In this document: piece after piece, positions 1 through 64,000 of the stretch
How the letters are laid out: the number at the start of each line of letters is the position of its first letter
How positions within the stretch are numbered: position 1 is the first letter of the stretch
DNA from: Bryobacteraceae bacterium
GTDB lineage: Bacteria; Acidobacteriota; Terriglobia; Bryobacterales; Bryobacteraceae
Direction of reading: 5' to 3'
DNA length: 64,000 nt
Assembly (NCBI GenBank): GCA_026002855.1
Contig: BPGD01000001.1
Location: 3,356,001-3,420,000 of the forward strand
Position numbers and translations under genes: made by a program
Notes under the pieces: generated by a model
The model's database searches: none
Told to the model about the DNA's origin: nothing
What the model saw: the letters and a program-made list of their open reading frames with translations, nothing else

Positions 1-374
1 TTGAGGAAGTGGAGATGGAATACATGTACGATGACGGCGAGTACTACTACTTCATGAACACCGAGACGTTCGAGCAGATTCATCTGACGAAGGACGAGCT
101 CGGCGAAGGCACGCAGTATCTGACGCCCAATCTCAAGGTACGGGTGGAATTTTACGAGGGCAAGCCGATCAGCGTGGAGCTGCCGCCGACGGTGGACCTG
201 AAGGTGGTGGAGACGGAGCCGGGGCTGAAGGGGGCGTCGGTGTCGAACGTGGGCAAGCCGGCGAAGCTGGAGACGGGGCTGGTGGTGACGGTGCCGCAGT
301 TTGTGAACGAAGGGGACGTGATCCGGGTGAACACGTCGGAGGGCACCTACCAGGAGCGGGTGGCCACGGCATAG
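1..374 (+). CDS. efp: Elongation factor P, C-terminal two thirds (5' end outside window)
   Basis: EF-P binds between the P and E sites of the ribosome and rescues ribosomes stalled at polyproline. The frame is open from the left edge and reads [19 protein letters not shown], the end of the KOW domain and start of the first OB domain, followed by the typical ETFEQIHL and the C-terminal OB domain ([15 protein letters not shown]). The GTG at position 9 is internal, not a start. About 123 of the usual 185-190 residues are visible, so the N-terminal domain with the modified residue lies upstream of the window. The family assignment is firm. Confidence 0.93.
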
Positions 375-443
375 AGCCGGGCCGGCGCCGGCGACGGGGC
401 GAGCGTCCCGGGAAGGCCGGAGCGCGGCCGAAGGGAGCCCGTG

Positions 444-596
444 ATGGCCAAGATCAAGCCAGCCCGCGGCAAGAAGGCGCCGCCGGGGCCAAAGAACCCA
501 GGGGCGGTGGGGTGCCTGATTCTTTTTGTGACGGCGTTTCTGCTGCTGGCGCTGCTGCTGTATTACTCGTTCATCTATTCCGCCAAACCGAGCTGA
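444..596 (+). CDS. Small single-pass membrane protein, 50 aa
   Basis: The ORF starts at ATG 444, with an AAGGGAG ribosome site at about 431-437, and ends with TGA at 594-596. It encodes a basic N-terminus ([11 protein letters not shown]), a Pro/Gly linker, one strongly hydrophobic helix (residues about 25-43, [20 protein letters not shown]) and a short tail. The basic end is expected to face the cytoplasm. It sits between efp and rph, 70 nt after efp and 13 nt before rph. I do not recognise the family. The clean ribosome site, the coding-like composition and the helix support a real gene; function unknown. Confidence 0.6.
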
Positions 597-609
597 GCAT
601 TCCACCGCG

Positions 610-1329
610 ATGAGACCTGACAACCGGCGAGCCGACGAACTCCGCCCCGTGCGCATTCAGCCGAATTATCTGCTGACGGCGGAAGGGAGCTGTCTGATCG
701 AGATCGGGCACACGCGGGTGCTGTGCACGGCGACGATCGAAGAGGGCGTGCCGCCGTGGCTGCGCAACAGCGGGCGGGGGTGGGTGACGGCGGAGTATGC
801 GATGCTGCCACGTGCGACGGCGCAGCGGACGCCGCGGGAGATCAGCAAGGGTCGGCCGAGCGGGCGGACGCAGGAGATCCAGCGGCTGATCGGGCGCTCG
901 CTGCGCGCGATTGTGGACATGGAGGCGCTGGGCGAGCGGACGGTGATCATCGACTGCGACGTATTGCAGGCGGACGGGGGAACACGGACGGCGTCGGTGA
1001 CGGGCGGGTGCGTGGCGATGGGGCTGGCGTTCCGGAAGATGGCGCCGTACGGGGTGTTTGCGCGGGATCCGCTGCGGTGTCTGGCGGCGGCGGCGAGTGT
1101 GGGGATCATCGAGGGCGAGGCGCGGCTCGACCTGTGTTACGAGGAGGACTCGCAGGCCGAGGTGGACATGAACGTGGTGATGACGTCGGAGGGCGAGTTC
1201 ATCGAACTTCAGGCGACGGCGGAGAAGACGGCGTTTGGCGACGAGCGGCTGGGGGAGATGATCGCGCTGGCGAAGAAGGGGATCGGGGAGCTGTTCGCCG
1301 TCCAGCGGGAGGCGCTGGAGGCGAGATGA
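610..1329 (+). CDS. rph: Ribonuclease PH
   Basis: Phosphorolytic 3'-5' exoribonuclease that trims tRNA 3' ends. The 239-aa length is normal. The N-terminal [16 protein letters not shown], the [16 protein letters not shown] segment, [15 protein letters not shown] and the [19 protein letters not shown] phosphate/metal-binding region are all typical. The stop overlaps the start of the next gene (ATGA at 1326-1329), so rph and rdgB are probably translationally coupled, a common pair in bacteria. No strong Shine-Dalgarno is seen before ATG 610. Confidence 0.95.
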
Positions 1330-1919
1330 GGCTGCGCTGCGCGACGGGCAATGCGGGAAAGCTGAGGGAATTCCGGATGGCGGCGGCGGCGCTGGGGCAT
1401 CCGGGGATCGAAATTCAGCCGCTCGAAGGGATCAAAAATCTGCCTGTCTGCGAGGAAGACGGGGAGACTTTTGAGCAGAACGCGGTAAAAAAAGCGCTGC
1501 ATTATTCGGCGTATTGCGACGAATTTCTATTTGCGGACGATTCGGGGCTTGAGGTGGAGGCGCTGGGCGGGGCGCCGGGCGTGCGTTCGGCGCGGTATTC
1601 GGCGGAGGGCACCGACGAGGCCAACAACCGGCTGCTGCTTGAGCGGCTTCGAGGGGCCGAGGACCGGCGGGCACGCTTTGTGTGCGTGATCGCGCTGGCG
1701 CGGCGGGGGCGGCTGAAGGCGACGTTCCGCGGCGAGGCGGAAGGGGTGATTCTGGAGGCGCCGGCGGGGACGGGGGGGTTCGGCTACGATCCGCTGTTTT
1801 ACTACCCGCCGCTGGGCAGGACGTTTGCAGAGCTGGACACGGAGACGAAGATGCGGGTGTCCCACCGTGGGGCGGCGCTGCGGAAGCTGTTCGACTATCT
1901 GGAGCGCGGGGCGGGCTGA
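1326..1919 (+). CDS. rdgB: XTP/dITP diphosphatase (RdgB/HAM1 family)
   Basis: Cleaves non-canonical purine nucleoside triphosphates (XTP, dITP, ITP) to monophosphates, keeping them out of DNA and RNA. The 197-aa product starts [16 protein letters not shown], the substrate-binding TxNxxK-like motif of the family, and contains [23 protein letters not shown] and [20 protein letters not shown], both diagnostic. The ATG overlaps the rph stop. The 3' end overlaps the convergent nudix gene by about 25 nt. Confidence 0.94.
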
Positions 1920-2443
1920 GCGAGGCGGCACTTCAGCAGGGCCCAGCCGATGATGGTTTTTGCGTCGCGGATGTGGCCGCGTGCGATCATGGCGCCGATC
2001 TGCGACAGGGAGAACCAGGCGGTTTCGATGCGTTCATCCTCCATTGGCTGAGCCTGGCCGAGGGAGAGATCCTCGGCGAGGTAGATGGTCATTTTCTCCT
2101 CGACGTAGCCGGGGCTGGGGAAGAAGGAAACGAGGCGGGTCCATTTACGGGCGGAATAGCCGGTTTCTTCGCGGAGCTCGCGGCGGGCGGCGGCGAGAGG
2201 GGACTCGCCGGGGTCGATTCTGCCGGCGGGGAGTTCCCAGAGGTAAGCGCGTGCGGGGAGGCGGTACTGGCGGACGAGGAGGAGGCGGCCGCGGCGGTCG
2301 CGGGCCATCATGACGGCGCTGCCGCGGTGGCGGACGATGGCGCGGCGGATTTCGAAGCCGGCGGGGTCGACGGCGTGATCGAGGGTGACGCGGAAGATGG
2401 GGGTGGAGAGGATCTCCTGGCTGGAAATCAATTTCATGGGCAT
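1895..2443 (-). CDS. NUDIX hydrolase, ADP-ribose pyrophosphatase type
   Basis: Hydrolyses ADP-ribose or related nucleoside diphosphate derivatives. The 182-aa protein holds a complete nudix box (GX5EX7REUXEEXGU) from [11 protein letters not shown] to [10 protein letters not shown], preceded by [18 protein letters not shown], which is typical of the NudF/ADPRase branch. The start may be Met1 or Met3. It converges with and slightly overlaps rdgB, and lies 5 nt downstream of polX on the same strand, so it is probably the last gene of a CDF-polX-nudix operon. Confidence 0.88.
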
Positions 2444-2448
2444 ATGTT

Positions 2449-4143
2449 TTATTTTTGAAGGGCAGCGCGGAAAGCGGCGAGGTCGAGCGTATTGACGACG
2501 TCGGCGGGGGAGAGCCAGCCGCGGCGGGCCATCTGGACGCCGAAGCGGATGTTGGCGAGGTGTTTGGGGTGGTGAGCGTCGGTGGAGATGACGAAGCGGC
2601 AGCCGAGCTGGCGGGCGCGGCGGATGAGGGCGGCGTGGAGGTCAAGCCGTTCGGGGCTTGAGTTGATTTCGAACCAGACGCCGCGTCGGGCGGCCTCGCG
2701 GGCGACGGTTTCGAATTCGTAGGCGTAGGCGTCGCGGTGGAGGAGGACGCGACCGGTGGGATGAGCGAGGGCGCGTACGGAGGGGCTTTCGAGGGCGCGG
2801 AGGAGGCGGTCGGTCATTTCAGCGGGCTCGAGGTTCATGTAGGAATGGACGCTGGCGACGACGAAATCGAGCTGGGCGAGGGCGTCTTCGGCGAGGTCGA
2901 GGCGGCCGTCGCGGAGGATGTCGCATTCGAGTCCGGCGAAGACGTGGACGGCGTGGCCGGCCTGGTTGAAGCGGCGGACCTCGGCGGCGAAGGCGAGGGC
3001 GCGTTTTTCGTCGAGGCCGTTGGCCATGGCGAGGGCCCTTGAGTGGTCGGTGATGGCGATGTAGGAGTAGCCGCGGTCGCGGGCGGCGGCGGCCATTTCC
3101 TCGAGGGTGGCGCGGCCGTCGCTAGCGAGGGTGTGCATGTGGAGGTCGCCGCGGATGTCGCTTTCCTCGATGAGGTGTGGGAGGGCGCCGTGTTCGGCGG
3201 CCTCGATTTCGCCCTGATTTTCGCGCAGCTCGGGGGGAATCCAGGCGAGGCCGAGGGCGTGGTAGACGCCCTCTTCGTCGGGGCCGGCGACACGCTTCTC
3301 GCCTTCCAGGGTGAACAGGCCGTATTCGTTGAGGGTGAAGCCCATTTTGAGGGCGCGCTGACGGAGGGCGACGTTATGCTCCTTGCTGCCGGTGAAGTAC
3401 TGGAGGGCGGCGCCGAAGCTTTCCTGCGGGATGAGGCGGACGTCGACCTGAAGGCCTTCGGGGCCGAAGCGGGCGCTGGCTTTGGTTTCGCCGTGAGCGA
3501 GGACGTCGTGGACCGAGGGGTGGGCGAGGAAGCGCTGGATGGCGTCGGGGTCGGTGCTAAGGATGTCGAGGTCGCCGACGGTTTCGCGGCCACGGCGGAA
3601 ACTGCCGGCGGGGGCGCCGTTGACGAGCGGGGCGAGCTCGGCGGCAACGGCGGCGGCGTGGCTGAGGAGGAAGCGGCCGGCGACCTGGCGATAGTGGGCG
3701 ATGCCGGAGAGGATTTTCTGTTCGGTTTTTGGCCCCATGCCGCGGAGCTCGCGGATGCGGTGTTCCTCGCAGAGGCGGGCGAGGTCCTCGATGGTGCTGA
3801 CGCGGTAGTGCTCCCAGAGGGCGCGGACGGTTTTGGGGCCGACGCCGGGGATGCGGAGGAGCTCGAGGGCGGTGGGCGGATATTTGGCGAGCATTTCGTC
3901 GCGGCGGGCGAAGCTGCCGCGTTCGGCGATTTCGTGGAGGGCGGCGGCGATGCTCTTGCCGACGCCGGGGATGGTGGTGACGTCGCGGGAGGGATCGCGG
4001 AGGATGTCGACGATGCGTTGGGGGTGGTTTTCGATGGCGGCGGCGGCGTTGCGGTAGCTGCGGATGCGGAAGGGGTCCTCGCCGGCGATTTCCATGAGGT
4101 CGGCGGTTTCGGCGAGGAGCCGGGCGATTTCAGGATTCTCCAT
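2449..4143 (-). CDS. polX: DNA polymerase X family with C-terminal PHP exonuclease domain
   Basis: Bacterial PolX: gap-filling polymerase plus Mn-dependent 3'-5' exonuclease, used in base-excision repair. The helix-hairpin-helix motifs [13 protein letters not shown] and [13 protein letters not shown] are followed by the polymerase palm signature [16 protein letters not shown] and the third acidic site LQVDVRLIP. The C-terminal half is a PHP domain with [22 protein letters not shown] and STDAHH. I place the start at the internal Met MENPEIA (4143), because it has an AGAAAGG-type site upstream; an upstream ATG at 4173 is also open. The start overlaps the end of the CDF gene by 14 nt. Confidence 0.93.
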
Positions 4144-5026
4144 GGAAGGCCCTTTCTCCATACGGTTCGACATGGACGAGGACGTCCTCGACCCAGGCGA
4201 GCTCGTTTTTGACGCGGTTACGGACCTCTTCGGCGATGGCGTGGCCGCGGCGGACGGTGAGTTCGGGGTCGACCTCGAGGTGGAGATCGACGTGATAGCG
4301 GAGGCCGGTCTTGCGGGCGTAACACTTTTCGACGTCGAGGGCGCCGGGGACTTTCATGGCGGCGGCGCGGATGCTGGCCATCATTTCGTCGCTGGGCATG
4401 GTGTCCATGAGGGTGAGGGAGGTTTCGTAGACGACGCGGAGGCCGAGCAGGATGACGATGCAGCCGATGACGGCGCCGCCGTAGTGGTCGGCGGCGAGGA
4501 AGCGCTGGGGGTCGTAGAGGGTGAGCGCGACGGCGGCGAGGGCGACCGAGCCGGAGAGGATGTCGACGGAATCGTTCCAGGCGTCGGCGACGAGGGCGGA
4601 GCTGCGGATTCGGCGGCCGACGCGGAGCTTGAAGGCGGCGAGGACGGACTTGACGAGGACGGATAGGGCGACGGGCCAGAGGGCCCAGACGGCCGGGGGG
4701 GCGTGGCGGAGATCGATACTCTGGAGGGACTTCCAGATGATGCCAGCGCCGACGGCGGCGAGGCCGAGGCCGGTGACGAGGCCGGTGAGGGTTTCGAAGC
4801 GGCCGTGGCCGTAGGGGTGGTTTCTGTCCGGGGGGCGGGCGGCGACGGTGAGGCCGAGCAGGACGATGCCGGAGGCGAGGACGTCGCCGGCGCTTTCGAT
4901 GCCGTCGGCGATGACGGAGGCGGAGCCGGCCAGATAGCCGATGATGATTTTGGCCAGCGCCAGCGCGCCGCTGACGGCCATGCTGAGGACGGCGATGCGA
5001 GCTCCCTGGGTTTCCGCCTTGGCCAC
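4130..5026 (-). CDS. Cation diffusion facilitator (CDF) family metal transporter
   Basis: Inner-membrane divalent metal/proton antiporter. The product of about 298 aa has the CDF transmembrane region with [20 protein letters not shown] (TM2 metal site), the histidine-containing [11 protein letters not shown] loop and [16 protein letters not shown] (TM5 metal site, DxxxD), then a cytoplasmic ferredoxin-like C-terminal domain ([23 protein letters not shown]). No ATG fits; I chose GTG at 5026 (VAKAETQG), and GTG at 5047 is an equally possible start. It overlaps polX by 14 nt, which suggests coupling. Metal specificity cannot be read from the sequence. Confidence 0.85.
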
Positions 5027-5278
5027 TCCACCATGAATGTAGCGCACCTGCGGCGCGGAGCGGGAAGAGGCGGCGGGGCCGTCCCTTGCCCGCCTGAAGG
5101 GTTTCGGATTACACTCAAGGCAGCCCGGGGCGGCTGGCAGCGGGAGTTGCGGCGGCGGTCCGGGCGGCCGGAAGCCCCGGCCTGGCTCGGGCGGAGAGGG
5201 CGCCGGCACGGGGGCATGCCGCGGAGCGCGAGCAGCCCGCATCCTGATCTGTCTGATGAGCGAAGGAGGGGCCATCCG

Positions 5279-5632
5279 ATGATGGACGAGACAAGAAAAG
5301 CCCCGATGGCGCCCAAGCGCCCGGCTGCGGAAAAGCAGGCGCAAAACATCCAGGAAGCTTTTCTGAATAATGCAAGAAAAGAGAAAATCCTGCTGACAAT
5401 TTACCTGATGAGCGGGGTGAAACTCTCCGGCCGAATCAAGAGTTTTGACAAATATTCGGTGGTGCTGGAGACGAATAATCAGGAGCAGCTCATCTTCAAG
5501 CACGCGATTTCGACGGTGGTGGTGACGAAGCCGACGCACTCGAGCACGGGCGTAAGCGGGCAGGCGGCGCAGGCCGCGGCGGCGCCGGGGCCGCCGCCGG
5601 CGGCGGATCCGCAGGAGGTGGAACACCGCTGA
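5279..5632 (+). CDS. hfq: RNA chaperone Hfq with long Pro/Ala-rich tail
   Basis: Hexameric Sm-like RNA chaperone that pairs small RNAs with mRNAs. The Sm1 region reads [20 protein letters not shown] then [20 protein letters not shown]; Sm2 ends in [11 protein letters not shown], matching the (Y/F)KHAIST signature. An N-terminal basic extension and a disordered tail of about 35 residues rich in Pro and Ala make the 117-aa product longer than minimal Hfq. ATG 5279 (or 5282) is preceded by GAAGGAGG at about 5262-5269. The stop overlaps the proposed start of hflX, the classical hfq-hflX arrangement. Confidence 0.92.
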
Positions 5633-6918
5633 GAACGCAAACGGGGCCTGAACGAGCGATTCTGGTGGCGGTGGAGACGCCGCGGGGCAGGGGGGAGAGC
5701 CCTTCGGCGCAGGAGTCGCTGGAAGAGCTGGCGGCGCTGGCGGAAAGCGCGGGGGCGGAGGTGGTGGAAAAGATCCTGCAAACGCGGCCGGCGCTGGACG
5801 CGGCGACGCTCGTGGGCGCGGGCAAGGTGGAAGAGATCCGGGCGCTGGCCGAGACGCTGGAAGCCGACGTGGTGATTTTCGACCATGAGCTGAGCGGGAC
5901 GGTGCAGCGGAACCTGGAGAACCGGCTGGGCGTGAAGGTGGTGGACCGGACCCAGCTGATTCTGGACATCTTTGCGCGGCGCGCGCGGACGCGGGAAGGG
6001 CAGCTTCAGGTGGAGCTGGCGCAATTGCGTTACCTGCTGCCGCGGCTGACCGGCCGGGGCGCGGCGATGAGTCGGCTGGGCGGCGGGATCGGGACGCGGG
6101 GTCCGGGCGAGACGAAGCTGGAGACGGACCGGCGGCGGATCCGGGCGCGGATCAAGCGCATTCAGGAAGACCTGGAGGCGGTGCGGCGGTCGCGGCAGAC
6201 GCAGCGGCGGCTGCGGCAGGCGGTGCCGCTGGCGACGGTGGCGCTGGTCGGCTACACGAACGCGGGCAAGAGCACACTGTTCAACCGGCTGTGCCAGAGC
6301 TCGGTGCCGGCCGACGCACGGATGTTTGCGACGCTGGACCCGACGGTGCGGCAACTGGTGCTGCCGTCGCGGCGGCGGGTGCTGATGGCGGACACGGTGG
6401 GGTTCATCCGGCAGTTGCCGACGACGCTGGTGGAGGCGTTCCGGGCGACGCTGGAGGAGGTGACGGAGTCGTCGCTGCTGGTGCATGTGGTGGACGCATC
6501 GGCGCCGGCGGCGGCCGAGTACTGCCAGCATGTGCGGGCGGTGCTGGGCGAGATTGGGGCGCTGGACAAGCCGCAGATCCTGGCGCTGAACAAGAGCGAC
6601 CTGCTGCGGGCGGCGGGAGTGGACGGCGGGGCGCTGGCGCGGCGGCTGTCAGGCGAGGCCGGGAGCGCGCCGGCGGTGGTGCTTTCGGCGGTGACCGGGG
6701 AGGGGATCGACGAACTGCTCGAGGCGATTGAGCGGCATCTGCCGGACGATCCGCTGGCGGAGGTGCGGCTGCGGGTGCCGCTGGGGGAGATGACGGCAGT
6801 GCATCTGGTGCACGAGTACGGCACAGTGCTTGCCGAGCGCTACCTGGAGGACGGGTGCGAGCTGGTGGCGCAGATCCCGGCGTCGCTGCTCGACCGGGTG
6901 GCGGCCTACCGGGTCTGA
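5629..6918 (+). CDS. hflX: Ribosome-associated GTPase HflX, probable CTG start
   Basis: HflX splits stalled ribosomes. It has the N-terminal HflX domain ([29 protein letters not shown]), the [19 protein letters not shown] linker and the G domain: Walker [11 protein letters not shown]3 DTVGFI, G4 NKSD. No ATG lies near the 5' end. The conserved N-terminal ERAILVAVE begins before the first GTG (5665), so that GTG would truncate the protein. A CTG at 5629 sits 8 nt after AGGAGGTG (5613-5620) and shares bases with the hfq stop (CTGA). I therefore propose CTG 5629 as the start; this is inference. Confidence 0.9.
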
Positions 6919-6950
6919 TTTCCACAGGGTGTGGAAAAGTCTGTGGATAT
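6918..6950. promoter_or_regulatory. Cluster of DnaA-box-like sites and an inverted repeat
   Basis: Directly after hflX. TTTCCACA (6919-6926) and TGTGGAAA (6930-6937) form an 8-bp inverted repeat with a 3-nt gap, and TGTGGATAT follows at 6942-6950. TGTGGAAAA and TGTGGATAT are each one mismatch from the DnaA box (TTATCCACA on the other strand). It could be a DnaA-binding or titration site, or simply a hairpin after hflX. No AT-rich unwinding region lies next to it, so I do not call an origin. Confidence 0.35.
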
Positions 6951-7043
6951 GAGGTGGGCGGGTGTGGAAGGCGCGGCCGGGCGGTGGCGTGAGCGGAAGC
7001 GGCTGGGAATCCGGGCAGAAGTGTTTTATCTTGGCGGGAGAGC

Positions 7044-7733
7044 ATGAATCTGCCGAATGCGCTGACGCTGGCGAGGATCTTTCTGGTGCCGCTGCTGGTG
7101 GCGGTGCTGGTGCAGGAGAAGTCCGCGCTGGGGGTGTTTGGGTGGACGGTCAGCCATCAGATGGCGGCGCTGGTGATCTTTCTGGCGGCGGCGGGGACGG
7201 ACCTGCTGGACGGGTATCTGGCGCGGCGGTGGAACCAGATCACGACAGTGGGGATGCTGCTGGACCCGGTGGCGGACAAGCTGCTGATTTCGGCGGCGCT
7301 GATAGCGCTGGTGCAGATCCACCTGGTGACGGCATGGATGGCGGTGCTGATCATCGGGCGGGAGTTTGCGGTGACGGGGCTGCGGAGCATTGCGGCGGCG
7401 GAGGGGTTCACGATCCAGGCGAGCGAGCTGGGCAAGTCAAAGATGGTGGCGCAGGTGGCGGCGATTGCGCTGACGCTGGCAGCGGCCGACTGGCCGGCGG
7501 TGCATCCTTATGCGACAGCGGCGCTCTGGGGGGCGATGCTGTTCGGGCTGGTATCGGCGGCCGAGTACGCGCGGGACTTCTGGCGGAAGATCGACGAGAG
7601 CGTGAAGGAGCGGCGACGGATCGAGCTGCTGCGGCTGGAGCGGGAGCGGCGGCGGGAGCTGCGGCGGCAGCGCCGGCTGGCACGGCGCGGGCTGCTGGAG
7701 CGGACGGCCTCCGAGCCGAAGGAGACGGCCTGA
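7044..7733 (+). CDS. pgsA: CDP-diacylglycerol-glycerol-3-phosphate 3-phosphatidyltransferase
   Basis: Makes phosphatidylglycerol phosphate from CDP-diacylglycerol and glycerol-3-phosphate in the inner membrane. The CDP-alcohol phosphotransferase motif DGX2ARX8GX3DX3D is intact as DGYLARRWNQITTVG then MLLDPVADK. The start MNLPNALTLARI is typical of the family. After the last membrane segment the protein has an unusual, highly basic C-terminal tail of about 45 residues (many RRR and LER repeats), probably a cytoplasmic helix. Total length is 229 aa, longer than the usual 180-200 because of this tail. Confidence 0.92.
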   Translation: MNLPNALTLARIFLVPLLVAVLVQEKSALGVFGWTVSHQMAALVIFLAAAGTDLLDGYLARRWNQITTVGMLLDPVADKLLISAALIALVQIHLVTAWMAVLIIGREFAVTGLRSIAAAEGFTIQASELGKSKMVAQVAAIALTLAAADWPAVHPYATAALWGAMLFGLVSAAEYARDFWRKIDESVKERRRIELLRLERERRRELRRQRRLARRGLLERTASEPKETA

Positions 7734-7829
7734 GGCGGGGCGAGGGATCAGAACGGGGGCGGGCGCGGGGCGGCCAGCGGGGAGCGGCCTGCGCGGGGTC
7801 CTTGCGGACGCAGGCCGGCCCGCCGGCGT

Positions 7830-9224
7830 TCACCTGCCCGTGGGGCCGGCGGCCGTCCTGTGCGGCTCCGGGGCAGGGAAGGGGTAAATGTCGGGCACAA
7901 CCTTCACGCCGGTGGTGAATTTCCACTGCGAGCCGCCCGGCGTGGGGAAGGCAATTTCCACAAATCCTGCGGTAAATCCCTTTTCCGGTTTAGGAATCTG
8001 CGCGACATAAAGTCGCGGTTTTTGGGGATGAAGGTCAGTGCTTTTCCAGGCGGGTCCGATCTGTTCGAGGCGGAAATCGCGGGCATCCGGGTTGGTGGCG
8101 GTCCAGAGGCGCACGGCCGCGGGGCGGTCCGTGCATTCGACGGTGATGCGGCCTTCCGGGGTAATGGTCCAGCGGAATTCCGGCCGTTTCCAGCCTTTTA
8201 CGATGGACTCATAGAAGGCGGCGATGCTGTCGGCGGCGTCGGAGCGGCGGGTGACGCCGTGGTCGGTATTGGGGACGTAACGGAGATATTTTTCGCCGCG
8301 GAGATCGTTGAAATAGAACTGCCAGGAGTCCGGGACAAAAAACTGGTCGCCGGCGGAATTAACGATGAATTTTGGCATCGTGAGGCGGTCGAGATAGCTG
8401 TAGGGCTCGACGATTTTCATCAGTTTTGAGAACTCGGGCGAGCCCATCCAGTCCATGACGCCGTGTTCGACGTAATCGCTGACGGCCGGGGCCCAGAAGC
8501 CGTAGACGCGCCAGTGATGGACGAAGGATTTCTCGAGGTTGAGCAGGTCGATGACGACGGGGATGATGGCGACGACGCGGGGGTCGACGGCGGCGGTGGT
8601 CCAGGTGGTCCAGCCGCGCTTGGAGCCGCCGGTGACGACCCAGCGGGAGACCCTGACGCCGCCGGCCTGGGAGGCGAGGAACTGTTCGACGGCGTCCATG
8701 GCGCGGACGGCCGCCTTGGTCATGGGGAGCCGGGCCGGCCAGCGCTCGTCACCGGTTTCGAGGAAGCGTTTCCAGGTGTAGGCGATGATGGCGTCCTCGG
8801 TGCGCTGGCGCGGCTCGCCGAAGAAGCTCAAGGGCTGGTTAGGGACCTGGCGGAGTTCGGCGGTGACGGTATGAGTGCGGCGGGCGATGATGGTGGCGAC
8901 GGGGTCGGCTTCCTTCGGTGGCAGGCCGCCATTGCGGCCGCCGCCGATGAGGAGGAGGGCGGTGTCGCTTTCGACGCGGTCGGGGCGGACGACGGTGAGG
9001 TAGTGGCGCCATTCGGTGCGGTCGACCTCGGCGGGCGTGAGCCAGTTTTGCGAGACCATTTCGAGGACGAAGGTGGTGATGCCATCGCCGGGGAGGGTGC
9101 GGACGAGGGTCCAGCGGAAGGCCGGATCCGGCGCCTGGACGTAGCGGTCGAGGGCTGTTTCGGTTTTCGTCTGAGCGCAAAGGGAAACGGCAATGGCAGC
9201 GAGAATAACGAAAAGGCGTTTCAT
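7830..9224 (-). CDS. Exported PhoPQ-activated pathogenicity-related (PqaA-type) protein
   Basis: Predicted secreted alpha/beta-hydrolase-fold protein of the PhoPQ_related family (464 aa). A signal peptide (MKRLFVILAAIAVSLCAQ) is followed by LDRYVQAPDPAFRWTLVRT, which is typical of the family start, and by a nucleophile-elbow-like VVTGGSKRGWTTWTTA around residue 195. Near the C-terminus the segment YVPNTDHGVT carries the likely catalytic histidine. Enzyme substrate is unknown for the family. It is transcribed divergently from the kbl-like gene with 44 nt between the starts. Confidence 0.85.
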   Translation of the reverse strand: MKRLFVILAAIAVSLCAQTKTETALDRYVQAPDPAFRWTLVRTLPGDGITTFVLEMVSQNWLTPAEVDRTEWRHYLTVVRPDRVESDTALLLIGGGRNGGLPPKEADPVATIIARRTHTVTAELRQVPNQPLSFFGEPRQRTEDAIIAYTWKRFLETGDERWPARLPMTKAAVRAMDAVEQFLASQAGGVRVSRWVVTGGSKRGWTTWTTAAVDPRVVAIIPVVIDLLNLEKSFVHHWRVYGFWAPAVSDYVEHGVMDWMGSPEFSKLMKIVEPYSYLDRLTMPKFIVNSAGDQFFVPDSWQFYFNDLRGEKYLRYVPNTDHGVTRRSDAADSIAAFYESIVKGWKRPEFRWTITPEGRITVECTDRPAAVRLWTATNPDARDFRLEQIGPAWKSTDLHPQKPRLYVAQIPKPEKGFTAGFVEIAFPTPGGSQWKFTTGVKVVPDIYPFPAPEPHRTAAGPTGR

Positions 9225-9268
9225 GCGATTTTCCTCATGATACCCGATATACTGGGTGCCGGAGAGCC

Positions 9269-10462
9269 ATGTCGCATTCCAACCCGCTTGCCTATCTTGC
9301 CGCGCAGCTTGAGGAGATGCGCGCTGCCGGAACGTATTACCGACTGAGGGAATTGCAGAGCGCCTGTGAACCGGTGTGCCGTGCCGACGGGCGCGAAGTG
9401 ATCAATCTGGCATCGAACAACTATCTGGGGCTGGCCAATCACCCGAAGCTGAAGGAGGCGGCGATCCGCGCGGTGCGGGAGCTGGGGGCCGGCACGGGCG
9501 CGGTGCGGACGATCACCGGGACGATGGCGATTCACATGGAGCTGGAGCGCCGCATTGCCGCGTTCAAGAAGACGGAGGCCTGCGTGGTGTTTCAGAGCGG
9601 ATTCGCGGCCAACGCGGGCACGGTGAGCGCCATTCTCGGGCCGGAGGACCACATCATCAGCGACGAGCTGAATCACGCGTCGATCATCGACGGCTGCCGG
9701 CTGTCGAAGGCGAAGATTCACATATTCCGTCACCGCGACGCGGCTCACGCCGGGGAGATTCTGGAGGGGCTGAAAGACGAACCTGGGCGGAAGCTGCTGA
9801 TCACCGATGGGGTGTTTTCGATGGACGGCGACATTGGCCCGCTGCCGGAGCTTGTGGAGATCGCCGAGAAGTACGGGGCGATCATGATGGTGGACGACGC
9901 GCACGCATCGGGCGTGCTGGGCCGCAACGGGCGCGGAACGGTGGATCATTTTGGGGTTCACGGGCGGGTGCAGGTGCAGGTGGGGACGCTGAGCAAGGCG
10001 ATCGGGGTGCTGGGCGGGTATGTGTGCGGCAGCCGGGACCTGATCGAATACCTGTATCACCGGGCGCGGCCGTTCCTGTTTTCGACCTCTCACCCGCCGG
10101 CGGTGACGGCGGCGTGCATGGCGGCGTTCGAGCTGCTGGAGGAAGAACCGGAGCGGATCGAGCGGCTGTGGGACAACACGCGGTACTTCAAGGCGGCGCT
10201 GCGGGATCGGGGATTTGACACGGGGGCGAGCGAGACGCCGATCACGCCGATCCTGGTGGGGGAGGCGGCGACCGCGCACCGGTTTTCCGCGGAGCTGTTT
10301 GAGGAGGGGCTGTGGGCGACGGGCATCGGGTATCCGACGGTGCCGCGGGGCAAGGCACGGATCCGCACGATCGTCACGGCCGCCCATACGCGCCAACATC
10401 TGGACCGGGCGGTGGAGATTTTGGCCCGGGTGGCGCGGCGGATGGGGATTCTGCCCGGGTGA
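9269..10462 (+). CDS. kbl: Glycine C-acetyltransferase / 2-amino-3-ketobutyrate CoA ligase family
   Basis: PLP-dependent alpha-oxoamine synthase, 397 aa. Family landmarks are NLASNNYLGLANHP, GTGAVRTITGTMAIH, SDELNHASIIDG, the PLP-binding DDAHASGVLG and the Schiff-base lysine in VGTLSKAIGVLGGYV. Kbl, BioF and related acyltransferases are close. The residues after the lysine and the overall match favour Kbl (threonine breakdown to glycine and acetyl-CoA), but no threonine dehydrogenase gene is adjacent, so BioF-like activity cannot be excluded. The 3' end overlaps the convergent GT39 gene by 89 nt. Confidence 0.85.
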   Translation: MSHSNPLAYLAAQLEEMRAAGTYYRLRELQSACEPVCRADGREVINLASNNYLGLANHPKLKEAAIRAVRELGAGTGAVRTITGTMAIHMELERRIAAFKKTEACVVFQSGFAANAGTVSAILGPEDHIISDELNHASIIDGCRLSKAKIHIFRHRDAAHAGEILEGLKDEPGRKLLITDGVFSMDGDIGPLPELVEIAEKYGAIMMVDDAHASGVLGRNGRGTVDHFGVHGRVQVQVGTLSKAIGVLGGYVCGSRDLIEYLYHRARPFLFSTSHPPAVTAACMAAFELLEEEPERIERLWDNTRYFKAALRDRGFDTGASETPITPILVGEAATAHRFSAELFEEGLWATGIGYPTVPRGKARIRTIVTAAHTRQHLDRAVEILARVARRMGILPG

Positions 10463-11885
10463 GCGGAGGCTCGAACAGCAGCAGCCGGTTGAAGTAGTGG
10501 TTGCGGACGCCGGGGCAGGCGAGAAGGGTCTCGCGCTGGCGCCATCCGGCTGCCTGGAGGAGCTGGAGCAGGATCTGGCACGAGGGGCTCTCCGTGTCGG
10601 CGACGACGAAGACCCGGCGAGCGGGCGAGGCGAGGAGTTCGCGCGCCTCTGCCTGCAATTGTTGTGGGGTCTGCCGGCCTTCATAGCCGGGGTGTGCGTC
10701 GATCTCGGCGGGGAAGGATCGGCGTTGCGGGGCCGGGGCGGGCCAGTGGTACTCGATGGGCTTGCGCGTCAACCGGCAAAAGAGGACGGTGTCGTGAGCG
10801 GAGGCGCGGGCGGCGAGCATGCGGGCGGCCTCGCGGCTGTTGCATTCGGCGCCGGTGTGAGGCCACCAGAGCCAGATGGAAGCGACGGCGAACGCGGCGC
10901 CGGGAAGCACGCCCGAGGTCCAGCGGCCGAGCGGTGCGAGCGCGACGGCGAGGAACGGCGCGGCGATGATCGTGAAGCGGGCATTGAGCAGGGGTCTCCA
11001 CAGGGAGAGGATCCCGGGCAGAGCGAGCGTGAGCAGCGCGGCGGCGGCAGCGGCGCGCGCCTCGCGGGGCCATGAGGGGGCGGCAGGGCGGCGCGACCAG
11101 CCGAGTGCGACGAGCGCGATGGGCAGCGCGGCGAGCACGAAGACGAGGTGCGAAGTGGCGATGAGGGCCCAGGAGGCGAAGTCTGTGGGGGGAACCCAGG
11201 CGAGGTGGGCGGTGCGGTTTGTGAGCTGGTCCCAGGCGGTGCGGCCCCAGATGGCCGCCCAGACAGCGGTTCCTGCTGTCCACGGAATGGCGAGGCGGAC
11301 GGCGGCGCGTTGATGGACGATGACCGACCAGGCGGCGAGTCCGACGAGGAACAGGCCGAAGAAATGATGGGTGCAGAGGCCGGCGGCGACGGCCGAGCCG
11401 GCCAGCACGGCCCAGCCGGGCCGGGTGCTGCGGAGCCAGCGGTCTGAGGAGAGCCAGGCGAGCAGGCACAGGAGCGCCAGCAGCGCGTACATGCGTCCGT
11501 AGACGGACATCATCAGGAGGATGCCATTGGCGGCGAAGAACCAGGCCGACCACGGGGAGAGGGCGGGCGAGGAAGGGATGAGCCAGCCGGCCACGCAGAC
11601 GGCGGCGACCGCCATGAGAAGGGAGAAGGTCCGCAGGGAGACAAGGCCCGGCCCGGTGAGGGCGAACCAGGCTTTGACCAGCAGGTAGTGCAGTGGGGGA
11701 TGGACGTCGGCCTGAAGGCAGGCCCAGAGGTCGGGCCAGGGTCTGGAGGCCGCCTCGAGGGTGAAGATTTCATCGGAGAGCGCCGGAGCGAAGAGAAGGG
11801 GCGCGAGGACGGCGGCGAGAAGGGCCGCGGCGGACAGGATGATGCAGATGCGGGCCTTTGTTGCCACTTCATAGAAGATCGGCAT
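10374..11885 (-). CDS. Polytopic glycosyltransferase family 39 (ArnT/PMT-like) membrane protein
   Basis: Predicted inner-membrane glycosyltransferase using a lipid-linked sugar donor. The first helix (residues about 12-33) is followed by an extracytoplasmic loop with SDEIFTLEAASRPWPD and ADVHPPLHYLLVKAWF, the acidic/His motif of the GT39/ArnT group. About ten further hydrophobic segments run to residue 340, then a soluble C-terminal region. The last 30 residues are Pro/Ser-rich and overlap the end of the kbl gene, an unusually long convergent overlap. The acceptor is unknown. Confidence 0.75.
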   Translation of the reverse strand: MPIFYEVATKARICIILSAAALLAAVLAPLLFAPALSDEIFTLEAASRPWPDLWACLQADVHPPLHYLLVKAWFALTGPGLVSLRTFSLLMAVAAVCVAGWLIPSSPALSPWSAWFFAANGILLMMSVYGRMYALLALLCLLAWLSSDRWLRSTRPGWAVLAGSAVAAGLCTHHFFGLFLVGLAAWSVIVHQRAAVRLAIPWTAGTAVWAAIWGRTAWDQLTNRTAHLAWVPPTDFASWALIATSHLVFVLAALPIALVALGWSRRPAAPSWPREARAAAAAALLTLALPGILSLWRPLLNARFTIIAAPFLAVALAPLGRWTSGVLPGAAFAVASIWLWWPHTGAECNSREAARMLAARASAHDTVLFCRLTRKPIEYHWPAPAPQRRSFPAEIDAHPGYEGRQTPQQLQAEARELLASPARRVFVVADTESPSCQILLQLLQAAGWRQRETLLACPGVRNHYFNRLLLFEPPLTRAESPSAAPPGPKSPPPGPDVGAYGRP

Positions 11886-12037
11886 GTTGGGGTTCGGGCA
11901 TTAGCGTCTGCGGAGTGAGACTTTTCCAGATGGCGAACTAAGGTTTCACACGGATTTGTGTAGAACCGGCGTACCGTTACGCTTGATCTAGCAACGGACA
12001 CCGGTTGCGAATTCGGGAGAGGAGAAAGAGAGAAGAC

Positions 12038-12235
12038 ATGAAGAAGCTGAACAACCTGATCTGGAAGCTGCGGATTTACAAGGACACCCGCGGCCAGGAC
12101 CTGATCGAGTATGCGCTGATGGTTGGTTTCATCGCCGTGGCCGCGGGCGCGGTCATTCCGGGCGTGGTCACCAGCATCCGGAGCATTTTCGAGAGGATCT
12201 CGGGCGCTCTGGTCAACAGCGCCAACCAGACCTAA
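12038..12235 (+). CDS. Flp-type IVb pilin
   Basis: 65-aa prepilin of the Flp/Fap family that builds tad-type adhesive pili. After a short basic leader (MKKLNNLIWKLRIYKDTRG) comes the class III prepilin cleavage motif G/QDLIEYALM with the invariant Glu at +5, then a hydrophobic helix (VGFIAVAAGAVIPGVVTSI). The start is ATG 12038 with a GGAG/AGAGAAG purine-rich site upstream; an in-frame ATG at 12005 lacks such a site. No tad assembly genes lie in the window, so the pilin is detached from its secretion operon. Confidence 0.9.
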   Translation: MKKLNNLIWKLRIYKDTRGQDLIEYALMVGFIAVAAGAVIPGVVTSIRSIFERISGALVNSANQT

Positions 12236-12257
12236 CCCTTTCGTTCCACCGGAAGCG

Positions 12258-12305
12258 GAGGGCCGGCGGTTCCGCCGAGGCGGGGCCGCCGGCCCTCTCT
12301 TTATT
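12258..12305 (+). terminator. Rho-independent terminator of the Flp pilin gene
   Basis: A perfect 12-bp stem, GAGGGCCGGCGG (12258-12269) with CCGCCGGCCCTC (12286-12297), is followed by a T-rich run (TCTTTATTT). It lies 23 nt after the pilin stop. Such a strong terminator fits a highly expressed single-gene pilin transcript. Confidence 0.85.
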
Positions 12306-12397
12306 TGGGAGATTCCGGGATCTGTCTGCCGTGCCGGGACGCAAGGTCCAAGGCGCGGGCTTTCATTGCCGGCGCGGCCGTGATAGTTTCTGGAGCC

Positions 12398-13585
12398 ATG
12401 GCGAGGCCATTGCGACGGAGAGATTTTTTGCTGGGGCTGCTCGGGTTGCCGAGGATGCGCGTCACGCGGGTGCGGCTGTACCGTTCGCCGATCTCGCGGC
12501 CGATGATCAACCAGAGCTTTCATGTGGTGACGGTGGAGACGGACGCCGGCATTACCGGCATCGGCGAGGGAGGCACGCCGGATCTGATCCGGCAGGCGGC
12601 GCCGTTGCTGATTGGGGAAGACGCGCGGCAGACGGATGCGCTGTGGCAACTGATGTACCGTGGGCTGTTTTATCCGGCGGGCCGGGAGATGCTGGACGCG
12701 ATTGGAGCGCTGGACATGGCGCTGTGGGACATCCGGGCCAAGGCGCTGAACGTGCCGCTGTATCAGATATTGGGCGGAAAATCGCGGGAATATATCGAGT
12801 GTTATTCGACGGCATTTCCGCGCAAAGGGTCGCTGCGGGAGACGGCGCGGGCATGCATTGAAGCGGGGTTCCGGGTCTACCGCACGTCGGTGGCCGATCC
12901 CGACCAGGGCGCGCCGTTTGACGCCCGGGCCATGGTGAAGCGGACGGTGGAGCAGTGCCGCGAGATCCGCGAGGGGGTGGGAGCGGATGGCGGATGGGCG
13001 ATTGATTATCACACGCGGCTTGATTTCGCCGATGCGGTGCGGCTGAGCGCGCAGCTTGAACCGCTGGAGCCGGTTTTTGCCGAAGACCTGGTGCGGAGCG
13101 AGAACAAGTCCATCTATCGCCAGTTGCGCGGGGCGGTGCGTCTTCCGATTGCAGTTGGGGAGCAGTTCGGCGACCGGTGGGAGATTCATGAGCTGGTTGA
13201 GGAGCACCTGATCGACTGGTGCCGGGTGTCGCTGCCGAACTGCGGCGGCATCACCGAGTTCATGAAGATCTGCGCGCTGTGCGAGACGCACTATGTGGGC
13301 ATGGCCCCGCACTTTACCGGGCCGGTGGGCGAGGCGGCGCTGGTGCACTGCCTGCTGGGCTATCCGGGGCCGGTGCTGATGGAGATGCTGGGCGACGGGC
13401 GGCGGGATGTGCCGTATCTGGCGGAGCACTATGATTTCCGCAACGGAAAGCTTTGGCCGAACGAGCGGCCGGGGCTTGGCGTGACGTTTGATTCTTCGCG
13501 CGTGCCGATGGTGGCTGAAGTGACGGAAGGCGCCAAGCCGCTGCCGATTTTCCGCCGTCCGGACGGATCGCTGACGAACTGGTGA
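12398..13585 (+). CDS. Mandelate racemase/muconate lactonizing enzyme family protein, Tat-like leader
   Basis: Enolase-superfamily enzyme, probably a sugar-acid dehydratase or epimerase (395 aa). The N-terminal capping domain (VTVETDAGITGIGEGG) is followed by the barrel: DMALWDIRAKALNVPLYQILGGK, WAIDYHTRLDFADA (metal-ligand region), EPVFAEDL and LPIAVGEQFGDRW, with APHFTGP near the C-terminus. The substrate cannot be assigned. The start MARPLRRRDFLLGLLGLP (ATG 12398) contains RRRDFLLG, resembling a twin-arginine signal, so the enzyme may be exported folded; this is unusual for the superfamily and is inference. Confidence 0.82.
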   Translation: MARPLRRRDFLLGLLGLPRMRVTRVRLYRSPISRPMINQSFHVVTVETDAGITGIGEGGTPDLIRQAAPLLIGEDARQTDALWQLMYRGLFYPAGREMLDAIGALDMALWDIRAKALNVPLYQILGGKSREYIECYSTAFPRKGSLRETARACIEAGFRVYRTSVADPDQGAPFDARAMVKRTVEQCREIREGVGADGGWAIDYHTRLDFADAVRLSAQLEPLEPVFAEDLVRSENKSIYRQLRGAVRLPIAVGEQFGDRWEIHELVEEHLIDWCRVSLPNCGGITEFMKICALCETHYVGMAPHFTGPVGEAALVHCLLGYPGPVLMEMLGDGRRDVPYLAEHYDFRNGKLWPNERPGLGVTFDSSRVPMVAEVTEGAKPLPIFRRPDGSLTNW

Positions 13586-13664
13586 GAGGCGATGCCGCGG
13601 CGGCTCGAAAGTCCGGGGCGCGATTGTGCCAGGATGCAGAAGAGCCCCTGAGGGGCCGGCCGCG

Positions 13665-14372
13665 ATGAGGAACGGGAATGCACAGCGAGTGGACGACGAG
13701 GCGCCGCTGCGGGGCGTGAATCTGGCCAAGAGCTATGCGACGCCTGGGGGCGAGCTGCTGGTGTTCAGCGGGGTGAACGTCGAGGTGCGGCGCGGGGAGC
13801 GGGTAGCGCTGACGGGGGAGAGCGGGACGGGCAAATCGACGCTGCTGCACCTGCTGGGCCTGCTGGACGCGCCGACGGCGGGGGCGGTGCTGGTGCACGG
13901 GCAGGAGGCGAGTTCGCTGCCGGAAGAGAAGCTGGCGGAGCTGCGCAACCGCTCGATCGGGTTCGTGTGGCAGATGAACACGCTGCTGGCTGAATTCACC
14001 GCCCTGGAGAACGCGATGATGCCGCTGCTGATTCGCGGGGTGCGGAAGGCCGAGGCGGAGGAGAAGGCGCGCGGGCTGCTTGGCGAGGTGGGCCTCGAGG
14101 CGCGGGCGGGGCATCTGGCGGGGGAGCTGAGCGGAGGCGAGCAGCAGCGGGTGGCGCTGGCGCGCGCGCTGGCCGGGGATCCGGCGATTCTGCTGGCCGA
14201 TGAGCCGACCGGGAATCTGGACGAGCGGACGGCGGCGCAGGTGATGGAGCTGATGGAACGCGTGCACGAGAGCCGGCGGCTGGCGACGCTGTATGTGACG
14301 CACAACCGCGAGTTCGCCCGCAGGGCCCACCGCGTGCTGCGGCTGGAAGGAGGGCGGCTGCGGGAGGAGTGA
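13665..14372 (+). CDS. ABC transporter ATP-binding protein, LolD/MacB type
   Basis: ATPase subunit of an FtsX-type (MacB/LolCDE) transporter. It has Walker A GESGTGKST, Q-loop VWQMNTLL, signature LSGGEQQRVALARAL, Walker B ILLADEPTGNLDE and an H-loop in VTHNREFARRAHR. About 235 aa from ATG 13665; a GTG at 13690 is out of frame and an upstream ATG at 13626 is in frame but lacks a good ribosome site. No permease is adjacent. The two FtsX permeases at 19282-21788 lack an ATPase, so partnership with this subunit is possible but unproven. Confidence 0.88.
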   Translation: MRNGNAQRVDDEAPLRGVNLAKSYATPGGELLVFSGVNVEVRRGERVALTGESGTGKSTLLHLLGLLDAPTAGAVLVHGQEASSLPEEKLAELRNRSIGFVWQMNTLLAEFTALENAMMPLLIRGVRKAEAEEKARGLLGEVGLEARAGHLAGELSGGEQQRVALARALAGDPAILLADEPTGNLDERTAAQVMELMERVHESRRLATLYVTHNREFARRAHRVLRLEGGRLREE

Positions 14373-14757
14373 GCGGCGAATAACGATCGCGGCCGGCGGC
14401 CGGAGTTTTCAAGCTGATGCTGCTGGGGGAAGACGGGGCGCGCCGGATGCCGCCATCGACTGGCACGGCACGAGGTGTTCAAAGGAGGAGTGCGAATGCC
14501 GGGTGGCCGTGCAGGGGATCGGCCGTTCATTCGCCTTGACGGGAGAGCTTGCATTGCGGCTCAGAAGCGCCCTTGCGGGGGCGAGGGCGAGCCTGGTACT
14601 TTCCCGTCGCCGAAGGGGAACGGAATGCATCTTACAATCTAGATAGGAGCTGCCGGCGCCAGGTTGTCTTCCCGTTCGCGCTCATCCGCCGGCAGAACCT
14701 GGGAGACCCGGGCGCGTTCCTGATTGGTTCCGGGTTTCCGGGAGAGGCTGAACGAGT
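14373..14757. other. Intergenic region upstream of clpC, no gene seen
   Basis: 385 nt between the ABC ATPase and clpC. No convincing ORF, tRNA or strong hairpin was found. The clpC promoter should lie here, but I could not identify -35/-10 boxes or a CIRCE or CtsR operator with confidence. Confidence 0.4.
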
Positions 14758-17235
14758 ATGTTTGAACGTTACACGGAAAAGGCGAGAAGGGTGATCTTCT
14801 TCGCCCGGTACGAGGCCTGCCAGTTCGGCAGTCCCTACATTGAGACCGAGCATCTGCTGCTCGGCCTGCTGAGGGAAGACAAGCTCCTGGCGAACCGTTT
14901 TCTGCGGTCGCAGGCCAACATTGAGTCGATCAAGAAGGAGATCGAGGCACGGACAGCGACGCGGGAGAAGGTGCCGACGACGGTGGACCTGCCGCTGTCG
15001 ACCGAGTCCAAGCGGGTGCTGGCCTATGCGGCGGAAGAGGCCGAGCGGCTGGGGCACAAGCACATTGGCACGGAGCACCTGCTGCTGGGGCTGTTGCGGG
15101 AAGACAAGTGCTTTGCGGCCGAGCTGCTGCATGAGCGGGGCCTGCGGCTGAACCACGTGCGGGAAGAGATTGCGCGCGCCACGGGCGAGAAGAGCGCGCC
15201 GGCGGCGCGTGCGTCGAAGGAATCGTCGCTGCTCAATGAATTCAGCCGGGACCTGACGCAGGCGGCCGCCGACGGGCAACTGGATCCGCTGATCGGGCGC
15301 GATTATGAGCTGGAGCGCGTGATCCAGATTCTGTGCCGGCGGACGAAGAACAATCCGGTGTTGATTGGCGAGCCGGGGGTTGGCAAGACGGCGATTGTGG
15401 AGGGGCTGGCGCAGCGCATTGTGGACGGCGAGGTGCCGAGCTTTCTGGCCGACAAGCGGATTCTGGCGCTGGACCTGAGCCTGATTGTGGCGGGGACGAA
15501 GTACCGCGGCCAGTTTGAGGAGCGGCTCAAGACGATCATGAAGGAGCTGATGGAGAGCCAGAACGCCATCATCTTCATCGACGAGCTGCACACGCTGGTG
15601 GGCGCGGGTTCGGCCGAAGGGTCGCTGGACGCGGCCAACATTCTGAAGCCGGCGCTGAGCCGGGGCGAGATCCAGTGTATTGGGGCAACGACGCCGGCCG
15701 AGTATCGCAAGAGCATTGAGAAAGACCGGTCGCTGGAGCGGCGCTTCCAGGCGGTGAAGGTGCCGCCGCCGTCGGAGGAGGACGCGTGCCGGATCCTGTT
15801 CGGGATCAAGGAGCGGTATGAGAAGTTCCACGCGGTGGCTTACACCGACGAGGCGATCCGCACGGCCGTTTACGCTTCGAGCCGTTTCATTCCGGACCGA
15901 TTCCTGCCGGACAAGGCGATTGACCTGATCGACGAGGCGGGTGCGCGGGTGAAGCTGAAGCAGACGACGCTGCCGCCGGAGGTGGCCGAGGTGCAGAAGC
16001 GGATCAAGTTCATCGTGCACCGGATGGAGACGGCGATCGCCAACCACGAGTTTGAGAAGGCGCGGTTTTACAGCGACGAAGAGCGCCGCGAGCGGGAAAA
16101 CCTGCGGCAGCTTCGGGAGAAGTACAACCTGGACGACACGGCCACGGGGGTCGTGACGAAGGAAGACATCGAGGAAGTGGTGGCGCGCTGGACGGGCGTG
16201 CCGGTGACGGCGATCAAGGAAGAAGAGGCGCAGAAGCTGCTGCGGATCGAGCAGGAGCTGCACAAGCGGGTGGTGAGCCAGGACAAGGCGATCAACGCGC
16301 TGGCGAGGGCCATCCGGCGTTCGCGCGCGGGGCTGAAGTCGCCGAAGCGGCCGGCGGGATGCTTCCTGTTCCTCGGGCCGACGGGCGTGGGCAAGACGGA
16401 AGTGGCCAAGGCGCTGGCGGAGTTTCTGTTCGGCAGCGAGAAGGCGCTGATCCGTTTCGACATGAGCGAGTTCATGGAGAAGCACTCGGTGTCGAAGCTG
16501 ATCGGGTCGCCGCCGGGCTATGTGGGCTATGAAGAGGGCGGCCAGCTGACCGAGCGCGTGAAGCGGAACCCGTATTCGATCATCCTGCTGGACGAGATCG
16601 AGAAGGCGCACCCGGACGTCTACAACATTCTGCTTCAGGTGTTCGAGGACGGGCAGTTGACCGACGGGCTTGGCAATACGGTCGACTTCAAGAACACGAT
16701 CATCATCATGACGTCGAACCTGGGAGCGCGCTTCCTGGACAAGCGGGGCCAGCTTGGCTTCCACGCGCAGGAGACGGCGGGCATCCCGCAAAAGGTGGAA
16801 GAGATGGTCCAGAGCGAGGTGAAACGGGCCTTCAATCCGGAGTTTCTGAACCGTCTGGACGAGATCATCCTGTTCACGTCGCTCACCGACGAGGACCTGC
16901 TGAAGATCATCGACCTGATGGTGGGCCAGCTCAACCAGAACCTGGCCGCGAAGGGGATCAAGGTGCGGCTGCATCCGGACGCGTCGAAGTACATTCTCGA
17001 GAAGACATGTTCGGACCGCAGCTATGGCGCGCGGCCGCTGCGGCGGGCCTTGCAGAAGTATGTGGAGGACCCGCTGTCGGAGGCGCTCATCCAGGGCGTG
17101 ATCCGGGAGAACTCCGAGTACGAGGTGTATCTCGGCGACACGGGGATCTTCTGCCGGCAGATTTCGCCCGAGGGGGACGTGGCGACGGTGGGTGCGGGTT
17201 CGGGGCCGCAGCCGATTTCGCTGTATCCGTTCTGA
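14758..17235 (+). CDS. clpC: ATP-dependent Clp protease ATPase subunit ClpC
   Basis: Hexameric AAA+ unfoldase that feeds ClpP. The 825-aa protein has two N-terminal Clp-N repeats ([33 protein letters not shown]), AAA-1 with GEPGVGKT and [18 protein letters not shown], a middle coiled-coil/UVR-like segment (about residues 420-470), AAA-2 with [16 protein letters not shown] and [19 protein letters not shown], and a C-terminal D2-small domain. The ATG start matches the family. No mcsA, mcsB or ctsR neighbours are present, so this is a stand-alone clpC with its own terminator. Confidence 0.96.
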
Positions 17236-17256
17236 GAGAGTCCCTTGTCTGCCATG

Positions 17257-17290
17257 AAGCGGCGGGGCCTGATGCCCCGCCGCTTTTTTC
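17257..17290 (+). terminator. Rho-independent terminator of clpC
   Basis: Perfect 12-bp stem AAGCGGCGGGGC (17257-17268) with GCCCCGCCGCTT (17274-17285), 5-nt loop, running into TTTTTT. It lies 21 nt after the clpC stop, between clpC and the convergent LarA-like gene. Confidence 0.9.
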
Positions 17291-17298
17291 GTGCCGCA

Positions 17299-18573
17299 TC
17301 AGCGGGTGTCGCGGAGCCATTCGGCCAGATGGCCCGACGGGTCGAATTCGAGCGGGCGGGGCGGCGCCACGAGTTCGACGTGAGGTTGAGCGAGGGCCTG
17401 CGGAAGGAGATTTTCGGAGAGGGCGAGCAGGGTGAGGTCCTGGGTATTGCGGATCCAGGCGAGGGCGAGGTCCGAGCCGCGCAGTTTGCCGGTGGTGCGG
17501 GCGAGCGCGTGGAGGCAGTCGCGGTCCGAGCGGAAGGTGGCGGGGATCTTCAGGCAGGCGAGGGCGCCGGAAGTGAGCCCGTTGACGTAGGTGGGCCGCT
17601 TTCTCATGGCGCGGACGAGACGCGCGAGGACGGCGTCGGCCATGCCGATGCCGATGGCGTTGCCGTAGCTGAGGGGATGGAGGCCGCGGGCGATGACCCG
17701 GCCGACTCTGGGGGCGAAGGGCCAGGGATTGACGTTGCCGTGGATGTCGCGGTTGATGATTTTGGGGTCCATGCCGGAGCCGGACCAGTTTTTGCCGATT
17801 TCGTCGACGAGGAGGAGGTCGACTTCGTTGACGGGGAGGCGCGGCATCCAGGACTTGACGAGTTCGAGGAGCTCTTCTTCGCGACGCTCCATGATGGAAG
17901 CGGGGACGAATTCGACGTGGGCGACGTCGTGCCAGGCGTCCTCAAGGATCGCCAGTCCGCCGGCGATTTTTCCGGTGGCGAGGACGAGTCGGCCGACGGA
18001 GCGGATGACGGTCTCGAGGCCGAGGCGGTGGCCGTGGGCGTGGTAGATCTGCGCGCCGGCGTACTTGCCGAGTCCGATGGCCATCATTTTGAACAAACCG
18101 CTTTCAAGCCGGCCGGCGAAATCGGTGTGCCACTTGACGCGGGCGACGAGAAGAATGGCGTCGGCCTGAAGGGCGAGGTGGTCGGCGACGACATCGATGC
18201 CTTCCGCGGTGCGGCCGAGTTCGACGACGGCGAGCGAGCTGCGCACGGGGCAGCCGATGCGGTCCGGGGTGAGGAGGAATTTGGCGAGGACCTGAGCCTG
18301 ACCTTTGGCGGTGGCGGCGCCGTGGCTGCCCATGGCGGGGAACAGGAACGGCCGGAGGCCGCGCTCCTTGAGGCAGGCGATGAGGGTGGCGACAATGGCG
18401 TCGATCTGCGCGATGCCGCGGCTGCCCACGCCCACGGCGACGGAAGCGCCCACAGGGAGCGTTGACAGCGCCTCGTTGTGCATGGCGGCGCGGACGGCGG
18501 CGGCCACGTCGCCGACGGAGCGGTGCGGAAAATTCTGCCTGACGATGGCACAGCGGGGCAGGTCCATGCCCAC
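17299..18573 (-). CDS. LarA-like (DUF2088, lactate-racemase fold) protein
   Basis: Resembles the N-terminal domain family of nickel-pincer lactate racemase. Visible landmarks are VGVGSRGIAQIDAIV, PFLFPAMGSHGAAT, KWHTDFAGRLESGLFKMMAIGLGKY and VDEIGKNWSGSGMDP. At 424 aa it is about the length of LarA. No larB, larC or larE maturation genes are nearby, so a nickel cofactor and racemase activity are uncertain. Start could be Met1 (18573) or Met3 (18567). Divergent from ribE with 57 nt between starts. Confidence 0.65.
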   Translation of the reverse strand: MGMDLPRCAIVRQNFPHRSVGDVAAAVRAAMHNEALSTLPVGASVAVGVGSRGIAQIDAIVATLIACLKERGLRPFLFPAMGSHGAATAKGQAQVLAKFLLTPDRIGCPVRSSLAVVELGRTAEGIDVVADHLALQADAILLVARVKWHTDFAGRLESGLFKMMAIGLGKYAGAQIYHAHGHRLGLETVIRSVGRLVLATGKIAGGLAILEDAWHDVAHVEFVPASIMERREEELLELVKSWMPRLPVNEVDLLLVDEIGKNWSGSGMDPKIINRDIHGNVNPWPFAPRVGRVIARGLHPLSYGNAIGIGMADAVLARLVRAMRKRPTYVNGLTSGALACLKIPATFRSDRDCLHALARTTGKLRGSDLALAWIRNTQDLTLLALSENLLPQALAQPHVELVAPPRPLEFDPSGHLAEWLRDTR

Positions 18574-18630
18574 ATTCTATGGGCGCGCGGGCGGCCGCAG
18601 GAGGGAACGCGGATCGGATACGGTGGAGAT

Positions 18631-19275
18631 ATGTTCACCGGCATTGTCGAAGAGACGGGCGTGGTGGCCGGACTGGAGCCGCGCGCTGGCGGGGCGCGAA
18701 TCCAGGTGGAGTGTTCGCTGGTCACGGAAGGACTGAGGGAAGGCGACAGCGTCTGCGTCAGCGGGGCGTGTCTGACGGCCGTTGAGATCCGCGCCGGCGG
18801 GTTTGCCGCCGATGTGTCGCGCGAGACGCTGGAGCGGACGACGCTGGGCGAGGCAAGGATGGGGACGCTGGTGAATCTGGAACGCGCGCTGCCGGCCAGC
18901 GGGCGGCTGGGGGGACACATTGTGCAGGGGCATGTGGACGGCGTGGGCGTGATCCGGCGGTTTGAGGAGCGCGGCGGCGGCGACTGGTGGCTGGAGGTGG
19001 AAGCGCCCGAGGAAGTGGCGCCGTATCTGGTGTACAAGGGCTCGATCGCGGTGGACGGCATCAGCCTCACGGTTGCGCGCGTGGACGGGCCGGTGTTTGC
19101 GGTGGCGGTGATCCCGCACACCTGGCGGAACACGACGCTGCGGAGCGCGCGGCCGGGCCGGCGCGTGAATCTGGAGACGGACATTCTGGCCAAGTACGTG
19201 GCGAAGCTGCTGGAGCGGTTGGAGGCGCGGCCGGAGAGACTGACGGTGGAGAAGCTGCGCCAGCTTGGCTATTGA
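18631..19275 (+). CDS. ribE: Riboflavin synthase, alpha chain
   Basis: Dismutates two 6,7-dimethyl-8-ribityllumazines to riboflavin. The 214-aa protein starts MFTGIVEETG (ATG 18631) and contains two lumazine-binding repeats: VSGACLTAVEI...GHIVQGHVDGVG in the first and the matching KGSIAVDGISLTVARV in the second, followed by IPHTWRNTTL. Length and motifs are normal. No other rib genes are adjacent, and no FMN riboswitch is visible in the short upstream gap. Confidence 0.94.
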   Translation: MFTGIVEETGVVAGLEPRAGGARIQVECSLVTEGLREGDSVCVSGACLTAVEIRAGGFAADVSRETLERTTLGEARMGTLVNLERALPASGRLGGHIVQGHVDGVGVIRRFEERGGGDWWLEVEAPEEVAPYLVYKGSIAVDGISLTVARVDGPVFAVAVIPHTWRNTTLRSARPGRRVNLETDILAKYVAKLLERLEARPERLTVEKLRQLGY

Positions 19276-19281
19276 CGCTGA

Positions 19282-20540
<1,259 letters not shown>

Positions 20541-20544
<4 letters not shown>

Positions 20545-21788
20545 TCGGCCCTCAAAGCCTCCACGGGATCCATTCGCGCCGCCTTGCGTGCCGGGTAGAG
20601 GCCGGAAAGAACGCCGACAGCGGTCGAGACGAACAGCGCCAGCAGGATGTAGGGAAGGGTGACATGGAGGTCGACGCCGGCGATGAGGCTGCCGATTTTG
20701 GCGAGGGCGGCGCCGCCGAGCAGGCCGATGAGGCCGCCGGTGGCGGCGAGGAATACGGCCTCGAGGAGAAACTGAAGCATCAGGTCGCGCTGGCGGGCGC
20801 CGAGCGACTTGCGGATGCCGATTTCGCGGGTACGCTCGGTGACCGAAACAAGCATGATATTCATGATGACGACGCCGCCGACGACGAGCGAGATGGCGGT
20901 AATGGGAACGACGGCGGCGGTGATGATGCCGAGAATTCGTTCGATGAATTCGCGGATCGAGTCTGGCGTCAGGGTGTCGAAATTGTCCGGTTTTCCTGGC
21001 CGGGTTTTGTAGCGATTCCGGAGGGCGACGCGGGCGAGATCAAGGGCTTCGTCGAGAGTGAGGCCGCTTTCGGGGCGGGCCCGCGCGAAGAGGATCATGT
21101 TGCGGTCCGGACCGTACAGGCGCGTGAAAACCGTGGCCGGAATGAAGGCGACGTTGTCCTGGGACTGTCCGCCAACGTTGCCGATTTTTTCCTGCACGCC
21201 GATGATGCGGAAGTCCATGCCGGAGATGCGCAGGGTGTGTCCAAGAGGGGACGTGTCCGGGAAAAAGAACTGGCGAACGTCCTCGCCGATGATGGCGACG
21301 GGGACCTTGCCGGATTCCTCCTGAGGGGTGAAGAAGCGTCCCTCGCTGAGGGAGAAATCGCGGATTTCAGCCATTTCGGCGGAGACGCCGATGATGGTGG
21401 TGGCCTCGAGGATCCGGTTGTCGCGTTTGAGGTCCTCGACGCGGAAGCGGTAGGGGCTGTAAAGGATGCGGTCGCCCGTGGTCAGCCTGAGGTACTGGTA
21501 GTCCTCTTCGCGGATGGGCTTGTTGTACCGGAGCTTTTCGATGCGCTCGCGGCGGGAGATGCGGCCGCGCTGGAGGAGCTGGCCGATCTGGAAGCTTTCG
21601 CTGCCGAGGACCCTGGAAGTGGTTTGCTCGGCATAGTTGCCAAGCCCTTCAATGGCGGCACCGACAAGGACGACGCTGCCGACGCCGATGATGACGCCGA
21701 GGAGGGTGAGGAATGTCCTGAGCTTATGGGCGCGGAGGCTCAAAAAGGCCAGCGACGCCGCCGTCTGAATCGTGTACCAGAACCGCAT
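20541..21788 (-). CDS. FtsX/MacB-type ABC transporter permease (first of a pair)
   Basis: Same architecture as its downstream partner: LRTFLTLLGVIIGVGSVVLV near the N-terminus, a periplasmic core with LREYF-like variable sequence, and the FtsX motif VVGGVVIMNIMLVSVTERTRE before YPARKAARMDPVEALRAE. I chose the Met of MRFWYTIQ (21788) over an ORF-extending ATG at 21875, because the extension is unlike the family. The pair probably forms a heterodimeric mechanotransmission-type exporter. Divergent from the MPN-like gene with 104 nt between. Confidence 0.88.
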
Positions 21789-21892
21789 GCCTGCCTGATT
21801 CCAGCCTTTATTAGATTCGGTTCCGGATGCAAGGATGCAGAAGCAGGCGGTACACTGTTGATCGCCGCGGCTCATGCTGCCGCGTCCCGAGA

Positions 21893-22927
21893 ATGGCCTC
21901 AGCGGAACCCTTGCGTCTGATCCGGTTCGATTCGCCCGACCGCCTTGTCACATGGGAGGCAGCCGGGGAGGACTGCCGGATCGTGGTTCCCGAGCCGCTG
22001 CTTGAGTCGATCCGCCGGGAATGCGTGCTGGCGGCGCGGGGGCCAGTGGCGCTGGGGATGGGCGGCGCGCTGCTTGGGGAGGTGTCCGGTGGCACGTATC
22101 GCATCCGGGCCTGGCATCCGATTCCGTGCCGCCACCAGCGGGGCCCTTCGTTTCTGCTTTCGAAGGATGAGGTGGCGGGACTGAAGGAGTTTCTGTCCCG
22201 TCTGCCTGCGCAGGCAGGCGGAGCCAGCGACCAGATCATCGGCTGGTTCGTTTCCCATCCGCACACGGGGGCGGCGCTGCGCGAGGACGAGATCAGTCTG
22301 CATCAGCGGTTTTTCCGGGCGCGCGACCTGTTTCTGCTGATGGAGATCGACTCGGGCGGGGCGGCTGAAATTACGGTGCATCGCGGGGCGGTGCCGCTGG
22401 AGCCGCGGTGGCGGGTGATGCCGTTGGCGTTGAGCCGCGGCGGAGCTTTGCCGGGGGAACAGGGCCAGGGGAACAGGGTTGGCGCGGACGCCGGTCCGGT
22501 TTCTGCCGGAGGAGGGACGTCTGGCTCCCCGGCAGGGCGCAAGTGGCTGGCGGCGGCCAGCGTGGCGATGATCCTGGGCTCGGCGGGATATCTGGGATGG
22601 GAGGTTCGTCAGGCCAGGCAGCAGGCGTCTGCCGTGCGGGCGGCTCCGGCGTTGCCTCCGCTGACGACATTTTCGCTCAGCGTGGAGAAGCAGGCTGGCG
22701 GATTTCTGATCCGCTGGAATCCTGGTGCGACATTGCTCACGCGCGCGGTACGCGTCGCACTTGACATTGAGGAGGGCGGCCAGGGGCGGGAGGTAACGCT
22801 GGACCCGGCGATGCTGAGGAGCGGAAGATACGTGCACGCTTCCAGCGCCGGCGTGGTCGAGGTGGAAATGAGGGCCGAGCTGGGGGACGGCTCTGCCAGC
22901 CGTGAGCGTGTCCGCTATCAGCCCTGA
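21893..22927 (+). CDS. Membrane-anchored MPN/JAMM-like protein with extracytoplasmic tail
   Basis: 344 aa from ATG 21893. The N-terminal half resembles MPN/JAMM metalloisopeptidases: GMGGALLGEVSGGTYRI and GWFVSHPHTGAAL then REDEISLHQRFF. The HxH pair is present (HPH), but the zinc-binding Asp expected 11 residues after the second His is Ser, so activity is doubtful. A linker rich in Gly/Ser leads to one membrane helix (about residues 223-241, WLAAASVAMILGSAGYLGW) and a C-terminal fibronectin-like beta segment of about 90 residues. I do not know its role; the layout suggests a sensor or adaptor at the membrane. Confidence 0.6.
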   Translation: MASAEPLRLIRFDSPDRLVTWEAAGEDCRIVVPEPLLESIRRECVLAARGPVALGMGGALLGEVSGGTYRIRAWHPIPCRHQRGPSFLLSKDEVAGLKEFLSRLPAQAGGASDQIIGWFVSHPHTGAALREDEISLHQRFFRARDLFLLMEIDSGGAAEITVHRGAVPLEPRWRVMPLALSRGGALPGEQGQGNRVGADAGPVSAGGGTSGSPAGRKWLAAASVAMILGSAGYLGWEVRQARQQASAVRAAPALPPLTTFSLSVEKQAGGFLIRWNPGATLLTRAVRVALDIEEGGQGREVTLDPAMLRSGRYVHASSAGVVEVEMRAELGDGSASRERVRYQP

Positions 22928-23083
22928 CGCACGTGCGGCGCGGGCCGTGTGCGCAGGACTTCTCCATCCGGTCACAATACCCGGAAAAAATTCTGAACCA
23001 GGGCGGCGGGGGGCCGAATCCGAACAGGCGAAACGGGGAGAAATTCCCGCGAGATTTCGACCGAGTTCTGGAGGATTCGACCA

Positions 23084-23560
23084 GTGAAAAAGATGCTGAC
23101 CGTATTGGCATTTGCTGTTCTGTTCGTGACGGCGGCTCCGGCGGCTGACATTGTCGACACGGCTGTCAGCGCCGGAAACTTCAAAACGCTCGTGAAGGCG
23201 GTTCAGGCGGCGGGCCTGGTGGACACCCTGAAGGGCTCCGGCCCCTTCACCGTTTTTGCGCCGACCGATGAAGCGTTCGCCAAGCTTCCGGCAGGAACGC
23301 TGGAATCGCTGCTGGCCAACCCGGAGCAATTGAAGAAAGTGCTCCTGTATCATGTGGTGCCCGGAAAGGTGATGGCTGCGGATGTGGTGCAACTGAAGGA
23401 AGCGAAGACCGCCGAGGGCAGCAGCGTGAAGATCAAGGCAAGCGCCGGGCAGGTGTCGGTTGACAATGCGAAGGTCGTGCGGACCGACATCACTTGCGAC
23501 AATGGCGTGATTCACGTGATTGACACGGTGATCCTGCCGAAGCAGAAGAAGGGCTATTGA
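23084..23560 (+). CDS. Secreted fasciclin-domain protein
   Basis: 158 aa with a GTG start (23084) preceded by GGAGG at 23070-23074. A signal peptide ([21 protein letters not shown]) is followed by a single fasciclin (FAS1) domain: [37 protein letters not shown] (H1-type motif), [10 protein letters not shown] and [15 protein letters not shown] (H2 region). FAS1 domains mediate cell-surface adhesion. Followed by its own terminator. Confidence 0.93.
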
Positions 23561-23596
23561 GGGTGCGCGGCGGACTACCGCCTGGGTTCGGTTGCA

Positions 23597-23625
23597 GGGC
23601 CTGCCTCCGGGCAGGCCCTTTTTTT
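23597..23625 (+). terminator. Rho-independent terminator of the fasciclin gene
   Basis: GGGCCTGC with GCAGGCCC forms an 8-bp GC stem with a short CTCCGG loop, followed by seven T residues. Confidence 0.88.
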
Positions 23626-23688
23626 GGAACAGATGCCGGGCGGCTGTCGTATCATCGGAATGATATTCATCGCGAGGTTCAGGAGGCC

Positions 23689-24639
23689 ATGAAGTTCTGG
23701 AAAACGATAGTCGGGATCTGTTCGCTTTCATGCTGCCTGTTGGCGTCCGACGTTGCCGGCCGATGGAAGCTGGCGGCCAATGCGCCGGACGGCAACACGT
23801 ACAACGTCACGCTGATCGTCCGGGAGGAAGGAGGCAAACTTTCGGGCGTGCTGGACAGCGAGCGCGGCCAGATGCCGCTCCAGAACGTGACATATGCGAA
23901 CGGCGAGCTGCGATTTGACCTGGTGCTGGACATGGGCGCCATTCCGTTCCGTCTGAAGCTGGACGGCGACCGGATCGCCGGCACGCTCACGGCGCCGGAT
24001 GGCAGTCCGGGGACGGTGACGGGCCAGCGCGAGGCAGCCGCTGCCGCTGGAACGGTGAGCGGGAAATGGGAGGTCACCGCAACTGATCCGGACGGGACCA
24101 CGCGGCGGGCCACGCTCGACGTGAAGCAGGAAGGCGAAGGGCTGACCGGGCAGCTTGTCCTGGATTCCGGCGAGGCGCTGCCGATTTCCGCCGGCACGGT
24201 GCAGGGGGACACGATCCGCTTCAAGCTGCCCATTGGCGACGGGGATGTGATGGTGAGTGGCAGGGTGAGCGGCGACAGCGTGTCCGGCGAGTACACATTG
24301 CCGACCGGCGAGAAGGGCAAGTTCAGCGGGAAACGGAGTGCGACTGCTTCGCTGAGCGGGAAGTGGAAGGTGATTGCGCGCGATGCGGAGGGCAATGAGC
24401 TGCACGCCACGCTGGAGCTGAAGGCGGAAGGGGACCGGCTGACAGGAGTGATCGTCAACGAAAGCGGGGACTCGGCTCCGCTGGTCGACGGCAAGGTGGA
24501 TGCCGAGGGGTTCCGGTTCCGGATCTACGTGGGCGATGGGAACATTGACGTAAAGGGGCGGCAGGAAGGCGAGCGGCTGACGGGCGAATACACGACGCCG
24601 AACGGCAGCAAGGGCACATACGTGGCGACGCGCGGATAG
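23689..24639 (+). CDS. Secreted protein of three tandem beta-rich repeats
   Basis: 316 aa from ATG 23689 (AGGAGG directly upstream). Signal peptide MKFWKTIVGICSLSCCLLAS, then three repeats of about 95 residues, each starting V/L-(A/S)-G-(R/K)-W-(K/E)-V/L (VAGRWKLAANAPDG, VSGKWEVTATDPDG, LSGKWKVIARDAEG), continuing with a GLTG or KLSG turn and ending GEYTxPxGxKGxxxxxR in the second and third. Regular alternation suggests beta-sandwich or lipocalin-like modules. I do not recognise the family or function; the repeats must have arisen by internal duplication. Confidence 0.7.
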   Translation: MKFWKTIVGICSLSCCLLASDVAGRWKLAANAPDGNTYNVTLIVREEGGKLSGVLDSERGQMPLQNVTYANGELRFDLVLDMGAIPFRLKLDGDRIAGTLTAPDGSPGTVTGQREAAAAAGTVSGKWEVTATDPDGTTRRATLDVKQEGEGLTGQLVLDSGEALPISAGTVQGDTIRFKLPIGDGDVMVSGRVSGDSVSGEYTLPTGEKGKFSGKRSATASLSGKWKVIARDAEGNELHATLELKAEGDRLTGVIVNESGDSAPLVDGKVDAEGFRFRIYVGDGNIDVKGRQEGERLTGEYTTPNGSKGTYVATRG

Positions 24640-24649
24640 GAGAAAGCGA

Positions 24650-24686
24650 GTCAGACACCACGGGGCCTATTGAATTGGTGTCTGAC
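24650..24686. repeat. REP-like inverted repeat
   Basis: GTCAGACACC (24650-24659) and GGTGTCTGAC (24677-24686) are a perfect 10-bp inverted repeat with a 17-nt loop; the loop begins and the right arm ends with complementary CGGGG/CCCCG. It lies between two convergent genes and has no clear T-run. It resembles dispersed extragenic palindromes, but only one copy is in the window. It could also be a bidirectional terminator. Confidence 0.5.
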
Positions 24687-24692
24687 CCCGTT

Positions 24693-25412
24693 TCATGGAA
24701 GGCCGGATCGGGACGGCTCGTTGAGCAGGCGCAGTCCTCGATGGGACTCGAGGCGCAGCCACAAGGCCTCGTAGCGGGCGGGTTCGAGGCGATGGCGTAG
24801 CTGGAAGTTGAAACGTCCATTCTTTTCATGCGTCGCGAGGAGGAGCCGGAAAGGGCTGTCCGATGAGATGAGTTCGATGTCGGAATCGCGCCAGGTGCGG
24901 GACTGGCCGGGGGCGGAAGCGGCAAAGACGATGCGATCCTCGTAGACGCGCAGGCGGCCGAGGAGGCCGCCGTTGCCGCGCAACCGTTTTACCGGGATCT
25001 CCCACTGAAGATGCCGTCCCGGCACGTTCATGCGGGCCACGAAGCGCTGGTCCATGACGCGGCTGAGGAGTTCGTAGGCGGGGGCGAGGTCGGGCGCGCC
25101 GTCGAGGCGGAATTCGAAGTCCCGGTCGCGGCCGAGCGCCAGGGCGCGGTCCTGGTAGGTGAGGACGCGCACGCGGCGGTCATCGCCGAGCTCGAACTGC
25201 TGCACGGCGTCCCACGTCCAGCGCCACGCGTGGGGCTGTTTTTTCGCGCGGACCTGCCGGAAGGCGATGCCGTCGGCGTCGATCGACAGGATGCCGGCGC
25301 ATCCGCCGCGCCAGTGGTTGTGGCGGGCCGGAAAGTCCAGCGCCTGCGCGGGCGCGCCGGCGAGAGCCGAAACAATTACAAGGAAACCTGTTTTTTTACT
25401 TCCGAGTGCCAT
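24693..25412 (-). CDS. Exported protein of unknown function at the end of the cus operon
   Basis: 239 aa from ATG 25412 (MALGSKKTGFLVIVSALAGAPAQA, a signal peptide). The mature part is mostly beta-strand-like, with ILSIDADGIAFRQ, WRWTWDAVQQFELGDDRRVRVLTY and later LRVYEDRIVFAASAPGQSRTWRDSDIELI, reminiscent of a duplicated PH-like fold. I do not recognise the family. The start overlaps the last 37 nt of cusA, so it is probably co-translated with the metal-efflux genes, yet it has no visible Cys/His/Met metal motif. Confidence 0.6.
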   Translation of the reverse strand: MALGSKKTGFLVIVSALAGAPAQALDFPARHNHWRGGCAGILSIDADGIAFRQVRAKKQPHAWRWTWDAVQQFELGDDRRVRVLTYQDRALALGRDRDFEFRLDGAPDLAPAYELLSRVMDQRFVARMNVPGRHLQWEIPVKRLRGNGGLLGRLRVYEDRIVFAASAPGQSRTWRDSDIELISSDSPFRLLLATHEKNGRFNFQLRHRLEPARYEALWLRLESHRGLRLLNEPSRSGLP

Positions 25413-28400
25413 TTCCACACCTCGTAAATCGCCGGATAGACGATCAGTTCCAGAACGAACGAAGTCACCACGCCGCCGACCATCGGCGCGGCGATGCGCT
25501 TCATGACGTCGGCGCCGGTTCCGGTGGCCCACATCAGCGGCATCAGTCCGGCCAGCATGGTGGCCACGGTCATGAACTTGGGACGGATCCTCTTAACGGC
25601 GCCGTGGACGACGGCCTCGCGGAGGTCCGCCTGGGTCCGCAGGCGGCCGGCGCGCCGGGCTTCCTCGTAGGCCAGATCGAGGTAGAGCAGCATGAAGACG
25701 CCGGTTTCGGCGTCCACGCCGAGCAGTGCGATCAGCCCGACCCAGACGCCGATGCTCATGTTGTAACCGAGCCAGTGAAGGAGCCAGACCGACCCGACGG
25801 CCGAGAAGGGCACGGCGAGAAGGACGATGAGAGTTTTGGCAGCCGAGCGCGTGTTCAGGTGAAGAAGCACGACGATCAGGAGCAGCGTGAGCGGAAGCAC
25901 GACTTTCAGCTTTTCCCGGACGCGCTCCATCGCCTCGTATTGTCCGCTCCATTCGAGCCAGTAGCCGGGCGGCGTTTCAAGTTTCTCGCTCAGAAGGCGC
26001 CTGGCGCGCTGCACCCAGGAGCCGATGTCAGAACCCTCAACGTCGATGAAGACATAGCCGGCCAGCATGCCGTTTTCATTGCGGATCATGCCGGGCCCGC
26101 TGGTGACGCGGATGTCGGCCAGCTCCTTGACGGGTACGAAGGCGCGGCCGCCGAAGGCCGGCACGAGCGCTTCCCGGAGGGAAGCGAGATCTTCCCGCCA
26201 GGCGCGGAAATAGCGGACGTTGACCGGGTAGCGTTCGCGGCCCTCGATGGTGGTGGTGACGCTGTCGCCGCCGATGGCGTTCATCACGAGCATCTGGGCC
26301 TCTTCGATGGTGAGGCCGTAGCGGGCGAGCGCCTCGCGGTTCCAGGCGAAGTCCAGGAAATAGCCGCCGGTGACACGCTCGGCGTAGACGCTGCGGACGC
26401 CTTCGAGGGGCTTGAGGAGCTCTTCAATGCGCAGTCCGATGCGCTGGATGCCGTCGAGATCGGGCCCGTAAATCTTGATGCCGGCGGGCGTGCGAATGCC
26501 GGTGGTGAGCATGTCGATGCGCGCCTTGACCGGCATGGTCCACGCGTTGGAGACGCCGGGGATCGACAGCTTTGCATGCATCTCTTCCACAAGCCTGTCC
26601 CGCGTCATGCCGGGACGCCATTGGGAGGGCGGTTTGAGCAGGATGACCGTTTCGAACATCGACAGAGGCGCGGGGTCGGTGGCCGTGTCGGCGCGGCCGG
26701 CCTTGCCGAAGACGAGCTCGACTTCCGGGAATTCCTTGAGGAGGCGGTCCTGCACCTGGAGGAGCCTTCCGGCTTCGGTGATTCCCAGGCCGGGCATGGT
26801 GACGGGCATGTAGAGAAGCGAGCCTTCATCGAGCGGCGGCATGAATTCGCTGCCCAGGCGAAGGAAGACCGGCACGGTGGCGAGCACAAGCAGGAGCGCG
26901 CCGACGATGACCGCGTGACGCCAGCGGAGCGCGAGGCGGCAGACGGGCTCGTAGACGGCGATCAGGATCCGGCTTACCGGATGGCGTTCCTCGGAATGGA
27001 TGCGGCCGATGAGAACTGCGGTAGCGGCGCGCGCGAGCCAGCGCGGGCGGAACCGGAATTCGCGCAGGTGCGTGAACAGGAGGCGCACTGCGGGGTCGAG
27101 CGTGATGGCGAGCAGGGCTGCGGCGAGCATCGAGAGGTTTTTCGTCCAGGCGAGCGGTTTGAAGAGACGACCTTCCTGCGCTTCCAGGGCGAGCACCGGC
27201 AGGAAGGACACGGCGATGACGAGCAGCGCGTAGAAGCTGGGTCCGCCGACTTCCTTCACGGCGCTGATGATGACGTCGCGGGCCTCGCCCGGCCGGCCTT
27301 CGCGCTCCCATTGCTCGAGCTTCTTGTGGGTCTGCTCGACCACGACGATGGCCGCGTCCACCATGGCGCCGATGGCGATGGCGATGCCGCCGAGCGACAT
27401 GATGTTGGCGGTGATTCCCATCGCCTTCATGGGAAGAAACGTGATGAGCACGGCGATGGGGATGGTGATGATGGGGATGATCGCGCTCGGGAAGTGCCAG
27501 AGGAAGATAAGAATGACGAGCGAGACAACGGCGAGCTCTTCGACAAGCGCGCGTTTCAAGGTGCCGATGGAGCGGAGGATCAGCTCACTGCGGTCATAGG
27601 TAGTGATGATTTCGACGCCGGCCGGCAGCGCGCGTTTCAGGTCTTCCAGCCGCCGCTTCACGCGCTCGATGACGCGGAGCGCGTTTTCACCGTCGCGCAT
27701 GATGACGATGCCGGCGGCGACCTCGCCCTCTCCATTGAGGTCGGCGACGCCGCGGCGGAGATCCGGGCCCAGCGTGACGCGCCCCACATCGCTGACGCGC
27801 ACGGGCACGCCGTTGGCGGAGACTTTCAGCACGACGTTTTCCAGGTCCTGTTTTGAACGCGCGTAGCCGCGGCCGCGGATCATGTATTCGGCGCCCGCCA
27901 TCTCGATGAGGCGTCCACCGGTGTCCGCGTTGGAGCGGCGCACGGCCTCGACGACGCGTTCGAGCGGAATTTCGTAGGCGCGAAGCCGCTGAGGATCCAC
28001 CTGCACCTGATACTGGCGCACGAATCCGCCAAGGGAAGCCACGTCGGCCACTCCGGGAACGCTTTTGAGCGCGTAGCGGACCGTCCAGTCCTGGAGGCTG
28101 CGGAGGTCTGCGAGCGAGTGTTTGCCGGTGCGGTCGACGAGCGCATACTGAAACACCCAGCCGAGGCCGGTGGCGTCCGGCCCGAGCTCGGTCTGCACGC
28201 CCTGCGGCAGACGGGGCAGCACGGATGAGAGCAGCTCGAGGACGCGCGAGCGCGCCCAGTAGATGTCCGTGCCGTCTTCGAAGATCACGTAGACAAAGCT
28301 GGAGCCGAAATCGGAGAAGCCGCGCACCGTGCGGACTTTGGGCGCACCCAACATGGCGGCGACGATGGGATAGGTCACCTGATCTTCGAGGATGTCCGGC

Positions 28401-28567
28401 GAGCGGTCCCAGCGGCTGACGATGATGACCTGGGTGTCGCTGAGGTCGGGGATGGCATCGAGCGGGACCGTTTGCATGGCCTGCCAGCCGAGAGCGGCCA
28501 GCGCTGCGGCGAAGAGCACGACGAGCCCGCGGTTGCGGGCCGAGAACTCGATGATCGAGTTGATCAT
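25376..28567 (-). CDS. cusA: Heavy-metal efflux RND transporter, CusA/CzcA family
   Basis: 1063-aa inner-membrane proton-driven pump. Landmarks include MINSIIEFSARNRGLVVLFA (TM1), ALGWQAMQTVPLDAIPDLSD, VIIVSRWDRSPDILEDQVTYP, GGIAIAIGAMVDAAIVVVEQ (TM4 proton-relay Asp), the C-terminal half repeat and LLYLDLAYEEAR. The signatures match the heavy-metal (HME) branch of RND pumps. Start ATG overlaps the cusB stop by 4 nt. Copper/silver specificity is inferred from the adaptor with its heavy-metal-binding domain. Confidence 0.94.
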   Translation of the reverse strand: MINSIIEFSARNRGLVVLFAAALAALGWQAMQTVPLDAIPDLSDTQVIIVSRWDRSPDILEDQVTYPIVAAMLGAPKVRTVRGFSDFGSSFVYVIFEDGTDIYWARSRVLELLSSVLPRLPQGVQTELGPDATGLGWVFQYALVDRTGKHSLADLRSLQDWTVRYALKSVPGVADVASLGGFVRQYQVQVDPQRLRAYEIPLERVVEAVRRSNADTGGRLIEMAGAEYMIRGRGYARSKQDLENVVLKVSANGVPVRVSDVGRVTLGPDLRRGVADLNGEGEVAAGIVIMRDGENALRVIERVKRRLEDLKRALPAGVEIITTYDRSELILRSIGTLKRALVEELAVVSLVILIFLWHFPSAIIPIITIPIAVLITFLPMKAMGITANIMSLGGIAIAIGAMVDAAIVVVEQTHKKLEQWEREGRPGEARDVIISAVKEVGGPSFYALLVIAVSFLPVLALEAQEGRLFKPLAWTKNLSMLAAALLAITLDPAVRLLFTHLREFRFRPRWLARAATAVLIGRIHSEERHPVSRILIAVYEPVCRLALRWRHAVIVGALLLVLATVPVFLRLGSEFMPPLDEGSLLYMPVTMPGLGITEAGRLLQVQDRLLKEFPEVELVFGKAGRADTATDPAPLSMFETVILLKPPSQWRPGMTRDRLVEEMHAKLSIPGVSNAWTMPVKARIDMLTTGIRTPAGIKIYGPDLDGIQRIGLRIEELLKPLEGVRSVYAERVTGGYFLDFAWNREALARYGLTIEEAQMLVMNAIGGDSVTTTIEGRERYPVNVRYFRAWREDLASLREALVPAFGGRAFVPVKELADIRVTSGPGMIRNENGMLAGYVFIDVEGSDIGSWVQRARRLLSEKLETPPGYWLEWSGQYEAMERVREKLKVVLPLTLLLIVVLLHLNTRSAAKTLIVLLAVPFSAVGSVWLLHWLGYNMSIGVWVGLIALLGVDAETGVFMLLYLDLAYEEARRAGRLRTQADLREAVVHGAVKRIRPKFMTVATMLAGLMPLMWATGTGADVMKRIAAPMVGGVVTSFVLELIVYPAIYEVWKWHSEVKKQVSL

Positions 28568-29907
28568 TGCGCGCCACTCCTCATGCGGCTTTCACTGTCA
28601 AGCAGGAACACACCGCTGGATGCGACGCGTTCGCCGGGCCGGAGTCCTTCGAGGATCTCCGCCCAGCCGCCGGCACGCTGGCCCGCGACGACGCGGCGTG
28701 GAACGAACAGGCCGGGCTCGCGCTGCACGTAGACGACCTGATCCAGGCCACGGTCGATGAGGGCATCTTCGGGGACGGCGACGCGGGCCGTGCGCGCGCG
28801 GGCGAACTCGACGTCCACAAAGAGGTCCGGGCGGAGGACGAAATCCGGGTTGTCCAGCTCGAGCCGCATGTCGAGCGTGCGCGAGCCGGCATCGGCGCGG
28901 GGCTGCACTTCGGCGACGCGCGCCTGTCGCGACCAGCGGGGCGCAAAGCTGGCAGTGATGCGGGCGCGGCTGCCGACGCCGATGGGGCCGAGGTCTGCCT
29001 CAGGCACCGAGGCCAGCACCCACACGCGGCTCAGATCCGCGAGCAGATAGAGATCCATGCCGGGCTTCACCATCTGACCGGCGAATGCCTTACGGTCCAG
29101 AACGAATCCATGAGCGGGCGCCAGCACCGGGACGGCGTGCAACGGTTCGCCCGCACGTTCGATCTGCTCGATCCAGGCGGGCAGCAGACCGAAGTGCCGT
29201 TCCAGCCGGAGGCGGGCGGCGCGAAGCATCTCGCCGGCAGCGTCACGGGCGCCGGCTGCGGTGGCGTGTTCGAGCTCCGTCTGCGCCTTTCGCGCCAGCA
29301 GATACTCCTTTTGCGTGGCCACAAGTTCCGGGCTGTAGACCGTGGCCAGCGTGTCGCCGGCGCGAACCATCTGGCCGACGAAATCAGCGCGCACCTGCTC
29401 GATCCAACCCTCGAAACGCGTTTCGACGCGCAGCAGGCGGCGTTCGTCGGCGGCAACACGGCCGGTGACGCGCAGCGGCTGGCCCAGCGTGCGTGGGCCC
29501 GCCTGGACGGTGGCCACGCCGAGCATGCGGAGTTTCTCCGGCGGCGCCATGACGGCCCCGGCGGGCGCTTCTTCCGTCGCGGATTCGGGCTGGCTGCCTG
29601 GCTGCGAAGCGGGCCCAGAGTGGCCGGTGTGCTGCGCCGCGCCGTGTGAGCCCTGATCCGACAAAACCGTGTGGGAATGTTTGGGCTCCTGTTTGGGTTC
29701 TTCGTCCGGAACCAGCCTCATGCCGCAGATGGGGCAATCGCCGGGCCGGTCCGAGCGCACCTGAGGATGCATGGGGCAGTGATAGCCCAGCTTCGTGGCC
29801 TGCTTCTGTGGACGATGGAAGAACTCGGGAAGCCTGGGCTCACGGGCGAGCCAGCCGGCGGCGAACCCGGCGGTCAAGATCACAAGGATCCATGTTGCGC
29901 GCCGCAT
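28564..29907 (-). CDS. cusB: Efflux RND periplasmic adaptor with N-terminal heavy-metal-binding domain
   Basis: 447-aa membrane-fusion protein linking CusA to the outer-membrane channel. After an N-terminal anchor (WILVILTAGFAAGWLA) comes a heavy-metal-binding domain, YHCPMHPQVRSDRPGDCPIC then GMRLVP, with the Cys/His/Met pattern seen in copper/silver systems. A His-rich linker (KHSHTVLSDQGSHGAAQH) follows, then the lipoyl/barrel/hairpin domains (VTGRVAADERRLLRVETRFEGWIE; VPEDALIDRG). Starts 2 nt after the cusC stop; overlaps cusA. Confidence 0.93.
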   Translation of the reverse strand: MRRATWILVILTAGFAAGWLAREPRLPEFFHRPQKQATKLGYHCPMHPQVRSDRPGDCPICGMRLVPDEEPKQEPKHSHTVLSDQGSHGAAQHTGHSGPASQPGSQPESATEEAPAGAVMAPPEKLRMLGVATVQAGPRTLGQPLRVTGRVAADERRLLRVETRFEGWIEQVRADFVGQMVRAGDTLATVYSPELVATQKEYLLARKAQTELEHATAAGARDAAGEMLRAARLRLERHFGLLPAWIEQIERAGEPLHAVPVLAPAHGFVLDRKAFAGQMVKPGMDLYLLADLSRVWVLASVPEADLGPIGVGSRARITASFAPRWSRQARVAEVQPRADAGSRTLDMRLELDNPDFVLRPDLFVDVEFARARTARVAVPEDALIDRGLDQVVYVQREPGLFVPRRVVAGQRAGGWAEILEGLRPGERVASSGVFLLDSESRMRSGAQ

Positions 29908-29909
29908 GA

Positions 29910-31145
29910 TCAGTCCTCCCCGATCAGGTCCGCACCGGTGAGCTCTTCCAGCCGCACCAGGGCGAGATGGTAGTCACGGAGGGCGGCGTGGTAGCTGTCT
30001 TCGGCGTCGAGCATTGCCGCGGCCTGCGCAAGGACGTCGGCGAAAGTGACGCGGCCGGCTTCATAGGCCGCCATCGCCGCGTCCAGCGCGAGCGCTGTCT
30101 GTGGCACCAGCGTGGTCGAATAGATGCGCAGGAGCCGCCATGCGGTGGCGCCTGCGAGCCACTCGTCCTTGATGCGAAACAGGAGTTCATTGCCGGTGGC
30201 CTGATAGGTGCGCCGCGCCGCCTCGGCGCCGTGCGCCTGCTCCGCTTCCAGGGCGCGGAGGCGCGTGCGCCGGAAGAGCGTGAGCGGGATGTCCACCCTG
30301 GCCTCGAACATCGGCGGCATGCCGCCCATGTTGTAGTAACCGGCGGCGACGGTGATGTCCGGGATGCTGTCCCGCCGGGCCAGTTCGAGCGCGAGCTCGG
30401 CACGGCGCACCTGGTGGCGCAGCGCCGCCAGCGCGGGCGACTCGAGGCGGGCCTTTTCATAGAGCTCTTCGAGCGAGACGGACACCTCGCGCGGCTCGCC
30501 GATGGCGGGGCGCGGCACGGGCTCGTCGAGCGGGCGCGCGCGCAGCGCGTTGATTTCGGCCTCGCTGCGGCGGGCTTCCTGCTCGAGCGAGGCCTCTTTG
30601 GCTTCGAGCAGCGTGAGCCGCATCTGGACGTCGAGGAGATCCTTCTGCGACCCCTGGCCCGTCTGATAGCGGGCCGACGCGATGCGGAAGAGCCGGTCGA
30701 GCAGCGCGCGGTTGCGGCGGTTGACGTCCAGCATCTGATGGGCGTGGTGCAGCCGGTACCAGGCGGATTTCACCTGCGCGGCCACGCGCCGCTGGATGGT
30801 CTCATACTCCTGGCCGGCGGCGCCGGCCTCCTCGAGCGCGGCGCGCCGCCTCAGGCCGAGTTTGCCCGGCGCGGGCAGCGTCTGCGAGGCCATGAAGCCG
30901 GCACGGGCCATCGGCTCGCGGCCGAGTCCCTGGCCGGGCAGCGGGCCGCCGATGCTGGCGTAGCCAACGGAGACCATCGGGTCCGGGAGGCTGGCCGCGG
31001 CGGCCGGCCGCTGCCGGGCCGCTTCCAGCTTCCTGCGCGCGGCGAGGACCTCCGGATTGCGTTGAAGCGCCTCCTCGACCAGCGCGGCCAGCCCGGAAGC
31101 GGGCCGCGCGTCAATGAAAAAGCACAGAAAAAATGTTTCAAACAT
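29910..31145 (-). CDS. cusC: TolC/CusC-family outer-membrane efflux protein
   Basis: Outer-membrane channel of the tripartite pump. About 411 aa from Met MFETFFLCFF (31145), which gives a signal-like hydrophobic start; an upstream ATG at 31169 is possible. Two OEP repeats are visible: LAALVEEALQRNPEVLAARRKLEAARQ and LEELYEKARLESPALAALRHQVRRAELALELAR, each followed by a strand region (DPMVSVGYA; DITVAAGYYNMGG). Helices are heptad-like, as in TolC. First of the three pump genes in the operon. Confidence 0.9.
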   Translation of the reverse strand: MFETFFLCFFIDARPASGLAALVEEALQRNPEVLAARRKLEAARQRPAAAASLPDPMVSVGYASIGGPLPGQGLGREPMARAGFMASQTLPAPGKLGLRRRAALEEAGAAGQEYETIQRRVAAQVKSAWYRLHHAHQMLDVNRRNRALLDRLFRIASARYQTGQGSQKDLLDVQMRLTLLEAKEASLEQEARRSEAEINALRARPLDEPVPRPAIGEPREVSVSLEELYEKARLESPALAALRHQVRRAELALELARRDSIPDITVAAGYYNMGGMPPMFEARVDIPLTLFRRTRLRALEAEQAHGAEAARRTYQATGNELLFRIKDEWLAGATAWRLLRIYSTTLVPQTALALDAAMAAYEAGRVTFADVLAQAAAMLDAEDSYHAALRDYHLALVRLEELTGADLIGED

Positions 31146-31205
31146 AAAGTTCGCCTCCTGTCGACACACTTCACACCTGAGGGCCGTGTGAGGGAGGGAG
31201 GCGAA

Positions 31206-31559
31206 TCAGATTCTGAGCGGGAGCGGGGAAGCGGGAGAAGGAGTGGGCGGAGGGCCGTGCCAGGCGGTCCAGCGCGAGAGCGCCGGCATCAGAACGGGAA
31301 GCGGGCCGGCGTGCGGCTCCGGCATCGCTGCGACCTGCCAGTCCGGCGTGAGCTGCGCCTTCGCTGTTTCCAGGGCATCAAAGCCGGCAGGCTGCCAGGA
31401 GCACGGCTTTCCGTCGTTGTCGGGTTTCGGTTTCGGACAGCAGTCGTGGCCGCAGGGGGCCTTCGCATCGGCGCGCGGGAAGCAGTCCCGGCATGGAGCG
31501 CCGAGCATGGCCACGGCCAAGGCGAGGACGCTGACAAATTGTGCCCAGCTGCGGATCAC
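31206..31559 (-). CDS. Small exported Cys-rich protein at the head of the cus operon
   Basis: 117 aa with an N-terminal signal peptide (MIRSWAQFVSVLALAVAMLG) and six cysteines in a short stretch (CRDCFPRADAKAPCGHDCC, then CSW), followed by a Pro-rich tail. The Cys/His cluster suggests periplasmic metal binding. It lies 60 nt upstream of cusC on the same strand, so it is probably the first gene of the copper/silver operon. I do not recognise a named family; the metal role is inferred from residues and context. Confidence 0.65.
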   Translation of the reverse strand: MIRSWAQFVSVLALAVAMLGAPCRDCFPRADAKAPCGHDCCPKPKPDNDGKPCSWQPAGFDALETAKAQLTPDWQVAAMPEPHAGPLPVLMPALSRWTAWHGPPPTPSPASPLPLRI

Positions 31560-31636
31560 GGATTCACCTCAATCATATCAGGTACGCGGCAAAACGCAAG
31601 ACGGAAGAGGCGGGACCGCGCCGGCGGTGGCTGGCG

Positions 31637-32659
31637 CTAGCGGCGGTGCTTCTGTTCCAGCGCCTTGAGCACTGCTTCCGTGACGGCCTCGACGAGCGCA
31701 TCCATCTCGCGCGGCGCCAGTTTCTGTGACGCTCCGCCAGCGGGCAGGGTGGTGATGGCGCCCGGGCGTTCGGGCATATCGCACACCGGACAACTGTCAC
31801 CGGCGAGCCGCGCATCCGGCAGGCCCAGCCGCTGCTTGATGGCGAGCAGGTCTTCGGCCTTCTCGGCGGGGATATGGGACAGGGGCGCGCCGAGCTGCTG
31901 GGCAAGCATCAGCGTCCAGCAGTAGGTGTCAACGACCTCAACGTACCACTCGGCATGAGTCACCGTATCGGCCCAGCAGACGATGCCGTGGTTGGCCAGC
32001 AGCACGGTGTTGTGGGTTTTCACAAAGGGCAGCACGGTCTCGGCGAACTTTTTCGTTCCGGGCGTCTCATAGGGCGACAGGGCGACCCTGCCGATGAAGA
32101 CCTCGTATTCGGGGATGATGCAGGTGGGCGGCACGCGGCCGGTGATTGCATAGGCGGTGGCGTGCGGGGGATGGCAGTGGACGACGGCGCGCGCTTCAGG
32201 AACGGCCTTGTAGATTTCGAGGTGGAGCAGGATCTCGCTCGTGCGGGCCTTGCCTCCCGCGAGCTGTTTGCCGTCGAGGTCCACGAGGCAGAGGTCGGCG
32301 GGCGTGAGGTCGGCCTTGCTGAGCAGTGTGGGGGTGCAGAGGACGGCGTCGTCGCGGAGGCGGTAGCTGATGTTGCCGCCGTTTCCATCGACGTACATGC
32401 GCTGCCAGAGCTTGCGGCCGACGGCGCAGATCTCCTCCTTGAAGGGCTGCGCCTCGGCAGAATTCAGGAGGCGTTCCCACTCATCGCCGGCGCCGTCGGG
32501 CCCGCAGAGTTTCAGGCCGTGGCGGGCAACGGCCTCGGCCGCTTCGGGCGTGAGCATGGCGCCGGGCTGGAGGAGCAGCTCGACGACGCCCGCCCGGGCC
32601 GCGTCTTCGACATCGACGGCGGTGATGATGCGGTGGCGGGTGAGGTCGCGCCGGCTCAT
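31637..32659 (-). CDS. Class II aldolase (fuculose-phosphate aldolase type)
   Basis: Zinc-dependent aldolase, 340 aa. The AraD/FucA fold region reads GNGGNISYRL, LSKADLTPADLCLVDLDG, a zinc site VVHCHPPHATAYA, and VLLANHGIVCWADTVTHAEW with a further zinc His. An N-terminal extension of about 75 residues (LLQPGAMLTPEAAEAVARHG) precedes it, and a C-terminal tail has CPVC. Start ATG 32659. Next to a PduP-like dehydrogenase, the pair matches the aldolase and aldehyde dehydrogenase of planctomycetal-type microcompartments that degrade fucose and rhamnose. Confidence 0.85.
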   Translation of the reverse strand: MSRRDLTRHRIITAVDVEDAARAGVVELLLQPGAMLTPEAAEAVARHGLKLCGPDGAGDEWERLLNSAEAQPFKEEICAVGRKLWQRMYVDGNGGNISYRLRDDAVLCTPTLLSKADLTPADLCLVDLDGKQLAGGKARTSEILLHLEIYKAVPEARAVVHCHPPHATAYAITGRVPPTCIIPEYEVFIGRVALSPYETPGTKKFAETVLPFVKTHNTVLLANHGIVCWADTVTHAEWYVEVVDTYCWTLMLAQQLGAPLSHIPAEKAEDLLAIKQRLGLPDARLAGDSCPVCDMPERPGAITTLPAGGASQKLAPREMDALVEAVTEAVLKALEQKHRR

Positions 32660-32715
32660 CGTGCGCTTCTCCGCGTGGTATCCCCGAATCTCATCATGCT
32701 GCGATCCGTTCCTTT

Positions 32716-34194
32716 CTAGATAATGCGCAGCGCGCCGGCGGCCAGAGTCACCTGCCGCTCGCGGGTGAAGGTGAGCGGCGTGGTGACGCCTTCGCCGGTG
32801 GGCGTCGCAATGGAATAACTGAGGTAGCCGGCCCCGCCGGCGCCGAGCGCGGCGACGCACGGGCCGTTGACGACGAACAGCGTCGTGTTTACGGCGCGCG
32901 CCATGACCGTGGCGCGGCCCATGTCGCGCGTGTGCAGGATGGCAGTATGGCGAAAGCCGCGCTCGGCTTTGACTGCGGCGCGGACGGCGTCGTCAAAGTC
33001 GCGCACCCTGACGATGGGGACGAAGGGCATCATCTGCTCTTCCTGGACGAAGACATGGTCTTCGCCGGTGACCCCGATGAGGAGCTCCGTCGGTGGCGGC
33101 GCCTCGACTCCGGCGGCTGCGGCGAGGACGCTGACGTCCTTGCCGATGAGGTCCTTCTTGAGATGGCCGTGGGCGCAGCCTTTGCCATCGTGTTCGAGGT
33201 CGAAGGCGGCGCGGGTGAGGCGCTCGATGGCATCCGGCTTCAGCTCCCAGGCGCGTGCGCGGCGCATGGCGGCGAGGAAGGCGTCGAAGACGCGGTCGAC
33301 TACGAAGACTTCCTTTTCGCCGATGCAGAGCAGGTTGTTGTCGAAGCTGGCGCCCTGAACCACGGAGCGCGCCGCCAGATCGAGGTCCGCCGTTTCATCG
33401 ACGACCACGGGCGGGTTGCCCGGGCCGGCGGCAATGACACGCTTGCCGTGCTTCATGGCGGCCCGGACGACGCCAGGGCCGCCCGTGACGCACAGCAGCG
33501 CGACGTTCGGGTGACGGAAGACTTCTTCGGCGGTGCGGATGCTGGCGGTGGCGCAGGTGGTGAGGGCGTTGCGCAGGCCGGTCTCGCGTTCGAAGGCGCG
33601 GTTGAAGTGCTGCACGGCCCGCATGGCGATCCGCGCGCCGGCGGGGTGCGGGCTGAAGACGGCAGTGTTGCCGGCGGCGAGCACGTTGATCGCGTTGGAG
33701 GCCAGCGTAGGCGCCGAATGAGTGGCCGGAAGGACCATGCCGACGACGCCCCAGGGAGCTCGCTCGATGAGGCACAGGCCGCTGGCATCGGTGCGCGCCT
33801 GCGGTTGCAGCATCTCGACGCCCGGCACGTTGCGGATGATTTTCAGCTTTTCAATCTTGTGGTCGAGCCGGCCGAGGCCCGTTTCCTCCAGTTCAAGGCG
33901 GCCCCATTCGGCGGCGTGCCGCTGGCAGAGGTCCTTGATGATTTCCACCAGACGGCCGCGTTCGGCCAGGCTCATGGCCGCGACGCGCTTCTGGGCTTCG
34001 GCCGCGGCAGCAACGGCTTCATCGACGGTTTCGAAAACGCCGTCGCCGGTCTCCACGCGTGTCTGGCCTTCGCCGGCAGGGCGCTCCGCCGCCGGGGCGG
34101 CCGCGGCGGGGCGCGACGGGGCGGCGCGGCCCTCCAGCCGCTCCAGCACCTCGCGAGCGAGTTCCGCCACCAGTTGCTCGTATTCGTTTCTCAT
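32716..34194 (-). CDS. CoA-acylating aldehyde dehydrogenase, PduP/EutE microcompartment type
   Basis: 492 aa from ATG 34194 (GGGAGGA upstream). It oxidises acetaldehyde, propionaldehyde or lactaldehyde to acyl-CoA with NAD. The catalytic Cys is in DNNLLCIGEKEV; LPATHSAPTLASNAINVLAAGN and CVTGGPGVVRAAMKHGKRVI are typical of PduP. The N-terminus is a short amphipathic helix (NEYEQLVAELAREVLERLEG) and a Pro/Ala linker, the layout of a microcompartment encapsulation peptide. No shell genes lie in this window, so the compartment must be encoded elsewhere, if present. Confidence 0.88.
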   Translation of the reverse strand: MRNEYEQLVAELAREVLERLEGRAAPSRPAAAAPAAERPAGEGQTRVETGDGVFETVDEAVAAAAEAQKRVAAMSLAERGRLVEIIKDLCQRHAAEWGRLELEETGLGRLDHKIEKLKIIRNVPGVEMLQPQARTDASGLCLIERAPWGVVGMVLPATHSAPTLASNAINVLAAGNTAVFSPHPAGARIAMRAVQHFNRAFERETGLRNALTTCATASIRTAEEVFRHPNVALLCVTGGPGVVRAAMKHGKRVIAAGPGNPPVVVDETADLDLAARSVVQGASFDNNLLCIGEKEVFVVDRVFDAFLAAMRRARAWELKPDAIERLTRAAFDLEHDGKGCAHGHLKKDLIGKDVSVLAAAAGVEAPPPTELLIGVTGEDHVFVQEEQMMPFVPIVRVRDFDDAVRAAVKAERGFRHTAILHTRDMGRATVMARAVNTTLFVVNGPCVAALGAGGAGYLSYSIATPTGEGVTTPLTFTRERQVTLAAGALRII

Positions 34195-34385
34195 CCGGTC
34201 CTCCCGGCGTGCGGCCCCGCGGGCCGCGCATGGACGTTTCTTCCTATTCTGCGACAATCGGCCTCCTGCTGACCGGGGGCCGGATCGGCAGAAGGGCTGC
34301 GGGGCGTGGCGGCGTGGCCGGCGCCTGGCGAGTCTGATGCCTGTTTCGTCCGGGCTCACAATGGACGAGAATAGGGTCTGATCCC

Positions 34386-35762
34386 ATGAAGCCGGCAAAT
34401 TCGAATGACCAGCTTCGCGCACTGCCAGGCGTGGATGAGCTTGCCCGCAGCGTGGCGCTGCCGCTGCCACACTCGGTGGTTGTGGATGAAGCACGTGCCG
34501 TGCTCGAAGAGTGCCGGGAGCGGATCCGGCGCGGCGAGACGCTTGCGGAAGATCCGCGGGAGGCGCTCCACCGGCGGCTCCGGGCGTTGCTCGAGCCGTC
34601 GCTGCGGCGGGTGATCAACGCAACGGGCGTGATTCTGCACACGAACCTGGGACGCGCGCCGCTGCCGGCCTTTCCCGCGCCGCAGGGCTACAGCAACCTG
34701 GAGTACGACCTCGGCAGCGGACGGCGCGGGCGGCGCGACGTGCACGCCGCAGGGCTGCTGGAGCGGCTTCTCGGCGCGCCGGGCATCGTGGTGAACAACA
34801 ACGCAGCGGCCGTGTTCCTGGCGTTACACGAGCTGGCGGCGGGGGGCGAAGTGATCGTCAGCCGCGGAGAGCTGATCGAGATCGGCGACGGATTCCGGAT
34901 TCCGGAAATCATGCAACGCAGCGGCGCGCGGCTGGTGGAAGTGGGCACGACGAACCGCACGCGAATCGACGATTACCGCCAGGCGATCACCGCGGAAACG
35001 CGGCTGCTGATGCGTGTGCATCCGTCGAATTTCGTCATCAGCGGATTTGCCGGGCGGCCTGCGATCGAGGAGCTGTGCGCGCTGGGGCGCGAGCGCGGCA
35101 TTCCCGTGTATGAAGATCTGGGCAGCGGCTGTGTGGTGGATCTTTCGCCTTACGGCGTTCACGAGCCGCTGGCGCAGGCCAGTCTGCGCGCCGGTGTGAG
35201 TCTGGTGTCGTTTTCCGGCGACAAGCTTCTGGGCGGGCCGCAGGCGGGGATCCTGGCCGGGCGGCCGGACATCGTCCAGCGGCTGCGACGGAACCCGATG
35301 TTCCGTGCGCTGCGGGTGGACAAGCTGATCTATGGCGCGCTGGAGACGGCGCTGCGGCTGACGCTGCTGGAGCGTTTTGACGAAATTCCGGTGCTACGCA
35401 TGGTGCGGCTGTCTCCGGAGGAGATCGCCGCCCGCGCACGCCAGCTTGCCGGAGAGATCAACGCGGCGGGCGTGGGCGTGCAGGCGGACGTGGTGGCGGG
35501 CGAGTCGCTGCTCGGGGGAGGTTCCACGCCGGGGCAGGCGCTGCCGACGTATCTGCTGGCGATTGGCCCGCGGGCGGCGGAGATCGAGCGGCGGTTGCGC
35601 GCGGCTGAACCGCCGGTGATTGCACGGATCGACAACGGGCGGCTGCTGGCGGACCTGCGCACGGTGGACCCGGCCGACGACGCGGTGCTGTTGGCCGCGC
35701 TGCTGGAAGCCTGCAAGGCGGAGCCGGGGCGGGAAGCCGCGGCGCCGCCCGGGACAGGCTAG
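34386..35762 (+). CDS. selA: L-seryl-tRNA(Sec) selenium transferase
   Basis: PLP enzyme that converts seryl-tRNA(Sec) to selenocysteinyl-tRNA(Sec). 458 aa: PGVDELARSVALPLPHSVVVDEARAVL, RRVINATGVILHTNLGRAPLP, NNNAAAVFLAL and the PLP lysine in FSGDKLLGGPQAGI are all diagnostic. No selB, selC, selD or selenoprotein gene is visible here, so the rest of the selenocysteine machinery must lie elsewhere. The stop codons of selA and the convergent fhs share the palindrome CTAG (35759-35762). Confidence 0.93.
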   Translation: MKPANSNDQLRALPGVDELARSVALPLPHSVVVDEARAVLEECRERIRRGETLAEDPREALHRRLRALLEPSLRRVINATGVILHTNLGRAPLPAFPAPQGYSNLEYDLGSGRRGRRDVHAAGLLERLLGAPGIVVNNNAAAVFLALHELAAGGEVIVSRGELIEIGDGFRIPEIMQRSGARLVEVGTTNRTRIDDYRQAITAETRLLMRVHPSNFVISGFAGRPAIEELCALGRERGIPVYEDLGSGCVVDLSPYGVHEPLAQASLRAGVSLVSFSGDKLLGGPQAGILAGRPDIVQRLRRNPMFRALRVDKLIYGALETALRLTLLERFDEIPVLRMVRLSPEEIAARARQLAGEINAAGVGVQADVVAGESLLGGGSTPGQALPTYLLAIGPRAAEIERRLRAAEPPVIARIDNGRLLADLRTVDPADDAVLLAALLEACKAEPGREAAAPPGTG

Positions 35763-37378
35763 CGGAGGCCGATGATGTTGCCGACGGCGTCGACGTCCAT
35801 GCGCACGGCCTGCGGCTCGCGGCCGAGGCCGGGCATGCGCATCATGTTGCCGGCGATGGCGACGACGAAGCCGGCCCCGGCGGCCAAATCCGCATCTGTG
35901 ATGGTCAGGGTCCAGCCGGAAGGCGCGCCATAAATCTTCGGATTATCAGTGAAAGAGGACTGGGTTTTTGCCATGCAGACGGGCAGATTCCCAAATCCCG
36001 CAGCCATATACCGGTCAAGTTTTTTCTTCGCTTTGCTCTCGATATAGACGGAAGAAGCGCCGTAAATCTCCCGCGCAACGGTCTCGATTTTGGTTCGCAG
36101 GCTGACTTCGGGCTTGTAAAGAGGCTCGGGTGCGGCCGTTTTTGTCTCGAGGGTTTCCAGGACGGCCTCGGCAAGTTCGATGGCGCCCTCGCCGCCGCGC
36201 GAGTAGGCATCGACGATGGCGGCCGGGACGTCCCGTTCGCCGGCAAAGAGACGGATTTCGCGCAGGAGATCGTCGGTGTCGTCGGGGAAACGGTTGATGG
36301 CGATGACGACGGGGGCGTGGAATTTCTGGAGATTGTCGAGATGGCGGGCGAGGTTGGCCAGACCGCGCCGGAGGCTGTCCAGGGTGAATGGCCCTTTTTC
36401 ATTTCCGTCGCCCTGGGCGCAAAGGGCGCGGGCGCTGGCGATGAGGACGGCGGCGTCCGGCCGGAGTCCGCTGGCGGGCATGACGATGTTGAAATACTTT
36501 TCCGCGCCGAGATCGGCGCCGAAGCCGGTTTCGTTGACGACGTAGTCGGCCAGGCCCAGTGCCATCCGCTGGGAGATGACGCTGGAAGTGCCGTGGGCAA
36601 TGTTGGCGAAGGGGCCGGCGTGGACGAGGGCTGGCGCGCCCTCAGTGGTCTGGACGAGATTCGGCATGATGGCCTCGTTGAGCAGGACCATCATGGCGCC
36701 GGTGGCGCCGAGGTCGGCGGCGCGGACGGGCTCGCCCTTCAGGTTGAGGCCGATAACGATGCGGCCGAGGCGGGCGCGGAGGTCTTCCCGGTCGCGTGCG
36801 AGGGCGAGGATCGCCATCACTTCGCTGGCGGCGGTGATGACGAAGCCGGTTTCGCGCGGCACGCCGTTGGCCTTTCCGCCGAGGCCGACGATGACGTGGC
36901 GGAGGGCGCGGTCGTTCATGTCAAGGGCGCGCGGCCACGTGATTTCATCGACGTCGATGGCGAGCGCATTGCCGTGGTGGAGGTGCGAGTCGATCATCGC
37001 CGCCAGCAGATTGTGAGCGCTGGTAACGGCGTGGAAATCGCCGTTGAAATGCAGGTTGATCATTTCGCTCGGGATTACCTGGGAAAGGCCGCCGCCAGTG
37101 GCGCCGCCCTTGATGCCGAAGACCGGGCCCAGGGACGGCTCGCGCAGGGTGACCGCGGCGAGTTTTCCCATGCGGGTGAGGGCCTGGGTGAGGCCGATGG
37201 AGATGACGGTTTTGCCTTCGCCGTGGCTGGTGGGGGTGATGGCGGTGACGAGGATCAGCTTGCCGCGGCGGGGGCGGTCGAGCAATTCAAGGCGCAATTT
37301 CGCGGTATATTTGCCGTAATATTCGAGGGCATCTTCCGGGATGCCGAGCTTGTCGGCGACCGAGCGGATCAGCAACAT
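35759..37378 (-). CDS. fhs: Formate-tetrahydrofolate ligase
   Basis: ATP-dependent synthesis of 10-formyl-THF from formate. 539 aa: ITPTSHGEGKTVISIGLTQAL (ATP-binding loop), REPSLGPVFGIKGGATGGG, GDFHAVTSAHNLLAAMIDSH and a C-terminal GNMMRMPGLG. The start is Met MLLIRSV (37378), with GGAGGT 6 nt upstream; two further upstream Mets (37399, 37462) have no such site. Slightly shorter than the usual 555-560 aa. Confidence 0.94.
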   Translation of the reverse strand: MLLIRSVADKLGIPEDALEYYGKYTAKLRLELLDRPRRGKLILVTAITPTSHGEGKTVISIGLTQALTRMGKLAAVTLREPSLGPVFGIKGGATGGGLSQVIPSEMINLHFNGDFHAVTSAHNLLAAMIDSHLHHGNALAIDVDEITWPRALDMNDRALRHVIVGLGGKANGVPRETGFVITAASEVMAILALARDREDLRARLGRIVIGLNLKGEPVRAADLGATGAMMVLLNEAIMPNLVQTTEGAPALVHAGPFANIAHGTSSVISQRMALGLADYVVNETGFGADLGAEKYFNIVMPASGLRPDAAVLIASARALCAQGDGNEKGPFTLDSLRRGLANLARHLDNLQKFHAPVVIAINRFPDDTDDLLREIRLFAGERDVPAAIVDAYSRGGEGAIELAEAVLETLETKTAAPEPLYKPEVSLRTKIETVAREIYGASSVYIESKAKKKLDRYMAAGFGNLPVCMAKTQSSFTDNPKIYGAPSGWTLTITDADLAAGAGFVVAIAGNMMRMPGLGREPQAVRMDVDAVGNIIGLR

Positions 37379-37480
37379 GGCCTGACCTCCGTCTGCCATC
37401 GTACTGGAGAGGCGAAGGGAAGAAAAGCGGCGCCGGGAGGCGCGGCCTGAGGCAGTGGACACGCTGTAAATTGTCTAGGT

Positions 37481-39067
37481 ATGACACGCACGATCCTGCT
37501 GGGAATGCTGGCCCTTGTGACGGCGGGACAGCCGGCGCCGGAAGCGGGCGCGCCGGTGCGGCTGGACGGCCGCGAAGTGATGCGCATCCGCGCCGGGGAG
37601 GGCGTTCTGACGCCCGCCGAACGAGCGGCGGCGATTGAAAAGAGACTGGAGGGCGCCGCCCGCGAGGGCCGCTGGCGACCTGTGCGCTGGCAAATGGATG
37701 GGGCGTCCGCGGTGATTCTGGCCGGCAGACACCGGATCACGGCGGTCACGGAGGAGGAGGCGCGCGTCGAGGGGCTGAGTGTCAGCGAGCTGGCGGAGCG
37801 GCGCGTGATGGAGCTCCGGGAGTCGCTCGACTATTACAGTCAAAGGCGTTCTTGGCGGGCAGTGGCATTGGCGACGGGCAAGCTCATCCTGGCGTGGGTG
37901 TTTTTCGTCGCCGTGCTGTGGCTGCTGCGGCGGACGGTGATCGCCTTGCAGGCATTCATCCGCCAGTGGTTCGAAGAGCTGGCGCGGCGGAGAGCGGCGC
38001 GGGGCCTGGTGCTGCTGATTTTCGAGCGGCTGGCTTTTCTTGCACTGATGCTGGCCAAGATCGGGGCGGGCGTCCTGGTGATCGTCTGGTTTTCCATCCT
38101 GCTGACTTACAGCTTCAGCCTTTTCCCCGCGACGGAGGGCATTTCGGTTTCGCTGCTTTCCACGGCCTGGAACGCGGCGAGGCAGGCGATTCTGGCAATG
38201 GTGGATTACACACCGCGCGGGCTGTTTGTGGTGATCGTTTCGGTGATGGCGTATTACGGGCTTCAGATCGCGCGGATTTTTTTCCGGGCGGTGGAACACG
38301 GCGACATTGTGATGGCCGGCCTGCATCCGGAAACGGCGGGCATCACCTACCAGCTTGTTCGCGTGGCGGTGGTCCTGCTGGTGCTGATCATCGTGTTTCC
38401 GTATCTGCCCGGCAGCCAGTCAGAAGCCTTCCGCGGCGTGTCGATTTTTCTGGGAGTGGTGATTTCGCTGGGCTCCGGCTCGGCGGTGGCCAACATGATG
38501 GCCGGAGTGGTGCTGGCTTACATGCGGCCTTTCCGGGTCGGCGACCGCGTGAGGATTGCTGAGACGGTGGGGGACGTGGAGGCACGCGGCCTGCTGGTGA
38601 CACGAGTGCGGACGAACAAGAACGTGGAGGTGACGATTCCGAATGCGTCCATTCTGGGGGCGCAGATTCTGAATTACAGCACGCTGGGGCAGCAGGGACG
38701 GCTGATCCTGAACACGTCGGTGACGATTGGCTACGACGTGCCGTGGCGGCAGGTGCACGAGCTGCTGATTCAGGCGGCGCTGGCGACGCCGGGGATTCTT
38801 GCCGAACCGCGGCCGTTTGTGCTTCAGACGTCGCTGAATGATTTCCACGTGTCGTATGAGATCAACGCCTACACGAACCGGCCCAACGAAATGGTGAGCA
38901 TTTATTCGGCGCTGCATGCCAACATTCAGGACCAGTTTGCCGCGGCGGGAGTTGAAATTCTGTCTCCGTCCTATCACGCGCTGCGAGACGGCAACGCCAG
39001 CACGGTGCCTGGGGCCGGGGAGGCCGAGGCCGGGGCGGCGGCGTTCCGCATCCGGAAGGTGGAATAG
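37481..39067 (+). CDS. Mechanosensitive ion channel, MscS family
   Basis: 528 aa. A signal-like start and a periplasmic N-terminal domain (about residues 20-125) precede four membrane helices. The MscS pore helix and beta domain follow: VSIFLGVVISLGSGSAVANMMAGVVLAYMRPFRVGDRV, then TNKNVEVTIPNASILGAQILNYS, the classical beta-domain signature. The C-terminal alpha/beta domain ends FAAAGVEILSPSYHALRDG. It is probably an osmotic safety valve in the inner membrane. It ends 93 nt before the CRISPR array. Confidence 0.9.
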   Translation: MTRTILLGMLALVTAGQPAPEAGAPVRLDGREVMRIRAGEGVLTPAERAAAIEKRLEGAAREGRWRPVRWQMDGASAVILAGRHRITAVTEEEARVEGLSVSELAERRVMELRESLDYYSQRRSWRAVALATGKLILAWVFFVAVLWLLRRTVIALQAFIRQWFEELARRRAARGLVLLIFERLAFLALMLAKIGAGVLVIVWFSILLTYSFSLFPATEGISVSLLSTAWNAARQAILAMVDYTPRGLFVVIVSVMAYYGLQIARIFFRAVEHGDIVMAGLHPETAGITYQLVRVAVVLLVLIIVFPYLPGSQSEAFRGVSIFLGVVISLGSGSAVANMMAGVVLAYMRPFRVGDRVRIAETVGDVEARGLLVTRVRTNKNVEVTIPNASILGAQILNYSTLGQQGRLILNTSVTIGYDVPWRQVHELLIQAALATPGILAEPRPFVLQTSLNDFHVSYEINAYTNRPNEMVSIYSALHANIQDQFAAAGVEILSPSYHALRDGNASTVPGAGEAEAGAAAFRIRKVE

Positions 39068-39160
39068 GGCCTGGGGCGTGGTTGGTGGTGGATTTCGATT
39101 CGTCCCGGGAGGGTGCCGAGTGCGGGCAGCAATTGGTCTTCGCCGGGTGCCGGACTGGTT

Positions 39161-39196
39161 ATCAAAATCCTTTTTTGAACGGGGCCCCGTTTTGAC
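39161..39196 (-). repeat. Degenerate terminal CRISPR repeat (trailer end)
   Basis: This copy keeps TTTTTTGAACGGGGC and TTTGAC but differs from the consensus at about 8 of 36 positions. Degeneration marks the leader-distal, oldest end of an array, and agrees with a leader on the right. Confidence 0.9.
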
Positions 39197-39447
39197 CGTC
39201 AGGGTCCTCGCTCATCCTCACTTCATTATTGTCTCAATCCCCTTTTGAACGGGGCTCAGTTCTGACCTTCTTCTTCCAACATTTGTGTTACAAGGAAAGT
39301 CTCAATCCCCTTTTGAACGGGGCTCAGTTCTGACTGTCTGTACCGTATCTAGCACGAAGAGCGAAAGTCTCAATCCCCTTTTGAACGGGGCTCAGTTCTG
39401 ACTAAGGGTTTTTTACTTGATGGAAATATCGTGCTGTCTCAATCCCC

Positions 39448-39476
39448 GACGGTGTCCCAAGCTCAGTTGGAAGTTG
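39448..39476. repeat. Left terminal inverted repeat of the IS (partner 40855-40885)
   Basis: The 11-bp outer repeat is perfect. The inner 12-bp block AGTTGGAAGTTG (39465-39476) matches AGTTGAAAGTTG on the other strand at 40855-40866 with one mismatch, offset by 2 nt. Confidence 0.9.
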
Positions 39477-39498
39477 CCAACGGCGGTTCATGATGATT

Positions 39499-40788
39499 CT
39501 ACGCCACCGCCTGCCGGGTGGCTGGCTGCGATTCCTCAAGAATCGCCTTGAGAGCCCACAGATCGCGATACCCCATGATCTTGCGAAAGGACTTCTCGAT
39601 TTCTAAAAACGCGGCCGCTGACCAGCGAGCCGCCATGCCGGGTCGCCAACGACAAACTCGGCGCGTGCGTTCGCGCACCCCGGAATGCGGGTTGTCCACG
39701 ATGTTGCTGGTGGCCAGGCAGCGGTGCAGCGAGCGCGGGATATCGAGCCGGTTGATGGTGAAACACTCCTCCAAGCCTTCCAGCAGCGCCGCGGCGGCAT
39801 CCGGATAATCGTGTTCCAGCCAGCCGGCGATCTGGCGAAACTTGGCCATGCCCTCGTCGGGTTTCAGCTTCCAGGCCGCCCGCATCAGCGATGCCGTCTG
39901 CGCTTGCTGCTGGCGGGGCAGCCGTCCCAGCACGTTGCGCAGTTTGTGATTCCTGCACCTTTGCACCGGGGTTTCGGCACCGAACACCGCGTTGATGGCC
40001 GTGCGCAGCGCTCTCGAGCCGTCGATGACGAACAGACGCCGGCGCTTCGGATCGACCCCGTGATCCACCAGATGCTGGAGCAGATCCTTGGCGGCTTCCG
40101 CATTCTCGGTGGCCCCTTCGCGCAACCCCAGCACGTGCTTGCGGCCCTCCCCATCCACCCCTACGGCGGCCAGCACGCATTGCTCGCCGAACTGCATCCC
40201 GTCGATGTAGATGATCAACAGATCCACCTGATCCCAGCGCCGCTCCATCAGCCGCTCCAGTGCCGCCTCCGAGGCCTCGATGCTTTCCCGACTCACCGTC
40301 GATTTCGACACGCCAACGGTCTCGGCCATCTCGGGCAACACCCGTTGGTAGCGGCGCGGAGAAACCCCGTTCAACAGGATCTCCAGCATCCGCTCGCCGG
40401 TCGCGCTGTCCCGCTGCATGGCCTGGTAGGCCGGCACCGCCACCTCCTTGTTCGGGCCCGGCCCTTTGCGGCGCAAGCGCGGCTTGTTCACCCGCAACTG
40501 GCGCTCTTTGAGAAACACTCTTCCCGGCTGCCTTCCGTGCCAGACCACGTCCTCCAGCCGTGCCTTGCCTTGCTGGGGCGCTCCCGCCACCTCCCGGGCC
40601 GAAAGCTCCAGCACGGCTTCCACGCTGGCCCGTCCCATGACCTCAATCAGCTCGTCAATCGCCAAGCGGCTCTGCTCGATCAACTCCAGCATCGGCAGAA
40701 GCGCCTGGCCGTGGCGGACCAAAAACTCGGCCAGCTTCCGTTCGTTCCCCTTCCCTTGCTTGTCAATCGTGTGATACCTTCGTTTCAC
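39499..40788 (-). CDS. IS256-family (mutator-type) transposase
   Basis: 429-aa DDE transposase. The first Asp lies in LLIIYIDGMQFGE, the second in RRRLFVIDGSRAL, then the mutator signature VQRCRNHKLRNVLGRLPR. The C-terminal part has SLHRCLATSNIVDNPHSGVRER and WSAAAFLEIEKSFRKIMGYRD, with the catalytic Glu in this region. Length and motifs are intact, with no frameshift, so the enzyme may be active. Confidence 0.94.
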   Translation of the reverse strand: MKRRYHTIDKQGKGNERKLAEFLVRHGQALLPMLELIEQSRLAIDELIEVMGRASVEAVLELSAREVAGAPQQGKARLEDVVWHGRQPGRVFLKERQLRVNKPRLRRKGPGPNKEVAVPAYQAMQRDSATGERMLEILLNGVSPRRYQRVLPEMAETVGVSKSTVSRESIEASEAALERLMERRWDQVDLLIIYIDGMQFGEQCVLAAVGVDGEGRKHVLGLREGATENAEAAKDLLQHLVDHGVDPKRRRLFVIDGSRALRTAINAVFGAETPVQRCRNHKLRNVLGRLPRQQQAQTASLMRAAWKLKPDEGMAKFRQIAGWLEHDYPDAAAALLEGLEECFTINRLDIPRSLHRCLATSNIVDNPHSGVRERTRRVCRWRPGMAARWSAAAFLEIEKSFRKIMGYRDLWALKAILEESQPATRQAVA

Positions 40789-43700
40789 GGCGGTTCTCCT
40801 TTTCCAGGTTTGATCACCCCGATTCTATTCAGAATCAAGGGCGAGCCGCCGCCTCAACTTTCAACTGCAGGTGCGGGACACCGTCTTTGAACGGGGCTCA
40901 GTTCTGACTATGACGCCCGCGTGCAGTACTACGACGGGGCGGGTCTCAATCCCCTTTTGAACGGGGCTCAGTTCTGACGGGCTGAGCAGCAGCTCTCGGT
41001 GCCAAAGGCGTGGTCTCAATCCCCTTTTGAACGGGGCTCAGTTCTGACCTACCGCGCCGCGCCGCTCCGGAGCATCCATCAGGTCTCAATCCCCTTTTGA
41101 ACGGGGCTCAGTTCTGACTGCCACAAATGTGGCAGGGCATTTCTAGAAATTGTCTCAATCCCCTTTTGAACGGGGCTCAGTTCTGACCCTGAATCCGGCC
41201 CGGAAGACCTATCAAGCCCCGGTCTCAATCCCCTTTTGAACGGGGCTCAGTTCTGACCTTCTTCTTCCAACATTTGTGTTACAAGGAAAGTCTCAATCCC
41301 CTTTTGAACGGGGCTCAGTTCTGACAGGGGCCGCAGTCCATAAGATGACTGTGGTAATGGGTCTCAATCCCCTTTTGAACGGGGCTCAGTTCTGACCTCG
41401 CCCGTCGCCAGGCCCGGCTGGGCCGGGATGTCTCAATCCCCTTTTGAACGGGGCTCAGTTCTGACGACTCGCGCGGCTGGCCGGTGATGGAGGTCGGGTC
41501 TCAATCCCCTTTTGAACGGGGCTCAGTTCTGACGGCAGCCCAGGCGTCGGCAAAAGCGCCTGGGTCCGTCTCAATCCCCTTTTGAACGGGGCTCAGTTCT
41601 GACCTGACCAAAACCTCACATATGCCCCACCTGCGTGTCTCAATCCCCTTTTGAACGGGGCTCAGTTCTGACAGTACTGGTTCCCCACTCTTGGTGTAGG
41701 TTTCTGGTCTCAATCCCCTTTTGAACGGGGCTCAGTTCTGACGCAGGGAGAAGCACCATGAAGAAGCCCAAAGGTCTCAATCCCCTTTTGAACGGGGCTC
41801 AGTTCTGACACTATTCGGCGGGCGAACTGGAGTTTGAGTTCTGTCTCAATCCCCTTTTGAACGGGGCTCAGTTCTGACCGCCCAAACCTACCATGTCAGG
41901 ACGCCGGAGGGGTCTCAATCCCCTTTTGAACGGGGCTCAGTTCTGACACGGAAGCACGCTCGATCGTGCGGAATCCGGCTGTCTCAATCCCCTTTTGAAC
42001 GGGGCTCAGTTCTGACACGGTCTAAGGACAACGTTGAACGGAACGACGTCTCAATCCCCTTTTGAACGGGGCTCAGTTCTGACAGTGACTTTAGCCTGTA
42101 TGGATTTACAGGCGATGTCTCAATCCCCTTTTGAACGGGGCTCAGTTCTGACGTCTACGTCCGGGCCTTCGACAGGGCCCATCAGTCTCAATCCCCTTTT
42201 GAACGGGGCTCAGTTCTGACGGAAAGGAAGCCCCATGTCCCTCACAGCAACCATGTCTCAATCCCCTTTTGAACGGGGCTCAGTTCTGACATAGCCCTAA
42301 TGGAGACGTTGTGGTACTTGACGTCTCAATCCCCTTTTGAACGGGGCTCAGTTCTGACTCCTCCTCCTCCTCTACAGGGCCCGCCGAAGCGGTCTCAATC
42401 CCCTTTTGAACGGGGCTCAGTTCTGACATGCCCCCGCCACACCAATCTTCTGGGTGTACTGGTCTCAATCCCCTTTTGAACGGGGCTCAGTTCTGACTCT
42501 CCTGCCTTCCTCATCGCCGAGGACGAGCAGTCTCAATCCCCTTTTGAACGGGGCTCAGTTCTGACTTCGGATGGGTCTGTCTTGTGGACGGCCCTCTGTC
42601 TCAATCCCCTTTTGAACGGGGCTCAGTTCTGACGCTGGTAAAGGGCCCGTCATGGGCCACATGGGGTCTCAATCCCCTTTTGAACGGGGCTCAGTTCTGA
42701 CTGACGCCATGTAGTGCAGGCACCCGGGTACCCCAGTCTCAATCCCCTTTTGAACGGGGCTCAGTTCTGACTGATCAACGTCACCCCCCATGTTATCTCC
42801 GTGTCTCAATCCCCTTTTGAACGGGGCTCAGTTCTGACGGACTGGATCCTCGGGGCTGAGGTGTGCAATGAGTCTCAATCCCCTTTTGAACGGGGCTCAG
42901 TTCTGACTCGCCATGGCCGTGGCTGAGCTCCTTCGCTCCGAGGTCTCAATCCCCTTTTGAACGGGGCTCAGTTCTGACTAACGGGCAGGAGCAAAAGTGG
43001 ATGGTGATCAACGTCTCAATCCCCTTTTGAACGGGGCTCAGTTCTGACCCCCGAGAAAGGAGAAGCCTATGATGACACCAGTCTCAATCCCCTTTTGAAC
43101 GGGGCTCAGTTCTGACGGCTTTTTCCGGGCCCTTTTGGTTTTTCCCGGGTCTCAATCCCCTTTTGAACGGGGCTCAGTTCTGACGCTCAAGATTCGCTCC
43201 GCGTCGCCATCATCGGTCTCAATCCCCTTTTGAACGGGGCTCAGTTCTGACCCCCGGACTGGGAGGGGGCTACGGACGAGGATAGGGTCTCAATCCCCTT
43301 TTGAACGGGGCTCAGTTCTGACAATGGTGGGAAGCAAGAGTTGGGGGAACGGCAATCGTCTCAATCCCCTTTTGAACGGGGCTCAGTTCTGACTTTTCAC
43401 CGCTTCATTAATCCAACTGCGGGGGGTCTCAATCCCCTTTTGAACGGGGCTCAGTTCTGACGCATGATCGCTGCCATCATGCTAAAACTCGGCCTGTCTC
43501 AATCCCCTTTTGAACGGGGCTCAGTTCTGACGGGTGAAAGGAGCTAACGATGAGCACCACCAAAGTCTCAATCCCCTTTTGAACGGGGCTCAGTTCTGAC
43601 CTAGTGGTCGAGGGAGAGTGGGGAGCCGAGTACTGTCTCAATCCCCTTTTGAACGGGGCTCAGTTCTGACGCCGCCCGGGGGCCAAAAACGGTAGCATAG

Positions 43701-46687
43701 AAGGTCTCAATCCCCTTTTGAACGGGGCTCAGTTCTGACTTGGTGGGGCCCACGCCGCCACGGCGAGTACGGTCTCAATCCCCTTTTGAACGGGGCTCAG
43801 TTCTGACACAGACCTTCCGGTAGCCCTTACGCTGTGGTGGGTCTCAATCCCCTTTTGAACGGGGCTCAGTTCTGACACTGCCGTACTAGAGAATGCTGTA
43901 CGAACGAAAGTGTCTCAATCCCCTTTTGAACGGGGCTCAGTTCTGACAGGGGCCCCGGAAAGGAGAAAGTGGATGGAAGAGGTCTCAATCCCCTTTTGAA
44001 CGGGGCTCAGTTCTGACACAAAGCCGTCCACACTCCACCGTCTGGCCCGGTCTCAATCCCCTTTTGAACGGGGCTCAGTTCTGACTTGCGTGCGCCGCAC
44101 ATCCCGATCACACTTATCGGTCTCAATCCCCTTTTGAACGGGGCTCAGTTCTGACCAGCGCAGCATGAATTATGGAACATTGCCGCCGAGTCTCAATCCC
44201 CTTTTGAACGGGGCTCAGTTCTGACTGTCTCTGAGAGCGAAGCGGATAGTATCCGACGGTCTCAATCCCCTTTTGAACGGGGCTCAGTTCTGACGCGACG
44301 ACCGCACGACTGTGGCTCGTGCGCTGGGTCTCAATCCCCTTTTGAACGGGGCTCAGTTCTGACGAGGAACCGGAGGAAATGGAGGAGGAGGAAGAGTCTC
44401 AATCCCCTTTTGAACGGGGCTCAGTTCTGACTACATCGTCCGCATCGAGGAGGAAGACTCACGTCTCAATCCCCTTTTGAACGGGGCTCAGTTCTGACTG
44501 GCCAGACGGATAACCCGTCTGGATTCAAAAGTCTCAATCCCCTTTTGAACGGGGCTCAGTTCTGACGGACCTTGCGCGGATCGCCCTCGGTCATTCCCGT
44601 CTCAATCCCCTTTTGAACGGGGCTCAGTTCTGACCAGGGGCCCGGGTGGGGCGTGGGGGCCCGTGCTGTCTCAATCCCCTTTTGAACGGGGCTCAGTTCT
44701 GACAGGCCACGCGCCGGAAAGGAGAAAGTAGGCAGATGTCTCAATCCCCTTTTGAACGGGGCTCAGTTCTGACGTGGAAGGCACCGTCTACAGGGCATCC
44801 CTCGTCTCAATCCCCTTTTGAACGGGGCTCAGTTCTGACTCTGGTCATGGCTTGACTTTCTCGAACCACCGGCGTCTCAATCCCCTTTTGAACGGGGCTC
44901 AGTTCTGACACGAAGAATACAGCCGGGCGGGCAGTTGCCCGGTCTCAATCCCCTTTTGAACGGGGCTCAGTTCTGACGCCTGAGGCGGAGGAGTGGTTCA
45001 ACGGGATTGGTCTCAATCCCCTTTTGAACGGGGCTCAGTTCTGACCTTGGACGCCTTCCGGCAAGAAGTCTTGGCCCAGTCTCAATCCCCTTTTGAACGG
45101 GGCTCAGTTCTGACCCTTTGGGTGGTTCTAGCGTCCAAGTTTGTAGTCTCAATCCCCTTTTGAACGGGGCTCAGTTCTGACCGCAGAAACGTGGAATGTT
45201 GCGGCCGACGCAGTCTCAATCCCCTTTTGAACGGGGCTCAGTTCTGACAGCTCGCTCGCCGCAGTGGGCGCCCCGTCGACGAGTCTCAATCCCCTTTTGA
45301 ACGGGGCTCAGTTCTGACGAAGGCACTGCTCTACGAGGGAGCCCCGCTCGGTCTCAATCCCCTTTTGAACGGGGCTCAGTTCTGACAGGCCTGCCTTGGC
45401 AGCTACTGCTACGGGAGGTCTCAATCCCCTTTTGAACGGGGCTCAGTTCTGACAAAGTTCCATTTCTGGATACCCGAGACGATCAGTCTCAATCCCCTTT
45501 TGAACGGGGCTCAGTTCTGACCGAATGGATCCGTATCTCTCCAGTGCGTGGACGGTCTCAATCCCCTTTTGAACGGGGCTCAGTTCTGACCGCAAGACTA
45601 TGGAACGCGAAGTCCAAGCCGCAGTCTCAATCCCCTTTTGAACGGGGCTCAGTTCTGACGATAATCAGGGAAGGCGAATCGTACAGAGCGATTCGGTCTC
45701 AATCCCCTTTTGAACGGGGCTCAGTTCTGACGTGCTCGCATCCATTCGGGAGCCCGCGGACTTCTTGTCTCAATCCCCTTTTGAACGGGGCTCAGTTCTG
45801 ACGCTCGCGCCGGTGATGGAGAGGATGGCGGCTGGTGTCTCAATCCCCTTTTGAACGGGGCTCAGTTCTGACCTGCGGCTATGCGTGATTGATGGTTCTC
45901 TGGTCTCAATCCCCTTTTGAACGGGGCTCAGTTCTGACGATCCGCGAAAAGCTCGTCCGCGCTAGGGCGCGCGTCTCAATCCCCTTTTGAACGGGGCTCA
46001 GTTCTGACACTCAAGGTCTCGCATTTCTTGGCGCGCCTATGTCTCAATCCCCTTTTGAACGGGGCTCAGTTCTGACTGAGGGCCCGCGCATAACAGAAAG
46101 GAGATCGGTCTCAATCCCCTTTTGAACGGGGCTCAGTTCTGACCCATTAACCTGGCGGCTAAAACGGTAACCATCGTCTCAATCCCCTTTTGAACGGGGC
46201 TCAGTTCTGACCCCGTGTCGCTGGTCATCAAGCGCGCGTCCGGGTCTCAATCCCCTTTTGAACGGGGCTCAGTTCTGACCGATGGGCGAGTTGTGCCCAT
46301 CAGCGCGGAAGGTCTCAATCCCCTTTTGAACGGGGCTCAGTTCTGACAGAACCACCTGGCAAACCAGCCCGGGGCTTCCGTCTCAATCCCCTTTTGAACG
46401 GGGCTCAGTTCTGACCTCGGGGCATACGGCGACCCCGCCTTCATCCCGGTCTCAATCCCCTTTTGAACGGGGCTCAGTTCTGACCGGGCGTCCGAATCAG
46501 GGTGGGGATGTCCTCAGTCTCAATCCCCTTTTGAACGGGGCTCAGTTCTGACGCCGCGGGCTGGACGGGATACACGCATCAGTGGTCTCAATCCCCTTTT
46601 GAACGGGGCTCAGTTCTGACGCCGCGGGCTGGACGGATACACGCATCAGTGGTCTCAATCCCCTTTTGAACGGGGCTCAGTTCTGAC

Positions 46688-47200
46688 GATGGACGCTACG
46701 TGTCTATTGAACTGTGGTCAGTCTCAATCCCCTTTTGAACGGGGCTCAGTTCTGACTCTCTAACCCGTGGGCCACGGACTCTTACACGTGTCTCAATCCC
46801 CTTTTGAACGGGGCTCAGTTCTGACCCCGGCCGCGGCGGTACCGCGCCGCCGCCGCGGTCTCAATCCCCTTTTGAACGGGGCTCAGTTCTGACCGGTCGC
46901 TGACGCGGAGCGCGCGCTCTGCGAGACGTCTCAATCCCCTTTTGAACGGGGCTCAGTTCTGACAAGGAAGGACAATGAGATTGGTCAACGTCACGCGTCT
47001 CAATCCCCTTTTGAACGGGGCTCAGTTCTGACGATGGACGCTACGTGTCTATTGAACTGTGGTCAGTCTCAATCCCCTTTTGAACGGGGCTCAGTTCTGA
47101 CTCTCTGACCCGTGGGCCACGGACTCTTACCGTGTCTCAATCCCCTTTTGAACGGGGCTCAGTTCTGACCCCGGCGCGGCGGTACCGCGCCGCCGCCGCG
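46688..47200. repeat. Three-spacer block duplicated within the array, copies diverged by small indels
   Basis: Spacers at 46688, 46757 and 46826 recur in the same order at 47033, 47102 and 47170, separated by two unrelated spacers. The first pair is identical; the second has one substitution and a 1-nt difference near the end; the third lacks one C. Confidence 0.9.
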
Positions 47201-50200
47201 GTCTCAATCCCCTTTTGAACGGGGCTCAGTTCTGACAGGAGCATGCTGACACTGTACGACATCACTGCGTCTCAATCCCCTTTTGAACGGGGCTCAGTTC
47301 TGACGCCGGGAAGGAGCAAGCTTATGATGACCCAAGGTCTCAATCCCCTTTTGAACGGGGCTCAGTTCTGACTCATGGGCATGGAGAAGAGAATGCACTT
47401 CCTGTCTCAATCCCCTTTTGAACGGGGCTCAGTTCTGACTGCCTTCCTCCGGAAGCCACTTCGTGCTCTGTCTCAATCCCCTTTTGAACGGGGCTCAGTT
47501 CTGACGCTCCAAACGGGTGAAAGAAGTCAGGCCCGCCTGGTCTCAATCCCCTTTTGAACGGGGCTCAGTTCTGACGCTGGTCCGGAAGTGTTGACGAGGC
47601 AGTGGAGTCTCAATCCCCTTTTGAACGGGGCTCAGTTCTGACTTTCTCGCCGCCGCCCCGAGCTGTTGCACCAGGTCTCAATCCCCTTTTGAACGGGGCT
47701 CAGTTCTGACCGAGTGGGAGGCGGAAATCGCCCGTCTCGAAGCGTCTCAATCCCCTTTTGAACGGGGCTCAGTTCTGACACTGTACTGGAAGCGTAGACG
47801 GCAACACAAGTCTCAATCCCCTTTTGAACGGGGCTCAGTTCTGACGCACGGTGTCGCGGTGGCGCAGTTCCCGACCACGGTCTCAATCCCCTTTTGAACG
47901 GGGCTCAGTTCTGACCGAGTGGGAGGCGGAAATCGCCCGTCTCGAAGCGTCTCAATCCCCTTTTGAACGGGGCTCAGTTCTGACGAGTGTGGCGCATTGA
48001 CTCGACCGCTACACTGGGTCTCAATCCCCTTTTGAACGGGGCTCAGTTCTGACGCACGGGACAACAGATTGGGCTCATCATCATCGTCTCAATCCCCTTT
48101 TGAACGGGGCTCAGTTCTGACTGGTGAACTCGATGACTGCATCCGGGTAGAGGGTCTCAATCCCCTTTTGAACGGGGCTCAGTTCTGACGTCGCGGGGTC
48201 GCCGACTATGGAACGCGACATAAGTCTCAATCCCCTTTTGAACGGGGCTCAGTTCTGACGACAAGCAGATGGAAAATGACACGAAGTGGTGTCTCAATCC
48301 CCTTTTGAACGGGGCTCAGTTCTGACACCGTTCGCCTCAATCAGGGAGCCAAGTGATGTCTCAATCCCCTTTTGAACGGGGCTCAGTTCTGACATCATCG
48401 AGACACCATGACTGCGATGCCTCGTCTCAATCCCCTTTTGAACGGGGCTCAGTTCTGACCTCGCATGGCCATCTCCTCGTAGCTGGGATGCGGCGTCTCA
48501 ATCCCCTTTTGAACGGGGCTCAGTTCTGACCATCGAAGTTCGTGGGAACGCTGGACTGCCCGGTCTCAATCCCCTTTTGAACGGGGCTCAGTTCTGACCT
48601 GGACTGCCCGGCGGCAGAGTTTGTGATCCGGGTCTCAATCCCCTTTTGAACGGGGCTCAGTTCTGACGTGAGCCCGAAGGCACTGCTCTACGAGGGAGCG
48701 TCTCAATCCCCTTTTGAACGGGGCTCAGTTCTGACCGGATGGACTGGGCAAGATCGCCGAAATGCCCTGGTCTCAATCCCCTTTTGAACGGGGCTCAGTT
48801 CTGACGTGAGCCCGAAGGCACTGCTCTACGAGGGAGCCGTCTCAATCCCCTTTTGAACGGGGCTCAGTTCTGACCGGATGGACATGGGCAAGATCGCCGA
48901 AATGCCCTGGTCTCAATCCCCTTTTGAACGGGGCTCAGTTCTGACTCAGGAGGAGTAGGAGCATGCTGACACTGTACGAGTCTCAATCCCCTTTTGAACG
49001 GGGCTCAGTTCTGACCGCTGGGCCCCTCGAGAATGAGACAAGGACGAAGGTCTCAATCCCCTTTTGAACGGGGCTCAGTTCTGACTAGTACAACACAACC
49101 GGCGTGACACCGCGGGAGCGTCTCAATCCCCTTTTGAACGGGGCTCAGTTCTGACTCCCCTGCCTTCCTCATTGCCGAGGACGAGCAGGGTCTCAATCCC
49201 CTTTTGAACGGGGCTCAGTTCTGACCATCCCTCGAGGGATGTAGGGACGAGTTCGTGTCTCAATCCCCTTTTGAACGGGGCTCAGTTCTGACTGTTGTCC
49301 AAGGACAGCATCACGACGGTACCCGGTCTCAATCCCCTTTTGAACGGGGCTCAGTTCTGACAACTCGCGGGCGGACGTCGTGGTGCTTGACGAAGTCTCA
49401 ATCCCCTTTTGAACGGGGCTCAGTTCTGACGGTTGACGAGAAAGTCCATGCAGTAGAGACGGTCTCAATCCCCTTTTGAACGGGGCTCAGTTCTGACAGT
49501 CGAAGGCACCGTCTATCGGGCATCCCTTGAGTCTCAATCCCCTTTTGAACGGGGCTCAGTTCTGACCCGCTGTCTGTGATAGCCGCGGCCAAGTAGTGGC
49601 GTCTCAATCCCCTTTTGAACGGGGCTCAGTTCTGACCGGGCGCGGAGCCTGATCGCGGCGTTCTCCGTCTCAATCCCCTTTTGAACGGGGCTCAGTTCTG
49701 ACCCGGGAGTGGGGAAGTCCGCCCGCTTGGCGGTCTCAATCCCCTTTTGAACGGGGCTCAGTTCTGACGTTCCACGGGGTGCTCGCCGTGGATCCCGGGT
49801 CTCAATCCCCTTTTGAACGGGGCTCAGTTCTGACAAGTGTTTGACGAGGCAGTGGATAGCCTCATCTGTCTCAATCCCCTTTTGAACGGGGCTCAGTTCT
49901 GACCCACGGGCTGGAGCAGAAGATCCGGGACTCCTGTCTCAATCCCCTTTTGAACGGGGCTCAGTTCTGACTATGGCTAAAGCAACATCACCACCAATTC
50001 CGTCTCAATCCCCTTTTGAACGGGGCTCAGTTCTGACCGGGAAGCTCGTCCATCGTCGCGCCGATGGGCGGTCTCAATCCCCTTTTGAACGGGGCTCAGT
50101 TCTGACGGTGAGGTAGGCGAAGTGTCTTCGGACGGGGCCGGTCTCAATCCCCTTTTGAACGGGGCTCAGTTCTGACTCGATCTTGCGCCGAACCTGACTG

Positions 50201-53200
50201 CAGAGGAATGTCTCAATCCCCTTTTGAACGGGGCTCAGTTCTGACCGCCCACCGGAGCGCCGCGGAGCGCGCAAGCGCGTCTCAATCCCCTTTTGAACGG
50301 GGCTCAGTTCTGACCGAGAGAATGTTCTCTCAAACGCGGCTCCCATGTCTCAATCCCCTTTTGAACGGGGCTCAGTTCTGACTCCGTCCGAGAAACTTGT
50401 CCACGCTAGGGCGGTCTCAATCCCCTTTTGAACGGGGCTCAGTTCTGACACGGCCACCTTGACACTCGTACCTACTGGATGTAGTCTCAATCCCCTTTTG
50501 AACGGGGCTCAGTTCTGACTCGGCAACGTTGCCGAAGCCGCACGGCAATACGCTGTCTCAATCCCCTTTTGAACGGGGCTCAGTTCTGACCGACCAGTCC
50601 CTGCAATATGCGCCCCTGCCTGGGTCTCAATCCCCTTTTGAACGGGGCTCAGTTCTGACGCGGCCGAACAGGCATACACATGTGAGAGTGTATGTCTCAA
50701 TCCCCTTTTGAACGGGGCTCAGTTCTGACCATGTTGCCCTAACGCCTGAAGAGAGACTGTCTCAATCCCCTTTTGAACGGGGCTCAGTTCTGACTCGAGC
50801 GCACCGGTCTCTCGTCTTCTGAACGAGTCTCAATCCCCTTTTGAACGGGGCTCAGTTCTGACGCGGACGGCGGTGCGCATGGTACCAGCGCCGCCGTCTC
50901 AATCCCCTTTTGAACGGGGCTCAGTTCTGACCTCGGCGGGCGGCGGCTGAGCCCCCGCTGCCGCGTCTCAATCCCCTTTTGAACGGGGCTCAGTTCTGAC
51001 TACTCCAGCGTTAGTGTGCATTTCCCGGATGGGTCTCAATCCCCTTTTGAACGGGGCTCAGTTCTGACAACGATGCTGACGAAGGCCCCGAGTGGGCCAC
51101 GGTCTCAATCCCCTTTTGAACGGGGCTCAGTTCTGACATGGCATGACGCATACCTACGCATGCCGTCATCGTCTCAATCCCCTTTTGAACGGGGCTCAGT
51201 TCTGACTCGTCTCCCTGACGATTCATCATCGTGGCGGGTCTCAATCCCCTTTTGAACGGGGCTCAGTTCTGACTCATGGATGCGTCCCTACTGGCGATCC
51301 ACCACAGTCTCAATCCCCTTTTGAACGGGGCTCAGTTCTGACACAGCGACAGTGCTACTGTAGCCTGGGATCGAGTCTCAATCCCCTTTTGAACGGGGCT
51401 CAGTTCTGACGATGAGGCGGCGCGACAGGTGCAGGAAGTAATGTCTCAATCCCCTTTTGAACGGGGCTCAGTTCTGACGAGCCTTCGAGGAGAGTGACCC
51501 CTCCTAGGGGTCTCAATCCCCTTTTGAACGGGGCTCAGTTCTGACATTGCCTGCCTCCGGAAGCCACTTCGTTCTTGTCTCAATCCCCTTTTGAACGGGG
51601 CTCAGTTCTGACATGCGCCGAAGGTGGCGCATTGACTCCACCGTGTCTCAATCCCCTTTTGAACGGGGCTCAGTTCTGACGGAAGGTCGATACAATCTGC
51701 GGAACGCGATTGTCTCAATCCCCTTTTGAACGGGGCTCAGTTCTGACGCCGCAGAAGTGAATAACGGGCACTGGTTCTCGTCTCAATCCCCTTTTGAACG
51801 GGGCTCAGTTCTGACCCCCCGTTCCCCCCGGGTGCCGGATGGCACGCGTCTCAATCCCCTTTTGAACGGGGCTCAGTTCTGACGCACGGACGCGGCGGGC
51901 CGCGAGACATGGCCCGGTCTCAATCCCCTTTTGAACGGGGCTCAGTTCTGACGAGCTCTCCGCGGCTCAACGCCAGGCATCTAGGTCTCAATCCCCTTTT
52001 GAACGGGGCTCAGTTCTGACGAGTCACTGCTCGCAGAACCTGAGTCTCCGCTCGGTCTCAATCCCCTTTTGAACGGGGCTCAGTTCTGACCAGGGCGTGG
52101 AGGAAAGATGAAGCACTATCTAGTCTCAATCCCCTTTTGAACGGGGCTCAGTTCTGACCATCTATGAGGTTGGATGGAAGCTGGCCGCGAGTCTCAATCC
52201 CCTTTTGAACGGGGCTCAGTTCTGACACACGCGGGCTGTGAACTCGTTCCTGTCGTGGCTGTCTCAATCCCCTTTTGAACGGGGCTCAGTTCTGACCTGA
52301 GGAGACGCACAGTCTCCGTCCTCCGACTCGTCTCAATCCCCTTTTGAACGGGGCTCAGTTCTGACCTGACGGCGACCCGCTCATGGCTCGCCGCGCCGGT
52401 CTCAATCCCCTTTTGAACGGGGCTCAGTTCTGACGAGCATCGAATGTCGGACGAGAAGATTCAAGCAGTGTCTCAATCCCCTTTTGAACGGGGCTCAGTT
52501 CTGACGACGGCGCTACGGACGAGGATCGGGAGTACCTGTCTCAATCCCCTTTTGAACGGGGCTCAGTTCTGACACAAGATCATCGTGTGCCCCGAGGACA
52601 AAACGGGGTCTCAATCCCCTTTTGAACGGGGCTCAGTTCTGACTCCGCGCTTGCCTCCAAGAACGTCTACCTCTGTCTCAATCCCCTTTTGAACGGGGCT
52701 CAGTTCTGACGGATCGCTTGCTGGCGATCGCAGAATCCGTCCTCGGTCTCAATCCCCTTTTGAACGGGGCTCAGTTCTGACCCGACGACGACGGCACGCG
52801 GCAAGTGGGCTTCCGTCTCAATCCCCTTTTGAACGGGGCTCAGTTCTGACACCATTACCATGCATGGTTACTTCGCATACCTGTCTCAATCCCCTTTTGA
52901 ACGGGGCTCAGTTCTGACCGCCGACGGAGATCGTGCCGGAGGAGCGGGTCGAGTCTCAATCCCCTTTTGAACGGGGCTCAGTTCTGACGGATCCGTATGA
53001 GGATCCGACCCGGCAGCGAGTCTCAATCCCCTTTTGAACGGGGCTCAGTTCTGACTTTTTAGGTGTGTCGTGGTTTCGGACGTTGGCATGTCTCAATCCC
53101 CTTTTGAACGGGGCTCAGTTCTGACACCGGCTGGGCATACGTCGTCGCCACGGCGCCGGTCTCAATCCCCTTTTGAACGGGGCTCAGTTCTGACCCTAAT

Positions 53201-55222
53201 GGCGGCGAAATGCCCGGCTCGTCTGGGTCTCAATCCCCTTTTGAACGGGGCTCAGTTCTGACTCGTCGTCGGGAACCACGCACACTTCTCCAAGTCTCAA
53301 TCCCCTTTTGAACGGGGCTCAGTTCTGACGGAGAAATACAGGGCATGGAGAACATATGCTGAGTCTCAATCCCCTTTTGAACGGGGCTCAGTTCTGACCG
53401 GACCGCCGCCCGCCACGGGCTGCGGCTGGCGGTCTCAATCCCCTTTTGAACGGGGCTCAGTTCTGACCTTGCCCGCCTCCCCGAGTGGGAGGCGGAGCTC
53501 TGTCTCAATCCCCTTTTGAACGGGGCTCAGTTCTGACAAATGAGATTGGTCAACCTCACGCCGCACGAGATGTCTCAATCCCCTTTTGAACGGGGCTCAG
53601 TTCTGACCCGTGCGGGGCGTGGATCGGGGTCAGGCTCGCGCGTCTCAATCCCCTTTTGAACGGGGCTCAGTTCTGACCGCGAGGCCATCGCACGTACATA
53701 CAACCTGGGCGTCTCAATCCCCTTTTGAACGGGGCTCAGTTCTGACTTTCAACAGGTTCCCATTCTCATACACGTCAACGTCTCAATCCCCTTTTGAACG
53801 GGGCTCAGTTCTGACCCTGGGCTTCTCGGCTTGCTCAGGCAGAACGGGGTCTCAATCCCCTTTTGAACGGGGCTCAGTTCTGACGCATATCGAGGATATC
53901 CGTGCAGCTGATCGCGTCTCAATCCCCTTTTGAACGGGGCTCAGTTCTGACCACTGCCGCTGCTGCGGCAGGGCATTTTGGGAGTCTCAATCCCCTTTTG
54001 AACGGGGCTCAGTTCTGACTACGTGCAGGTGCATCAAGCCCCGACCAGCGGTCTCAATCCCCTTTTGAACGGGGCTCAGTTCTGACGCATCAGTGGCGGT
54101 ATCCCGTCGCCGCTCACCTGTCTCAATCCCCTTTTGAACGGGGCTCAGTTCTGACCGTTCAAATGGATGAGGAGGAACGAGCCTTCGAGTCTCAATCCCC
54201 TTTTGAACGGGGCTCAGTTCTGACGGAACGTGAAGTAAAGTACCTCGAGCTGGTGGTGTCTCAATCCCCTTTTGAACGGGGCTCAGTTCTGACTGGCGCA
54301 GATGGAGGATGCACAGAGCTAGCCCGGGTCTCAATCCCCTTTTGAACGGGGCTCAGTTCTGACGTTGCTGATGAGTAAGGGCTACCACTTTTCAGGTCTC
54401 AATCCCCTTTTGAACGGGGCTCAGTTCTGACTAGGGACACCGGTACACAAAATGACGTTCGTCGAGTCTCAATCCCCTTTTGAACGGGGCTCAGTTCTGA
54501 CAAAGGAGCATAGAATGGTTGAGGGAAAGATTCGTCTCAATCCCCTTTTGAACGGGGCTCAGTTCTGACAGGACGTCCTTGAGCCTATCCTGGCCTTTGT
54601 TGTCTCAATCCCCTTTTGAACGGGGCTCAGTTCTGACGAGAAAGGAGAGAAAGCATGAAGCTGTATAGCGTCTCAATCCCCTTTTGAACGGGGCTCAGTT
54701 CTGACACTATGTGTCCATCGACCTCTGGGCGGAGACACGTCTCAATCCCCTTTTGAACGGGGCTCAGTTCTGACTGCTGTCCAGAGGGGGAGTAATCCCC
54801 CTCTGAGTCTCAATCCCCTTTTGAACGGGGCTCAGTTCTGACGATGGGTGGCGGAAACGCGTGCTGGCGCGCTGGGTCTCAATCCCCTTTTGAACGGGGC
54901 TCAGTTCTGACTTGGATGTCGTCCGGGACGACATCTTGGCGCAGAGTCTCAATCCCCTTTTGAACGGGGCTCAGTTCTGACTCAGTTGGTGGTTGAGGAA
55001 GAGCTTGGGGCAAGGGTCTCAATCCCCTTTTGAACGGGGCTCAGTTCTGACTTAACTCCCGGGGAGACGTTGTGGTGCTTGACGAGTCTCAATCCCCTTT
55101 TGAACGGGGCTCAGTTCTGACCTGCCCAGCGGCGGAGTTTGTCATCCGACAGAGTCTCAATCCCCTTTTGAACGGGGCTCAGTTCTGACTACATGGGCAT
55201 GGAGGAATTTATGGTTGAGAAA

Positions 55223-55498
55223 GTCTCAATCCCCTTTTGAACGGGGCTCAGTTCTGACGCACGAAGACCGCCTCCGCGTGGTTATCGCCACGTCTCAATC
55301 CCCTTTTGAACGGGGCTCAGTTCTGACGCGGCGGGACAACAACGGCGCGGATGCGCCGAAGTCTCAATCCCCTTTTGAACGGGGCTCAGTTCTGACGCAC
55401 GAAGACCGCCTCCGCGTGGTTATCGCCACGTCTCAATCCCCTTTTGAACGGGGCTCAGTTCTGACGCGGCGGGACAACAACGGCGCGGATGCGCCGAA
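55223..55498. repeat. Exact 138-bp tandem duplication of two repeat-spacer units
   Basis: Units at 55223-55360 and 55361-55498 are identical: two spacers (starting GCACGAAGACC and GCGGCGGGACA) repeated in order. Repeat-mediated unequal crossing-over or replication slippage is the simplest cause. Confidence 0.95.
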
Positions 55499-58400
55499 GT
55501 CTCAATCCCCTTTTGAACGGGGCTCAGTTCTGACACCGGCCTGCCGACGCGTGTGATCGGCGTGTACCGTCTCAATCCCCTTTTGAACGGGGCTCAGTTC
55601 TGACACTATCCGGCGGGCGAACTGGAATTCGAATTCTGTCTCAATCCCCTTTTGAACGGGGCTCAGTTCTGACCTGAGGCAGAGGAATGGTTCAATGGGA
55701 TTGCCGTCTCAATCCCCTTTTGAACGGGGCTCAGTTCTGACATGATCGCGGTTTCTGCCAGGCATGGGCATTTGTCTCAATCCCCTTTTGAACGGGGCTC
55801 AGTTCTGACAGCGGGCCCCCGGGAAAGGAGAAAGTGGCATGCGTCTCAATCCCCTTTTGAACGGGGCTCAGTTCTGATTCGCAGATTGAGGTGGCTAACA
55901 CCCTCAAGCGGTCTCAATCCCCTTTTGAACGGGGCTCAGTTCTGACGCTGCACATGGCGACCTCGAACTCCGCACCTATTGTCTCAATCCCCTTTTGAAC
56001 GGGGCTCAGTTCTGACGGGAAGTCTCGTCGGACGGGGCCGACGACCCGTGTCTCAATCCCCTTTTGAACGGGGCTCAGTTCTGACCATCCAGAGGAGGAG
56101 TAATCCTTCTCTGAGTGTCTCAATCCCCTTTTGAACGGGGCTCAGTTCTGACTTGCGACTCGCGCCGCGTCGCCATCATCGACGCGTCTCAATCCCCTTT
56201 TGAACGGGGCTCAGTTCTGACGCCAGAGTCTGAGTATTCATGTATCAGTGTCCAGTCTCAATCCCCTTTTGAACGGGGCTCAGTTCTGACCCTAGGGAAA
56301 GGAGCAACACGCATGGCAATTTAGTCTCAATCCCCTTTTGAACGGGGCTCAGTTCTGACACGAGTGGCTCGTTCAAATGGACGAAGAGGAACGGTCTCAA
56401 TCCCCTTTTGAACGGGGCTCAGTTCTGACCCTAGAGGAAAGGGAAGTGAGGTACCTTGAACTGGTCTCAATCCCCTTTTGAACGGGGCTCAGTTCTGACC
56501 TGGGCGCCCCGTCGATGAGGCCCGGCTCCGGCAGGTCTCAATCCCCTTTTGAACGGGGCTCAGTTCTGACTGCCTGAAGCGGAGGAATGGTTCAACGGTT
56601 TGGTCTCAATCCCCTTTTGAACGGGGCTCAGTTCTGACCTTTGACGGCCCCGCAACGCCCATCTTTTGGGCGTCTCAATCCCCTTTTGAACGGGGCTCAG
56701 TTCTGACCTGCCGGACGCTGCGGAACGCGCGTAGCGCGCGTTAAGTCTCAATCCCCTTTTGAACGGGGCTCAGTTCTGACCCGGCCCGGGCGACCTACTG
56801 AGCCCCGAGGATCAGTCTCAATCCCCTTTTGAACGGGGCTCAGTTCTGACCCGGGAGCCCGCGGACTTCCTGGGTCTCCCGTTTGTCTCAATCCCCTTTT
56901 GAACGGGGCTCAGTTCTGACTGGGAGTCTGTCGGAATTCGCTACTCTCTGCCCTGTCTCAATCCCCTTTTGAACGGGGCTCAGTTCTGACAGGCGCGGAT
57001 CCTCCGCCGCTACGAGACCCTCGAGTCTCAATCCCCTTTTGAACGGGGCTCAGTTCTGACCGTGCCTCGACGGCATAGCGAGGTGGTGCCGACTGTCTCA
57101 ATCCCCTTTTGAACGGGGCTCAGTTCTGACTGTGGCCCGGGGCAAAGAGGGCGAAGGAAGTGGGTCTCAATCCCCTTTTGAACGGGGCTCAGTTCTGACT
57201 GATATAAAGCAAGGATCTTTGAAAGGAAAATAACGGTCTCAATCCCCTTTTGAACGGGGCTCAGTTCTGACCGGTGCTAGCGTCCATCCGGGAGCCGAGT
57301 GATTGTCTCAATCCCCTTTTGAACGGGGCTCAGTTCTGACGTCCTAATCTGGGGCGCCCCAGGCGTCGGAAAAAGTCTCAATCCCCTTTTGAACGGGGCT
57401 CAGTTCTGACAGGTTCGGCCGATGCTGCAGGAAGCAAGGATGCGTCTCAATCCCCTTTTGAACGGGGCTCAGTTCTGACGCCGAAAATCCGTTGCATGCG
57501 TGGAAGAGCTTGTCTCAATCCCCTTTTGAACGGGGCTCAGTTCTGACACTTCCCTCGAGGGATGCAGGGACGAGTTCTGTGTCTCAATCCCCTTTTGAAC
57601 GGGGCTCAGTTCTGACTCTGTCCTCGCTGCGGTTTCGAGCGATCTATCGAGTCTCAATCCCCTTTTGAACGGGGCTCAGTTCTGACGGCGGCCTGCGGCC
57701 TCGACCATAGCACGGTCTCTGTCTCAATCCCCTTTTGAACGGGGCTCAGTTCTGACGGTCGCGGGATCGCCGACTATGGAAAGACAGATCAGTCTCAATC
57801 CCCTTTTGAACGGGGCTCAGTTCTGACGGAGTTTGCCATCAACCTGATCTCTTCTTTCGCGTCTCAATCCCCTTTTGAACGGGGCTCAGTTCTGACTCAC
57901 TGGCTCCGAACCTCGGAGCTGGTGACTGGTCTCAATCCCCTTTTGAACGGGGCTCAGTTCTGACCAGCGACTACCTGAAGGACTGGCTCGAGAAGCTGTC
58001 TCAATCCCCTTTTGAACGGGGCTCAGTTCTGACGCAAATCTGCCTGGGTCTCTCACCTTGCCAATCGGTCTCAATCCCCTTTTGAACGGGGCTCAGTTCT
58101 GACGGCAAGGGCTGCCCAATCTGCGACTACTTCGCGTCTCAATCCCCTTTTGAACGGGGCTCAGTTCTGACCAATCAGGCTCCGGAGAGTAGATTCTCTC
58201 CGGAGTCTCAATCCCCTTTTGAACGGGGCTCAGTTCTGACAAAGCGTGCCAAAGCACGCAGAATCCGGCCCGGAGTCTCAATCCCCTTTTGAACGGGGCT
58301 CAGTTCTGACCCGGCCCGGAAGACCAATCAGGCTCCGGAGAGTAGTCTCAATCCCCTTTTGAACGGGGCTCAGTTCTGACGCGGTATATCAAGATGCTGA

Positions 58401-60445
58401 TGCCACAAGCAGCCGTCTCAATCCCCTTTTGAACGGGGCTCAGTTCTGACGACGTCCTGCGGCGCATCACTGCCGGCGCTCCTAGTCTCAATCCCCTTTT
58501 GAACGGGGCTCAGTTCTGACCAGGGAGCCCGCGGACTTTCTCGGTCTCCCAATCCGTCTCAATCCCCTTTTGAACGGGGCTCAGTTCTGACTCTCCGGAG
58601 CTTTTTCATGACTTCTTTGAGTTTGTCTCAATCCCCTTTTGAACGGGGCTCAGTTCTGACTCTGGGAGAATGTGATATTGAGAATGCGTTATGTCTCAAT
58701 CCCCTTTTGAACGGGGCTCAGTTCTGACAAAGCGTGCTCGCTAGCACGCTACATCCGGCCGTCTCAATCCCCTTTTGAACGGGGCTCAGTTCTGACATGG
58801 GTTTCGTGGTTGCGCTCCCTCGACCTTCCGTCTCAATCCCCTTTTGAACGGGGCTCAGTTCTGACAAATAAAAGGTGAAGATGGAACCTGGCAAGAGTCT
58901 CAATCCCCTTTTGAACGGGGCTCAGTTCTGACGGCAAGTAGAGGCATCCTATTTTTAGACGAGCTGTCTCAATCCCCTTTTGAACGGGGCTCAGTTCTGA
59001 CGTAGGCGCGCCAGGAAATGCGGCTCCGGGAGTAGTCTCAATCCCCTTTTGAACGGGGCTCAGTTCTGACAAGCGCCATGTTCGCCGCCGTCCGCGGGAA
59101 GCGTCTCAATCCCCTTTTGAACGGGGCTCAGTTCTGACAGGTCTTTGAGAACAGAATATGACGCATCCGGGTCTCAATCCCCTTTTGAACGGGGCTCAGT
59201 TCTGACCTTTGACGGCCCCGCAACGCCGATTTTCCTGGTGTCTCAATCCCCTTTTGAACGGGGCTCAGTTCTGACTCCCGTCGCAGCCCACCTGCGCGGC
59301 GTCTGCATGTCTCAATCCCCTTTTGAACGGGGCTCAGTTCTGACCACTGCCGCTCATGCGGCCGTGCCTTCCTTGAGGTGTCTCAATCCCCTTTTGAACG
59401 GGGCTCAGTTCTGACGTGGTGTCGGACGTGCGGATGCTATAGCGAAGGCGTCTCAATCCCCTTTTGAACGGGGCTCAGTTCTGACCTCCTCGGGTAGCAT
59501 CCGCGCCGCGGCGGTACCGTCTCAATCCCCTTTTGAACGGGGCTCAGTTCTGACAATACAAGGGCAGGAGAAAGGTATGCTCTATAAGTCTCAATCCCCT
59601 TTTGAACGGGGCTCAGTTCTGACCCCGCAACGCCGATTTTTCTCGTGTATTGGTGGTCTCAATCCCCTTTTGAACGGGGCTCAGTTCTGACGCGGCGGGA
59701 TAACAACGGCGCGGATGCGCCGAGTCTCAATCCCCTTTTGAACGGGGCTCAGTTCTGACCGATGGGTGTTGAAATCTGGCACTGCCGCCTTGTCTCAATC
59801 CCCTTTTGAACGGGGCTCAGTTCTGACGGCGGCGAAGTCCGCATCCGGAGGCTCGAAAAAGTCTCAATCCCCTTTTGAACGGGGCTCAGTTCTGACGGCT
59901 ATGATTATCAACCTCACACCTCATGCAAGTCTCAATCCCCTTTTGAACGGGGCTCAGTTCTGACTGTGCTTGCGTCACTCATCTCGACGTTTGCCGTCTC
60001 AATCCCCTTTTGAACGGGGCTCAGTTCTGACGTGACGGATTTTCACATTTCGTTCGCACCATAGTCTCAATCCCCTTTTGAACGGGGCTCAGTTCTGACG
60101 GGGGGCCGAAGGGGGACATTCTCCTCCGTGCCGTCTCAATCCCCTTTTGAACGGGGCTCAGTTCTGACCTGGACGTCTTCGCTCACGGAACCTACTTCAA
60201 AGTCTCAATCCCCTTTTGAACGGGGCTCAGTTCTGACGCAGTTCCAACGTATCAAAGCAACGGATGGTCGGTCTCAATCCCCTTTTGAACGGGGCTCAGT
60301 TCTGACATTTTCGTCCCATCGAAACATGTGATGCTGTGTCGTCTCAATCCCCTTTTGAACGGGGCTCAGTTCTGACCGTGAATACGGCCGGTTTTGAGTT
60401 CGCTGCGCTGTCTCAATCCCCTTTTGAACGGGGCTCAGTTCTGAC

Positions 60446-60604
60446 GCCCCCCTCGGTCAACAGGCCTGGAATCAATGCGTTGCAGGGAGCGTTTCCAAAA
60501 AATTTCTTCATGACAAAAGTGAGCGAAATTGTTTTGACCTCCGATCCCAGGGGCCGCTTGTAACTCATTGATTTTCTTATGCCACACAATCCCGCACTTG
60601 TCAA
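60446..60604 (-). promoter_or_regulatory. CRISPR leader with sigma70-like promoter
   Basis: Read on the minus strand, TTGACA (60604-60599) and CATAAG (60581-60576) are separated by 17 nt, a good -35/-10 pair pointing into the array. Transcription would start near 60569, about 124 nt before the first repeat. The stretch between is AT-richer than its surroundings (for example AAAAAATTTCTTCAT, 60495-60510), as expected of a leader with integration signals. No protein is predicted. Confidence 0.7.
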
Positions 60605-60894
60605 GCCGAGAGCGGGGGCCTCTTTCGGGCCACAATCGCCGCCGTGCTCAGCTCAGTGTATGCCAGGGATCGCCGACGGCTGGCAAGGTCTGGTCTGAGG
60701 CTCTGGAGGGCGAGTTCGAGCGGCTGGTGTGGGCGCTCGAATGGAGGTGCGGTGGTTGCTCCTGGTTGGCCGGTCCGGGTGGTGGCGGGGAGGTGCGTTC
60801 GTCCATGGCGGGGCCGTCAAGGCGTGGCAGCGGCGTGTATGGCGAAGCAAAGCGGCGATTGGTGGGGAAGGCCGGTTGAGCGCGAGCCATGCAT
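60605..60894. other. Noncoding stretch between leader and outer-membrane gene
   Basis: 290 nt with several short overlapping ORFs of no recognisable kind. No cas1, cas2 or other gene is seen, although this is where adaptation genes often lie. Confidence 0.5.
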
Positions 60895-60938
60895 CGAAGA
60901 AAAAAAATCGGCCGCACACCGGAGGGGGCGTGCGGCCG
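60895..60938 (-). terminator. Rho-independent terminator of the outer-membrane protein gene
   Basis: On the minus strand a 9-bp stem, CGGCCGCAC (60909-60917) with GTGCGGCCG (60930-60938), is followed by a run of T (A-run at 60900-60907 on the plus strand). It lies about 18 nt after the gene stop and insulates it from the CRISPR leader. Confidence 0.88.
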
Positions 60939-60955
60939 GGTCGGGCCGTGGATGA

Positions 60956-61585
60956 TTATCTTCCGCCGAAGGTGTAGCCGACGGAGGCACCGTATTCCGG
61001 CACCCAGTTGCGGCCGAACTGGAACAGGTCATTCACCCAGCGGAGTTTGAACTCCGGCCTGACATACCAGTTGTGGTAAACAAACATCTTGACGCCGCCA
61101 CCGAAGTGGGTGGTGAATTTATTGTCAGTGCCGACCAGAGCGCTGGAGGTGCGGCAGCCGGTGAAGGCGTTGCAGAGCCGCTGGTCATAATAGAAGCGGA
61201 AATTGGCGCCACCGAGGCCCGCCTGGAGCTCGGGGACGAACCATTTCGACTTCGCCGGCGGCGTGTACATGGCGTAGAAGTCATAGAAGATGGGGCGGTA
61301 GGCCAGACCGGCATAGCCGCCTTTGGACGCGCGCCAGCTCATTTCGCCGCCGATGCCGAGCCAGGAATTCAGTTTGAGATTGGCGCCGAATTTGGGAAAC
61401 GCGCCGGTCATCTTCGGCGGGGCGAACAGATCACCGGTGCCGAAGGTGTCGATGGGCGTTTCTCGCGCCTTGACCGTGTTGGTGACGGTGCCGAAATAGA
61501 CATCCAGGCTCTGTTGGGCGAGCGCTGGCACGACAAGAGAGAACGTCAACGCGAGAAGCGACAGCAAACTCCCACGCGGTTTCAT
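60956..61585 (-). CDS. Outer-membrane beta-barrel protein
   Basis: 209 aa with a signal peptide (MKPRGSLLSLLALTFSLVVPALAQ) and alternating amphipathic strands, such as WLGIGGEMSWRASKGGY, FYDFYAMYTPP, VPELQAGLGGANFRFYYDQ, HFGGGVKMFVYHNWYVRPEFKLRW and a C-terminal YGASVGYTFGGR. The pattern fits a small 8-strand OmpA/OmpX-like barrel. Two Cys in LCNAFTGCRTSS may form a loop disulfide. Specific function is unknown. Confidence 0.8.
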   Translation of the reverse strand: MKPRGSLLSLLALTFSLVVPALAQQSLDVYFGTVTNTVKARETPIDTFGTGDLFAPPKMTGAFPKFGANLKLNSWLGIGGEMSWRASKGGYAGLAYRPIFYDFYAMYTPPAKSKWFVPELQAGLGGANFRFYYDQRLCNAFTGCRTSSALVGTDNKFTTHFGGGVKMFVYHNWYVRPEFKLRWVNDLFQFGRNWVPEYGASVGYTFGGR

Positions 61586-61745
61586 AAGCGATTCTCACCT
61601 CCCGCCGAGCGAAACGGGAATTTCGCTACGGCCAACTCCTGAAGTTTCTGGCGCAGAGACTGACTCTGATCCGGCGCCCCCTTTCGTGCGACCCAGCCGG
61701 ATCTCTGCGTCCACTGGATCGGACGCAGGCGGCGCGAGCGAGGTT

Positions 61746-63137
61746 TCAGTTTCGCGGCGGGGCGGAAGCGAGGGAGGCGGCGACACGGGCGCGGAAGGCG
61801 GCGGCCTCGCGGGCGATGCGGGCGGGGTCGAGCGTGAGCGGGCGGCGGTCGAGGACGGTGATGCGGCCCTCGATGACGACGTCGCGGACGTCGTCTGCCT
61901 TGAGGCTATAGACGAGCATGGAGTAGGGATCGTGAGCGGGGATGGCGTGGGGAGCGGTGAGGGAGACGGTGATGAAATCGGCGCGCTTTCCGGGCTCAAG
62001 CGATCCGATTTCCTTTTCCATTCCGAGGGCTTTTGCGCCTTCGATGGTAGCCATTCGAAAGACCTTTTCCGCGGGAAAGACGGTGGGATCGCCGGTGGAG
62101 ACCTTGGCGAATTTCGAGGCGAGATCCATTTCCTCAAAGAGGTTGAGATCGTTGTTGGAGCCGGCGGGGCCGTCTGTGCCGAGGCCGATGGGGAGGCGGG
62201 AGGCGAGCCAGGCGCGGTAGTCCGGCAGGCCGCTGGCGAGCTTGGAGTTGCTGGAGGGGCAATGGACGATGCCGGCGGGCCGGTCTTCCAGCAGGCGGAG
62301 ATCGGAGGGGCGTGCCCAGACCATGTGGGCGAGGATGGTGCGGCCGGAAAAGAAGCCGAGGGAATCGAGGTAGGCGACCGGTGTGAGGCGGTGCTGGCGG
62401 AGGCAGTCGTCGTTTTCCTTTTTTGTTTCGGAGACGTGGATGTGGACGGGGACGCCATAGCGGTTGGCGAGGTCGCGGGCGGCGCGGAGGGTGGCGGGGT
62501 CTGTCGTGTAGGTGGCGTGAGGGGCCACGGCCGGGGTGACGAGCGGGTGGCCGCGCCAGGCGCGGATGAAGCGTTCTGCAGCCTCGAGGGCCTGCTGCGG
62601 GGACTTGAAGTCTGGGGCAGGGAAGCCGATGATGGTCTGGCCGAGGACGGCGCGCATGCCAGCCTTCCGGGTCTCTTCGGCGATGGCGTGCTCGAAGTAG
62701 TACATGTCGGCGTAGGTGGTGATGCCGCCGAGCATCATTTCGAGCATGGCGAGGCGGGTGCCGGCGCGGACGAAGGCTTCATCGACGTTGCGGGCTTCGG
62801 CGGGGAAGATGAAGCGCTCGAGCCAGGTCTGGAGGGTGACATCGTCGGCGATGCCGCGCAGGAGGGACATGGGTGCGTGGGTGTGACCGTTGATGAGGCC
62901 GGGGGTGAGGAGCGCATCAGGGCGGCGGATGTGGTGGCGGGAGCGGAAGCGGCGGGCGATTTCGTGCGCCGGGCCGACGGCGAGGATCCGGCCGCCGCGG
63001 ACGGCGACGGCTCCATTGCGGATGATGTGGCCGGAGGCGTCCATGGTAAGTACGGCACCGGCGCTGACGACGAGGTCAGCGGGCTCGGCGGCGGAGAGGG
63101 CGAGAGCCGGGAGGAGACTAATCCAGAAAAGTCGCAT
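61746..63137 (-). CDS. Exported amidohydrolase of the MTA/SAH deaminase family
   Basis: 463-aa metal-dependent amidohydrolase. Metal ligands appear in LINGHTHAPMSLLRG (HxH), VHIHVSETKKEND, and LGTDGPAGSNNDLNLFEEM; VAPHATYTTDP is a typical substrate-pocket segment. Closest in type to 5'-methylthioadenosine/S-adenosylhomocysteine deaminase. The start MRLFWISLLPALALSAAEP (63137) is a signal peptide, which would place it in the periplasm, unusual for this family. It overlaps cdd by 20 nt, in a nucleoside-salvage operon. Confidence 0.85.
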   Translation of the reverse strand: MRLFWISLLPALALSAAEPADLVVSAGAVLTMDASGHIIRNGAVAVRGGRILAVGPAHEIARRFRSRHHIRRPDALLTPGLINGHTHAPMSLLRGIADDVTLQTWLERFIFPAEARNVDEAFVRAGTRLAMLEMMLGGITTYADMYYFEHAIAEETRKAGMRAVLGQTIIGFPAPDFKSPQQALEAAERFIRAWRGHPLVTPAVAPHATYTTDPATLRAARDLANRYGVPVHIHVSETKKENDDCLRQHRLTPVAYLDSLGFFSGRTILAHMVWARPSDLRLLEDRPAGIVHCPSSNSKLASGLPDYRAWLASRLPIGLGTDGPAGSNNDLNLFEEMDLASKFAKVSTGDPTVFPAEKVFRMATIEGAKALGMEKEIGSLEPGKRADFITVSLTAPHAIPAHDPYSMLVYSLKADDVRDVVIEGRITVLDRRPLTLDPARIAREAAAFRARVAASLASAPPRN

Positions 63138-63504
63138 CGAATGGCCGTGGGAATAGTGAAGAAAGGCGGAGAAATTCGGTTTTTCCCGCCGGATTGATGA
63201 GGAGGATTTCGATGTCGCCGCAGAGTTCCCAGAGGACCTGGCGGCAGGCGCCACAAGGCGGGGTGAGGATCTGGGTGTCCGCGGCGACGGCGAGGCGGCG
63301 GAAGCGGCGGGCGCCACTGGCGATGGCGCGGAAGGCAGCGACGCGCTCGGCGCAGACGGTGAGGCCGTAGGAGGCGCTTTCGATGTTGCAGCCGGTGTGG
63401 ATGTGGCCGTGCTCATCCTCGAGGGCGGCGCCGACGCGGAAGCCGGAGTAGGGGGCGCGGGCGAACTGGCGGGCGTCGAGAGCGGCGGCGGCCAGGGGAT
63501 CCAC
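63118..63504 (-). CDS. cdd: Cytidine deaminase
   Basis: Zinc enzyme converting cytidine and deoxycytidine to uridine forms. 128 aa, normal for the tetrameric type. Zinc site and catalytic Glu are in CAERVAAF; the two other Cys ligands in PCGACRQVL. YSGFRVGAALED and GCNIESASYG are typical substrate-binding segments. It starts 2 nt after the phosphorylase stop and overlaps the amidohydrolase start. Confidence 0.95.
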   Translation of the reverse strand: MDPLAAAALDARQFARAPYSGFRVGAALEDEHGHIHTGCNIESASYGLTVCAERVAAFRAIASGARRFRRLAVAADTQILTPPCGACRQVLWELCGDIEILLINPAGKTEFLRLSSLFPRPFDATFLD

Positions 63505-63506
63505 GG

Positions 63507-64000
63507 CTAGAGCTCCAGACGGGCGAGGAAGGCTTCGAGGAAGCGGCGCAGATCGGTGGCCGAGGCCCGGCCGGTTTCGAGGACCTCCTCGTGGCTGAGG
63601 CGGTGCTGAAGGCCGGCGGCCATGTTGGTGACGGTGGAGATGGCGAGAACACGGATGCCCATATGACGGGCGGCAATGACTTCGGGGACGGTGGACATGC
63701 CGGCGAGGTCGGCGCCGATGGTGCGGAGGAAGCGAATTTCGGCAGGCGTTTCAAAGCTGGGGCCGAGCATGGCGGCATAGACGCCTTCGCCGGTTTCGAT
63801 GCCGAGGCTGCGGGCGGTGGAGCGGGCGAGGTCGAGCAGAGCGCGGTCGTAGGCCTCGCTCATGTCCGGGAAGCGCGGGCCGAGGGAGTCGTCATTGGGA
63901 CCGCAGAGGGGGTTGGCGCCCTGGAGGTTGATGTGATCAGTGAGGAACACGAGCATGCCGGGGCGGAAGGATTCGCGGATGGCGCCAGCGGCGTTGGTCA
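63507..64000 (-). CDS. Purine nucleoside phosphorylase, C-terminal part (5' end outside window)
   Basis: Trimeric-type PNP, cleaving purine nucleosides with phosphate. The frame runs open through the right edge and reads TNAAGAIRESFRPGMLVFLTDHINLQGANP, then GPRFPDMSEAYDR, GVYAAMLGPSFETPAEIRFLR, GMSTVPEVIAARHMGIRVL and STVTNMAAG. The Asn in VTN favours 6-oxopurines (inosine, guanosine). About 165 of some 270 residues are visible. First of the salvage operon seen here. Confidence 0.93.
   Translation of the reverse strand, partial: TNAAGAIRESFRPGMLVFLTDHINLQGANPLCGPNDDSLGPRFPDMSEAYDRALLDLARSTARSLGIETGEGVYAAMLGPSFETPAEIRFLRTIGADLAGMSTVPEVIAARHMGIRVLAISTVTNMAAGLQHRLSHEEVLETGRASATDLRRFLEAFLARLEL

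What the first reader, a model, noticed from the sequence alone, without database searches (positions are those of the whole stretch)
40909..60445. Spacers are almost all mRNA-sense on the plus strand, so crRNAs would be antisense to transcripts
The array is transcribed leftward (repeat fold, leader side). Wherever a spacer has a recognisable frame, it is on the plus strand: for example SPGVGKSAWV (41534), APATPIFWVYW (42428), SPAFLIAEDEQ (42498), PEAEEWFNG (44978), VQMDEEERAF (54156). In homologous spacer pairs the differences fall at third codon positions only when read in this orientation. Such bias is expected for RNA-targeting type III systems, through selection or through RT-Cas1 acquisition from RNA, not for DNA-targeting type I.
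Basis: partly seen in the sequence, partly recalled or inferred. Interest (0 to 1): 0.92.

Follow-up and report, generated by a model that had tools for sequence, protein, structure and literature searches.

The report
Type III CRISPR array against mRNA

Summary
The main observation holds. The array runs from 39161 to 60445, is split near its old end by a Mutator-family transposase, has 287 spacers (282 distinct) and is transcribed leftward. No protospacer could be mapped, so strand was tested indirectly. Homologous spacers share orientation in 32 of 33 clusters. Shine-Dalgarno plus start-codon motifs lie on plus 13 times and on minus twice; shuffles give 2. Synonymous changes favour plus in 12 clusters, minus in 2, and leave 7 undecided. 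Codon statistics lean to plus but are weak. The I-G array of the same genome shows no significant bias. The repeat belongs with a complete III-A locus; in a same-genus genome a variant of it adjoins that locus. The genome has no RVT_1 reverse transcriptase, so RT-Cas1 is out. Two spacers face the other way; one perfectly matches a host gene in the orientation that cannot pair with its mRNA. This fits DNA-level uptake followed by selection, as shown in Thermus. Strand bias of type III arrays is known. Less known is the conserved cas2-cas1-cas1'-cas2' module, whose second Cas1 is diverged.

The parts
40909..60445 (-). Main part of the CRISPR array, 36-nt repeats and 29-37 nt spacers, transcribed leftward
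39161..39402 (-). Old (trailer) end of the array: degenerate end repeat 39161-39196, then three exact repeats and three spacers
39499..40788 (-). Mutator-family transposase gene (PF00872) that splits the array; the repeat at 40873-40908 lost its first part
60446..60545 (-). Leader side; right flank resembles, by eye, those of three same-genus arrays
59828..59860 (-). Spacer with 33 of 33 match to a chromosomal PHP-domain gene, in the orientation that cannot pair with its mRNA; 9th from the leader
59002..59034 (-). Wrong-way spacer: its complement encodes SRSRISWRAY, as the spacer at 46009 does on plus; 21st from the leader
46009..46040 (+). Partner of 59002: same ten residues on the plus strand with seven synonymous differences
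43049..43080 (+). Example of a spacer with Shine-Dalgarno site and start codon on plus
54638..54669 (+). Example of a spacer with Shine-Dalgarno site and start codon on plus
55810..55842 (+). Example of a spacer with Shine-Dalgarno site and start codon on plus

Best explanation
This is the spacer store of a type III-A CRISPR-Cas system whose Cas10-Csm complex senses viral RNA. Spacers are probably taken from viral DNA, in either orientation, by a Cas1-Cas2 integrase without reverse transcriptase. A spacer protects only if its crRNA pairs with a viral message, so cells that gained such a spacer survived and the array grew mainly by protective spacers. Shown here: the orientation bias (indirectly), the leader side, the linked complete III-A locus, no RT in the genome. 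Inferred: uptake from DNA, selection as the cause, RNA sensing by this particular complex.
For: Bias by several indirect tests; no significant bias in the I-G array of the same genome. Three same-genus arrays with a one-base repeat variant lean the same way: strong SD 3 v 0, loose 7 v 0, purine-rich 70 v 23 of 99, p=1e-6. III-A locus: Csm1 E=2e-161, Csm2-5; Cas6 by profile in the G001 copy, own copy read; Cas10 with HD and GGDD. Repeat and full-length III-A Cas10 occur together in G000, G001, G004 and were found in neither G002 nor G003, which are drafts of 180 and 90 contigs. In G004 the array ends about 1 kb from cas2-cas1. No RT. A host-derived spacer lies in the harmless orientation and one viral-type spacer faces the wrong way, so both orientations can be stored. 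Artamonova et al. 2020 (PMC7515739, abstract and passages) showed this course of events in Thermus without RT.
Against: No protospacer found, so no target gene or transcript was seen. The wrong-way evidence is two spacers. The homology test covers 82 of 287 spacers and may favour repeatedly selected targets. If young spacers are unselected, the leader end should be less biased: the codon score of the 20 youngest is lowest (0.06, se 0.33; other bins 0.10-0.57) but not significantly, the 10 youngest score 0.65, and the trend is nil (r=0.06). One sibling array (40 spacers) searched against its own genome gave no host match outside CRISPR arrays, so the host-spacer argument rests on one case. A bias near 97% leaves little room for unselected passengers.
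Confidence: 0.72

Rival explanations
1. Strand choice at uptake without RT: the integrase, which here comes with a diverged second Cas1 and a second Cas2, is asymmetric or coupled to transcription and inserts spacers in the mRNA-pairing orientation.
For: cas2-cas1-cas1'-cas2' module in the III-A locus, also in three other Acidobacteriota families; the bias looks near complete.
Against: The host-gene spacer and the spacer at 59002 are the other way round. In Thermus, uptake without selection is from both strands (PMC7515739); in S. thermophilus III-A, by the review PMC9048733 (passages), uptake prefers the useless strand.
Confidence: 0.13
2. RT-Cas1 acquisition from RNA.
For: It would give transcript-derived spacers; none specific to this genome.
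Against: No RVT_1 match in the genome while the search rings in 3 of 14 controls; Cas1 has no RT part. RT uptake by itself need not orient spacers: type III-B of Marinomonas takes them in either orientation (PMC5576922, abstract start in a search listing).
Confidence: 0.02
3. The bias comes from the viruses or from the tests: small genomes with one-directional genes, replication polarity, or codon and purine skew that only look like coding-strand bias.
For: No protospacer mapped; codon models are weak and overlap between arrays; open-frame counts show no strand difference.
Against: Orientation agreement of homologous spacers (32 of 33 clusters) needs no coding model; SD-start motifs on minus are at background; I-G shows neither.
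Confidence: 0.13

Closest known systems
Thermus thermophilus type III-A/III-B arrays (Artamonova et al. 2020, PMC7515739; abstract and passages seen)
   Same: No RT; phage spacers almost all complementary to transcripts; host spacers on either strand
   Different: There the bias was produced in a phage experiment; here it is read from a natural array of 287 spacers with unknown targets
Coding-strand preference of type III spacers across genomes (Vink et al. 2021, PMC8482600; abstract and passages seen)
   Same: Type III spacers prefer the mRNA-pairing strand, e.g. 88% in Moraxella III-B
   Different: They mapped protospacers; here the preference is inferred from the spacers themselves and looks stronger
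RT-Cas1 type III systems (Marinomonas and others; search listings only)
   Same: Type III effector
   Different: RT present there, absent here
PADLOC PDLC01185 'Cas1, diverged variant, second in the loci'
   Same: Best PADLOC match of the second Cas1 here (E=1.5e-11)
   Different: A profile name only; searches gave no account of its function

Membership tests
Type III-A CRISPR-Cas | Cas10/Csm1 with HD and GGDD motifs | tested here: met
   TIGR02578 539 bits, cut-off 170; GAFLHDSGKF and VYAGGDDLLL
Type III-A CRISPR-Cas | Csm2, Csm3, Csm4, Csm5 | tested here: met
   TIGR01870, TIGR02582, TIGR01903, TIGR01899 all over cut-off
Type III-A CRISPR-Cas | Cas6 for repeat processing | tested here: met
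   PF10040 49 bits in the G001 orthologue; own orthologue read across two adjacent stretches, not itself scanned
Type III-A CRISPR-Cas | The window array belongs to this locus | tested here: met
   Adjacent in G004 with a one-base repeat variant; repeat and full-length Cas10 found together in 3 of 5 genus genomes and neither in 2; in the window genome they lie about 310 kb apart
Type III-A CRISPR-Cas | crRNA-guided RNA recognition in the cell | not testable with these tools
   Needs RNA-seq and interference assays
RT-Cas1 type III system | Reverse transcriptase domain fused or next to Cas1 | tested here: not met
   No PF00078 in G000; Cas1 327 aa matches Cas1 families only
Type I-G array | Repeat of the I-G array | tested here: not met
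   I-G has its own array with another repeat
Strand-biased type III array | Spacers antisense to mRNA by mapped protospacers | tested here: inconclusive
   No protospacer mapped; indirect tests support it

The most novel reading that the evidence does not exclude
The twin adaptation module (Cas1 with Cas2 plus a Cas1 paralogue lacking the catalytic set with its own Cas2) forms an asymmetric integrase that orients prespacers relative to transcription, so that type III arrays fill with mRNA-pairing spacers without reverse transcriptase; selection only tidies up.
Probability: 0.1. Interest if true: 0.88.

Novelty: new member of a known kind. Interest (0 to 1): 0.45.

Why it matters
The array records nearly 300 spacers kept mainly in one orientation, in an organism without reverse transcriptase and with a DNA-targeting array in the same cell for comparison. 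It supports the view that type III strand bias is made by selection, and the opposite-facing host spacer is a case that this view predicts. The conserved second Cas1-Cas2 pair in the same locus is a concrete alternative that can be tested.

Tried and rejected
Protospacer mapping. Three slices covering 40909-60445 (not the three oldest spacers) against 50,697 phage records: 16, 4 and 0 records, E 2-9, chance level. Five IMG/VR pattern scans: four without a hit, one 16-mer with 30 contigs. Against those 30 contigs none of 287 window, 101 same-genus and 74 I-G spacers matched at 7-8 mismatches or fewer; one I-G spacer matched a control phage at 7 of 28. Array against 101 family genomes: weak, repetitive or 6-mismatch matches only, besides the array itself. 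No I-G spacer clearly matches the own genome outside its array (best other E=0.04).

Signals that failed. Open-frame counting: 2.34 plus, 2.37 minus per spacer. Codon models are weak: known sense is read as 0.58-1.00. Age trend along the array: none. No homologous spacers between window and G004 or G001 arrays.

Rows dropped; 5 identical pairs, 5 block-copy pairs that I listed by hand, 1 palindromic opposite pair; pairs with fewer than two differences in the compared stretch; this removed the 46009/59002 pair, whose reading rests. For I-G I set aside identical and near-identical neighbouring copies. One search used distinct spacers only (282, 64, 99).

Full report
What is there. The window holds one CRISPR array of a 36-nt repeat, 286 exact copies in one orientation, in a single-contig genome of 4.44 Mb. 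There are 287 spacers, 282 distinct. The leader is on the right: that flank resembles, by eye, the right flanks of three arrays of same-genus genome G004, and the degenerate repeat is at the left. The repeat read leftward ends in ATTGAGAC. So the crRNAs are the reverse complement of the plus-strand spacers.

Is the bias real? None of the following needs a protospacer. First, homologous spacers: above anything seen in two shuffles (13.6), 33 clusters of 82 spacers remain after removing copies, and 32 have a single orientation; at the lower threshold of 13.7 it is 31 of 33. This does not depend on gene finding. In the I-G array, copies aside, the two pairs at that level split 1:1. Second, Shine-Dalgarno site plus start codon: 13 plus and 2 minus of 282 with a shuffle mean of 2.0; looser 27 and 7 with a shuffle mean of 8.2. 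The minus counts are thus background. Sense 33-mers of three phages carry the strong motif at 0.1-2.2%, two to three times the antisense rate, against 4.6% here. Third, synonymous changes: 12 clusters favour plus, 2 minus, 7 fit both; by pair 14, 4 and 9 of 27. A stricter local version gave 11 plus, 2 minus, 15 ties of 28 pairs. One of the two minus clusters (54775/56086) is a hairpin that may not code. Fourth, codon statistics: 177 of 287 prefer plus, 61.7%, as known sense fragments do (62.7%); but strong calls are 9 plus and 6 minus, more minus than the calibration rates of 1.8% and 0.2% predict. A second model gives 0.67-0.77 plus with log-likelihood gains of 4.8-10.0 over 0.5; known-sense phage controls give 0.58-1.00; the I-G array gives 0.61-0.64 with wide intervals, so this model does not separate the two arrays. 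Fifth, purine excess: 158 v 109 spacers, p=0.003; G004 arrays 70 v 23, p=1e-6; I-G 34 v 29. Open-frame counts show nothing. Arrays beside the related modules in L139 and L141 (41 spacers) have the strong motif 3 v 0 in the expected orientation; purine excess there is 25 v 12 in all, but 5 v 6 in L139.

Exceptions. The spacers at 46009 and 59002 encode the same ten residues (SRSRISWRAY) with seven synonymous differences, but on opposite strands. The spacer at 59828 is a 33 of 33 match to a chromosomal PHP-domain gene; its crRNA has the sequence of the mRNA and cannot pair with it. They are 21st and 9th from the leader; codon scores along the array show no significant trend.

Which system? About 310 kb away lies a complete III-A locus: two Cas2, Cas1 and two CARF genes, a second Cas1-like protein, Cas6, Cas10, Csm2-5 and a further CARF gene. 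The genome also has III-B, a Csx11-type locus, a III-A-like locus with a short Cas10 in which I found neither HD nor GGDD, and I-G with its own 75-repeat array. I did not search the whole genome for further arrays. Of five same-genus genomes, the three with this repeat have the full-length III-A Cas10; in the two without the repeat (drafts) only short or distant Cas10 matches were found. In G004 an array with a one-base repeat variant ends about 1 kb from the orthologous cas2-cas1 genes.

RT-Cas1? PF00078 finds nothing in this genome, G001 or G004, although it rings in 3 of 14 controls. Of four other genomes with the twin module that were tried, one (G248) has an RVT_1 gene, on a contig other than the one with the module. 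The RNA-uptake route is dropped for this genome.

Mechanism. The most likely account is the one shown for Thermus type III without RT: spacers enter in both orientations, and infection keeps the cells whose crRNA pairs with transcripts (PMC7515739, abstract and passages). Type III preference for the coding strand across genomes is also in print (PMC8482600, abstract and passages). The host-matching spacer in the harmless orientation fits, but it is one case; a 40-spacer array of G004 had no host match in its own genome outside arrays. If uptake is symmetric and the wrong-way share is about 3%, roughly 94% of the spacers were kept by selection; this is inference from the cluster count.

The twin adaptation module. 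The order cas2-cas1-cas1'-cas2' is kept in the three genus members and in an 'Arcobacter'-labelled contig. The phylum search gave 10 of 396 genomes, this one included. Of the other nine, five show the whole module (L129-L132; in L135 the second Cas1 was found by profile only), one is cut by the contig end (L134), and three look like ordinary single Cas1 genes (L133, L136, L137). Type III genes adjoin it in L138, L139 and L141; none were seen in the short stretches L140, L142 and L143 by similarity to the III-A proteins. Cas1 keeps E160, H225 and D237 in 10 of 10 aligned sequences, one of them the I-G Cas4-Cas1. In 10 second-Cas1 sequences only E222 of the acidic residues is invariant, D17 and D191 nearly so, and no histidine is kept. 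Its model (pLDDT 88.6) matches Cas1 chains: Z 14.2 over 239 residues at rmsd 15.5, domains placed differently, and Z 12.5 over 158 residues at rmsd 2.9 for the C-terminal domain. PADLOC already lists 'Cas1, diverged variant, second in the loci'. Searches, and passages of PMC12669027, gave no account of its function. That E-H-D is the catalytic set of Cas1 is recalled.

Verdict. The phenomenon is known; this is a large natural example with a useful internal comparison and an interesting adaptation module.

Noticed in passing
L029:12997-15310 (G000:C1:3724996-3727309); also L049/L061, L062, L127, L129-L132, L138-L141, L143: Conserved order cas2-cas1-cas1'-cas2'; the second Cas1 has a Cas1 fold by prediction but no conserved E-H-D set; best PADLOC match PDLC01185.
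   Followed up: partly
window 39499-40788: Mutator-family transposase gene inserted in the old end of the array; the neighbouring repeat is cut.
   Followed up: partly
window 54775/56086 and 49226/57548: Homologous spacers that are hairpin-like (e.g. CAGAGGGGGAGTAATCCCCCTCTG); perhaps terminators, or hairpins favoured at uptake.
   Followed up: no
window 42772, 46964, 53538, 59897: Four spacers share an (I/L)(V/I)N(V/L)T stretch on plus, one of them after a Shine-Dalgarno site; it recalls the start of a small phage protein (from memory, not tested).
   Followed up: no
window array, spacers with Shine-Dalgarno plus start codon: They are 13 of 282 (4.6%) against 0.1-2.2% of sense 33-mers in three control phages; start regions may be favoured.
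   Followed up: partly
L032:9583-14746: III-A-like locus with a 465-aa Cas10 in which no HD or GGDD motif was found; similar Cas10 matches in G001-G004.
   Followed up: no
G000:C1:227666-228124, 4320491-4320949 and 466644-466946: Weak Cas1-profile matches away from the CRISPR loci, the first two with identical scores; possible solo Cas1-like genes.
   Followed up: no
L028:4520-9931: I-G array in which several spacers occur two to four times side by side or nearly so.
   Followed up: no
L061:12469-15198: In G004 the second CARF gene of the III-A locus appears in two pieces about 1.4 kb apart.
   Followed up: no
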